Origin: Prillingera fragicola
Taxonomy: Eukaryota > Basidiomycota > Tremellomycetes > Trichosporonales > Trichosporonaceae
Length of the DNA stretch: 64,000 bases
Assembly: GCA_002335605.1 (NCBI GenBank)
Contig: BEDY01000001.1
Coordinates: 1,550,001 to 1,614,000 of the forward strand
Direction of reading: 5' to 3'
Part shown: piece by piece, positions 1 to 64,000 of the stretch
Position numbering within the stretch: position 1 is the stretch's first letter
Layout of the letters: every line of letters starts with the position of its first letter
Notes under the pieces: generated by a model
What the model was told of the DNA's origin: nothing
What the model saw: only the letters and a program-made list of their open reading frames with translations
The model's database searches: none
Program-made: the position numbers and the translations under genes

Positions 1-1
1 T

Positions 2-1113
2 CTTTGCACGTTCAAGCGCGACTTGCCAGTCATTCGCACAAATGATTGTGCCAGTACCGCTGCACTCAGTGGCCCAAGAGGCCCGTTTTCTACAGTTACG
101 GTGAGTGTACGCTCTGCTCCACCTTCGTTGCTGACAGTTAAGTTCTCGCGATCACAACGGGGTGTATGCATTTTCAGGAGGAAGGGATTGGTGCCCGGCT
201 GACAGACAGTGAGGGCACGGTGGTGGCTGCCATTGTCCTTATCGTCCTGGGCTTCATCCTCATTGCCGCCGGAACTCTCTATGCGCTGGCCAGTCGTCAC
301 ACCGGCCTGACACAGTACGAGGGAATCTTCTTTGACACTCGTCTTCTCGGGTCCAGGAGCGACAGCGTGTCCATTGCTTCCAGTAGCTGGCACGGCGTGC
401 CAGACCGAGCCAGCATCTGGGAGTACTCTTTCAAGCCCGCAAAGCCAGCACAGGCTGCTCGACCTACCTCTCCACCACCATACATTGCGTACAACGGTCC
501 TATCGAGCCTCCTCAACTGCCTTACCCTGATGTTGCCCAGCAGGAGCGCCCACTTCCCGACCTCCCTAACGCCCTGGGACTTACATTCGGTCATCGTAGC
601 TCAACTCAAGGCCCCCAATACTCGAATCATCGAAGGCGCATGTCCACCTGCCAGCTCGATGAGATGTCTGCTCGTGTCAACTCTGTTATGAGTGACTTTA
701 GCGCATTGTCCGAAACTTCGACTGGTCGTGGTTCAGCCAAACCCAAGGCGTCATCCCTCGGTGTGACTGCAGTGGCTTTCAACGCCCGGCGCAGCGCCGC
801 TCGTCTTCTTCCACTTGACGATTGCCAGGTCTCTCTGTCCGCCGCTGTGAAAGAGGCTTCACCGAGCGCCAAAGCACCGCCAGCCCTCAGCCGCAGTCGT
901 TCGGCTCGCCTACTCAGCGCCGCACGCAAGTTTGAGTCCAGCCGGAGTGCTTGCAAGGCTGGATCTCGCCTGTCGGAAGCTCCAACCCCTTCGCTGCCGA
1001 CCGTCCCTTCGCTGGTTCGCAGCGCAACGAGCAAATCAGTCAAGACTGTCCGTTTCGCTGGCCGCTCGCCCGCCGCCCCGTATCCTTTCACCGGCCATGG
1101 TCCCCCGCTGTGA
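2..1113 (+). CDS. Partial single-pass membrane protein with long Ser/Pro-rich cytoplasmic tail (3' end of gene)
   Basis: The 5' part lies outside the window. The visible exons are <2-100 and 178-1113; the 77-nt intron has a GTGAGT donor and a TTTTCAG acceptor and keeps phase 0, joining a fragment ending FSTVT to EEGIGARL. The next 60 residues hold one clear transmembrane helix (core VVAAIVLIVLGFILIAAG) followed by about 270 residues rich in Ser, Pro, Ala and Arg, with repeated RSxS-type possible phosphorylation sites. This suggests a type I plasma-membrane or wall-sensor-like protein whose extracellular part is missing here, but no family was recognised. The splice and the stop at 1111-1113 are well supported; the function is not. 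Confidence 0.6.
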
Positions 1114-2110
1114 GCATCAGCTGGGCTATGCTTGTGAGCAATTAGTCGAGTGTACACAGTTAGCTGTACCACATTACTGGCCGTTTCCTGTACATTGTTA
1201 GTATTGCTGCCCCTGGTGGGTAAGCTTTTGACAAGTTGATGCATGCCACCAGAAGTAGCATGTCCGTGGTGGCCAGATGGCCGTGATACACCTCTAGGTT
1301 ATGTGTTGGTGTTTTGCTGATTTGGTTCCGGTAATCCGGAACTATTGTCAAGGCGCTGACGAGTCGTTCCGGCACTGCCACCGGACGAGGAGATTTGCGT
1401 CATGACCGTTCGGCTGCTGGCTCACCCTTGATTCCTATCATGGCTTTCCCCCAGTCTGCGAGCTGCGAGGGGCCAGCGGCCGGGCCAACAGACGGTGATC
1501 GGGAGGCCGTGGAGCACGCAGGGTACTGGGTACAGCGCACGATGCCGTGCCGTGCAGACGTGTCGTCGACCATCGGCCTCGACTCGGTCATCGGCCTGCC
1601 ACGATTAGGATCATTCCAAGGATGTCAGAGTCAGGGAAGCTTCTGGACCACAAATGTATGATTGCAACTAACTCCCCGCACCGCGTTAGAGTATCCACAA
1701 TTCTTCAATTCGCACCTCTCGTTTACATCACACATCTTCTGATCATCATCAAACTACTATTCGAAGTGGACCAAAGAACTTGCCAAGAGCAACCCGCACC
1801 CGTTCTTGAGTCCGCCTATAGATCACGTTGACGCCTGTGGCCAAGTGAGTATCTCCCATTGTGTTGTGGAGGCGTGGGACCACGCCCACCTTTGCCTGCC
1901 TCCGAAATCCCCAGCCAGCAGGCCGTGTTCGCCACCGTGGCGCGTCTCTGGTAGCCTCGCTTCGCACGTCCCCTTCCAACCCATTCAATCTCTTTTCGCC
2001 AAACATTGTCTCTCATTGTCTTTCTCTTCATCACCCGCGTTCGCCACCGAAAGACTAACCACCCTAGTCTTCAGTCACACTCTTTATCGATAATCGATAC
2101 CCTCGCCGCC
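1114..2110. other. Gene-free spacer upstream of the bZIP gene
   Basis: No reading frame here has family resemblance or plausible splice structure. The last 150 bases (about 1960-2110) are pyrimidine-rich and lead into a good start context (gccgccATGG), so the right half is probably promoter and 5' UTR of the bZIP gene. Confidence 0.5.
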
Positions 2111-4133
2111 ATGGCCGAGCCTTACTCTGCCTCGCTTGATGGGATCCTGGAACTTGACCCGGTTCCGGACCTCATCGACTTCCTCAACTTTGATGGCGAC
2201 AGCGCTGCGGAAAGCGTGAGTGGTCAACTCTTTGAATGCCACTGACAATCAGTCGCCCCAGACAATCTCGGACAATCACACCCCCTCCCCAGCGGCCTTT
2301 GCTCTGTCCCCTCCACAGTTCGACCCTTCCGAGTATGTCTCGTACGACTTCGCCGAGGAGGACAAGAAGTTGCCACTTGGGGGTCCTGCCACGATGGGAG
2401 ACCAAGTCGTTGTGAAGCAGGAGCCCATGGACTTTGATGGAACTGTGCAAGAGTCATTTGCTCCCACGGCCCAGCCCGCGGTTCCTGCGCCACAGGCTGC
2501 GCTTCCAATTGCCCAGCAAGCAGCCCTGCAAGAACTCCTGAGCAGCTTCGTCAACTACCAGCAACAGTACGGCCTCAGTCTCAACCCCTCTGGCATTGAC
2601 CCGTCGCTCCTTGCTTTGGGCCCGGAGTCGACACCCACTTCGTCCCTCACCCCAGCCTCTCAAGCGGTAACGGCCATGACGAACACGCCTTCTGCTTGCA
2701 CACTCACCGGCTCTGTTTCCACGCCCGTTCCGTCGATCGAGGTCTCCGACTCGATGGACGAGCCTCTGGTGGCCGTCAGCCCGGGAGAGATCCCTTCGGT
2801 TGGCAGGTCTGTTCGTGCCGACTCGGTATTTAGTGGCTACTCAGGCGAAGGCATTGAGGAGAAGATCGAAAAGCTGGTCCCCCTTTCGTCCATCTTCAGT
2901 GCTGGACGTGGAAAGGGCGGAAAGAAAGGCGGCGGAATGTCGTCGGTTGTGCGTGGCGATGACGAGGATGTCGACGACGATGACAGCTGGCGTCCGTCCC
3001 CCGAAGAGTACAAGAAGCTTAGCAGCAAGGAAAAGCGTCAACTCCGCAACAAGCTGAGTGCACGTGCTTTCCGTACTCGTCGCAAAGACTACATCGGTAC
3101 ACTGGAGGCACACATTAAGGACCGGGACTCTGTTATCGACGATATTCGCGCCGAGTTGTCGACAAGTCGTGCCGAAAACCAGGACCTCCGAAGGGAGCTG
3201 GAGGCTCTCAAGGCAAGCACGATGAATGTTCTCCACCCCGAGACCGCCAACCAGGTTGGCCAGTCGCCTGCAATGCTCAAAGCACTTGCTCAAAGCGATC
3301 TGCCGGCCCCCAAGGCTCCTGCGGCGGCGCCTACCCGTCGTCAGACCCCTCTCACACCAATCAACACTCGCAAGGATGTTTCGCCCTTTGACACCTCGGC
3401 TCGCTTCTGGGGCGGCGGCAACGAGAACATGTTTGGTGGCGGCAGCACCATATGTCACACTCTTCTTACTCCCGAGCTCACTCTTCCCGCGCAGCCGAAT
3501 CTCAACCCTCTTCTCAACTCGTCTGCGGCAAGCCCGGCGCGTAAGCCCATGTCTTTGCGCCAGACTGGAGATCGAGACATTGACTCATCCACTTTTGCCG
3601 AATGGTCCGAGAACACTCCTTACAGCATGCGCTCTATGGACAACTACCGCCTGCAGCTCTGGTCACGCCTCGCACGCGAGGCCGCTGGTGACAAAGCCAG
3701 CATCTCTCCTGATCTTCGCCCAAAGTTCTTCACCGACGCTTCGGAAAATACCACTCTGGCATCAGCGTTCACCGCGGCTGCTGCCGCCACGGAGCACGTG
3801 GCGTCCAGGCTGTCATCGTCGTTCTGGTCGGCCTTCACCGGCCCAACCTCCAGGCTGGACGCAGACAAGCTTGCGGCAGTCGTGACTGGTAAGGCCCGTT
3901 TGGCCGTTGTCGCTTCGGAGAAAACCCCCTTCAAGCTCACTACCCCCGCCCGCGCCGACCAGTCGACAGACGACGGACTGCACGATGCCCTCGCCCACGC
4001 CATGGCTGGCCTCAAAGTTGCCACTGGTTCTTCGCCGAGCGAGAGCCTCCGTGTGCGCGAAAACCCTCTTGGCGCAATGGTGGGCATGCTCAAGCACGCC
4101 GCACAACCAGCGCCAGCGGCGACGCGTGCTTAA
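2111..4133 (+). CDS. bZIP transcription factor
   Basis: Exons 2111-2215 and 2253-4133 (37-nt intron, phase 0) encode 661 residues. ATG 2111 sits in a Kozak-like context and begins MAEPYSASLDG; without exon 1 the larger frame would have no sensible start. An acidic/Ser-Pro-rich activation region covers residues 1-280 and an Asp-rich stretch precedes the DNA-binding region. The basic region RNKLSARAFRTRRKDYI (about residues 299-315) carries the canonical N-x7-R core, and heptad-spaced hydrophobic residues run to about residue 355 as a short leucine zipper. The C-terminal 300 residues are low complexity. The protein should be a nuclear DNA-binding dimer. The sequence does not reveal which regulator it is, since basidiomycetes have many bZIPs of this form. 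Confidence 0.85.
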
Positions 4134-4479
4134 GGGCCGCATCACACCAACCACATCACTCAAACCACATCATTATTTGCACTCGACGTGCCCCCACTTA
4201 TCACCGCTTTTGTACACCCAGTTGTTCCATGTTGTGTCCATAGATGCCAGAAGAGATGCAATATTATCCAACAGTGCAACAGTGTGCATGGCGTTAACCA
4301 GGTCAGTGTCAGTACCTAAGCATATTCCCAAGCGTTCGATGACCGCTCGCAGACATGTTTTCATTCGATTCTTAACTTGAAACCATTCCAATTCAGACTT
4401 TGTAGCCAATACCACCACCAGTCGTGTTGCCGCTGGCGTACGTCCTGCTCGGTCAGCACTGTGTGCAAACATGACATTC
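4134..4479. other. Convergent 3' spacer between bZIP and VRP1
   Basis: This 346-bp tail-to-tail gap separates the bZIP stop from the verprolin stop. No gene or RNA was recognised; it presumably carries both 3' UTRs. Confidence 0.5.
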
Positions 4480-6416
4480 TTACTTGTTGCCACCGTGCCA
4501 GGGCCGAGGAGGCGGGAACATGCCCTTCATCGCAAATGTCCACGGACCCACCACCGCAGGGGGTTCAGCAACCTCTTCATCCTCGTCAGAAACGCCAGTG
4601 TTGAAGCCATTGGCATTGGACGGTACAGCCACCGAGGCAGGTCGCTTGTTGATAGACCCCATTCCAGGACGCGGAGGAGGAGGCGCAAACGACATTGGAC
4701 GCCCACCCGCACCCCGTGCCGGGCTAAGACCGACAGGAGGAGGCGGAGTGGCTCGATGGGGTGGGCTGGGGACGGCAGGGGGCGAAGGGTTGCTGGTGGC
4801 GCGCTGCAGACGTCAGAAAATGAGGATGCTCTCTCATACTCACCGATCGGCCACCGGCAGCCAGCGCACGAGCAGCGGGGCTCATTCCTGTGGGAAGTGG
4901 CGGAGGCCCATCCTCGTCCTCTGGCGGTGACGGAGCCGCATAGCTTGGGGTGGGGGGTGCGCGAGGCGGGAGGGCACGCGGCGCCACGGGAGGTGGGGGC
5001 GGCGTGTGCGCCGGGGTTGGAGATCCAGATGACACTGACCGAGAAGCTGGACGCATGGGGAGTGCTGGGGCCGGCGACTCGGCCTGCGGCCTAGCTGGAG
5101 GAGGCGGCGGCACACCGCGCCCTGAAGCAGCCAAGGTCGGGGTTCGGGATGGCAGTGTGGGCGGCCCACTGGGTCGTGGTGGCGGAGGTGGTGCGCGCTA
5201 ACATGTCAGCATATGCTTATCGTTGCCAACTTACGGGAGGCGCTGAATGGCCGCTTGGTGGAGGTGGGACATGGCGCTGCGAGGTTAGCCAGAATAAGCA
5301 AGCGGTAGATTTACCCCTGGAGCTGCTCCGCCTGGACGACTGGGAAGTGCAGGCGCCCGGTTAGGTAGAGGCGGAGGGGCAGGCGAGCGAGAAGGAGGAG
5401 TTTGACTCGTTGGACGCGGAGGAGGAGGGGGAATCGAGCGTCCTACCCCAGCAGCGGCAGGGGGGGCAGGTGGAGCGCGGGGAGGGGCAGGCGGAGGAAC
5501 AGGTGACGACGCCGCTGGACGGGGAGGAGCGGGAGGAGCCCTAGGGGGTGCCGGAGGAGGCCGGGGTGGGGCAGCAGGTGGCATGCGGTTGGGCACAGCT
5601 GACTGGCCCGGAGGGGTCGGCGGGGCACGAGGAGGAGCTGGTGCGGCCCGGGGAGGTGCCGGAGGTGCCGGAGGTGGTGCCGGAGGCCTGTTGGTGGTCA
5701 GCCACCACTGGGTTAAGGTTACTTACACTCGGCCTGGAGGAGTGGGGATATTGCGGGATGGCACAGAGGGAGCAGGCGGTGGCACTGGTACGTGTCGAGT
5801 TGGAGCGCTTGTTGCAGGAGGCGGCGGTGGGGGTGGCGGCGGCGGCGCAGGTGGGCCTCGGGTAGGAGCGCTTGATGCCGGTGGGGCAGGAGGCGGCCGC
5901 GGCGGAGCCGGTACACCTCGACCAGGCGGCACAGGTGGAGCACGAGAAGGAGATGCTGCAGCAGGGGGAGGAGGAGGCGCGCCTGAGGGCTTTGGTGGTC
6001 CGCGGCCAGGGATGCTGGGCGGCTTTGCAAGACCGGCAGAAGGAGTGTCTTCGATGTTAGCTATCATTCTTCCACGCCATTAGCACTCACGCGCTCCCGG
6101 TCCACCTGTCTTCTTTAGAGTAGGCATTCCTCCCGCAAACAGGCCAGCCAGCTGCTGAGCCGGCCCATCTGAACCTGACACCGGGGCTGCGGCCGAAGGT
6201 CCGCGCCCACCGCCCCCACCACCACCCCCGCCGCCACCTCCTCCTCCACCACCACCGCTTTTAGCTGCACCAGCAACAGCAGGTGCGGAGCGATCATTTG
6301 TCTGGGTCTTCTTCAAACCCTTGCCGGCTAGGATTGTCAGTGGATGTCACGGCAGATTGGTGGGTAGGCCTTGGTAGATATCTACCTTGGATTTGGTTCA
6401 AGAGTGCCGCATTCAT
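4480..6416 (-). CDS. VRP1: Verprolin / WIP-family actin-binding protein
   Basis: Seven exons on the minus strand: 6416-6386, 6327-6091, 6048-5727, 5687-5315, 5276-5235, 5197-4844, 4803-4480 (1683 nt, 560 residues; all phases close). The first splice joins MNAALLNQIQ to AGKGLKKTQTNDRSAP, a textbook WH2 actin-monomer-binding motif with its LKKT core. A run of 17 glycines follows, then about 450 residues dominated by APPPPP and PPAPPR repeats expected to bind profilin and SH3 domains, and a C-terminal segment with SINKRP. In fungi verprolin links WASP/Las17 to actin patches and endocytosis. Exon 3 could also start at 6060 (TAG acceptor) in the same frame. The protein begins almost directly at the WH2 motif, without the usual N-terminal proline stretch, so an upstream exon may be missing. 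Confidence 0.85.
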
Positions 6417-6788
6417 GGCGACAATGGTGTTTGCTTGCACTAAAGATCGTCAATGGCTTAACAGTATCCTCAAGAGCAGGTTGTCGAGTGAGGTTCCGGG
6501 CTGCCTGAAGTGTTTGCTAGCCAAGAACGATGTCGATAATGTGATGGGAATGGATCGACGATGAGTGAAATGACATCCCGTCACTGAGTACCTGCCACCG
6601 TCGTCACCGCATCGCATTGCACTGGTGGGTATGGCCACGTGGTCTCGGAAGCAAAATCGCCCACTCATCCTGAAGCCACCAGCCCAGAGTCTGACGAGTA
6701 ATGTTGCGCTTGACATGAACCATGCATGACTAACGTAGAATCTTAAGCATGAGACTCGTAAACCACATATTAACCTCTGGCCCACGGG
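6417..6788. other. Spacer between VRP1 start and SEY1 stop
   Basis: A 372-bp gap between two minus-strand genes. It should contain the VRP1 promoter and the SEY1 3' UTR. No proline-coding stretch that could be a missing verprolin first exon was seen. Confidence 0.45.
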
Positions 6789-9523
6789 CTACTTCTCATC
6801 CAGCGTCATCTCCGACAGCAGATCGCCGCGTCGGCGAGCACTATCGGCGGCGCTGAGGTCACTTCTGCCCGACAAGGCTGGGACAGGGGCAGCCAAACGT
6901 GCTGAGGGGCGGGCCTGGGGAGCTGGTTCGGCAAACGCCTCGCGCAGTTTGTCCGTAGCAATGCGACGCACTTCGGTGAACACGGTTCGCGAAACCTGCA
7001 GGATTGGGCCCGCAAGACCAAGCTGCAGGACAATGTAACTTGCGAAGTCAGCGACCCTTCACCGTCAGATAATACAGCACTTACGCGGAAGCGGCGGCCA
7101 CCAACAGCATGGCAAAGTACAAAGGGTTGAACAAAACGGCCATCGCCTCGTTCCATCCGAGCACGACAAGGGCACCGTAGACCCACACCGGAATCTGCGC
7201 AACAGACGAGACCATGGATCGCTTGGCCTCGACAAACGAAGCATCGGCCTCACGCTTAAAGCGCTTCTCCAGTGAGTTCAATCGCGTGGTGCTCACGAGG
7301 ACCAGGGCAGTATCGGGGTCAAATGCCTCGACATCGATATCGGGGTCCATTGAGTCCGGCGAGGGGAGAGAAGGCAGCAGGTCGTCATCCGTGGGGGCGA
7401 TTTTGGCATACAGTGGCAGCAACGAAAGAGTGTCATCGCGAGCCTTGGTGAATGCTCCATCCAGATCATCCTCGGGCTTCCAGACACGGGGAACACCAGC
7501 GTCATCGTAGCGGAACCGCTCCTCAAAGCTGCCTCTCAACGTCGATAAGACGACCGTGTCGGCAGTTTGTTCCTCTAGCTTCTTTCGCAACGTCACCCAC
7601 GAGCGGGCGCGCAGAGTCGACAAGGCGGTAGTATTCTCGTCTTCCGTGCAGTTGTAACTCTTGGCTTTGGCTAGGTAGGACCTCTCCGCGGAGGTAGAGA
7701 CGTCGCGGTAGGTTAACAGAACGGTGTCCCACATCTTGGTCGAAGGCTTGCTCAGCGCGATTTCTACAGGCTCAAGTAATTGACGCTTGACCGTGCGCTC
7801 GACCGTGTTGACCATCTTCTTCGTCTCATCGGCACGCGAACGATCCGCGATCGTCTTCAGGTCTTCATCCAGGAGATCCAGCTCGTGCTGATACTCCCAG
7901 TCGGTCTCTCCAATTGTCACCTCTGGGACAGTTAGATTTACACTTTTGCGTTGCGCACCTTTTGCAGTTGCAAGGAAGTTTTGTCGAGCTTCCTGGGTGC
8001 AGCGGTTGACCACCTCGGCAAAGTCATAAGTCGGAGCTTTGAGGGAAGTCGCAATGTCGGTGACAAACTTGGCCGTGGCTACCTTGTGGGCATTCTTCAG
8101 CTGTCCGAGGTAAAGAGGCGAGATCGCAGAATGAAGATTTGTGAGGAGATCTTGCCGTTTGCGCTGATAGACACCGGAGTGGTAACGAGAAGCCGCAGTA
8201 TCAAACCCGGCTAAAGGCGTTAGGGCTACTTAAGAACGAAACGCTTACTAATGGCGGTCTGCAACCAACTGGTCATCAAGCCGCCCAAACCTGCCACGAT
8301 AGAGCCGGCCTCAATGGGTTTGCGGAAGGCCTTTGCACTCGCGATGAACAGGTCGGTGACACCTGCGGCAATCTCGTCACAGCGGAACTGTGCAAGAAGT
8401 TCCTGTTGTGTAGGCAAGTCAAGGTCCTTATTCGTCATGACCTGCTCCCAGATACCCTCCATGTAGAACCCAACGCCATCGGCGGGAATGCGCTTGTGAT
8501 ATGCCGGTTGAAAGACATAGTCGGGGCGGGAGCGGTCGGTAAACCTCTCACGGAGCTCGATGACAGCCTCCTCGAATTTTTCGGGTAGAAGAATCTTGTG
8601 TGGGAGTGCTGCAAAAGCAAGATCAAAGTAGGTCGTAAGAGTGGTGTCCACAAGATGAGGTGGCTGTTGGGTTTAGCGCAACTATTCACGCTGAAGGGCT
8701 CACCTTGGACAGCGTTGCCCAAATCTTCTCCATATCTTGCGTAAGAGTAGTTGTGAGATTGTGGATGTTGCCGCCGACATGGTCGCGAATCACGAAGAGA
8801 ATCAAAGTCTTCTCACGCGTTTGAGATTTAGAGGCTTCCCCATCGCCTCCAAAAAGGCCGAGGTTCACTTCGAACACAGTCTTCAGAAGGCCCATGTTTG
8901 CGCCTTGGTACAGGCCGATCTGGTGTTCCCTGTCCGATTAGACCGGCGCATGGCATGGATCAAGTTGACTCACCACAGGTTCACAATAAGAACTTCGGTG
9001 CTGGCTAAGGAGAAGAGTGCACTCTTACGCTCAAAGTCTTGGTCCTCGCCTCGCTCGCGGCCATCGGTCCCTTCAACGTCCATGACGAGGGTGGACCCAT
9101 AGGCCGACGGGCACATCCAGATACCTTTGGTAGTTTGCTGGCGCTTGGCTTCATCCATGACATCAAATGATGTGCCAAACAATCGATTCAGAAGCGTCGA
9201 TTTACCGGTGGACTGGGAACCGAATACGCTCACGACATTATAGTCGAAACCTTTGTTGAGCATGCCCCACTTGTCGAGAGACGACGACAAGCCCTTCCTG
9301 TAGGTCAGACAAGGCTACTCTACTAGTGCACTCACGTAAATTCCTGCAGCTCATTTACAATCTGCAGCCGTCCTTCGCCGATATTGTTCATCGGCTGGCT
9401 TGCCATCGGCGCGAGCACCGACTCGGAGAGCACATTGGGGGTAGGCTGGTTGCTGGAAGCTCCAGCGGCTGCTGACTGGCCGTCTAAGAGACTCGGGGAC
9501 ACAAGTTCCGCCTCCCCGCTCAT
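6789..9523 (-). CDS. SEY1: SEY1/atlastin-like dynamin GTPase for ER membrane fusion
   Basis: Six exons: 9523-9336, 9297-8974, 8929-8704, 8663-8249, 8210-7085, 7038-6789 (2529 nt, 842 residues, the usual length). The GTPase domain has the P-loop GSQSTGKST (residues 89-97), switch [13 protein letters not shown] and the guanine motif region [11 protein letters not shown] long helical middle domain follows, then two closely spaced hydrophobic segments (about residues 722-777, around [12 protein letters not shown] and [13 protein letters not shown]) forming the ER membrane hairpin, and a short charged cytosolic tail. The family (RHD3/Sey1) tethers and fuses ER tubules after GTP-dependent dimerisation. 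Every intron uses GTGAGT/GTAAG-type donors and the frame closes. Confidence 0.95.
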
Positions 9524-10327
9524 ATTGCAAGGAATCAGACGACAGGGGTGAACAAGAGTAGGACAAGTGGAAAGCTATGTTGACGACTGATTCAACGTGG
9601 ATCCAAGGAGTGGACGTCACACCTATCAAAAGAAGGGGGTGAAATAGATTTTCCACGTGGCACAATCGGGAAGCTGCAAGTTGTGACGTCGCATGGTATG
9701 TGGTAGTCGAACCGCCAGCGGCCGCCAGGCCCGGTTCTGCGAAGTCTATTGTTCTGTGCAACCGGGTGTGTCCGAGCCAACGAGACCTGAGTGCTCCGCA
9801 TAAGCCATGGCGCACAGTATCTGACAGAGGAGTCAGTCTCTTCACCCCTCAGGTGCCTCGCAAAGTCATGGCTCGTAGGCTGCTCGTCCGTCTTTGAGCT
9901 CGTACAGCAATCCAGTCCAAATGGGTTAAGGGCTGTCTCCGCCATCGTGACTCGATGTACCGCACAGAGTACCCACAATCTCCTCTCAGTGATCACTCTC
10001 AGCGATCACGGTTTGCTTGTTCCTCGGTTTCGGATAACTTGTGGGATATGCTTAGGATAGCAGCAATCAGGATAAAAGCAAGTGTCGCGCTCTCAACATT
10101 CAAGCGCGTACCGTTTCGTCTGCACGCCAACCCTTTGCAGATTCTTGGTCCAAATTGTAGCAAAACCGTCCCCGAAGCGCTGTCATGCTCCGTTCATGCG
10201 CAGACGGCGCGCCATCATCCTCCTGTTTCCCTCCCTTCTCCCAACCTTTGCCTGTCCCAGTCATGACTGCTGCCAGATGATATTCATTCCGACGCTAATT
10301 GCGTTTTCACAGTCCCATGACTGATTT
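9524..10327. other. Gene-free spacer
   Basis: An 804-bp gap between the SEY1 start and the COX4 stop, both on the minus strand. Short open frames exist on both strands but none has family resemblance, and no tRNA box pair was seen. It presumably holds the SEY1 promoter. Confidence 0.45.
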
Positions 10328-11056
10328 CTAGTGGTGGTGAGCGAGAGTACTGTGGGGCTCGAACTTGAGGTTGTAGACTGGGTCATTGTCAGCGCACGTT
10401 ACATTTGATGCACGCACCGGAGCCGCACTCGGGGCAGCGGTGGTTCTTAAGCTCAGTGTTGAGTGCGAGCCAGACAGTGTCGTGCGAGTCGGCGGGGAAG
10501 CCGGTGCAGCCAACGTGACGCTCGGGGTACTGGGCACCTGTCAGCAATGCAATGGGGTGCGTGGAATGAAATGACGGACGTAAGAGAAGACCTCAATGGG
10601 CTGCTCGAGAGTGCCGAGGCGGTCGGCCTCGAGGGGCTGCATGTCGAAGACATCGACGCCCTCGACCTTGCCCATAAGCTCGAAGCGCTCGATACCAGTA
10701 GCCTGCTCCTTGCTGTGAATCGTGTCAGTATGAAACACGATGACTCCGGCCCTCTCCGACAGCATTCATGTTCGCCATTGTTGGTCTGATCGCACTAGAC
10801 CGACAACGGACCGACAACGGCTAGCTGTCTAGACGCCAGAATGCGAGGGCATGCTTCAGAGCTGTACGCACTCGGTAGGGACCTCGCCGGCCTTGGCACC
10901 GTCGCCGAGGAGGGTAGGAGGAGCCGGACCATCGGCGCGGAGCTGCGAGGCCGAGAAGGCACGGGAAAGGTTGAGCTTGGCGCCGGCGGGGCGGGCGGCC
11001 ATGACGGGGCGAACAGCAGCCGAAGCGGCGCGGAGCGAGCGAAGGAGGGCGACCAT
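10328..11056 (-). CDS. COX4: Cytochrome c oxidase zinc-binding subunit (yeast Cox4, mammalian COX5B)
   Basis: Four exons: 11056-10872, 10712-10580, 10529-10418, 10377-10328 (480 nt, 159 residues). The N-terminal 40 residues are Arg/Ala/Ser-rich with no acids, a typical matrix presequence. The body matches the family: VPTD, GIERFELMGKVEGVDVFD, HVGCTGFPADSH and HRCPECGSVYNLKF. The zinc ligands are all present with yeast spacing (C114, H122, C138, C141). The protein ends in a His tract, as yeast Cox4 does. The spacing of conserved blocks decided the splice sites: intron 1 is unusually long (159 nt), intron 2 has a weak donor (GTCCGT) and intron 3 uses GTGCGT. It is a nuclear-encoded structural subunit of complex IV. 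Confidence 0.93.
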
Positions 11057-11401
11057 GGTGGTTAGAGAGTGGTGAGGACGGGGCAGAGTCGGTACAGTCA
11101 GGAGAAAGGCCGAATTGATGATTGGCGGTACACTGCGCCGTCGTAATGCCTCGGAGGAGGTGATAATGCCGCGGAAATTGACGTGTGGCGTCGATAGTCG
11201 CGTGTGCTTTCAGTACGCGTCCCAATTCATGTCCACTGATTGTACTCATTTACCTCACCTTGCGAGCCATGCTTGACGACTAGAGCAGGAGACAATGTTG
11301 GACTGAGCATTGTCCTTCAACTGTCAGCAGTGTGAATCACAGTCCTCCTAGCCTCTAGACCTTTACTACACCCAAGACACTCCATCTCCTGAGCCACCAC
11401 A
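11057..11401. promoter_or_regulatory. Divergent promoter region of COX4 and the 11402 gene
   Basis: 345 bp separate two start codons facing away from each other, so both promoters and 5' UTRs must lie here. No specific factor site is claimed. Confidence 0.5.
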
Positions 11402-13613
11402 ATGTCGTCCTCGCGGGTGATGCCCGATGCCAGCAAGTGGAAGACGGCACCGAAGCCACCACCGCAGCAACGGCAGTTGGTCGACTCTCGTTTTCGTGCC
11501 CACTGCGGTATCTCTACGCCGCCGTCGACAGGACGACACAAGTTTGCCTCCTCCTCTCAACAACCTACCCCGTCGGCGGGGAAGACCACTAGGAAGCGCC
11601 AGGCAGTTGCTGTGACCCCTACAGCCCCGAGTCGTGGCATCGAGTCCTATCTCACCCCACCTACCACTGGTCCTACCGAATTGAAGACAAAGCGCTCCAC
11701 GGCAAACCTCATCAGCAACATTCCCCGGGAACAGTGCGGCAGCAGCCAGCCTGCGAGTGCCCTTGCCCCGCATATAGGGCCGTCCCAGTCGACGCGTATG
11801 GTATCTACTCCCTCCGCGCTTCAGCCAGCTTGCTCCCCGGAGCCTATTCCAGAACTATCTCTGCGCGCACTCACACCGTTACCAGACGCGGTTTTGGCCA
11901 CGCATAAGCGGCTATGCGGCCAAGACAGCGCACGCAGGGCAGCGGCCGCGTCACCTTGGAGGCGCGTTGTTGGTGCTGATGGCACTGCGCAGCTGGGCGA
12001 GATTCAGACAGACGGGCACGATGCTGGGAGAGTGGAGGAGCGTCAAAGGAAACGTCTGCGGCTGGACATTAGGGACAATCTCAATCTCGAAGCTGTCGAC
12101 CGTGTCCACGGTGCGCGTCAGCGCCGCGCGCTGGGACAGTTCAAGTCGCTGGCACACGTATCAAGCTCTGATGATAGATCCTCTTCGCCGAGGTATTCGC
12201 CTCCCAGAGCTTCTTCTCCGAGCGAGGGACGCGTAAGTGCCCTCGCCCCAAGACACCCAAACGCCGTCCCACTGCGCCGCTGTGCCACATCGCTCGAGAA
12301 GCCTGGGTCCAAGCACCACCCAGGATGGGTACACACATCTTCCAGGCAGCCAGCCCTCAAGCTTCGTGACGTGGGTCAAGAGCAGCTTGTACTCCGCAGC
12401 GCAAGTTCGCCCGCTAAAGTCGAATCTGATGCTCGGGGACGCTCAGTGACACCGCGGAAACGCCAATCGGAACATCATCACGTTACGCCCCCAAAGTCTC
12501 GCACTCCTCGGCGCTACGCCGAGCAGCACGAGACGCTGTTTGATCTCCCGCCGCCCCCGGCAGCCCCGAGGTTCACGCGTGTGTCCCCAGCTCGCCGCAC
12601 TGAGTGGAGGCCGGTGGATATGGAGCCAGAAACGCTGTTGACTTGGAGTCTAGGTGGGCCGTCTTTAGCTGTGCCAAACGCATCCCTGCGTGGCGAGGAG
12701 ATCGTAGATGACGACACCCAAAGTGTGAGTCACGTTCCGTGGTTATTCGCTGACTGTTTAGCTCGCGCCATCCGTACCGTCACAAGACTTTCCCCATTTG
12801 TTTGATGATTCTCCCAATGGCAAGGGGCGTCCGCGGTCAACCATCAACACTGGCTTCGTCGAGAGTCCGTCGCCGTCTCCGGCGAGATCCTCTCGATCTA
12901 CTCGCGACTCTGGTGGAGAGATTGTTTCACCTCTGGGGCGCGGACCATCATGGCCAATTGGGCGTGCTGCTGACGGTGATTGCACGGTGTCACATGCGTT
13001 GTCGTCGACAGAGCCAGTTTCCGCATGTCGCTCAGCGCCGTCCCCGGTCTTACAGGCTTCTGGGACTCGACGGACAATGGGGGCAGGCCTCCGCCAGCCT
13101 CGTGCGCGGCCCGGTCGGCGGTCTGGGCTTGAGTCGCAGACGCGCCTGGATCAGTTTGGCTACTTTCACTCCGCTGGAGCGTCGTCCGGTTGTGACTTCG
13201 CCGCGCCTTTCGAGAACGACGAAGACCTCGACTTTGGGGAGGATCCCATTTCGCCTTTGACTCCTCGCGGTCGTCGGGATTCCCGGCTTTGTCCCATTCC
13301 AGATCCGCCGCCCCATCCGTCGCTCCGTCCGGCAGGGGTACGTGCCATGGCTAGACAGGAGGAAGCGGAGAGAGTGCTCTACCCAGTGCAGGTTGGGGTG
13401 TGTTCGCCCCCTTCGGCCGCTCGTCTTCCGAGTACCTTGGACATTGCCAGGTCTACGGACTTCACAGACCTTTCCAGCAGTTCAGGAATATACGATGCCC
13501 CGCGCATCAGCGCGTCAACTCGTGCCTGGTGGGACGGTCTGGGGGGCAGATCCGACTCTCCGCTGGAGGATCTACCTGCTGACCCCGCAGAAGATGGGCT
13601 CTTTGAAATGTAG
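11402..13613 (+). CDS. Hypothetical disordered nuclear-type protein with PIP-box-like motifs
   Basis: Exons 11402-12724 and 12762-13613 (37-nt phase-0 intron, GTGAGT...TTTAG) give 724 residues. No family was recognised. The protein is rich in Ser, Pro, Arg and charged residues, has TP and SP dipeptides throughout, and has basic patches such as KTTRKRQ that could be nuclear localisation signals. Two short motifs resemble PCNA-binding boxes: SRGIESYL near residue 77 and QTRLDQFGYF near residue 567. It diverges from COX4. The exon structure is convincing because the joined frame reads through to a stop with no internal breaks. The role is unknown; a DNA replication or repair link is only a guess from the motifs. 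Confidence 0.65.
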
Positions 13614-14469
13614 CATAAGTTGTGTTGTACATGCCAGCATGGGTAGTTGTTCCCAGGTCCAGATGCGTTCGAAGGTGCATGAACTGCCTTAACGTTTGTG
13701 CCCTGAAGTCGACAATTATTTAATTAAACAATGGTGTTGGACCTGCACCTCATCGTTCACGGTCCCGTAACTGTTGGGACGCGGTGGTTCCTCTCGGGGT
13801 GTGAAAATGACTCGCGTCCATGATGCGTGCAGGATGTTGAGCGACTTTGACAGTCAAGCAGCATGTAGACGCGCAAGGATGCCATTCTAAGTTAAGTGGC
13901 ATGTGTGGTAAAATAAAGCCTTTGCGTTCAAGGTGCCACGAAGGAAGTTCCTTCCGCGGGCGTATCTGCCAGGCAGAATTAGATCTCGCCGTCTACCCAA
14001 GCATGAGCCCACAGGGAAATAAACAGAGCCAATACTGGGGGAGTAGGTTGAGGACTCTGAGATTGCTCTCGGTCAGGTATTGTTCTCTTGGTTGTCATTA
14101 CACCTGCAAACTTCCGAGGGCAAGGGGATCGAACAATACTTGCCAACTATCACTTGACACTCATGAGATGAATCACCCTCTCCTCCCCCGCACCCCTACA
14201 GTCCACTTTCCTGGGGTTCATATCTGAACGTTCAGAATTAATTCATTGTGAGATAGTACAGCTGGAAATGGGATTCAGCAGGAAGCGAGCAGCACGCGTG
14301 CGACGTCCTGTGCCTAGAGTCACTACTGTCTGCCTCCGTTCCGGAAGTCGCGTCATGTCACTTGCCGGCACATCCGTTGCGATCTTTTTTTGGTCCACAC
14401 GTCACGATAACATTCAAGTCTGTTCCGCATCCACCAACTGCACCCAACATTTGGGCGACTGCATCCGCC
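13614..14469. other. Gene-free spacer upstream of LRO1
   Basis: An 856-bp gap between two plus-strand genes. The only longer open frame (13847-14227) has no resemblance to known proteins and no support. A GTTCGATCCC-like string on the minus strand near 14130 lacks the rest of a tRNA. Confidence 0.45.
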
Positions 14470-17396
14470 ATGACAAGGAGCAAGAGTAAAGGTAAAGCCA
14501 GGCGCAAGGCAAGCCCTGCCAATGGGCGCGAGACGTCAGCGCCAGACTCAGGGTCTCCTGCGGTGTCGTCACCGCGAAAAGGCTCGTCTGAGCCTCAGAC
14601 GAAGACAACTGCAGGTACGCTTGGCCAGCGAGTTAAGAGCTTTGCCGATGGCATGGGGAAGAACCTCGAAGAGATGAGCGTTCGAATCAGGCGCCAGGTG
14701 CGTTGTGTGGCCAAATGTACCCAAGTACAGTGCTGAACAAAACCACCAGGCAGACGGCGACTTTCAGGTGAGAGGGATTAGCAAGTTTGCGAGCTGTACT
14801 GACATCCACAGGTCATAGGTTTGTCACGTTGGCGCCCAGCGTGGCTGAAGCTAACCACACAGCCCCTGGAACACCATTTGATGCACTCGGTATGCGTACA
14901 CACAGGCAGCCATGCTGACTAGACAGAACTTCACTCTGAGCACAGTTCTCGCCACCATGGCCAGGGGTGGAATCCTTGGCTGGTCGGCCGCCGTGTAAGC
15001 TTCTGAGCACGGCAAGTGCTAACGTCTGAGATTCTCTTCCCGCTCGCTTTTCTTCTCGGTGCTGCCGCAGTATGGATGGCTGTTCAGCCTGACTTCCTGC
15101 CAGAGGACATGACCGACTTGTGGCCCATGCTGCAAAGCGACATGCGCGACTTTGTAGGCAACATGTCTTTCCTGGACAGTGAGTACCTACGGCAGGCCAC
15201 ACTGACATTGAAGGCGCTAAGAAGACCATGTTCGAAAACCGTGACTTTAGGGTCGGCGATGATCTCATCGAGCAGCTTGACCTCCACAAGGAACACCCCA
15301 TTATTCTTATGCCCGGCATCGTATCCACAGGCCTCGAGAGCTGGAGCACGGAGCCCGTTGCCCGTGGACTGTTTCGTAGCCGTCTCTGGGTAAGTCTAGC
15401 AAGTTAAGCGGCGCTGACTTGCGAAGGGTACCTCGACGATGATCAGGACTGTTCTCACTGAGAAGAACCGCTGGGTGGAGGCCATTGGCCTCGACTTGTC
15501 AACTGGACTTGACCCCCCCGGCCACAAAGTACGAGCCGCCCAAGGCTTGGATGCTGCCTCCGAGTTTATCCAAGGCTACTGGATCTGGCAGAAGATTGTC
15601 CAGAACCTGGCGACCATCGGCTATGACACCAATTCCATGGATATGGCTGCGTACGACTGGCGCCTCGCCTATTACAATCTTGAGATTCGTGACATGTTCT
15701 TCAGCCGGCTCAAGTCTCGAATCGAACTGCTTCGGAAAGCCCACGGCAAGAAGGTTGTTTTGGCCTCGCACTCGTATGTACGAATTACTGTCCAAGCTGA
15801 CGTCCCAGGATGGGAGGCTCTCTGGCCCTCGTAAGTCAACGACAGGCATCCGGGCGGTGAGGCTGATCACTGATCCTTCTCGTTCAGTATTTGTGAGTGA
15901 ATACAGCCTATTCCCCGTTACTGACAGGCCAGCTTCAAATGGGTTGAAGCTCAACCGGACAAGCATGGCTTTGGTGGCGGCGGCGGCCCGAAATGGGTCG
16001 AGGTGAGTGCACGGCGTCGACCTTCCACTCACAATTCAAGGACAACATCGAAGCGTGGGTCAACATTGCTGGCACCCTTCTTGGTGTTCCGAAAGCCATG
16101 ACTGCATTCCTGTCCGGCGAGATGCGAGACACAGTTGAGATCGTATGTCGCTCCCAGCAGACCGAAACAGCCACTGACAACCCCCTTCAGCACCCTCTGG
16201 GTTCATACGTGCTTGAAAAGGTGAGCCGCTCGTTGAAATGTGTGCTAAACCCTGCAGTTCTTTTCTCGCAGGGAAAGGGCCAGCCTCTTCCGAAGCTGGC
16301 CAGGCGCCAGCTCAATGCTGATGAAGGGGGGAAACCGTATCTGGGGAGACGATGACTCGGCTCCCGTGAGTCATTCGACTCTAGCCACTGCTGATGATAG
16401 GACGACCCCGCCAACGCAACCGACACTTATGGTCGCTTTCTGTCTTTCCGACACAGGGGCACTGAGCCTAAGGACTCAAAGCTGGACGCGCGCACAGTGT
16501 GGCCCAACCTGACCATTGACGAAGCGTCACCTTATATTTTGACACACACTTCGCCCGAGTACCAGCGCATGATTGCCTCAAACTACAGCACCGGGTTTGA
16601 GACGAATCCAAAGCAACTCAAGGCCAATGCTCGTGACCACACCAAATGGTCCAATCCTCTGGAAGTCGAGTGAGTGTCATCGCAGTAACACGTCTTACCA
16701 GGCAGGCTTCCCCATGCTCCGTCGATGAAGATTTATTGCCTGTATGGTCACGGCAAGGAGACCGAGGTAAGAGCAGCGGATCGCAGTGCCGAATGATATG
16801 CTGACGTGGTAGCGTTCGTACTGGTACGTCAAGGGCGAATTCGAGGAAGATGAGGCACGATCCGACTCGGACTCGCCAGAGGCTGTTGTGAGTACCATCG
16901 ATAGTGACAACGCTTGATCCTAACTTGCCACACAGTGCGAAGCGGAGGACGTGGACTGCGAGCGCACACCACTGGATTTCCCCCTGTCTAGGCAGCACTG
17001 GATCGACAGCGACGTCACCATCAAGGGTAGCGCTCCAGAGGTACGATCGGGGGTAAAGTTTAGTGATGGCGACGGCACCATTGCTACCGTCAGCCTGGGA
17101 GCCATGTGTGTGCGCGGCTGGAAGGGCAAGACACGCTGGAACCCTGCGGGTATCGAGGTTATCACCCAAGGTTCGGGCAAAAAAGGCTGCGCATGGCTGA
17201 CAGAACAGAATACCAGCATTCGCCAGAGACGCTCGATCTCCGCGGTGGACCGCTCACTGCGGACCACGTTGATATTTTGGGATCATCGCCCCTCAACGCG
17301 GCCATTCTCAAGATTGCAGCTGGCCGCGGAGATGAAGTGAAGCCTCGCATTGGATCCAAGATTATGGAGTACGTCGACAAGATGAACTGGGACTAG
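14470..17396 (+). CDS. LRO1: Phospholipid:diacylglycerol acyltransferase (LCAT family)
   Basis: Eighteen exons: 14470-14697, 14750-14767, 14812-14889, 14923-14994, 15031-15178, 15214-15389, 15427-15773, 15809-15830, 15888-15892, 15933-16002, 16041-16142, 16191-16220, 16258-16365, 16401-16669, 16706-16766, 16813-16887, 16936-17170, 17209-17396 (2232 nt, 743 residues). A basic N terminus precedes one transmembrane helix (about residues 133-150). The lumenal catalytic domain shows VSTGLESW, GLDPPGHKVRAAQGLDAAS, the nucleophile elbow SHSMGG (Ser356), FFKWVEA, WVNIAGTLLGVPKAMTAFLS, CLYGHGKETE and DHVDILG. The enzyme moves an acyl chain from phospholipid to diacylglycerol to make triacylglycerol in the ER. 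Exon 9 is only 5 nt, and the last intron has a weak GTTCGG donor. The N-terminal splices (exons 2-4) are less certain than the rest. Confidence 0.92.
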
Positions 17397-19520
17397 AGGA
17401 TGTGCCATAGAGCTTGCAAGAATTATAGTGTTTTCTGCATTTAGTACCTAATGTGGTTGTTAAGAAGGCTGCAGGTCCATCACACACACAGGCGAGTGGC
17501 TAAACTGACAACCGCACGTTTGTGCTCCTGTCATTGATTCAGTTCACTATACCATTGCTCTGTAATTCGTAGCTTGCAGCTTGCACGCTGGGACATGCCA
17601 GACTTGACCCAGACACCCCGGTGCGTGTCTCATCGATGATGATAACTGATCTAAAGCGGAGTAACCGAACAATCCTCCGGATTCAAAATAAAGCCTAACG
17701 GGCAGGAACAAGCCTAAGATCTAAGACACCATGCGATGAGCGCGTGAGACATCTTGCCTCTGGTCGATCTCGTCACACATGCTGCTGGTTGCTGGCCTGT
17801 TGGTCAGGCTGGGACCTGGGGACTAACGTCGTCAGTGGTATGGTTGCCGAGCCAGTCCAGCCGAGGAACCATAGACCTGTTGATGCGGTTGCATGAGGAT
17901 GTCAGAGCTTCGACTGTCCGCTCAAAGGCAGGCAATGTTTGCATGCCGCGCGCTTCTTGGCTTCTTGGCCTGGCTTGGCAGGTATGCAACATACACTAGT
18001 CCCAGATCATCCAGGTCGTGCAGGGATTACCCGCCGGCCTGCGACCAACCAACACAAGTAGACACAGAATGCTAACATTGCTCGCTGTTCGTGCTGCTCG
18101 GCAATGTCGCCTGCTTGGTTGTAGGCAGGAACTGCATCGTAGGGGAGGAGGACTTACCCTGAACGGGGCAATGTTTTGACCTTCTGGGGTATCCGTTGGA
18201 ATACGACCGCCATGCTATCCCTTCTGTTCCTAGGACATGCTTAGAATAACACTGTTGGTCGATGCGTGCCTGCAGGGGTAGCAGTTTGGTGTTGACGCGG
18301 GCATGCGGGCATAGTCTCCTTTGCGACTTGGGTTACAACGGTACAGTTCACAGGTTCCCGGAGAAGGGAAGGTTGCTTGGTATCCTCTTGCAGCAACCAG
18401 GTCCCTCTAGGAAGCTGTCAAGGGGTGCTCAAGCGTTCAACAAGAGTCAATCAGGAGTGGTGGTGAGCGTGGCATTAACACACTACACGCAAACGTAACA
18501 AACAGTAGGTGTTTGCAAGGTTGCACCCTCCTCCCCCTGAAACACATTTGCTCGCGTTTTCAGATTCCCCGTAAGGACAGGCACACGTAGTACTCGAGTA
18601 AACAACACGCTCAACACACGATAACTGGCTCTTGGTCAAGTAGGATTCATGAAGAAGAAAAGTGGAGACCAAGCTTGTCATGGAGCAGACTATCAGTGCT
18701 GTGCAGTAGTCTTTGCGTTGACATGTGATTCATGTCCGTTCATGAGTTCATGAGGGCGAGCGCGTGACGGGGAGCAGTAGACTAGGGAGACCAGGAGAGC
18801 GCGGAGCGCCGATCAATTCGACCGAGCTTGAGCGCACTGCACTCCGCGTGTGCTGGCCCTACCTGCAGTGTTTGTGTAGTAACGACCCAAGCTCTCCAAG
18901 CGTTCTTGTGATTCTTGTGATGGTGTGCCAAGCAAGGTAGCCCGCCGTGCACCGCCTCTGAGGGGCTTGCGCCACCCAGCACGTAGCCCAATTGCCTGAC
19001 TTAATTCTTCCCTGAACAGCCCTGCAGTCCTGGGACGCCCCGTCAGCAGAGCTGCATGCTCAGCATTGGACAGTGTATCAGGCATGTGATGTCTCGCGAC
19101 TTAGCTACCCCCCTTGCACGCTCAGTTACGCTGCCCAAGCTGCGTACGCTGCACTCCCTCTCAACCTTTGGAACATTGCGTCAGCCGAGCGGCTCTCAGG
19201 TCTTGGCCCTTGGATCCGACCGACACTACCAGCCTCCCCTGAAGGCCCCAAGCCCAAAGCTCACACACCTCATCTCTTGGCCCCGCCGTGCGCTGACCTT
19301 CCCCGCCCACCCACAGGCTTGTTTCGGTGTTCCGCCCCTGCCGAGAGTGCAAGAGTCGCAAACCTCGCATGAGTGCTTGAGTGGTGGTCGCATACAACAG
19401 CCCCCCTTTATTGTCACTTTACTCTCACTACTTCGATATCCCCTCACTTCTCCTCTTCCTCCTCCTCTTCCTCCTTTACTCTTTCTCTCCAAGTAGCGTA
19501 ACACCGACCACTTCCCCATC
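17397..19520. other. Long gene-free spacer upstream of the GH5 gene
   Basis: 2.1 kb between two plus-strand genes. Short open frames on both strands show no domain, motif or credible splice chain. The right end is the promoter of the glucanase gene; no repeat or RNA gene was recognised in the rest. Confidence 0.45.
19441..19492 (+). promoter_or_regulatory. CT-rich leader tract of the GH5 gene
   Basis: An almost uninterrupted pyrimidine run (cttctcctcttcctcctcct and similar) ends about 30 bases before the start codon. Such CT tracts just upstream of the ATG are typical of well-expressed fungal genes and mark the core promoter/5' UTR. Confidence 0.5.
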
Positions 19521-22078
19521 ATGGCCGGCGACACGACCTACTCGGACCTCCCGCCCCCTTCCCACATAGGCGATGCCGACCTCGGCGACCGTCCTGGATC
19601 GAACTACAGCGGCTCGATTACTGCGCACACCCCCGAGATGGCCGACTCCGCTTTGCTGGGTCCTGCCGGAGTAGGGCCTGCGCCCTCCCTCATGTCGCGC
19701 GACTCGACATACGGCTCGCTTGGCTCCCCCTCTATGCACGGTGGCCGCTCCTCATGGGGCAGCAGCAATGCCCTAGCCGGTGCCATGGGTGGCACTGCCG
19801 GTTCCGAGGTATGTCACAATTCTCACAGACTTTCCCCCATGTCTCACGACTGACTTTGCAGCTCCCTCCCGGCGCTCGCGGACCTGCTCGCAACAGCCGC
19901 CTCGCTCAAGGCTACACGGCGGACGACGGTTACAACACCCCTTTCGACAACTCTGCCGATGGCCAGGGCCACATTGCTCCCGCTACCGCTGTTCCTACCA
20001 CGGACCGGGAAAAGGAGCCCGCCTGGGCATCCAAGACTGTTCAGCGCAAGCGCAAGCGTCGCACTTGGCTTTGGATTCTCCTTGCCTTGATCGCCTTGGT
20101 CTGCATCGGCCTCGCTGTCGGCCTCGGCGTTGGCCTCACCAGGCCCAAGAACAATAGCGCTGGCTCCGGATCTGACAAGGGCCACGATGGTGACAAGTCT
20201 GACCACGGCAGCGCCACTGACGGTGACGCTTCTGCCACCTCGGCCAGCTCGGCGACTCCTTCCCCCACTCCCACCAGTGGTACTCAAGGTTCGGTCATTC
20301 GCCTTGCTGATGGCACCAACATGACTTACGACAACCCCCACGGCGGCACTTGGGTCTGGGACGAGGCCAACCCTTTCAACAACGAGGCACAGGTCAACTC
20401 TTGGACTCCCCCCCTTAACCAGAACTGGACTTGGGGTGTTGACATCGTTCACGGTGTCAACTTGGGCGGATGGCTGAACACGGAGCCCTTCATTGTGCCC
20501 GGCCTTTACGAGACTTACGCCACTGGCCCTGCTGGAACTGCTGTCGACGAGTACACTCTTTCGATCAACATGGGTGACAACCTTACCGCTGCCATGACCG
20601 AGCACTACGAGACCTTCGTTACTGAGCGCGACTTTGCCGAGATCGCCACTGCTGGCCTCAACTGGATTCGTCTTCCTATTGGTCACTGGGCGATTTCCAC
20701 CTGGGACGGGGAGCCCTTCCTGGAGGGCGTCTCGTGGAACTACGTTCTCAAGGCTATTGGATGGGCTCGCAAGTATGGTATCCGTATCAATTTTGACCTG
20801 CACACTGTCCCTGGTAGCCAGAACGGTTGGAACCACTCGGGCAAGATTGGAAGCGTCAACTTCCTGAACGGCCCCATGGGTCTCGCCAACGCCCAGCGTG
20901 CGCTCGACTACATCCGTACCATTGCTCAGTTCATCTCGCAGCCCGAGTACGCTCCCGTCATCCCCATGTTTGGCTTCATTAACGAGCCCAACGGAGCCAC
21001 CATCCCCAAGCAGGCTGTCGGTGCCTTTTACCTCGAGGCGTACAACCAGATCCGTGCTATCACTGGCACAGGCGCTGGTAACGGCCCCATGCTTTCGATC
21101 CATGATGCCTTCCTCGGCGTTGCCACTTGGTATGACTTCCTCCGCGGTGCCGATCGTCTCGCTCTTGACCAGCACCCATACCTCGTCTTCCAGGACCAGA
21201 TCTCGGGACCCCTCGCTTCTATCACCGGCCAGCCCTGCAACAGCTGGGCCCAAGGAGACACTGCGACCAACCGCACTTCGCAAATGTATGGTGTCAACAC
21301 TGCTGGCGAGTTCTCGGCTGCTATCAATGACTGTGGCCAGTGGGTCAACGGCGTTGGCCTTGGTCAACGCTATGACGGCACCTACAACAACTATGCCGAC
21401 AAGAGGATGGGCAGCTGTGACCAGTGGAATGACTGGCGCCGGTGGGACCAGGCCACCATTGACGGCGTCAACGCTTGGGCTGCTTCGTCGATGGATGCTC
21501 TGCAGAACTTCTTCTTCTGGACTTGGAGGATCGGAAATGCGACTACGACCGTGCCCGAGCCCAACCCCTTCTGGCACTACCGCCTCGGCTGGTACAACGG
21601 TTGGATTCCTCGCAACCCTCGTGACGTTGCTGGCACTTGCAAGCGCAACGGTTCACCTGCGAACGACTTCAGCGGCACCTACAGCGCCGAATGGATGACT
21701 GGCGGTGGCGGTGCTGGCGGAATGGGTGCTGACCAGACTGCCGAGTACCCCTGGCCCCCTGCCTCGTTCCGCAACGTTCCTGCTGGCTCAATGTCTCTCA
21801 TTCCCCAGTACACGCAAACTGCTGCCCCGATCACCCTCAAGGCTGCTGCCTACACCGCCCCTGGCAGCTCATCTACCATGAACGCTGGCAGCGGATGGCA
21901 CAACACCAACGACAAGCGTCAGGCCTACGCCGCCATTTCGGGCTGTTCGTACCCTGCCGAGTACACTGCCGCGGACGAGGGCATTCCTGCCAACGCCTGC
22001 GGTGCTGGTCTTACGCAGCCAACCCGCCGTTCGGTGGACGAGCGTGCAGCTTTCCCGGCGGCCACCCCCGCACCTTGA
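19521..22078 (+). CDS. Membrane-anchored GH5 exo-beta-1,3-glucanase (glucan 1,3-beta-glucosidase)
   Basis: Exons 19521-19808 and 19862-22078 (53-nt intron) encode 834 residues. An N-terminal Ser/Gly/Pro-rich cytoplasmic region of about 155 residues ends in KRKRRTW, followed by one transmembrane helix (about 162-186) with no cleavable signal, so this is a type II membrane protein. A Ser/Thr-rich stem leads to the GH5 catalytic domain: HGVNLGGWL, RLPIGHWAI, FGFINEPNG (acid/base Glu471) and AGEFSAAINDCGQWVNG (nucleophile Glu579), plus HTVPGSQNGWNHSG. Family members trim beta-1,3-glucan from non-reducing ends during wall remodelling. The architecture matches the filamentous-fungal ExgD type rather than secreted Exg1. 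The C-terminal 100 residues are variable. Confidence 0.93.
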
Positions 22079-22571
22079 TGGATCTATCCATGGACAATAT
22101 ATAACACACTCCCTAGGGCTGTAATTCGTACTATACCTCTCAAACATCGCCCGTTTAGCATTGCTCTGAGGATTTCACGGCTCGCGACGCTCCCATGCCA
22201 CGTACGCACCTGACACAATCTGTTTTATAGTTCGAGATGGATATTGAATACGTATACCAGCTGCTAGGCTGCATCACTACTGTCTCATGAGTTTCACAAG
22301 TTGCCGTTTAACGCGCCAACCAACCTTGACCCCAGCACCGGCCACTCCTGCCCGCTGCAACAACAGAATCTCATCCTCACAGCTCCACGTACTTCGGTCA
22401 GGATAAGGATCGTTGCCACGACACATGATGGTGGCATGGCCGACACTTTTAACAGGACAATGCTAATGCATGAACATTCTACGGAACAACTATCTATATA
22501 CTACTGTAAAAGGAGAGGGGTTTCTGTATTCGTCAAGGCTCAAGGAATAGACAGTGGTCGCAGTGTGCCAC
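22079..22571. other. Convergent 3' spacer
   Basis: 493 bp between the stops of the GH5 gene and the FAD oxidoreductase. Nothing beyond presumed 3' UTRs was recognised. Confidence 0.5.
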
Positions 22572-24446
22572 TTAGGCCTGCCCGGCCCAGTACAGTCGGA
22601 GACGGGCGAGACCAGAGTGCAGGGCCCCGACGCCGAGGGGTACAAGCGGTGTGGTCGCCGTCTCGGCAACGACAAGAGCTATGATGACGGGCCAGGCGAT
22701 GTAGGGCCAGTACGGCGCAAGCATGCGGCGGCTGGACTCGGCGGAGCCGATGAGGTTCTTGAGCGCACGGTCCGAGGCGCCTTCGCCGCCCGAAGGAGTG
22801 TACGCGTCCACCTGGGGGAATGGACGAGACGCGCCAAAGGGCGCAGCAGTCAGGAGAGCAAGAGAGGCGGCGACAGCGTCCTCGTGACGGGCGTAGCCCG
22901 TGGAAGCCGACCAAGCACCAAGGTACGAGATGCGGCGAGTGTTCTGCACCTCCTCCAACCCACGCAGGCCGGTACTGCTCGCGGCAGTTGGGAACGGCAG
23001 CTCATACCTCCAGCGCTGAGCATCGGCTGCCCAGGAGGGGTTGACGGTGAGACGAACGCGGCCGTGCTTGTCCTCGGACAGGTGGTTGATTGCGTTCATG
23101 TTGAAGGTTCTGCGTTGTCAGCAACTCGCCTGTCCCCAATGTGGCACTGACAGAGAAATGTGGCGGCGGCTGAGCGGCAGAGATGAATCATACGCAGGCG
23201 GCGCAGGCGTAGCTGAGTAGTGAACTACGACATCAGCAACAGTCCCAACATCACTGAACTCTGCAAAACTTACCCGTCTTACTTTGCTCCTCGCCACTGT
23301 GCAGTTCAACCTCAATGGACTGCCACGACATTGCTCGCAGGGCCTTGGTCTCCTCTGGCGAAGCCCAACCGCCCCGGTTAAGCATTTCCAGAGCGGTATC
23401 AGAGTGAACGCTAACGTGTAAGCTCCTTTCGCTGCTTGTGGCACTCACGCAAGGATGACATGATCGTAGCCATGATGGGCTCCAGACTCCTCAATCAGAG
23501 TCACACCATGCTCGTGGCTTGAGACACCAACAATCTTGGTGTTGAGGTGAAGATTCTCGGGGGGCACAATACTGGTCACAGCGTCGACAAAAGTCTTGGT
23601 ACCGCCTTGAACTGTCATCCAGTCTGCCTTGGACGCATCCAGCAGACCATTGCTGAGCAGGCCCTTAACGACCATTGGCGCTGGCATGTCGAGGGCTGTA
23701 GCATCGTCGGGAGTTAACCACAGAAAAGCGATGAGGGGCTGGGCATTAGACGATCCACTGCTCGCGTGCTTACCAGGAGGTGTTCATCAATGAAGCTGCG
23801 ACTGTACCCTTCGCGCTCTAGATACTGGGCCATGGTGAGGTCGGCATCCTCAGCGCCTACGATGTCCGGGGCGTACGCAGCGAACCGAAGGGCGTCAAAC
23901 GAAGTACGCCAAGCGCGGGGGCTGAATCTGGCCTGTCAGCTGGGGAATTGGAGCACATTGCCGACGTACAGGTTGGCGAGGCTACTGATGCCGCTGGGAG
24001 TACCGTCATTGGAAACGGAGAGGGTGATCTTGGTTTGTTGGAGAGGGATGTTAAGCAGCTGGAAGAAGCGTGCAAGATTGGGCGAAGCAGCGCGGTTGAA
24101 TGCCATCTGTTGTTAGTTCGACTATGCGACCTCATGGACTAACAGCTCCCCTAATGACGAAGTCAGCCCTGCTCTGTGGGAAGGCGTGTTGTACTTACGT
24201 GTCAACTGAGCATGGCTCCTTTTTGTCACCTGCAAACGTCAGCGACCAACAGGTTTGGAGAGCTCACATTGGTACTCGACGGTATGAGCATGTCCGCCGG
24301 CGTAGTCGTTCTGCTCATAGATGTTGACCTCGTGGTCCGAGTACGTCTTGAGAATCTGACAGTCAACCAATATTGCTACCCTATCCGACACGTACCCAGA
24401 GAGCCGAGAGGCCCGAGATGCCTGATCCCACAATGGCGATGCGCAT
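22572..24446 (-). CDS. FAD/NAD(P)-binding oxidoreductase of the COG2907 / amine-oxidase-like type, membrane-anchored
   Basis: Ten exons: 24446-24396, 24355-24268, 24229-24199, 24150-24144, 24106-23970, 23927-23774, 23738-23449, 23410-23274, 23224-23152, 23109-22572 (1506 nt, 501 residues). The start MRIAIVGSGISGLSALW is a Rossmann dinucleotide-binding motif (GxGxxG), followed by the FAD ribose region VNIYEQNDYAGGHAHTV. DTGAMAFNRA, VQGGTKTFVDAV, VILAVHSDTALEML and the late YLGAW are the conserved blocks of this family. One hydrophobic helix near the C terminus (YIAWPVIIALVVA) suggests a membrane tether. In bacteria relatives sit beside cyclopropane-fatty-acid synthase genes, hinting at lipid modification; that link is not visible here. 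Exon 4 is only 7 nt and is needed to restore DTGAMAFN. The substrate is unknown. Confidence 0.85.
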
Positions 24447-25616
24447 CGTGGCTGAGGAAGAAAGAGCGTGGCGAGGAAGAAATAGGTGGCGCGAGAATAT
24501 AGGGGGAGAAGAGAATGCGAGGGCTGGGAATGTGTAGCAGGTAACCAGAGGACTGCAACGAGGTCCACGATAAAAAAAGTTGACGTGAGAGAATCGCGTC
24601 GTTTGCCGCTAGCTTTGGATCCTGCCCGACCCTCAACGCCTGGGAAAGTCGTGAAGTCTGTGGGGGCCAGCGATAATGGGGCGGCAGGTGCCTGTGGAGA
24701 CCCCAGTCAGGCACGCGGCAATCTTCTTCTTCCCATCAGGTTATGTAAGCCTTTCGGGGCAGCAGAGCCAAACACTTGAGGATCCTCAGAGTCCAGACCT
24801 TGGCAACCGACAACGGGATTCCCGGCACAGTGACATGCCACCTCCCTCTGCTCCTCCGCTGGCGCGCGCAGCTGTCGGATGCTGAAAGACGCGCCGACGC
24901 GTTTCAATCTGAAGAAAACGTGTTCCTCGATGATATAGTGTGCGTAAGAGTGTTTGTGCAAGTTCGGGAACGGCTAAAAGCTTTAGCCAAGGCTGCAGAT
25001 CTGCCCACGTATTTGTCTGTCTGTGCGGAGAGGTCATGAAAGGATCGAGGATCGGATGAGCGAATCGTAAATCTTGCGTCTGTCATCACTACTGCGGCGC
25101 GAGCACCGGGGTTGCAATGTTAACTTGTTTCCTGTCAAGTTCACTCGCTGCTCGGTGAGTCGGCCGATGCAGCCCAAGTGTCTGCTATGCGGTTGGGCGG
25201 TGGTTTGCTGATTAATTTCTCGGCAGGGTCCACGGCCTAAAACTGGGTCATGTTTTCTGATAAGCTGCCGCCACCGGCCGGTTCGGTGCAAGCACGCGTG
25301 CGAATGGATCGTCAGGCGGATGTTCGCTGGTCATAGCCAATGGGAAGCTCGCTATTACGATGAGCAAACATTCCGTTGGCCAGCAGTCAGCCAAAGCACA
25401 GGCGATCTGGGTGAGGGATGTCACAAAGGTCCCTAAAATAATTCCGGTTTTTTCAATTCTGCAGTGTGACGTACGTGCCTGGCTGTTAAACGAGCGCGGT
25501 GCAATCACCACCACCACGAGCAGCTTAGCAAACGCCCCTTGTCCTTTTCTCTCTCTTCACTTTGGCTTTGAACTTTCTCACTCTTCCTCTCACACGTTAC
25601 ATTTTCAACAATAACC
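24447..25616. promoter_or_regulatory. Divergent promoter region, FAD oxidoreductase and CCC1
   Basis: 1.17 kb between two outward-facing starts. No gene seen. A CCAAT box at 25337-25341 lies about 276 bp upstream of the CCC1 start; in many fungi CCAAT-binding HAP/HapX complexes control vacuolar iron transporters, so it is a candidate iron-response site, but a single pentamer is weak evidence. Confidence 0.4.
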
Positions 25617-26929
25617 ATGGTCTTTGGTGGCAAGAAAGGCAACGACGGCGAGCGCCAGCCCCTCCTCAAGTCGGACGGTGGCTGCTGCGGTGGCAAGGCT
25701 GGCGGCAAGTGCTGTGGTGGCGCCAACCGCGCGACGGGATCCTCTAGCCTCGCCCCCTCGGGTGCCGCTGTCCCTCTCAAGCGTGGATCTCCTGCCAAGA
25801 CTAGCGGCGTTGAGCCTGTGTGGCCCATCGAGCGCACTTCTTCCCGCTCATCGCTTCGTTCTCAACGCAGTGCTCAGCGCCTTCGTCGCGTCGAGGATCT
25901 TCTCGAGGATGAGGAACCTCTCCACACCAAGTGCGGCGCCGATGGTGGACAGTGCTGTGAGTACATGATGGGGATATGGATGCCAGGAGGAATGCACCTC
26001 GTGTGATCCGGCGGTTATTTGACCAATACATGGGGGAGTATGAGGATATTGTCGCTGACGTGATACAGGCAAGGAGCTCAAGGGTGACGACGAGCGGCAC
26101 CTTATCAGCCCAGAGATTGTCCGTGACATGTAAGTGAAGTGACTCCGCAGCGTGCGTTTTTCTGACTTTTGACAGCATTATCGGTCTCTCGGACGGCCTG
26201 ACCGTTCCTTTTGCTCTTACTGCGGGCCTTTCGTCTATCGGCAACTCGAGCCTTGTTGTGACTGGTGGTCTCGCCGAACTCTGTGCCGGCGCCATCTCGA
26301 TGGGGCTTGGTGGTTTCCTCGCCTCGCAAGCCGAGCTGGACCACTTCCACTACCTTCGCAAGCAGACCCACGGCCGCGTGCTTCGTTCATGCGATGGCGA
26401 GATGGAGCGCGAGGTTCACGCCATTCTCGGCCCCCTTGGTGTCAAGGAGGCGCTTTCGCGTCTTGTCGCCGAGGACCTGCGCGAGGTCGAGGACGATGCC
26501 TGTGGAGCGATTGAGGGCGTCGACGTGGTTGCCTCGGACGAGGAGAGCGGCATTATCGAAAAGGTTGATCCCAACGTCGGCCTCACCGCCTTCCTGCTCA
26601 AGTTTGGAGAGGGCATGGAGGAGGTTCCCGTTTCGCGCCTCTGGGTCTCGGCTCTCACCATTGGCATGTCTTACTTTATCGGTGGCCTCATCCCTCTTAT
26701 TCCTTACATGTTCACTTCGACAACCGATGCCGGTCTCATTTGGTCGCTTATCATCACCGGCATTATCTTGCTCATCTTCGGCGCTGGCAAGACCTACTTC
26801 ACTGGCGCGGCTGGTGGAGTGCGCGGCTACATCTGGGGCGCCGTCAGCATGCTCTTCGTTGGTGGCTTTGCCGCCGGAGCAGCTTTCGGCCTCGTCAAGC
26901 TCCTTGGCGTCGAGGAGGGATGCAACTAG
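25617..26929 (+). CDS. CCC1: Vacuolar iron/manganese transporter, CCC1/VIT1 family
   Basis: Exons 25617-25956, 26069-26129, 26176-26929 (1155 nt, 384 residues); intron 1 is 112 nt, longer than its neighbours. The membrane domain starts at IIGLSDGLTVPFALTAGLSS (about residue 135) and continues with VVTGGLAELCAGAISMGLGG, a cytosolic acidic metal-binding loop rich in Glu/Asp, and three more helices ending near the C terminus, giving the usual five. It imports Fe2+/Mn2+ into the vacuole by proton antiport and protects against iron overload. The N-terminal 115 residues are an extension with clustered Cys pairs (GGCCGGKAGGKCCGG, QCCKEL) not needed for transport, possibly metal-binding. The start codon follows a pyrimidine-rich leader. 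Confidence 0.93.
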
Positions 26930-27311
26930 AGGCACAATCAATTTCCTTGTTGACGGGTTCGCGCTCCCGGATACCAACTGTTATTCCCTTTACACTCTCA
27001 ATGGCCCCCGATGGCCCGTATACCCAGCCCTTGTTCCTGCGGGATACAGTGCATCAGCTCGCCTCTGCGGCTCTTTCTTGTACTCTTTGTTCACCTGATG
27101 AATGTAGACTTTCTTTCGTTTTTACTAGCAAATGCATCACTGACGTTATGAATGTGTATGGTGACTAAACCGCATCGTTATTGGCTCTCTACATGCTCTG
27201 CGTGGCGCAGTGCTGGCTGCGCTGTACAACTGCAGCTCTAGGGTGGGTGGGTCGATCGGTAGGGCGTCGACATGTGTTGGGGGTGGTAGTCCAGACGGCC
27301 TGGGGTCCCTT
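26930..27311. other. Convergent 3' spacer
   Basis: 382 bp between the CCC1 and GT90 stop codons; presumed 3' UTRs only. Confidence 0.5.
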
Positions 27312-29496
27312 TTACTGGTCGATACCGGGCATTGCCTCGATCTTGGCAATCTGCTCCTCACCGTTCTGAGCTTTGTGCTGGGAGGGAGGGTCGCGGTGGT
27401 AATCTTGGAGCACAAAGTCCATCTTGCCATTGTCACGATCCGGCGAGACGAGGCGGGCGTACTCGAGGTAGAGGCGGAGCATGTAGATCTGCAAGTCCTC
27501 CTTGCGCCACGTACGCTCAACCCAACATTGTCCGTTCAGGGCGATACGACGCGCAACCTCGTCATGCGCTCCCTTGCCCGAAGGTGTACCTCGGAAGAAG
27601 GCAATGATGGAGAAGAGATCCGAGTAGTCCATTTTTGTGGGGACGTAGGCAAACCACTCGGGAAGATGGCGAGTGTTCCACTCGGGGAACAGGGTCGCCT
27701 TGATAACGACATTCAGGCTCGCCAGAAGGCGCGGGAAGCGCGAACTCCACGCATTGCCATCGGTCTGGTTGTCAGCATTGCCAGGGGCTGGCCAACTTAC
27801 GTCCAGAATATATTTGTACTGGTTTGACGTTTCGGGAGAGTCCTTGGAAGCAAACGAAATCTCCTCCTTCATCTCGTTGCAAGTCCCATCGTCGTTGTCA
27901 CACTGCCAAGGGCCGCCGGCAATCTTGACGTCCATGTAGTATTGACCCAATGTCCGGCGTCCAAACTTGTTCAGCTCCGCCTCTCCTGTTGAACCCTTGG
28001 GGACGAGAACATCTTGCAGGCCGGACGTCCTATCGTTTGCCAGAAAGTGAAGACGCTCGCGGTGGCTCTGGCGCCACTTGGCCCCGTTCCCCTTGTCGTG
28101 GGACATGCCTGTGGAAAGACCGCGCCAGTACAGCTTGCCACTTTTGGCCGTCCAGGCCGGATCATGTCCCACATCATCACGTCGACCGTCGCGACCCACG
28201 GGAGTGATCGGAATGTCACCATTGAGTACAGTTTTGGACGGCACAAAGATTGGATAAAGCTTGGTGTGAGGCTTTGGATGCGAGTGCTCATTGTGCGCCT
28301 CCAGGAGCATGCCGTGGTTCTCCATGAGCGAAGGGTGATCGCAAGGGTTCATGGTGGAGAGGTGATTGGAAACGAATGTGTCCGCAGCGGCTACACTCTC
28401 AGCATGGCTCAGCGTTCGTTACTCACGCGTCTCAGTTTGCTTCAGGTTCAAGAGAGAGTTTGGCGCGCACGCCTTGCGCCAATTCTGCTCAAAGCGATCA
28501 ACTTCATTCTGTTGGTTCGAAACACGGTGTAGCTTGGCGGCGTCGACGAGCTCCTTGTTGCGCTCATAATCCAGCATGATTGAAGGTTGGTCATGGATGG
28601 AGAATGTGGCCCGGAAGTCGGGCATAAGGTGGATGAACTCCTCCATGAGGTTGGTCTGCGCATCGGCGCGAGGCCGGCTCGCCCACCAGGTGTCACGCGA
28701 GTAATTGTCGTTCCATTTCACCTCGACCCTCTTGTCAATCACAATGAGCGTGAACGTTTCCGGAATGTCTTCCACTTGCTTGAGACGCTCGGCGAGTTTG
28801 GCAACGGGGAGACCCCAATAAGGCAGCAATGACTCCATGATGCTGAGCCTTGTCAGTGCACTGCTCTACTGTTCTGAAGAGCAACTCACGAGTCGAACTC
28901 ATCGGTGAGGAGGGTGTCACGAGACGTGGCGAATTGCCACCTGTAGGTTAGCCTTCACTTCTGCTTCCAATGGCTTACCAGTCATCAAAGCCCTTTGGAG
29001 GGGGTCGGCCCCATCTTGCCTCGTACTTGCGCACAGCCTGCTCCAGCGTCTTGCTCTGACTTTGAAGCATGTCATTCCACTTGCGTTCTCCTTGACGCAG
29101 AAGCGCCAGAATGGGGTGCGACATTTCCGTAGACCCAGTCGCGTTCGATGCTGAGCCCAGTGCCACGACGCCTTTAGAGACTTCTGTGAGTTCCACAGCC
29201 TCTGCACGCAGCTTCTCCGCTGGGCTCAGAGCGTCATACGCCGACAGGAAGACGCAGCGGCCATGCTCATCAAACTCGGCTGGACGATCCGGCCTGCTTG
29301 GGTCGATGATGGGTGGAATCCACTTTGCCGGTGACAAAATAGACGAGTCGGGGTTATGATGGGGGTAGCTCGATATTGCTGGAGGGAGAGTCGACGGGGC
29401 AAACGTGTTGAGCAGGAGGAACATGGCCACCAGCGTACCAATCAAAATGACTAGACGCCGTGGCAACGGAAGCCCATGGGGAAGACCGAACAGCAT
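27312..29496 (-). CDS. Glycosyltransferase family 90 (CAP10 domain), Golgi type II membrane protein
   Basis: Five exons: 29496-28979, 28940-28890, 28842-28427, 28390-27801, 27764-27312 (2028 nt, 675 residues). A short cytoplasmic N terminus precedes a signal-anchor (about residues 16-36, [20 protein letters not shown]). A stem region of about 130 residues leads to the CAP10/GT90 domain, recognised by [70 protein letters not shown] and the DYSDL block. In Cryptococcus, GT90 members such as Cap10 and the xylosyltransferase Cxt1 build capsule and glycolipid glycans, so a Golgi xylosyltransferase-like activity is plausible. Donor and acceptor cannot be read from sequence alone. It converges on CCC1 and diverges from RPB9. 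Confidence 0.9.
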
Positions 29497-30570
29497 ATTG
29501 CAAGCGTTGTCAACGTGGCTCGGCAGACAGAACCAGCGCGTGAGGCGCGGTGGGTGTTGGAAGGCGGTCGCTCCGAGTACGCAAGCGCCAGTCGGGGGCC
29601 CAGGAGAGCAAGAGTGGGCTAGTCGGCAGACTGAGAAGGAAAAGTTCTGCAGTGGGTCGCGCTTTGACCAAAGTTCAAGGTAGGTAGGTGGTGTGAATGT
29701 TGGCAACGGACGTGTGCCGCCATGCAACAAGTCATATGTGATCCACTACTGGGCAAAGCTGCCAGGGCAAAGTGGTGGTGACCCCCGCCAAGGCATGGCA
29801 GCCAAAATGACCCCTCTCAGCTTCTCAGGCCCTTTGCCACCCACAGTTGCCCAACCAGGCACCGCCTGGTCTCAGGAAACTGGGCCGGACAGTCGTCGCA
29901 GTGATCGCTCCGTCGTTTAGTCTTGCCCTCAGAAGGTTGGACATTTCCCTGTTCGGCAGCGCCAATGAATACACCGTGGCGCACACCGTTGAGCCTGTTT
30001 GTGGCCAAACCAGTCGCTGTGATTCCTCCCAAATGTCCAATGTGGCGTCAGTGGTTGCCAGGGCATTGGGGGCCTCGTGGATCGCGGTGCAGAACATGCA
30101 CAGCCTGTTGGTTGTGAGGAGATCTTGCATCTGACCGCCGGGCATGTGCAGCATTGTTCTGAGCACTTCTGCGGACCCGAATCTTCAGAGACTCTGCTGT
30201 CTGTGCGTTGGTAGACATGGATTATGGTTATACTCCTGAGGCTGAAGATCAGAGGCATGAGCGCAGAGGTGCGAGACATGCAGCTTGGGTCCTGGGCCTG
30301 GGAAACCCCTGGTACATTTACTTTGGATTCCGGAGACACAAACCTTGCAACCTTGGCCAGCGGGACCTTTTGCTGTGACAGCTCGCGCCTTCCACCACAT
30401 ACTCCTCCCAATTAGGCTTGCTGAAGTCTTGACACGCCTTGGTAGAGGCGTGGAAGCGGCGCGGCCACAGTTAACTGTCTCGTCTTCACAATCTCAACGC
30501 TATCGCTTGACAATACACCTTTCGCCTTCAAAAACAGTCGCTAGCAAAGCATTCTTGTGTTGCGGCCATC
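29497..30570. other. Divergent intergenic region, GT90 and RPB9
   Basis: 1.07 kb between outward-facing starts, with no recognisable gene, repeat or RNA. It must carry both promoters. Confidence 0.45.
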
Positions 30571-31104
30571 ATGCCGACCCTCAAGTTTTGTGGAGAATGG
30601 TTAGTTACCTAAAGAACTCCTCCTGGACCAGCGCTGACATCTTGCAGCAACAACCTCTTGTATCCTCGCGTCAGTAGACACAATTAACGCTGTCCTCTGC
30701 TGTTGCTGACCAATGCCCAGTCGGATAACAACTCCAAGGTGCTTCTCTACCAGTGCCGCAACTGCAACTATGCCGAGAATGCCTTGCCAGAGGCTGGATG
30801 GGCACCTTGCGTGTACAAGAATGATCTGTTGACAGTTGCTAGGTAAGCAACCTTCTCTCAACATCTCTGGCCGTAATCTGACCATTGCAGGGAGCAACCA
30901 GGCGAGACAAAGGACCTGGAAACGGACCCAACGTTGCAACGATCAAATATCCAGTGTCCCATCTGCTTCAAGAACGGTGCCGTCTTCTACCAAGACCAGG
31001 CAAAGCGCTTGACCACCAACATGACCCTCTTCTTCTACTGCGTCCACTGCAAGCACCTCTTCCGCGACCCCAAGGTCAAGACCCGCACGAAAACCTTGTC
31101 ATAA
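30571..31104 (+). CDS. RPB9: RNA polymerase II subunit Rpb9
   Basis: Exons 30571-30599, 30648-30669, 30721-30842, 30891-31104 (387 nt, 128 residues). The N-terminal zinc ribbon reads FCGECNN ... YQCRNCNY and the C-terminal TFIIS-like ribbon CPICFKNG ... FYCVHCKHLF, each with two CxxC pairs. Both halves, and the linker AGWAPCVYKNDLLTVAREQPGETKD (in two parts across intron 3), match eukaryotic Rpb9 closely. The subunit sits on the Pol II jaw and supports transcript proofreading and elongation. The first two exons are tiny (29 and 22 nt), and introns 1 and 2 use the less usual donors GTTAGT and GTCAGT. It ends 176 bp from the stop of the convergent ABC-COX10 gene. Confidence 0.96.
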
Positions 31105-31280
31105 TAACAGCATCGACATGTCCCAGATTTAGACTGCATGCATTGTATTTGTACTGTTCCTTGTGGATCACTTGCTGCGAAAAGGAGTTGGTGTGCACTC
31201 TGCAACATTCGTCCGCAAGAGGTGATATTTAGATGCCATGCGCATGCTACTGTAGTGGTACAAATGTGTCTACTCTCTTC

Positions 31281-34200
31281 CTAGGCCTTGTGCGGTTGCA
31301 GCACGCGACCACGTTCCTCCTCAATGCGGAGAATCTCCGTCTTCCCTTCATCACTGTCCTCCCACTTCTTCTCCTTTGTCACCCAGGACGAGAGATTCTT
31401 GTGGATGAGCATCAAGCCAAGCACTGCAGGAAGGTACCACAGACTGACGAAGAACACTCGCTTGGCAGTGGTCTCGTTTGTTCGTCGCCAAAAGTCGTAC
31501 GCGCTGCGAACGAATATAGCGTTGGGCACTGCCGAGGTGAGGGCAAATGACCAGTCAACGCAACCCGAGAGGGGCGCCATGATTGCGCAGATGGGAACAA
31601 GCAGCAACGCATGCCTCAGCGACACCAGTGCGTTGAGCCGCGGAGACAGCACCGAGAGCATAGGATAACCGGACAAAGCGTAGTAGGGGCGGATCATGTG
31701 GGAGAGAGCGTTGAAGTGAGGAAACTGCCACGAGAAGAGTAGCACGGCAAGCGTCCAGGCAGTAAGAGGGTTGGGAAGATCCGGAAGGCTCTCGAGCAAA
31801 GGCCAGTGCAGGAGCAGAGGCTGCTCTGCGGTTGGCAACAGAGAGCCGCCGGTTGCAGTCCAGCCCATCAAAGGGGTAATGCCGCCCACGACAGCGCCCA
31901 CCCAGGTGTTGGAGACGCTGAAACGCTTCATTGGAGTGTAAACGCCAGCGTAGAGCAACAGGTTACCGATGCCAAGGAGTGCTGTGGTGGGGTTACAGCC
32001 AAACCAAAGGATGGTGCCTCCCAGAGCGGTGCAGGCAGTACCAAAGGCAGCGGCATGAAACGGAGTAACACGACGAGCGACGAGAGGCCTTACACGTGTG
32101 CGTGGAGTCTGGGCGTCAAGAGGCACCTCCATGATCTGGTTGAATGTGTTGGCAGCGGCCGAGGTCAGGAAAGTGCCCGCCGTGAGGGCCAAAAGGACGG
32201 GCAGTGACAGTGGGAGGGGCGAGAGCGCAAAGCCAGTGGTCGCAGTGAGGGTCATGAGAATGGAAAGGTTCCGCTTGGACAGCTGCGAGTAAATGGTGAT
32301 GAGGCGACGAGGGTTCAAGTCAGGAAGAGGCTTGTACGCTGTCAACGGCGCAGCTGGTGCTGGTGGAACAGGTAGGTCGAGGTCCGCGAGAGGAACGGCG
32401 GGGGCATTTGCGGCCTTCCACACTGTGGAAAACTCTTTGGGAGGTTGAGGAACAGTAGGCGCAGCGTGGCCAGAGAAGCGGCGGGCGCTGGTGTGAGCGT
32501 AGCGACGCTGGGTGATGACAGGAGAGGCGCGAATCGCGGCAGCAGAGTTGACGGTAATGGGGGCCGGGTCCGATTTGGTCGTGGACTCGGCAGGCTTGGT
32601 CTCCTCTGGAGTGTCCTCCTCAGCAGCCTCCCCAATCGTAGCCATTTGGCCCTGAACCATTTTCCTGAAGCGACCATGAGGCCGTGTGATAAGGTCATCG
32701 TAAGACCCATCTTCAGCAACTTGGCCGCCTTCCAGGTACACAACGCGGTCCGCCTGTGCAATGGAGCTCAAACGGTGGGCGATCAAGATGACGGTGATTT
32801 CGGAGTCGTTGAAGAGAGAGTCAAGGGCCGCGTTCACGGCGCGCTCAGACTCTGAGTCGAGAGCACTCGTGGCTTCATCCATCAACAACACCGAGGGACG
32901 TCCAACCAAAGCACGGGCGATTGCAATGCGCTGGCGCTGACCGCCAGAGAGACTCGCCTTCGTAATGACAGTCTCGTAACCCTCGGGCAGGCGCTCAATA
33001 AAGTCACAGTGCGCAACATCGGCAGCACGCTTCACGTCGTCCATGGTAGCGTTGGCGTGACCGTACTTGATATTGTCCCCAATAGTTCCTCCAAAGAGAA
33101 TGGGGTCCTGGGGGACGTAACCGATGCGGGCACGCCAAGACTCGGGCTCCAGCTCGCGAATGTCCTTGTTGCCAAAGAGCACCTGACCATGGGTTGGGTC
33201 GTAGAAACGCAAAAGTAGGAGCTGAACGGAGCTCTTGCCGCTACCACTGCCTCCAACAAGTGCCACCTGCTCACCCTGGTCGATGCGCAGGTTGACACCA
33301 TTCAGGACCTTGACGTCAGGACGCGAAGGATAGGCGAACGCAACGTCACGGAGCTCGATGGCGGCATGATCAGACTTGGGGACGGGAGCACCAATTGACA
33401 AAGGCACTGGCGACGGAAGAGCGTGGAGTGAAATGATACGCTGAGACGCACCGACACCGCGCATCAAACCTGTGAAGAAGGTCGCAAGAGCTGTCGTCAG
33501 CTAGGATACTCTCAGGGTTACCTACTGTTGAGACTCCATTCAATCCAGTTGACGTAAATGAGCGAAGTAGTCATGTCACCAACGGAAATCTCGCCACGCT
33601 TAACCAACACACCGCCGTATATCAACAGGCCGATCATGGCGAGGTCACCGGCAACTTCGTTTGCTCCTTGGAACACACCATTTGCGTACGTCTCTTTGCG
33701 CTGAAGGTTGAATACGCTTGCAACACGCCCAGCAAAAAGAGCTCGCTCAGCTGGTTGCGTGTTGGACGCCGTGACAGTGCGGTGCGCAGAGAGACGTTCC
33801 TCAGCGAGTTTACTCATGTTACCAAGTGCCTCTTGAGTCTTGAGCGACAGAGACCGAATGTAGCGACCATAGAAGTAAGAGGCGACTGAGATGGGCGGGA
33901 AAAGGAGGAGCATGACCGTACAGAGCTTGGGCGAGATGAGGTACATCGCACCAACTCCGACACCGGCGCCGAGAACAGCCTTAAGACCTTCGCCGAGATT
34001 CTCACTCAAACTCTGTCCGACAATGGACGAGTCCTGGCCGAGGCGAGACAGGGCGTCTCCCACTCCGGAAGTCTCAATGTGCGATGGAGGCAGGTGAAGG
34101 TACTGGCGGTAGGTCTTGTTTCGGATCTGAGCCACAGTACGCTGACCAGCTAGCCGGAGAGCAATGCTGCGACAGGAATTGGCGAGGGCTCCAAGTAGAA

Positions 34201-34741
34201 GAAAACCAGCGAGTGCAGCCGCAGCTTGTTCCAACGGCAAGCCGAAAAGGAGCGTTTCCTGTGAGCCTGGGGCGAAAAAGTCGATAATGCGTCCAATAAT
34301 ATACGGGACGGAGAGGCTGACTCCGGTCGAGACGACGAGCATGGAGACACCAAAGGTGAGGAGGCGCCATTGAGGCTTGGCGAGCATTATGAGCTTCGTG
34401 ACCGATGCCTGCTCGCCAGGTGGCGTCTTTGGAGAGACAGTAGTGATGGGCATCACGCTACCGGCAGTTGCATCCAACACTTTGCCCTCGCCTTGAGCCT
34501 TTGTGGACTCATGACGAACCGCTGTAGCGGAACGTCTTGTTCGAAGACTGGAGGTAATCTCAGGTCGAACCAGAAGCGAAGAAAATGACCGAACATTGCT
34601 GATTCCACTCGGTACCAATGTGGACACACGAAGGTGCCCAAGAGGAGTACATGGCTGCCAGAGGCCGGCGAGGCGCACGCTCGGAACCACCCGCGAGGGA
34701 CAAAGGCGCGGGAAGAGCGCGGCCGCGCCTCGGTGTGCCAT
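31281..34741 (-). CDS. MDL1-COX10: Natural fusion: mitochondrial half-size ABC transporter (MDL1/ABCB10-like) + heme O synthase COX10
   Basis: Exons 34741-33526 and 33490-31281 (36-base gap, GTAGGT donor) give one 1141-residue frame. Start MAHRGAAALFP opens a basic presequence of about 95 residues. A six-helix ABC exporter domain follows (about 140-420), then the nucleotide-binding domain: Walker A GGSGSGKSS (about 485), LSGGQRQRIAIARAL (about 584), LLMDEATSALD and the IAHR H-loop, ending near KMVQGQ (683). An acidic/Thr-rich linker carries the basic segment RRYAHTSARRFS (about 735). From about 800 the frame is a complete UbiA-type farnesyltransferase: AANTFNQIMEVPLDAQ, RTRVRPLV, YTPMKRFSVSNTWVGA, WQFPHFNALSHMI, WYLPAVLGLMLIHK. 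No stop, intron or frame change separates the halves. COX10 makes heme O for complex IV; ABCB10-type exporters are tied to heme and oxidative stress. A single bifunctional protein, internal cleavage, or internal initiation (Met683/688) are all possible. Confidence 0.9.
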
Positions 34742-35426
34742 GGCGCGGCTATGAACAACAAGGAGGGTCAGAGGGACGGCGACTCGGCGGCGGGGGGCCT
34801 TTATCGCTCGACAGGTTTGGCGTCGGCAATGGAGATGAGTAAAACGAGACACCCAGAGTAAAGTCGGTCGGCAAGGAGGAACCATTGGCGCCGACGGAGA
34901 ACATGCGCGGGTCCGTGTGGTCTTCGAATTGTGACGAGACCCTGATAAGGTGTAACTAATGACACGTCATAGGGGCAAGAGTATGATTAATTCATTTTGA
35001 TTCCGGCATTGTTTGTTGACGCGACTTTCTTTTGAATGATGACCTCAAGGGTCTATCACGTGGGGGGGCGCCAACAGACACCATATTCCCTACCCTCGCA
35101 CCATACCACAGGACAGGACGCCAACACGAACTGCAGAACGCTCATGACCATTCACGGACGCGACGAGTCTACTCTTCCTCTATCCGCATCGCACTCTCCA
35201 CAGCTAGCTCGCAGTCTCGTGTTCATCAGCGTCAAGTCCAACACTGCACGCGATCACCGCCAAACATTCAGCCTCCGCCCAGCCCACCACCTTTGTTTCA
35301 CCCAAATCCTCACCCGAGCCATCGCGCAGTCGCGTGCGCGTGTAGCCGGCTGGTGAGGGTCAACGCCATTCAGCACATTCTCTCTCTCAGAGTGCTTTGT
35401 CGTTTACTTCTATTCACTCCCTCACA
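34742..35426. promoter_or_regulatory. Divergent promoter region, ABC-COX10 and GATA factor
   Basis: 685 bp between outward-facing starts. It contains a GATAAG core at about 34944-34949 and an ACGTCA half-site at about 34964-34969, and a CT-rich stretch just before the GATA-factor ATG. The GATA core next to a GATA-factor gene could mean autoregulation, but single hexamers are common by chance. Confidence 0.4.
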
Positions 35427-37773
35427 ATGGCTGTGCCTTTGGAGCCGAACCGCATCCATTCGCTACCTGGTAAGTCTGCGGTCGCGGTCCGCACGGTGAC
35501 CAAGCGCTGACCACGCATCCAGTGCAAGTATCATATCATCTCCAAGCCTCCTCCCAGACGTTTTCTGCTCTCTTTCCCACTCCCCAGCAGGTCTACGTTC
35601 ACCCAAACGCTGGATCCTCACAAGTCGACGGGCGCGACGAGGCATGGGGTGCGATCCACTTGAAGACGGTTGTGCAAGGAATTCTTATGGCAAGGTGGGT
35701 TATCATCACTCTTATAGCGCGAGCTTCTCTGACTGGGTCAGTCCCGAACTGCATCCATCGCATCCCGGAACTCCAGACTTGTCTCTCTACGTCCTAGACC
35801 CACGACAAACATTCCTCCGTCGCTCTCGCTCGTCTGCACCACTTTCTCACCCTCGGGGAGCCGCGAATGGTGGAGCTTCGAATGAGGTCTGGACAGGGAA
35901 GGGCCTCGTGACATGGGCGCTTCAGGAGCCAGGAGAGGGCAAAAACCTCATTACCGGTAGACTGGTGCGGCGTCCAGAGTTTGTCGGGGTCGAATCGCCT
36001 GCTGCAGGCATGTCTGCCCTCGAGGCACTGGCGGCGTCCAACTCGTCCGATGCTCATGCGGCCTGGGGTATCGAAGTTTCGGTCGGTCTCAAGTCAGGCT
36101 TGTCAGGATCTCTCACCTACCCTGGTCCTCTGCACCATACCGTCGAGAAGGGCTTGTTTGTGGATTCATACGCAGCGCGTGAGCAGCCTACGTCGACGCC
36201 AAGTGTGGTACCCGCCCATTCCTCTCCAACTGTTGCAGGTCCTTCCTCTACGCCCAAGGGATCGACCTTCGCCACCGCCTCCTCCGCCAGCAAAGCCGCT
36301 CCCGCCAAGCCCGCGCCCCGTGGTCGCCCCAGGAAGAATCGCCAGCCTGCCGTCACCGCGCAGCCACTCAAGAGCTCAGATTTGAACCGCCTCCCCTCCT
36401 CGTCAGCCTCGATCAGAGAATCGGACGACTCGCTGGATACCCAGGATGAGTCCTACACCAAAGAGATTCACCGCCTCCTTGCCAAACCCGAGTTCCTCAA
36501 CGTGCTGGAGAAGATTACAGGTGTCCAGCTCAACAACGCGATGGGAAAGCGTCCGGCTGCTGTTCCCCAACGCCACGAAGAAGTTCCTTCGAAGCGGCCA
36601 CGCGTCGCTCGCAGCAAGGTCGGAGCCGCCAGCTCTGATCGCCTCTCCGAAGCAGAAGAGTACAAGTGCTCCAACTGCGGCACTACGAAGAGCTCTGTCT
36701 GGCGCACGAAGACCGAAGACGGCCACGCCGTTCGGGTCTGCAATGCCTGCGGCCTCTACTTCAACAAGACCCGCATGATGCGCCCTTCAACAATGTGGAC
36801 CGGTGTCGATGACAACAGTGCTGGCCGCGCCAACCGCCTGGATAAGGCCGCTGGAGGTGGAGGCTTTAAGCGTACCCTCACGATGGTTGCTGAGAAAGAC
36901 GCACGACGCATCGCTACTCAGCGAGCCACGCGCACCAAGACGGCCGCCATGACTTCGCCTCCGCGCCCCTCGGTTTCAATGGGTAAGAGTGTGCGCAACA
37001 CTCGTTTCTCGGGACCAACCACTGTGGCCGCAAGCTCACCAGGTGGATGGGCGAAGGACCCATCATCGGCCCCGGCAGACCAACCATTGGCTCCCACCTC
37101 GTCAGGCGCCGCTCCCCCCTCTGGACGCAATACTGTTCGCAACGAATCCATGCCCAGCCTTGCCATGCCTCTCAGCGATGACAATACTTCTTCGGCTGCT
37201 ATCGCCAATGATGGTTGGAATGCCGATCTCTCAGCATTCTTCAACGTTGATGGCTTCGCAATGACAAGTGGAGGCGGTGCTCCTCGAGAATCTCCGGCCC
37301 CACGCCAGTCAGTGTCCGAGATCCAAGGTGTTTCTTCGATTCTCCGCAACGCCAATGAGAGAGCAGATGACGGATTCGACCGAGTGGCAGCCAGCTCTGA
37401 GGATGACGTCTTTTCTCAGCTGTTCCAGCGTACCTCGTCGGCCAACTTTGACGACTCTCCGGCCCCATTCGACTTTTCTCAACTGCCTCCCAGCTCGCCA
37501 CCATCGCTGCCAAGCAACCTGCCGCACTCGGCCCTGCTGCTGTCCAGCCCTTCTGGCAGTCCACTCGACGTCAGTCCCCATGCCGATAGCGAGCATGGCG
37601 GACCTCCCCAGCAATCCGGTCTTCGCCACTCCATTACGCTGAACGGTGATGAAACGTTCGATAACGGCAATGGCAATGCCTCTGATCTCCAGGATCTCCT
37701 GTCCAAACTTCCCGGCGTCGGCGATGACCTGCTGGCCCTCCTCAACGCGTTTCCCGCAGCGGCTGCTGTGTGA
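35427..37773 (+). CDS. GATA-type zinc finger transcription factor
   Basis: Exons 35427-35469, 35523-35694, 35742-37773 (2247 nt, 748 residues). The first exon begins MAVPLEPNRIHSLP; phases 1 and 2 close exactly. An N-terminal folded-looking region of about 200 residues (with VWTGKGLVTWALQEPGEGKN) is followed by an Ala/Pro/Lys-rich stretch with an AT-hook-like PRGRPRKN. One GATA finger lies at residues 381-408: CSNC-x20-CNAC, then GLYFNKTRMMRP. The loop is 20 residues, longer than the 17-18 of classical GATA factors, as in many fungal WC-2/Sre1-independent members. A Ser-rich tail with acidic/hydrophobic patches (DLLALLNAFP) may activate transcription. The regulon cannot be inferred; nitrogen, iron and light GATA factors would all look similar here. 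Confidence 0.88.
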
Positions 37774-37990
37774 TTCACCCCTTAGTTGAAACCATTAATT
37801 ACTTCACCTGTTCATTTTACACACTCAGTGTTTGTTGCATATTTCTAGTTCCAAGCCATCATACATGTCGTTCATGCACTTGTCAATCATTCTATGACGG
37901 CAGTTCTGTGCACATAGGCACAGCCCGCACGATGAGTAGGCCAGGTGGGCGTCGTGGTTGTGTAGCTTTTCTCGATTGGAGCAGAGCTTC
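37774..37990. other. Convergent 3' spacer
   Basis: 217 bp between the GATA-factor stop and the ERD2 stop; presumed 3' UTRs. Confidence 0.5.
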
Positions 37991-38906
37991 TTAAGCGGGG
38001 AGCTCGAACTTCTGTCCACGGAGGACCCTGCAACTTGTCAGCAATGCGCTCAGTACCAGTCTCTATGAGTCATACTTGGTGACATACTGCGTGAGGTCAG
38101 TGAATGAGCCAAGAAGAGTAGGTCACACAAGACTCACAATGTATCCAAAGTCGGCGTACACAGCAGTCTGGATGATGCCCGCTGTAATGGCAATGGGGTC
38201 AAACGAGGCCTCGGTAAAGTATCTGATGGCCGTTAGCATCCCAAAGTCCAGGTTGCAGCATCTGTATGCAGCACACACCGGTAAATCCAGTTGGGAATGT
38301 AGAGACCGCGGTAGAGACCCAGAGCAGCCAGGTAGTGGGTGGTGATGGTCTCTGCCTCGCCGGTACGCTGAAGCATAAAGAGCTGGGGAAGGATGGCAAC
38401 GCTCTCAAGCCAGATCGAGAACGACCAGGTCACCTCCATGAACGAGAAGGCATAGTTGAAGATGAGGGCGAGAACAACAGACGGTCCCACAATGTAGGCA
38501 ATGTTGAAGGTGTCAAGTGACGGGTCCTGCGTAGGGCGGTAGCGGAACTTCATGAGGTAAAGCGTGTAGGCGGTCGACCCAATGAAGAAGAGCTTCATGA
38601 GCGTGTTATACAGGCTGACCCAAGAGAAGGACAAGAGGTCGAGGTAGCGGAAGACGAAGACGACCAGATACAGAGCCTGCGACTTGAACGAGATACCACG
38701 GCACGACCTCGACGTCCGCATCTTGTGCAACAAGATGAAGATGGACGCCAGATGCGACAGATCGGCTGCAAGTGTGAGCTATCTTGCCCGCGCGCCACCT
38801 AAAGAAATGTTGAATCGCTCCAGCGGACAAGAGTGTCTCGTGCACTGAGCGCATCTCGCACGCTTGTCGGTGGTGCAAACTTACCAACGAAACGGAAGAT
38901 GTTCAT
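37991..38906 (-). CDS. ERD2: KDEL/HDEL receptor
   Basis: Five exons: 38906-38885, 38765-38279, 38222-38138, 38086-38076, 38027-37991 (642 nt, 213 residues, normal length). MNIFRFVADLSHLASIFILL starts the first of seven helices; family blocks include HKMRTSRSCRGISFKSQ, YLDLLSFSWVSLYNT, ILPQLFMLQRTGEAE, HYLAALGLYRGLYIPNWIYR and the C-terminal VLRGQKFELPA. The receptor binds escaped HDEL/KDEL proteins in the Golgi and returns them to the ER by COPI. Exon 4 is 11 nt and encodes YVTK across its splice; intron 1 is 119 nt. It diverges from SPF1. Confidence 0.95.
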
Positions 38907-39387
38907 GGCTGGTAAGGTGATGAGGATGATGAGGCGAGAGCCAGAACGCGGGAAAGGGTCAAGAGCAACAAGACTGCTTTCGGCGTATCAACGATTGTGT
39001 GCGGCTCCAGAGTAGTGAGTGTGCCAGAGAGTTCAACAGTTCCCAAGTTCAAAGAGACGTGGAGGCGCGTAATGTGCTCAACGTCAGGCATGCCAGGGCG
39101 GCACGCCTGCGGCGCCGACGCAGCGGCTCGCGCGTGGGTGGTGAATCCATTGGGGCCTGCGGCCCTGACACAGAACAAGCTCGAGCGGAGGCTAATCCGG
39201 AGACACCGGCGACAGCCACATGGGGCCCAGGGCCAGTCTTGTGGCGGCGGCGTCTCGCTGCGTGTGCGTCGTCGTGTCATGAAGCCTGCCGTCACGCCTA
39301 CCCGTCCATCCAAATAAAGTACAGATATCGCCAGATTAGCGAGCGTACCATTTCGGTTCACCACCAGCTCTGCCTCTTGTCGCAAAA
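38907..39387. promoter_or_regulatory. Shared divergent promoter of ERD2 and SPF1
   Basis: 481 bp between two outward-facing ER genes. It holds GACGTGG (about 39056-39062) and ACGTCA (39081-39086), which resemble the core of unfolded-protein-response elements bound by Hac1/Hxl1-type bZIPs. Functional coupling of the two genes through ER stress is an inference. Confidence 0.4.
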
Positions 39388-42300
39388 ATGAGCGGGTACG
39401 TCTCGCGCCCCCATACTCCAGCCTCTGCCTGGAACCTCGACCTGCTAACACACTGCACAGGAAGTCGCGGCCGGCCATCATCTCGCAAGAGATTGAATGG
39501 ATCAGTCTCCAAAACCCCATACCCCTCCACCTTCGCCTCTACGGCCTTCCTTTTCTTGGTAAGCTCAACGGCTGCACTGAGACTCATTCTAACACATTCC
39601 AGCCCTCTACCCTGTGCTCTACTACACTTATTACCACCGCTACGATGACTGGGTCGTGTCCGAGGAGTGGACCTTCATCTACTGCGTCCTTCTCTTTGCC
39701 GGTCACGCGTTGACCTTCCTGGCCACCCGCTGGAGCAATGCTATCCGTGCAACATTGTGCTACACTACTGTGCGTACCAGTTGACCGTCGGGATTGGCTG
39801 ACCAGCTCAGGCCAAGTCGCTTGCTGATGCCTCTGTTGTCCGTGTCGTGCCAATGAAGGGCCGCGGCAATGGAGAAATGGTGCCCCTTGAGTCCAAAATG
39901 GCCCCTGGCGCCGAGCAGCCCACTTACTCGTTCATCTACCAGCAAGACTCGTACGTCTACGGCTACGATGAGCAGTCCTTTACGCCTATTCCTTACCCCT
40001 GCGACGCTTCGCCTACCCTCGGTTACTTCCAGGACGCGCCGGGTGTCGCCACTCATTTGCCGGCCAAGGGGGCCGTCAGCTTGCTCCCCAACCTGGACGT
40101 CCTCAAGGCAACCTACGGTGCCAACGAGTGCCATATCCCGATTCCCAAGTTTACCGAGCTGTTCGCCGAGCACGCTGTCGCGCCATTCTTCGTCTTCCAG
40201 ATGTTCTGCGTGGCCCTGTGGTGCCTCGACGAGTACTGGTACTATTCGCTGTTCACCGCGTTCATGCTCATTGTCTTTGAGTGCACCGTCGTTTTCCAGC
40301 GTGTCCGCACTCTTACCGAGTTCCGCACAATGAGCATCACCCCTTACCCCGTTCAGGCTTACCGTGACAACAAGTGGGTGGAGGTGGTCAGCTCGGAGCT
40401 TGTCCCCGGGGATCTTGTTAGTGTGCTCCGCACCAAGCCCGAGTCTGGCGTCCCCTGTGATCTTTTGCTTCTTCGTGGTACCGCCATTGTCAACGAGGCC
40501 ATGCTGTCTGGTGAATCGACACCGCTCCTCAAGGAGAGTATTGAGCTCCGCGACGCTTCGGACCGCCTCGACATCAACGGAGCCGACCGTAACTCTGTTC
40601 TCTTCTCCGGCACCAAGGCCCTGCAGGTCGAGAAGGCTGGCGACGGTGGCCTCAAGACACCTGACGGCGGCTGTCTGGCGGTCGTTCTTCGCACCGGCTT
40701 TGGCACCACGCAGGGTCAGCTTGTGCGCACGATGATCTTTTCGACTGAGCGCGTTTCTGCCAACAACTTTGAGAGTTTCCTCTTCATCCTCTTCCTCCTC
40801 ATCTTCGCCATTGCCGCCTCGGCGTACGTCTGGGTCAAGGGTCTGGAGCGCGGCATGGCCAAGGGCAAGCTCCTCCTCGACTGCATCCTCATTATCACTT
40901 CGGTCGTGCCACCCGAGCTGCCCATGGAGCTCTCGCTCGCCGTCAACGCCTCGCTTGTTACCCTTCAGAAGTTTGCCATTTTCTGCACTGAGCCCTTCCG
41001 CATTCCGTTTGCTGGCCGCGTGGATGTCTGTTGCTTTGACAAGACTGGTACCATTACCGGCGAGGACCTTGTCGTTGAGGGTGTCTGTGGAATTGACAAT
41101 GACGACCCCAAGCGCCTGGTGCCCATCACCGACGGTGACAAGGACACTACTCTTGCTCTTGCGGCAGCCCACAGTCTGGTCCTTCTCGACGACGGCACTA
41201 TCGTTGGAGACCCAATGGAGAAGACTACCCTCACCGCTCTTGACTGGAACGTTGCCAAGGGTGACACTGTGTCGCCCAACTCCAAGGAGGCGCCCCACAA
41301 GTACCAGATTCACATTCGTCGCCGCTACCAGTTCTCGTCGGCACTCAAGCGCATGTCTACCATCTCCGCCGTCACGGACACTGGTGGCCGCAAGTGGTAT
41401 GCATCGGTAAAGGGCGCCCCCGAGACTCTCAAGACAATGTACAAGTCTGTGCCTGCCCACTATGAGGAGACGTACCGTTACTACACCCGTCGCGGCTCGC
41501 GTGTTCTTGCCCTTGGTATCAAGCAAATGTCTGTGCAGCCGGAGAAGATTGCCCACATTCCTCGCGACACTGTCGAGAGTGACCTCGAGTTTGCCGGCTT
41601 CCTCGTCTTCCACTGCCCCCTCAAGCCCGATGCCATCGAGGTTCTCAAGATGCTCGCCGACTCGTCGCACCGTTGCATCATGATTACTGGCGACAACCCG
41701 CTCACTGCCACCCACGTTGCGCGTGACGTCGAGATTGTCGACCGCGACGTCATGATTCTGGACCTCAAGGAGGGCTCCACTGATGAGCTGGTTTGGCGCA
41801 ACGTCGACGAGTCCAAGATCATCCCTGTGGACCCTTCGCAACCTCTGGACACGGACATTCTCCGCGACTATGACATTTGCATCACTGGTGCTGCCGTCCG
41901 CGAGTTTGAAGCTCGCCCCCAATGGAAGGATCTGGTGACCCACACCTGGGTCTATGCTCGTGTTTCGCCTGCGCAGAAGGAGTACATTGTCACGACGCTC
42001 CGCGAGCTTGGGTACACTACTCTCATGGCTGGTGACGGCACCAACGATGTTGGCGCTCTCAAGCAGGCCCACATTGGTGTCGCTCTTTTGGACGGTACCG
42101 CTGATGACCTCAAGGCTATCGCTGAGCACCAGCGTAATGAGCGCCTCAAGAAGGTTTACGAGCAGCAGTGCCGCATCTCTGCGCGCTTCAACCAGCCCCC
42201 TCCTCCCGTTCCTCCCGCTCTTCGCGAGGCCTACCCCGAGCTGGTCAAGACTCAGGAGACCGTGGCCGTCAACCACCAGAACGCTAAGAAGCAGAACCCC

Positions 42301-43281
42301 ATGGAGAAGTTTGACCTCACGTCCATTACTGCCAAGATGGCCGAGATGGACGAGGGCCAGGATGTGCCTCAGATCAAGCTCGGCGACGCTTCGTGCGCCG
42401 CTCCTTTCACTTCCAAGCTGTCCAACGTTTCCGCCATCTCGAATATTATTCGTCAGGGTCGTTGCACTCTTGTCGCCACGATCCAGATGTACAAGATCCT
42501 CGCTCTCAACTGTCTCATCACCGCCTGGTCGCTCTCAGTCCAGTACCTCGACGGCATCAAGTTTGGTGACTACCAGGTGACCATTACTGGTATGCTCATG
42601 AGTGTCTGTTTCTTGTGTATCTCTCGCGCCAAGCCCGTTGAGAAGCTTTCGCGTGAGCGTCCCCTGGGCAACATTTTCAACTTTTATGTCCTGCTCTCGG
42701 TCCTTCTCCAATTTGCGGTCCACATTGTCGCGCTCGTTTACATTACCAGTCTTTCCAAGTCCCTCGAGGAGTGAGTGCAATGCTGTGATATCCGTGCTGA
42801 CGTTAGCCGTGGAGAGATTGACCTGGAGAAGAAGTTTGAGCCTACTCTGCTCAACACTGCCATCTACTTGCTCGGCTTGTCGCAGCAAGTGTCCACCTTT
42901 GTCCTCAATTTCCAGGGCCGCCCCTTCCGCGAGGGCATCCGTGAGAACCGCCCTCTCTACTTTGGTCTTCTTGGTGCCTCTGCCGTTGCCTACAGCGGTG
43001 CGACCGACTTCTTCCCCGAGCTCAACTCGTGGCTGCAGCTTGTCGACATGACCTTCGACTTCCGTCTCAAGCTTACGCTCGCTATGCTCTTGGACTTTGC
43101 CGGATGCTTCGTTGTGGAGACTGCCTGCAAGATTTTGTTCGCCGACCTCGAGCCCGCCGAGATGGTCACTCGCGGTCGTGAGAGGCGCGAGAAGCGTCGT
43201 GCTGAGGAAGAGCGTATCAAGGCTAGCCAGCCACTGCCAGAGCTTGCCGAGGTCACGGCCGATGTAAAAAAGGCTCAGTAA
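39388..43281 (+). CDS. SPF1: P5A-type ATPase of the ER (transmembrane helix dislocase Spf1)
   Basis: Exons 39388-39395, 39461-39558, 39603-39769, 39811-42770, 42807-43281 (3708 nt, 1235 residues). The first coding exon is just 8 nt (ATGAGCGG). P-type motifs are complete: PCDLLLLRGTAIVNEAMLSG (actuator TGES-like SGEST), the P5A membrane signature PPELPMEL, phosphorylation motif DKTGTITGEDL with Asp501, KGAPE, MITGDN and hinge GDGTNDVGALK. The ends carry the extra N-terminal helices of P5 pumps and a charged C-terminal tail rich in Arg/Glu/Lys. Spf1 removes mistargeted tail-anchored and signal helices from the ER membrane and affects sterol and Mn2+/Ca2+ balance. Large open frames on the opposite strand are shadows of its codon bias. 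Confidence 0.96.
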
Positions 43282-44342
43282 GTAGTAGTCAACTCGCATC
43301 GTCGTCTGCACGGGCTGGTCGCCCTGTGCGGTCCATGGCGCAGTACAGCAGAGCAGGGGCCCTAGTGGGCTCGTAGCCGTCACTTCATAGAACTCGCAGC
43401 ATTGTCTTACAAGGCGAGTATGCATTGGTTGATTTCATTCTTACTACAGGTTATTCTAACGGAGAGTAGGCGCTGAGTCGCAGCTCTACCAATACAGCCC
43501 CAGCCTGCTTCTTCAAGTTGCGTGGCCTTGGCGTCACATCTAGGACTCGCACACCCGGGGGTGCCACAGATACACACTGAATCGATTATCAGTAGTGCCT
43601 CAGTCCAAGAAACGTGCGCATGGGCTCACCCATGCCTGCCACCACTTTGGGCAGTTCTGAATGGTGACTAACACAGAATGATAGCCATCATGGGGTGGCC
43701 AATGCGTAAGAGGGCCTTATTGCTGACAGAACCTGCTGCAAGAAGGCACACATATGACTTTTGCCCACTACTGCGGCAGTCTCGTGTCCGGCAAAGACTG
43801 TGAAGCCCAGCGCAGCGTTGCTCGGCCTCTCCTGCTCGCTCACGTTAAAGCACAGGCCGCGCTTTCACAAGCCTGTGCGCCCAATAGCTCATTGCTGCTC
43901 AACACCACGGCCGCTCCTTTCCATCATCCCGGAGTCATCTTTAGCACAGGCCGGAATCACGAGCCTCCTGTGCTGACGCGTTCTTCCTCCCCAGCACCTC
44001 ACCAGAAGCAAGTGTCGTTAGCCAAGGGAGAACCCTCTTCAACCCAAAGTTGTTGTCAGCAAGGCCATGCAAAGACATCCTGTCGCGGGACCACTGCCAT
44101 CTCTCTGCCCATAAACCTCTTCCCCTCTAATCAGATTGACTGTGCTGCACGCACACGCCCTCTCCCCACACTCGCACGGCATCTTTGTCGTTATCGGAAC
44201 ACTCGCCCTCGCCCTCCCCACAACAGCCCCAATCGCCCCAGTCGGCCCCAGCCTCCTCCCCGTGGATACATAAAGCCATTGACATAGTCTACCGAACGTT
44301 GCCCATTCCGTCTCATCCTCTTCTGCTCACAACGAGTCAATC
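43282..44342. other. Gene-free spacer upstream of carbonic anhydrase
   Basis: 1.06 kb between plus-strand SPF1 and the carbonic anhydrase gene. No supported gene. The right half is C-rich and pyrimidine-rich, consistent with a promoter and a long 5' UTR. Confidence 0.45.
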
Positions 44343-45155
44343 ATGTCTTCCTTCGCCGACCTGGAGCCCTTCATCGCAGGAAATCAGCAGTGGGCAGCTG
44401 CCACACACTCCGCCAACCCCGAGTTTCTTCCCACCCTTGCCAAGGCTCAGCAACCCTCGATCCTTTGGTTTGGGTGCTCAGACTCACGTGTGCCCGAGAG
44501 CACCATTATGCTGCGCAAACCTGGAGACGTCTTTGTTCATGTGAGGTTGTGCCGTACGGGACAGGAATGAGCTGACGGGCCAAGCGCAACATTGCCAACC
44601 TGGTGCAGACCCACGCCAAGTTGCTCTCACAGCCCGACTGACGCTCTTCTAGTTCCAGGCGGATGACGCCTCGGCTCACGCCGTGCTTCGGTATGCTGTC
44701 CTCCATGTAGGCGTGGCCCACGGTGAATACACTGTTGCCCCTCCGTTGATCGTCCAATCTCTGACACGACTCTCTGCAGTTGTAGTCGTTGGCCACTCGG
44801 CATGTGGCGGCTGCAAGACTGCTTTTGCCTCACCGGCTCCCAAGCCCGACGCAGACGCCGCGGTTGACCCCCTTCTTCGCTTTCTGGATCCTTTGATCAA
44901 GATTCGCCATTCTCTTCCTCCTGATGCCACCTTGACCGACCTCACCTGCGAGAGCGTTCGCCAGAGTGTCGCCAACGTTGTCAACTCTGCGGTGAGTTCA
45001 CCTCCTGTGTATGTCCTAGACCTTGGCTCTGATGTTGGCAGACAATGAAGGAGGCTTGGGCCCAGGGTCCACAAGTCTTTGTTCACGGGTGGGTGTACGA
45101 TATTGCAACTGGTCTCATCGACGACAAAGGCCTCACACACGGCCCCCCGTCGTAG
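44343..45155 (+). CDS. Beta-class carbonic anhydrase
   Basis: Exons 44343-44540, 44585-44602, 44653-44722, 44780-44991, 45042-45155 (612 nt, 203 residues). Zinc-site residues are all in place: CSDSRVPES (Cys45, Asp47, Arg49) and VVVVGHSACGGC (His101, Cys104). RNIANL, encoded by the 18-nt exon 2, is the conserved block after the first motif, and WVYDIATGLI closes the domain as usual. It interconverts CO2 and bicarbonate; in Cryptococcus the major enzyme Can2 feeds bicarbonate to lipid synthesis and adenylyl cyclase in air. There is no targeting peptide, so a cytosolic enzyme is likely. The short length fits the minimal beta-CA fold. Confidence 0.95.
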
Positions 45156-45593
45156 ACCTCAAGACTGGAATTTGTGCATTCTGATGCCTGTCTGTGCCCT
45201 CTGCATACACGTTCCTTTGGTGAACATTGCAGGGCAGCGGACGAAGTCGTCGGACGGCCACTCGTACCGTAATACGAGTGCACAGAATGATATGCGAGCC
45301 GACTGGGCACGCACGACATGAGCAAGATTGGGGAACAGCAGTACCCGATTATGACATGACCAGCGACATGATGGCAACGTCAACACCCAAAAGCTCTCGG
45401 CTTGCAACGATGAAGGGGCAGCTTCAGTGTAACTGCATACAATGCTCGTGAATATGTATCAATAAGGTTGGAAAGAAAGTAAGATGCCGTAAGGCGCGAA
45501 CGAAGGCAACCCGCTCCGAAATGTCTACGGTGGAGGAGTGCAGTATTATTGGGTCGGGGTCGAGCCACTATCCAAGTTGATGAATGCGCCTGC
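45156..45593. other. Convergent 3' spacer
   Basis: 438 bp between the carbonic anhydrase stop and the stop of the GPI-type protein; no gene recognised. Confidence 0.5.
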
Positions 45594-46698
45594 TTAGAGG
45601 ACGTAGGCGACCGCAGCAACGGCAGCAGCAGCAATGCTGGCGAGGCCAGCAATGGGGGCAACCGAGATGGCACCGCTACCCGCGGCTGAAGTGACAGCGG
45701 CGCCGGCGGCGGAGGTGGCCGAGGCAGCGCCGCTGGTGAGCGAGCCGATGGCGCCGAGGGTGTTGGAGGACGAGGGGACGGCAGGCTTAGCAGTGGTGCC
45801 CGAGGCACCGGCAGCACCAGCACCTGCAGTAGAGTTGGCGGTACCAGCGCCAGCAGCGCCGGCACCAGCAGTGGAGTTGCCGGCACCAGCACCGGCAGCA
45901 CCAGCGCCAGTAGCAGAGCTGGCACCAGCACCAGCAGCACTGGCAGCAGAAGTACCAGCACCAGCAGCACCAGTACCGGCGGCAGTGGCAGAACCACCGG
46001 CAGCGCCGGCAGAGGAGGCAGCGCCAGAGGCACCACCAGCGGCGGCACCGTCACCGCCCTGAGCGGAAGAGCCGTCACCACCCTGGGTGGCGCCGGCGTC
46101 ACCACCGTCAGTGGCACCGTCACCACCGTCAGTGGCACCGTCACCACCGGCAGTGGCACCGTCACTACCGCCAGTGGCACCGTCACCACCGTCAGTGGCA
46201 CCGCCGTCGCCCGAGAACTCGCCGTCGGCGTTGCCGTCACCGGCCTCACCGCCGCAAGCGCCGTTGGCGATGTCGACAGCAGCGTGGTAGTGGTCACCCT
46301 GTGAAATGTTAGTCTCCAAAACAAAGTAATATGGCCGATGGTGGGTTCCGCAGCGAATAGTGGGTTCAGAGAAAGCCGTGGTATGTCGCGGAACGGGAAC
46401 GACGGACGCGCCACCACCGCGGAGGCGTCGTCGGCCAAGAGACCGAGACGGGACATGGAACATTGATTGAACATACTCACGTCGCAAGCGTTCCAGATGC
46501 AGTCGACGACAGCGTCACACGAGAGACCAGAGCAGGCGGCGGCACAGCCCTCAAGACCGTCAACGCGCTTGGTGAGCGACCTGCCCGACTGACGTAGGGT
46601 CAGCAACCTTGGTCACGTCGGTGGACCACGTGTGGCGGGGTACTTACCTGGGCGGCGAGAGCGAGGGGGAGGACAGCAAGGAGAAGCTCGGAACGCAT
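45594..46698 (-). CDS. Putative GPI-anchored, Ala/Gly/Asp-rich cell-surface protein
   Basis: Exons 46698-46648, 46588-46481, 46298-45594 (864 nt, 287 residues). MRSELLLAVLPLALAAQ is a signal peptide; SLTKR just after it is a possible Kex2 site. A short Cys-rich head follows (six Cys: GCAAACSGLSC, DCIWNAC, ANGACGG), split by the second intron. The rest is low complexity: a Gly/Asp/Thr repeat of seven residues, then Ala/Gly/Ser runs with two NSTAGAGAAG copies carrying N-glycosylation sites. The last 20 residues (ending VAAVAYVL) are hydrophobic with no charged tail, a GPI-attachment signal. The head may be a small Cys-rich fold related to CFEM-like surface proteins, but spacing does not prove it. 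The acceptor of intron 1 was chosen because the nearer AAG leads to a stop. Confidence 0.75.
46098..46206. repeat. 21-bp tandem repeat within the GPI-type protein gene
   Basis: About five imperfect copies of a 21-bp unit (accaccgtcagtggcaccgt and variants), each coding for a seven-residue GATxGGD unit on the minus strand. Such in-frame minisatellites commonly vary in copy number between strains. Confidence 0.7.
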
Positions 46699-47596
46699 AT
46701 TGATTAATGGGTTTGAACGAAGTGGATGAGGAAGAGTCAACTTTGGCTACAGCTGGGTGCTTCCTTTATACGTAGAGCTGGGTTCCGTAGTCCAGCGGAG
46801 GACGGGAAATCGAGGGCGGGGGTCAAAAGGGCGTGGTTGCCATAAGGCGGAACGCGGAGAGAGGAGGCCGAGGTGCATCATAGCGCAAGGGATACCGGAT
46901 CGGCTTTGAAACACTGCATGCACAGTACCCATGTGAGGGAGGATGCCGCAAGCCCGGCCCAGCCCACAGGGCAAGTCGCGTAGCGTTTAGACTATGCAAA
47001 AGTGGAATCGGGTTCTACCCTGGGCCGGCCTCTGACCCTGGACTACTCCTCCCTCTGCCCATCACTCCCTTGGCAACATGCGACATGCAGCCAGGTTTGG
47101 CTCTGCCGAGCCTGCCCAGCCGAAGGGCTCCCTTGCATCTGCCAGAAGAGCCTCAACTTTTGAAGGTCAAAGGGCTTTGGTTGTCACCCCCGCAGTATGG
47201 ACGAGTTCTCGGCCAGGACCACCGGCGGTACGAGTTTTGCAAGGCCCAAGGGACGCGTTGCGACACCGGGATGGTCACTCTGCACCGTAACCATACTGAG
47301 ACCAGGGCTGCGCAGGGTATTGTCGCAAGCAAACGTTACTTACCTAGTTGGCATCAAAGTCTCAACTGGCTACACTGTTCGATCGACGTCACGTCAAAGC
47401 GCCAATTGGCCCAAGAGAAATAGCAGTCTCCAGACTTTGCACTAGCTGGCGACATCTTTTAGGCAAGTGGCACCTGACGCGTTCTCTAGGGCATGGGCGG
47501 TCTAGCGCAGGAGCCCTGCTCTGATGACGCGCGAGGCATGGACCCCAAAGAGCCTGTTAATTGCGTCACAATAAACACACAAACAACGATTGAGAG

Positions 47597-47665
47597 GTCC
47601 TGTTTTGCTGTGTTTATACAAACAGGCCGTCGTACTAGTAATAACTGTGCACAGCAAAACAGGAC
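47597..47665. repeat. Perfect 16-bp inverted repeat with 37-nt loop
   Basis: The left arm gtcctgttttgctgtg (47597-47612) is the exact reverse complement of the right arm cacagcaaaacaggac (47650-47665). The arms could form a hairpin in RNA or be termini of a small mobile-element relic. No target-site duplication was evident. Confidence 0.75.
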
Positions 47666-48071
47666 AAGCTCGACAGTGGAGCTGTTGACATCCGAGGACA
47701 TGGCGCGTTCAATGCACCTGCAAACCTACGCATACTCTTGGCATTGCTTCATGTGATGTGATCAAACGAGAGGGGCCGTGAAGGGCTCAAAGCGAAGAAT
47801 GAAACTGGCGGTCAATCCCGGTCCCTTCCCGGTGCGCCGGAGCGCCCTGGCGCTGGACCTGGCCGCCAACGTGCAGCACCGCGCACCTTTCTTCTTGATT
47901 TGAATGGAGCAATGACTTTCGCCGAGCAGACTGCCGTAGCTGCCGCAGTGCTGTTAAAGAGACTAATGAAGGGAGGGCCCTTGCAGATGCGATAGTATAT
48001 TTGAATCTGCATCTTCAGTGGATCAACAACACAGCGACAGCGCAAAGTATACTGTTACCACGGGCCACTGG

Positions 48072-48102
48072 CCAGTGATCCAGTGATCCAGTGATCCAGT
48101 GA
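48072..48102. repeat. 8-bp tandem repeat, nearly four copies
   Basis: The unit ccagtgat is repeated three times plus a seven-base partial copy. It is short and simple, probably replication slippage. Confidence 0.8.
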
Positions 48103-48502
48103 GCGGCGTCGTGAATCCGTGAAGGGTTGCGTGCATGTGCCCAATGCCGGGCTGTCCTGCTGAGCCTGGTGCGTACAATCCCAACCCTGTTCGACAACTG
48201 CGGTGCAACCCGGTCCGGCAAGTGCGATGCTAGTACCATAAAATGGTATCAGAGACGCGCCGAATTGGCTTTCAGCTCTCAGGTTTCGGGCAATGACTAC
48301 GACTTTGCGGAAACGCGTACCTTTGCCTCCTTGACGCGTTCAAGACACTCTCCCCTGAGCCTCCAATCTGGACACGTACTCGCCTCTTCTTGCTTCCCGT
48401 GCTCACCGTATCGTCTATACATGCCGGGAGGCCAGCGGACTGAAGTGCGGAATATGTCATGCAATGCAGTTGAAAGAAGATCCTACAGCGACAGTGAGAG
48501 GG

Positions 48503-49972
48503 CTATACCAACTGGCCACGAGCTCTGGCCGACTCGCGCATCTCCTCAACAGTTTGCTCCACCCCATCCAAATCAATGTCCATGAACGGGCCTTCAGGCG
48601 TCTCACCCCGTTTCAGCGATTGCACAAATGTACGGAGATTGGAGAATCGCACAGCTTGTTCAGGAAGCGTAGTGCGTTCAAGGCCGGACGTGCTGGGCAC
48701 CACCCAAAAGTAAGTGTGCGTCCATTGTGTGCCTTTGGCAGGCGCGGCTTGCTCAGAATGTGGTGGGGACGAGGCTGCAGGTCTCGCAACGGATTCCAGC
48801 GGGAGCCGAAGCATTTGCGGTTCATCCCATGCAAATGCCGGTGGCTTTGGTTTGACGGGCCCCTTTCGAGACGGGGAGGGGGAGGGAGACCAGACTTCGA
48901 CTTGCGGTTCCTCCTTCACCAATCCACCTTCGAGGCTGAACTTCACTACCCGCCTTGCCGCAGAAGATTCCTCCGTCTTGACCTGTACAACTTGCTGCCG
49001 AACAGGCGTAGTTGGCCCCGCGGGTACCGGGGTAACAGCCAGTGGGGCAGGACTGCACGCTGTTCGTTTTGCAACACCTGCAAACGTGTCCCAGATTCCT
49101 TTTCCGACAAAGCAAACGACCCGCGGCCGATTGCGAGCAACTTTTGACAGAAAAGGGGCAACAGAAAGTCGCATTTCAAGCGGCGAAAGTTCGGATTGCT
49201 TCATTGTCAGCAGCAGCCCGCCCTCCGCAACGCACTTGTGATGTTGGACGGGGAACAAGGTTGGTCAATCCATAGCCATACTCGCCTGGGAACGACGCGT
49301 CCTCAGCTGGGGTCAGGAGCCGAGGGGTCAAGCCTAGACTGTGTCAAATGGGTTACCGCGATGTACTCACCAGACTGGTACACAGCCCTCTAAAACGTCA
49401 GCGATACGTTTTAGTCCTACTCTTACCCAAAACTTGTTTGTGGGATGGGCAAAATGGTGTCCCGACTTCGCCGACAGTTTGCCTGGCACGGATCAGTAGT
49501 ATGTCGAGGGCTGAGCACCCTAGCCTACCAGGACTGCATCGTTAGCTTTCCCCACAAGACGTTATCCTACTTTATACCGCAGAAAACCACTTGAAGCAGT
49601 CAGCATAACGTACCGGCTGTCACAACGTAACTGACAGTCAAGGTCAGGCCGCAGGTGGTCACTTAGCAGAGGCAGGTGGGCGTAGAGCTCAGGCGGGGCG
49701 AAACCTTTTGGCTTCTTCCAACCGTGTTGGGTCTGAGGACTCTCCACCTCTGCCTTGTGCTCTTCTTTTGTATCGTCGACGACAGGAGCGCATGTCGCTG
49801 CACTTTGGTCATGGCTTCTCTTTAGGCGCTTGGAGGGCGATGACGATGCCACGCCCTGCGAGCGTAGCCTAGCTTGACTTTTCCTCGGAGTTTGCGGCGA
49901 TCCAGGTCCAGTGTAAGCATATTGTGAGAGCTTGCTAGATAAGCTGGATGGTGAAAGGGCCGGCGGGGTCAT
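48503..49972 (-). CDS. Thymine/uracil-DNA glycosylase (TDG/MUG family)
   Basis: Seven exons: 49972-49636, 49589-49571, 49533-49529, 49482-49427, 49389-49371, 49333-49236, 49198-48503 (1230 nt, 409 residues). A basic Ser/Pro-rich N terminus of about 100 residues precedes the catalytic core: LVFCGINPGK (Asn119 positions the water), SGHHFAHPTNKFWRAVYQSG, GYGLTNLVPRPTSQ, RPRVVCFVGKGIWDTF and VVPSTSG. It excises T or U from G mismatches and starts base-excision repair, like S. pombe Thp1. An insertion of about 100 residues (Pro/Lys/Glu-rich) separates GKGIWDTF from the last motif. Exon 3 is a 5-nt micro-exon inside the NPG motif, so the joined frame depends on it. The start at 49972 is the most conservative; an in-frame Met further upstream exists. 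Confidence 0.88.
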
Positions 49973-50166
49973 GCGGGGGGCGAAGACGTTGAAAACTAGG
50001 TGATGTGGAGGTAACTCAACACTGTATAATAAGAATGCCGTCATCACCACTGGACGACTCCATGCGACCTTCTCACGGTCGTCTCGCCGACTACGGTGGT
50101 TCGACGAGTAATATTGTCATTTCTAGTCAAGCTACATTAGACTACCAATATAGCAATGTGCTCTGT
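49973..50166. other. Spacer between the glycosylase start and the phosphatase stop
   Basis: 194 bp between two minus-strand genes. It must serve as glycosylase promoter and phosphatase 3' UTR. Confidence 0.5.
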
Positions 50167-53287
<3,121 letters not shown>

Positions 53288-55589
53288 CTCGAAGGAAGAC
53301 GCCCACCAGACTGAGAACCGTGTGCGATGGCAGAATCAAGTCGAGCAGAGAGGGTGAGGAGTTGTCGCCGAGCTAGATTGTGGCCTCTTGAGGAAGCATA
53401 GTCGGAGCAGTTCAATGTCCGTTCCTACCCCGCGTGCACGGTTTGTGTCGGCTAGTGTCCAGGCTGGGATGTCGTACAGCCTTGGGTAGCGCTTGAACAA
53501 GTGCACTCGAGCAGCCCAACGAGTGATGGAAGCCGGTGGCGGAATAGAAACGTGTAAAAAGAGTTTTGACGCAAGGAGCGATGACGATGTGCAAAGTCGC
53601 GTGAGGGGTGGCGCCCAGGTGGCTGTCGGTGACGCGCGGCGCACGGCGTGTGGGGAAAGCGGGGAGGCGGGGATGGACCTCTAGATTGGGCCGCCGTGAG
53701 AATGATACGCTGACGAATGCGTACTGAGGATATGTTCTATAAGGCCTTGGGCATGCGAGAAGCAGAGTACAAGTGCACAAGTGGACGATGAGGTTCAAGG
53801 GACTGGCAACCGGGCGGCCATGAGTCGAGGCACAATGTTGCATCGTCACTCCGCGTCCCTCGTCGCCGCCCTGTCGCCGGTGCCACTGACCACCGTTGCT
53901 TGAACGGAACTGGCACCATACGCTGAATCTGCACGGCTTCTACGCAGGCAGCACTACACAGCGTACAGCCTCACAGCTGACAGACCTCAGAAGCCCTTGC
54001 CGCCTCCGTATTGACTGAGAAGCCGTCGCTCCAAGAGACGACTCGGAGTCGATTGCTTTTGTGCCGAGAAAGGGTGGACGGCTTGACGGAACAAACGATG
54101 CTGGCATTGTTGCCCAGCGGCCAGTGGTCCTGCCCTAGCACGCCCTGAAGGCTTCGAACTGCTCTTGACTCCATCGTCTCCGTTGTATCTATGGCGGTCA
54201 TGCGCTCTCCCGAAGCTCTTCTGGTCTACATGGGAGCTACCGTACGCAAAGGCTCGGGAGCTGTCGTCGTCCCAGTAAGAGGGACGCACTGCACAAATTC
54301 TTGATTCCTGACATGCCTGACAGTTTGGCTGCAAAGCATCAGGAAATTCGACCCCGTGTGCTGGTCAATGACGCAATCAGGAACAAATCGTACTGTCCAT
54401 GACGTCGTCTGTACCTCACGAAAGCCCTCCACGTGCACAAACACAGAGGTCATTGCTGAGGTCTGTGAACGCACGGCTCCAAGCTCCAAGCTCCGGCCAG
54501 CGGCCAGACAAGGGACGCCGTTGGCGCTGGTCCCTGATCCCTGTCGAACAATGTGCCACAAGTCTACAGGTTTCAAATGCCGCAAAAGATCCGAACGGAA
54601 GCTTAATAAGTGGTAGCCTCGTACGTAAGCACAACACTTGTGATCTTGTGAAGCACACTTGCAATGTGGTTTGTAGTTTCAGGGCATGGCTCAGGGCCTC
54701 CGCCGTTGAAACGAAACCCGCTACATGCCAATGCGGGACGGCCCTGTTTGTCCCTTTGACGGGCTCGCACTGTATGCACTGTCCACGCCCCGTTGGAAGC
54801 ATCCAATCGAACAACAGTCCTTCCCGCCGTCCACCGCCACAGACTATTCAACTTGGTACGACTGGGCATGTTCAGGGTGGGTGTGGATGGCTTGATGTAA
54901 TGGCTGGGACCTGGGAAGCCAACATTGCAGCAACGAACGCCTAACGGCCTTGAGCGCTTGTGGGGTGTCGCAGGATAGCAGCTCTGCTGCAGCTCATTCC
55001 CGGCCACAGACTACCACTTTTTGATGGGCCAGTTCCCTGATGTTGCAACTTTCCGAGCCGAGACAGCAAACACCTGCCGCGAGGTTGCGAACCGGAAACG
55101 AACGCCACCACCACGCCACCTGTGGCCCGTGGCCCGTCTACAGTCAAAGAGTTGGTAAAGTCTGCGTTGTGTTGGAGATCAGGCACGGGACTCGACGGGA
55201 CGACTTAAGACTTATGTACAATGGGGCTACCTAATGCAATACCTAGGGCAGCGCCGTGAGATGAACCATGCAATGAGGCTTCATACCCCGCAGAGAGGGC
55301 AGCCGAAGAACAGCGTTGCCGTCAGAAAACCTGGCCTGCCTCTGGTCTACCCCCGGCCCACACACACTTGGCATCGCCCCATTGCGACAGGTATGTACTG
55401 TAAGAAGCACAACTCGTATCCACTGGCGCCAAATGTTCCCGAACCGATAACTCCACCTCTAACATATCCTATCTGTTCTCCAAGTTGGACTTGTCTTCAC
55501 AATTAAACACGAGGCCACTTGACGGTCTTTACATCTCTACCGACCACTCTACCGTTTCAGCAACTCTATTTCCAACGCCGGTCCGGACC
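53288..55589. other. Long gene-free divergent intergenic region
   Basis: 2.3 kb between outward-facing starts of the phosphatase and the secreted-protein gene. Frames up to 181 codons occur on both strands (for example 54399-54944, +), but they overlap one another, lack domains or splice logic and are not called as genes. No tRNA or repeat was recognised. Confidence 0.45.
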
Positions 55590-56200
55590 ATGAAGTGCAC
55601 GACAACATTCATTGCGGTCTCCGTTGTCGCAGCATTCAACGCGGCCGCTGCTGCTGTAACCAACGATATCTCTTGCGTGGGCAGCTGTGCCAAGTGGTCA
55701 GACACGCTTTCCAAGTGCTACGGGACATATGGCGTATCTCGTGCGTGCACAGTGTCCTTGCGCAAACCTGTCGCTGACCTTGACTCTCAGCTCTCAACCA
55801 AGGATACGATCATGCCAACCAGTTCCTTGCATGCCTATGCACTGGCGTCAACAGCATCAACCCCGAACCATGGGGAAATGAGTCCATGCGGGTCGCTGGT
55901 AGCGTCTGTCAGTCATGCTCTACGACTCCCAACAGGATCAAGGACGATCTCTCCGTGAGTTGCGCGGACAGTGCTGTCAGCGGGGCTCTGACCTGTCCCA
56001 AGACGTACTTGACACTTTGCGCAGTCCAGGCCGCCAACGGAACTGCTGCAAACGCCACAAGCTTTGCTCCGTTGGGTTACTCAACCACGGGTGGCACCTC
56101 GTCCATGACTGCCAACGACAACGCGGCTGCGACCCTCAACACTTTCACGCCCCTGGCTGTCATACTCGCACTCGTTGGGGCTGTCTCTTGCGCCCTGTAA
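55590..56200 (+). CDS. Small secreted Cys-rich protein, probably GPI-anchored
   Basis: Exons 55590-55740 and 55791-56200 (50-nt intron, phase 1, GTGCGT donor) give 186 residues. The first 22 residues (MKCTTTFIAVSVVAAFNAAA) form a signal peptide. Mature Cys occur as SCVGSC, KCY, ACLC, VCQSC, SC, TC and LC, an even set that may pair as disulfides. NGT and NAT are N-glycosylation sites, followed by a Ser/Thr/Gly linker and a hydrophobic tail (PLAVILALVGAVSCAL) ending the protein, typical of GPI attachment. The family was not recognised, though many basidiomycete surface proteins have this build. It resembles the 45594 gene in architecture, not in sequence. Confidence 0.7.
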
Positions 56201-57136
56201 TTTACGCCGCACAGCTGTTTCAGTCGCGAAATCGGTCAGTGCGCCTAGAACCCTAGATTGTACTTTGCATCTCCCAACAAACCAATAATCACCAGGACAT
56301 TGTTATATTGTACCATATCTGTAGTCTGCTCTATCCATTCCGCCCATCTCATCGTGCGTTTAACTGCTTAACCTCCTGGTCCGCCAGGCCACAATCATAT
56401 GCATGTGGTTGTCAAGTGCGACGCCACTCGGTCACTAGCTACTCGCCACTAGCAGATGGACACTGATCGCTGACAAGAAAGAGCCCTTGCCATAAGCCCT
56501 GTACAGCGATACAGTCCAAGCATCGTACAATCAGGGGCTTTAAGGTACTCATCTGATAATGTCGAGCTGTAACGCAACGTTTGTAGTCTACCATTTACGA
56601 GCCTCAACCCAACGGCCAGTGCCATTGTTTCCTCACCGCTGGTCTGAAGAGAAGCACATCCAAGCCAACGATAATGAGAGCTTGGCATACTGTACCACAA
56701 AGCGCGAGGCAACTCTTACATTACACTAGTTCTGAGCTCGAGTGGTTGCCAGGTTGGGAGCGAGGCACCGTCCTTAACCCCATGGCACGAACATGGACTG
56801 CTACTGACACTCTGGCTGGTAACCAAAGGCCGGATGTGACCGAAGGACAACCAAGTGCCTCACATGGAGATGCTGTGAGGTGAGAGGGGCATCGAGGATC
56901 CCAGTGGACTGGGGCCAAAGGGTGGTGTGTTTTGAGTTTTGCACTCGGTTCACTCAAAAAGTATGCATGTGTACCAAGACCCTGTCTCGCAAAATTCCCT
57001 GAACTACCATGCGACTATAGCGTGCAAAACACGTGGCGCCTGGATAGCCCTCCACTTTTCAATGTGTTTCGATTAAGAAGAATTCTTGTGCTTCAGTTGG
57101 CCACTCAATCTTTAACGATCCCATCTTCTATCCGGC
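56201..57136. other. Gene-free spacer upstream of DSS1
   Basis: 936 bp between two plus-strand genes; no supported feature other than presumed 3' UTR and promoter. Confidence 0.45.
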
Positions 57137-60100
57137 ATGCGTACACCAGTGGCACGCGGACTCTACCGGGCCCATACACGGTGCTTGGCTCACAATTCTG
57201 AGTCTCGCATCGTTTCCTTCTTCCGCAACCGCAGCTCCAATGCGCAGCCAACGCCCGAGGAACGAGGTGAACAACTCAAGCCTATCCTTGAGACTGCGCT
57301 GGGCACGGAGATTCCAGAGGACATTCCGGACACACCGCTCCACATCAGGAATATTACCGAGCGTCGCTTGAAGTGGAACATGCGTACCATGAACGAGGAG
57401 CGTCTCACGCCCGAGGACGAACAGGAGCTACAGAGGGCCATGGCACGAGTCACCAAGACGACTCGCCAGGGTATCAGCTTCATGATGGGCGAGAGTGGTC
57501 CCAGTCAGGCTCGCATGGAATTTTTCAGCGGTCCTGATGATGCAACAGCCGGTGTGATCTCCGTTGCAGAGGAGCTTCCCGGCATTGAGATTGGCCGAGT
57601 GATCGAGATTAGGCGGTGAGTCCAACCCTTGCTGAACTGGCCTAACTCTGCAGAAACGCCGCCGACACCCTCGGTCTGATCTTAGCGCATGTGTCGGTCT
57701 CTGGACGCCGGCGTATGCTCGTCCTGCATCCCTCGGGCGAGATCTGGCCAATTGCAGAGACTGACGTTCAGTTTGTCATGCCCGCGTCCCTCTTCTCGGC
57801 TGAGCAGGCGGCTCAGTGCTGGTCTACCGACCTTCTCAAGCTATGGGCTGAGGGACAGGACATTGGTGTGGGAGGGAGCACAGAAGAGGTCTCTGCGATT
57901 ATTGGAGAGGAAACTGCCCAGGAGATGACTCAGGCCCGTCGAAAGGCTGCCACTCTGTTGCGCCGTGTCGTCCGCGAGACGGAGCGCATGGAAGTGCGAC
58001 TTTCTAGCGGGAGCCGTGATTCCGGCACAGCTGGTGGTATCGAAGCTGGCTGGGAACACTTTGCCCCTAAAGATCCAGAGCAGCGGACGTCTGTCACTTC
58101 CAGCGAGGTCGCCGAGTACCTTCTCAACGCAAGCGACTCGTCCAAGCCAATTGTCGTCCGCCCCAATACTTTACCAGCCTTCGCCGCGCACCGCCTTCTC
58201 ATGCGTCGTCCCGAGCTTTTCCTCGCCGACGAGAGGTCAATGTGGCAGACGGGACGCTTCCTTGTGAGGTCGAGCAACGAGCGTCAACGCATCCACAGAG
58301 TCATCGACGCGTTGGACAATGACGAATCGAGCCTAAAGGAGTTTGTTCTGAAGGCAAGCAAAGTGAAAGATATTCTCCAGAGCACCGGCGGTAACGCATC
58401 TTCTGCATTGCCTGAATGGACATCTTTGGAGCTCGACATGATTTGGGCAATGCTGTTGACCTTGTTTGAAACACGTTCCACCCAGAAAATCCCTCTCATC
58501 GAGGTGAGCACAGCCATTTCGAAGGTCTACAATCTGGGCAGCGGCACCATCGATCAGTTTGGGTATGCCTCGGTGCCCAAACTTCTTTCAGAAATTGGCG
58601 TTCTTCCGCCTACGGACAGCTCTCGTGCATCCATAACCGAAGAACGCGCTTCGCGCACTGCCATCATGGATGGCGTTCAGCTTCCCGTTTTCGGTCCGTC
58701 CAGGGCCGAGCCAACGCCCTCGGATGCTGCACTGGATCCTCTGCGGACTGAGCTCTCTCACAGGGTGTTTATCATTGACGATGCCACCGCCAAGGAACTC
58801 GACGACGGCATCGCCCTGGAGCGCAATGGGGACAATGATTTCTGGGTTCACGTTCACGTCGCCGACCCTACGCGCTTTCTCGCTCGCAATGACCCCACTG
58901 CGCTGCGGGCCTCATACTTTGGATCATCACTCTATCTTCCGGAAGGCACCGTTCCTCTTCTTCCCTCTGACCTTGGCCAGGGAACTCTGTCTCTGGGGCA
59001 GAGCTCAACTGGGCAAAGCACCATGGTCTTCTCTGCTCGCGTCGACCGCACAGGCAACGTTTTGGAGGAAAAGGTTGCTTTAGGCTGGATCAAGAGTGCT
59101 GTGGTCACAACGTACGAGACCGTCGACAAGGCGCTTGGCAACGCCAATCCCCAACGCACCCATCCATTTGGTCGTCTCGAGGAGCAGGACTCACCCGTTG
59201 AGCGTCAGTATACCACGCTTTCCGAGTCAGACATTGCGGATCTGTCAACTCTCCGGGAACTCAGCACTGCTCTTCGGGCCCGCCGCTCTGCGAAAGCGGG
59301 TTTGGAGTGGGCGGCCGCTCAGTCCACCATTTCGATTGTCAACCCCGCCAAACCCCTGCCTGGTCTCTTCGACCGTACACAACTCCCGGCTCATCCTCAG
59401 GCTTTCATTCCCGGTTCAGCAGAAGGTGTGCAATACAACTACGTCGTCGACCATGACACGCCTTTGGCTACCACCCAGGCGGCGGTGAGTGTTGTGGCAG
59501 AACTCATGATCCTCGCAAACCGCGTCGCTGCCAAATTTTGTGCAGACCGCGACATTGCGGCCCCCTTCCGTGGCCAGATTGCTCCCCAGACCACAAACGC
59601 CACTCCGGCGGGAACGACTATAGAGAGCCTCCTCGCCCAACGTATGCCGGGCACCGCAGTGATTGACATGGCTGCTGTCGCTGCAGCCAATCTCCTTATG
59701 CCAGCTGTTACGACCACGTCAACCCCAATGCCCCATTGGATCATGGGCTTTTCCGAGCAGGATCACGGATACGTGCGCGCCACGTCCCCACTGCGTCGGT
59801 ACGATGATCTTTTCGTGCACTGGCAGATCAAGGCCGCGCTCGCCGCTGACGCCGGGCTCACTGGCGCCGACTCAGTTATGAACGCAAGCGAGGCTGAGCC
59901 CCTTCTCCAGCGCATGCACTTTCTCGGGCAGAGGGCCAAGCAGGCGTCTATGGTGGCGGGGCGATTCTGGCGCGTGGGGTTGTACACTCAGCGCGCCACC
60001 GGGCCGCTGCCCAAGGGATACACGGCCGATTCCACCGCCATTGACCTCACGGCACCCATGAAGGCGCGTGTCATTACGCAGCCTTCTATTAGGCCGGATC

Positions 60101-60264
60101 GTGTCACCACCGACGTCCATGTCGAGGGGCTCGGCACAATCGCTTCGCTCCGGACTCATCCCCGCGACATTCAGTATGCCCTCGGGGATGAGGTTGCGGT
60201 GCGGTTTAGTCCCGACAAGTCCATTTTGTGGCCCAACCCAATTGCCGTCGTAGTTCCGGCATAG
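57137..60264 (+). CDS. DSS1: Mitochondrial 3'-5' exoribonuclease of the RNase II/RNB family (degradosome subunit)
   Basis: Exons 57137-57615 and 57654-60264 (38-nt intron) encode 1029 residues. The N terminus MRTPVARGLYRAHTRCLAHN is Arg-rich and lacks acids, a mitochondrial presequence. The RNB catalytic domain shows FIIDDATAKELDDGIALE (Mg2+-binding Asp cluster, about residues 533-545), WVHVHVADPT, LGQGTLSLGQSS and GYVRATSPLRRYDDLFVHWQ. The N-terminal part before it carries the poorly conserved S1/cold-shock-like region of Dss1, and a short RNA-binding tail follows. With the helicase Suv3 this enzyme degrades mitochondrial RNA. The stop at 60264 is only 132 bp from the convergent HSH49 stop. 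Confidence 0.92.
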
Positions 60265-60396
60265 AGCATCCTTCTACACTCTACTCTCATACCTACCACT
60301 CAGTAGCTCATCTCGCACTCATATGCAAACCTCTTACATACGGTGTTGTTGCATCCACATAAGCAAACCCGAATCTAACTGAACCTGCAACACGGG

Positions 60397-61525
60397 CTAC
60401 TGGAAACCCATGCGCATAGGCGGAGGAGGAGGCGGAGCACCGTACTGCTGCTGCTGCTGTTGACCGTAGCCGTTTGCTGCGTAGCCTTGCTCGTAGCCCT
60501 GTTGAGGATAACCTTGCTGAGGATATCCCTGCTGTGCGGGGAATCCAGCTGGAGGTGCGGGAGGGTAACCAGCTTGGGGCGGAACGCCGATAACATTGGA
60601 TGGAGCAAATCCAGCCGGAATGGGTGGAGGAGCGACAGCAGCAACGGCGGGTGCGGGTACAGGAGCGACAGGAGGGACATATGGCGCAGCGGCTCCAGCG
60701 TAGGCACCGAAGGCTCCTCCGCCGGGCAGCATCGAGTGTTTCTTGGCTTGCGATGCCAGCAAACGCTCCGCCTGGGTACCATGTCGCTCGCCCTTGCCAT
60801 CCTTTTTAAATGCGAACTGCACAGAGATCTGTTTTCCGCCTAGGAACTGGCCGTTCATGTTCTCGATCGCCATGTCCGCTGCCTCAAAGTCGTGGTACGA
60901 GACGAAGCCATAGCCCTTCGACTCGCCAGACGACGGGTCACGCGCAATCTGTACAGTTAGCTTCTGGCGTGCATAGCGCCGTAAAACTTACTTTGGGATG
61001 CTCTGCAATAGCTCCAAAGGTAGCAAAAGTGTCATAAAGCGCGTTCTCGTCCACAGTCGTGTCCAGGTTACCAATGAACAGATTGGCGCCAACATCAAGC
61101 TGCTTCTTGTCGTACGACGCCTTGTTGACGCGAATAGGTTTTCCGAACAGCTTGATCTGATTCATAATCTTGACAGCATACTCGGCATCGTCTTCGGCCA
61201 GAAACTCGCAGAATCCAAAGCCTTGATGTGCCATCGAGATACGGTCTTTGGGCAGAAAGACATTTGCTTTCATGTGGGTCAGTATTGCTCGCAAATCTTC
61301 GAGTTCTTGACAACTCACACACAGGTCCAGCTTGCCTGTAACGTCAGCGTCCAGTAACAACGGCACAACTCACAGCATGAGCTCCCATATCAACGCATCC
61401 GTACACCGTTCATCGAGGTTTCCCTGTATCATTAGCTGCCAACCAACCAGGGGGTCAAAGCTGCCACAACTCACCAAGTACACTGTCGCCTCCTGATTCC
61501 TATCCTGTTCGGGCTTATTCTGCAT
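60397..61525 (-). CDS. HSH49: SF3b spliceosome subunit SF3B4/Hsh49
   Basis: Five exons: 61525-61475, 61423-61374, 61335-61319, 61266-60992, 60948-60397 (945 nt, 314 residues). Two RRMs sit at about residues 13-90 ([23 protein letters not shown]1-like GFGFCEFL) and 100-180 ([28 protein letters not shown]). The inter-RRM block [20 protein letters not shown] and the post-RRM block [12 protein letters not shown] with AERLLA are diagnostic of SF3B4. The tail is Pro/Ala/Gly/Gln-rich with GYPQQ repeats. In the U2 snRNP it contacts pre-mRNA upstream of the branch site. Exon 3 is only 17 nt; its donor was fixed by matching the exact spacing [14 protein letters not shown]. Confidence 0.94.
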
Positions 61526-61702
61526 TTTGAAGCACGGCCGCCTGTTAGATGCAGTTTGTGATTGTTTTGGAAGGAAGCTTCATCCCTATGTCAAGAGACG
61601 GAAAGAGAGGGATGCAGACGGAAGCAAATACTGTGGTGGCAACGGTCAGATTTCAATCTCCGTGTCCATTAGTGATCTTGATATGGTGTTACATACAGCA
61701 GA
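61526..61702. other. Spacer between HSH49 start and SWR1 stop
   Basis: 177 bp between two minus-strand genes, so HSH49 promoter and SWR1 3' UTR must overlap here. Confidence 0.5.
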
Positions 61703-64000
61703 CTACAATGACGAGAAGTAGTCCCAATCCCACTCAACTGTACGCAGCATGTACTCGTCCACAGCTCCTGGCTCATCCTCGTCATACTCTTCCTCCTCTT
61801 CCATCGGAGCCGGAGTACTGGTCCCGCTAACTTCTGCCGTAGCCAAGCGGCTGGCAACCGCCGCAGTGCCAGTGGGTGCCACTGACACTGACTTGGAGCG
61901 GCCCATCTCCGTCTTCTTGGCCATGGTACCGTCATCGCCAAACTCTGCAAAGTCCATCTCGCCTTCTCCTTGAGCAACACGAGCCGCTTCGACATCTTCT
62001 TCGTCCTCGACCTGGGCGAGGGCGAGAGCAAGTTCGCGTTCTTGTCCCAAGCGCGGTGCAGCAGCCTGGGCATCCTCTGCCTCGGGCTCTTGCTCCACGT
62101 CGACGTCCTCGATGCGGTCGTCCTCCGCGCCCTCCTCTACAACAGCCTTCATGTCGTCATCAAGCATGTCGCGCCAGTCCATTCGTCCAAAGAACTCCGT
62201 CGTAAAGTCGCCGTCTTGGATGACTACGCGGTCGAGAAGTCGCTTCTGGTTGGCCTTCTTGAGCATGTTCTCCTCAACAGTATGGGACGAGACAAAACGA
62301 TAGATATGGACCTCTCGTGTTTGTCCGATACGATGAGCACGATCCATACACTGTCGATCCATCGATGGGTTCCAGTCAGAGTCGTAGAAGAACACAGTGT
62401 CGGCTCCAGTAAGGTTGATGCCTACTCCGCCCGAGCGGCTGGAAGCAATAAAGCAGAAAATGCGGTTGTCCGAGTTGAACCTTTCAGTGATGACCTGGCG
62501 ATCCTCGATCTTGGTGCTGCCATCAAGACGAAGGTAACGATGTCCATTGTAGCTGAGAAAGATTTCAAGAATGTCAAGCACGCGAGTCATCTGCGTAAAG
62601 ATGAGAACACGATGGCCGTCTGCTTTGAGGTCGCGCAGCATTTCTGCTAGCTTCTGCAGCTTGCCACAGTCGTACTGTAGAAGACTGGAGTCCGGGAACG
62701 CGATCTGTAGCTTGACAGTTGGCATGTGCAAGCTGTCAAAGTCGGGCTCATGCAAGCTGGGGAGGTCTGGGTCTACTCCGGCCAGTGCAAAGGCTGGAAG
62801 GTCGCAGGTCACAGCATTTGGAGGAATGACAGCGAATCGCTCAATGAGAGGCGCCATCTGTTCAACGCGTTCTACTAGAGAGTGAACGAATGGAGCGGCT
62901 GGAGGTTCGTGCCCATTGAACATGTCTGACTCCCCGCGACCAGCGGCGCTCTGTGGGAGGAGGTATCGAGGGAGGTGAGACAGCATCCTCAACGTTGTTG
63001 AGCCATAGATGGGTCCGGATTGGCAGCGGAAGCGATTAATGTCCCGCATGGCCTCCCAACGTGCTTCAGTCGCCTTCTGAAGGGTGTGCTCGCGGTACTT
63101 GGCCCAGCCCTCAATGGTGCGAGCATCCTGTGGCGGAGGCGGGGGTTGACGTCCCTTCTTGGCTGGCTCGATGGCATACGGCAGCTGGTCGCTGGCGTCC
63201 AATCGACTACGTCGAGCTGCCGCCCAGCCAGACTCGTCCTCGTGTGACGTAACGATAAGGTTCATGCCAACGAGGTTAAGCTTTTCATCTTCCTCGGCTA
63301 GCAGTCGCTTGCGCAGTAAGAGTTCCGAGGGCTGGAAGTCACTGGCAACTCCACGATCCATGGCAAAGCTAGTGCGAACAGGTCGAACTTCGAACAAATC
63401 TGGATGGTTGCACACCTTGCGTAGCTGCATTAGCGTGTTTACGACTCCGAGGTATCCTCCTGAGGTCAAGGCTTCACGTGTCGAAGCACGGGACATGAAC
63501 TCCTCGTACAGGAAGCGCTGGCGTTTCGACAGTCGGCAGTATACGACATGCTCAAACTTGCCGGGAAGCTCAGTCTCCACCTCAGCTTTCAAGCGGCGAA
63601 GGATGAACGGACGAAGCAGGGTATGCAGCTTGGAGACTGTCTCCAGCATCTCCTCATCGATTGTCTCGCCCGACTCTACTGCCTTGTCCATAGGATCTAA
63701 AGTCAGTTATCGTTCATATATCTGCACTTACTGGAGAACCACTCGGTGAACTCTTTGTGATTCGCAAATCCAACAACAGCCGTAGCGTCGGCAGTGATGC
63801 CGTTGGGCATAAGAAAATAGAGTAGACTCCACAACTCCATGAGGTTGTTCTGCAGTGGAGTTCCAGTGAGCAATAGTCGGCGCTGGGTCTTGAAACCCAA
63901 CAGAGTCTGCCAACGCTGGCTGCGAAAGTTCTTGATGTTGTGTGCTTCGTCGAGGATCATGTACACCCAGTTCTTGCGGCGGAAGATGTGCTGGTCGGCA
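61703..64000 (-). CDS. SWR1: SWR1 chromatin-remodelling ATPase, C-terminal part (gene continues past window edge)
   Basis: Visible exons are >64000-63732 and 63696-61703 (35-nt intron, phase 1), giving about 750 C-terminal residues. The first helicase lobe supplies the DEAH box (ILDEAHNIKN), SQRWQTLLGF and LLTGTPLQNNLMELWSLL. Lobe 2 shows LRPFILRRLKAEVETELPGK, SGGYLGVVNTLMQLRKVCNH and NPDLFEV-like HPDLFEVRP, then a roughly 300-residue insertion, then VLIFTQMTRVLDILEIFL, YLRLDGSTKIEDRQ, SSRSGGVGINLTGADTV and DRAHRIGQTREVHIYR. The large insertion and the TREALTSGGYLG block identify Swr1/SRCAP rather than Ino80 or Snf2. The enzyme exchanges H2A for H2A.Z. An acidic C-terminal tail ends the protein. 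Confidence 0.93.

Follow-up and report, generated by a model that had tools for sequence, protein, structure and literature searches.

In Schizosaccharomyces pombe, Etp1 joins Cox15 to a ferredoxin and is a fusion within the heme A pathway. A passage of a review mentions a Yah1-Arh1 fusion in S. pombe instead (PMC7140478). Etp1 is described as a composite mitochondrial precursor in a passage of published work that also covers Saccharomyces cerevisiae Arg5,6, in which two mitochondrial enzymes are made as one precursor and internal cutting by MPP has been shown (PMC8847149). The same passage reports that internal targeting-like sequences and MPP sites were found in silico in Etp1, Rsm22-Cox11 and Atp25 (PMC8847149). 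According to an excerpt of a second paper, S. pombe Rsm22-Cox11, a fungal fusion with a cytochrome oxidase assembly factor, is cut after import (PMC12375894). A bacterial CtaA-CtaB frame (L071) is comparable in that a heme O synthase is joined to another heme A pathway protein.

In the genome of Prillingera fragicola, it was confirmed that an ABC exporter and a heme O synthase (COX10) are joined in one frame in the DNA. Unlike Arg5,6, this fusion consists of two polytopic membrane halves, and its cutting is predicted. Rsm22-Cox11 has other partners, and the freed Rsm22 is a matrix protein, whereas Etp1 is without an exporter, and the partner in CtaA-CtaB is a heme A synthase rather than an ABC exporter. 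Among half-size exporters of known structure, ABCB10 is the closest relative of the exporter half; however, ABCB10 and Mdl1 are unfused, and the biliverdin pocket is kept only in part in the exporter half here. A fusion of an ABC exporter with COX10 was not found in the titles or shown abstracts of open-licence papers. Whatever its cargo, the gene would encode a tandem precursor built from two polytopic membrane proteins.

Gene structure and the two halves

The window, i.e. the whole stretch of 64,000 nucleotides that was analysed, has a GC content of 0.570 and belongs to an assembly of 20,248,525 bases. The fusion gene runs on the minus strand from 34741 to 31281 and, after removal of a predicted 35-nt intron, comprises 1141 codons plus a stop, with the start ATG at 34741 and the stop TAG at 31283-31281 (Table 1). 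A single frame of 1141 codons with one small intron had been proposed in the sequence-only reading, and both its coordinates and its length were correct, the intron being predicted. A 56-nt version of the intron, which uses a second acceptor (to 33470) and also keeps the frame, was rejected in favour of the 35-nt version because it would delete residues that align with human ABCB10 and with the unfused paralog. Another in-frame ATG lies upstream of the chosen start, at 34885, and its start context was judged to be poorer than that of the ATG at 34741.

Table 1. Features of the exporter-COX10 fusion gene, with positions in the window
Feature	Position	Strand	Content or basis
Exon 1	33526..34741	-	ATG (gccATGG context) to middle of membrane domain; residues 1-405 plus one base
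Predicted intron, 35 nt (GTAGGT...ACAG)	33491..33525	-	Kept residues TLATFFTG align with ABCB10 and the unfused paralog
Exon 2	31281..33490	-	End of membrane domain, nucleotide-binding domain, linker, COX10, stop TAG
Predicted N-terminal presequence region, residues 1-90	34472..34741	-	0 D/E in residues 1-60; R-3 motif RSFS at 51
Exporter membrane domain, residues ~110-440 (intron inside)	33387..34414	-	Pfam ABC_membrane 130-398; ABCB10 alignment
Nucleotide-binding domain, residues 441-684	32655..33386	-	Walker A 485, LSGGQ 586, Walker B 607, H-loop 643
Acidic exporter tail, residues 685-713	32568..32654	-	8 D/E, 2 K/R
Presequence-like stretch, residues 714-757	32436..32567	-	0 D/E, 6 K/R; R-3 motifs RRYA (734), RRFS (742)
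COX10 / heme O synthase core, residues 801-1105	31392..32306	-	TIGR01473, UbiA match, UbiA fold

Three Pfam families scored over their cut-offs in the predicted protein, namely ABC_membrane at residues 130-398 (169.4 bits), ABC_tran at 468-614 (105.9) and UbiA at 820-1089 (173.9), and a fourth listed family, SMC_N, was under its cut-off. The proposed order of a complete half-size exporter followed by a UbiA-type COX10 was borne out. At the level of sequence, two separately recognisable domains that share one frame make strong evidence for the fusion.

The gene has neighbours on both sides. The convergent one, at 30571-31104 on the plus strand and spliced by eye, resembles an RNA polymerase II RPB9/TFIIS-type zinc protein, with a weak match under the cut-off (26 bits) as its sole NCBIfam match; its stop codon and that of COX10 lie 176 bases apart. 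The divergent one, at 35644-37773 on the plus strand, is an open frame with a GATA-type zinc finger (C-x2-C-x20-C-x2-C), a family named by reading.

Family model and fold both place the COX10 half with the heme O synthases. The NCBIfam heme O synthase equivalog TIGR01473 scored 220.1 bits, over its cut-off of 210.3, and 226 in the genome search, in which neighbours in frame were included. An AlphaFold2 model of residues 714-1141, built with three sequences, had a mean pLDDT of 66.4. The 14 best PDB matches of this model were UbiA homologues or relatives (we take 7bpu, 6m31 and 8j8j/8j8k to be UbiA kin), and 11 matches had E<=0.001.

The COX10 half was also compared with 46 bacterial CtaB rows, which represent 45 loci (one of them present twice) of one bacterial phylum; two of the rows are under the TIGR01473 cut-off, and one had masked letters dropped. 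The result showed that N856, E860, D864, R869, R873, K927, W993, Q994 and H997 match columns that are invariant in these rows. Where a column is conserved in at least 42 of the 46 rows, the COX10 half matches at 31/40; the 9 mismatches include three positions (867, 942 and 944) that are invariant in the bacterial rows. Residue 1008, which immediately precedes the invariant Tyr in the second motif, is Tyr here and D (40/46), E (4/46) or Q (2/46) in the bacterial rows.

The exporter half is a complete half exporter, with one membrane domain and one nucleotide-binding domain that carries Walker A, signature, Walker B and H-loop, and it is predicted to be mitochondrial. Among half-size exporters of known structure, human ABCB10 was nearest (426.7 bits, versus 285.7 for ABCB8). 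Full-size ABCB1-type proteins outscored ABCB10 in the search with the whole half, partly through the summing of two stretches, and with the membrane domain alone ABCB10 ranked first (194.9), followed by the family of ABCB9 (106.5). The proposed ABCB10/MDL1-type identity of the exporter agrees with this rank of ABCB10 as its closest half-size exporter of known structure.

ABCB10 binds biliverdin, and an excerpt of the work reporting this lists the pocket residues and states that six of them are strictly conserved from yeast to human (PMC10090120). The fused half keeps 3/6 of the strictly conserved residues, the changes being R295K, A329S and N407D, compared with 6/6 in an unfused paralog in the same genome; over the whole pocket the counts are 5/17 and 11/17, respectively. 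In the rest of the membrane domain, identity to ABCB10 is 101/292 for the fused half and 134/291 for the paralog. Because the fused membrane domain is more divergent elsewhere too, the change in the pocket may not exceed the background divergence. By alignment, then, the pocket comparison shows divergence of the fused half and not a defined new cargo. Since only three of the six residues are kept, the fused half was classified as ABCB10-type by sequence and not as a biliverdin exporter.

The linker and the fate of the product

In mitochondrial presequences, R-x-[FY] ahead of [SA] is an MPP/Icp55 site. The strict motif R-x-[FY]-[SA] (R-3 motif) occurs three times in the 1141 residues, once in the N-terminal presequence (51) and twice in the linker (734 and 742); with Leu allowed, the protein has five motifs, two of which (296 and 812) lie inside domains. 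Two or more motifs fell in the linker in 22/20000 shuffles of the linker and in 44/20000 shuffles of the whole protein. As a control, 25 distinct ABC loci were drawn from this genome and taken as the longest open stretches in any frame, not all of which need be the ABC frame; 10 motifs were found in 17,962 residues and two motifs within 20 residues in 0/25 loci. In the window itself, 18 open stretches of at least 300 aa (this gene's exons included) held 5 motifs in 10,578 residues.

The linker motifs lie in a stretch without D/E but with 6 K/R (residues 714-757), which directly follows the acidic tail of the exporter with its 8 D/E (685-713). Residues 714-794, the first 81 of the AlphaFold2 model, are without confident structure. 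An amphipathic-helix filter passed 17/1124 windows, with values of 0.36-0.44 for the linker stretch and 0.37-0.52 for other internal stretches; no window of the N-terminal presequence passed, and the filter was considered uninformative because it missed that presequence too. From residues 714-757 we infer that the own presequence of COX10 has likely been retained within the fusion linker.

Because the linker holds a presequence-like stretch with two R-3 motifs, the reading that we favour, and consider fairly probable, is that the gene encodes a tandem precursor that is imported once and then cut by MPP at the retained COX10 presequence into two inner-membrane proteins. The precursor would be imported into mitochondria by its predicted N-terminal presequence, and MPP would cut after Y736 or F744, with predicted products of ~73-74 kDa (exporter) and ~43-44 kDa (COX10). 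The R-3 motif is, however, a simple consensus, which would weigh against cutting, and the presequence-like stretch could be an uncut relic. The interpretation given in the sequence-only reading stands as to the in-frame fusion, the ABCB10 kinship, the heme O synthase and the topology, but not in its lean to a single fused working protein, given the presequence-like stretch and the two processing motifs of the linker. Since the linker keeps these motifs, a cut precursor is at least as likely as an intact protein.

The least certain steps of the tandem precursor model are the last two, i.e. that the join would put the exporter and COX10 in one membrane at matched amounts, and that an exporter whose porphyrin pocket has diverged from that of ABCB10 would serve the heme A pathway. 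It is quite possible, even if we lean against it, that the fusion is functionally neutral, in that two unrelated mitochondrial proteins have come by chance under one promoter and one presequence while the exporter retains a usual Mdl1-like role; such a fusion would be compatible with a cut precursor. Rsm22-Cox11, which pairs a mitoribosome factor with a copper factor, is a precedent in favour. Bacterial gene neighbourhoods offered no usable support for a functional link: the idea of a Rosetta stone was examined at 20 ctaB regions, chosen among the genomes (at least 119) over the TIGR01473 cut-off, and an ABC ATPase motif was present at 3/20 of them versus 0/20 displaced regions of the same contigs, numbers too few to give a reliable difference. 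As described in a passage of a further paper, yeast Mdl1 exports peptides and is on the whole not implicated in iron homeostasis, even though the loss of Atm1 is partly rescued when Mdl1 is overexpressed (PMC8468894). Given this description of Mdl1, a common pathway is not implied by the fusion. Against neutrality, the exporter half is altered at porphyrin-pocket positions that the unfused paralog keeps, which would fit a separate task; this argument is weak because the fused half shows higher divergence throughout its membrane domain.

The main rival of the cut precursor is an intact bifunctional membrane protein of 117 kDa, with COX10 on each protomer and so two synthases per exporter dimer. 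One open frame and a long linker without confident structure in the model are in keeping with such a protein, which we nevertheless regard as unlikely, though by no means negligible, as the linker would lie on the matrix side, where the peptidase is active, and carries a presequence-like stretch with two R-3 motifs.

Whether the linker is coding bears on a further reading, in which there are in practice two genes. The linker comprises 116 codons (residues 685-800) that are stop-free in the fused frame. Codon statistics, for which the gene's own two domain cores served as the training set, gave the linker a mean log-odds of +0.18 in the fused frame. The five remaining frames scored between -0.17 and -0.45, and every one of them has at least one stop. 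Among the three forward frames, residues 685-713 alone scored +0.40 in the fused frame versus -0.71 and -0.47, and residues 661-690 were not discriminated (-0.02 versus +0.01 and -0.82). The linker also stayed open in 305/5000 shuffles, so that an open linker alone is weak evidence. A search of 33000-32250 with a donor/branch/acceptor pattern, by which the accepted intron is found, gave no intron candidate.

A separate COX10, made also or only from its own transcript or internal start, with the open linker incidental or due to a sequence error, would draw on the good start context of M683 (aaaATGG), on a stop that could be masked by a single-base error and on the piece that codon statistics do not distinguish (661-690), but is very improbable, given that the sequence is stop-free from the nucleotide-binding domain to COX10 with no intron candidate, that, of the three forward frames, the fused one alone is coding-like over residues 685-713, that the in-frame ATGs 683 and 688 open onto an acidic stretch unlike a presequence, and that the next in-frame Met (818) is already at the start of the membrane domain.

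Cargo and the link to heme A

The join of the two halves may tie the exporter to the synthesis of heme A, a cofactor needed for respiration. Both this link and the cargo proposed for it are inferences. The boldest form of the idea is that the fused exporter would be a heme O flippase, which would take up heme O from Cox10 at the matrix face and carry it across the inner membrane to Cox15, an enzyme with its active site on the intermembrane-space side, so that the fusion would couple synthesis to export. The topology put forward earlier fits, since a published passage places the active site of Cox10 on the matrix face (PMC7140478). The same review, in the part concerned, says that Cox10 and Cox15 do not interact stably, which counts against a heme O flippase (PMC7140478). 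The description of yeast Mdl1 and the lack of usable support from bacterial neighbourhoods count against it as well. Proteins of different pathways can also be fused, as the analogy with Rsm22-Cox11 suggests, and we regard the flippase as improbable. If true, it would address a gap stated in the literature, for which a gene that links Cox10 with a transporter of the ABCB10 type, known to bind porphyrins, supplies a specific candidate that simple genetics could probe.

Related genes in this genome and in bacteria

The genome was searched exon by exon, and the best candidates only were scored. Within this scope no second COX10 was detected in the assembly. One other UbiA-type place was found, on C2, with 57 bits to the heme O synthase model (cut-off 210.3); it is taken for COQ2, and because it scores below the cut-off, the fused gene is likely the sole COX10 source within this assembly. 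COX15 lies on C4 and is unlinked to the fusion gene.

The unfused ABCB10-like half exporter used as the paralog above lies on C3 (G000:C3:332998-333718; L023/L025). It shares 55% identity with the fused half across 399 residues, and its longest exon gave 360.6 bits to ABCB10. Counting this gene on C3 and the fused copy, the genome has two or more ABCB10-like exporters. An ATM1-like exporter gene, likewise unfused, lies on C13, and a gene on C2 (L015) reads as ABCB6/HMT1-like from its translation.

In bacteria, TIGR01473 was matched in at least 189 of the 199 genomes of one phylum and over its cut-off in at least 119. A screen for fusions, which covered 16 frames of at least 592 aa among the matches listed plus 30 loci, yielded 330 open stretches, of which 46 were similar to COX10, 6 to the exporter and 1 to both. 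The stretch similar to both runs through masked letters and was not counted as a fusion. From the translations seen, the upstream parts of the remaining long frames are taken for non-genic read-through. One locus (L071) holds CtaA-CtaB, i.e. heme A synthase and heme O synthase, in one open frame, as confirmed by Pfam.
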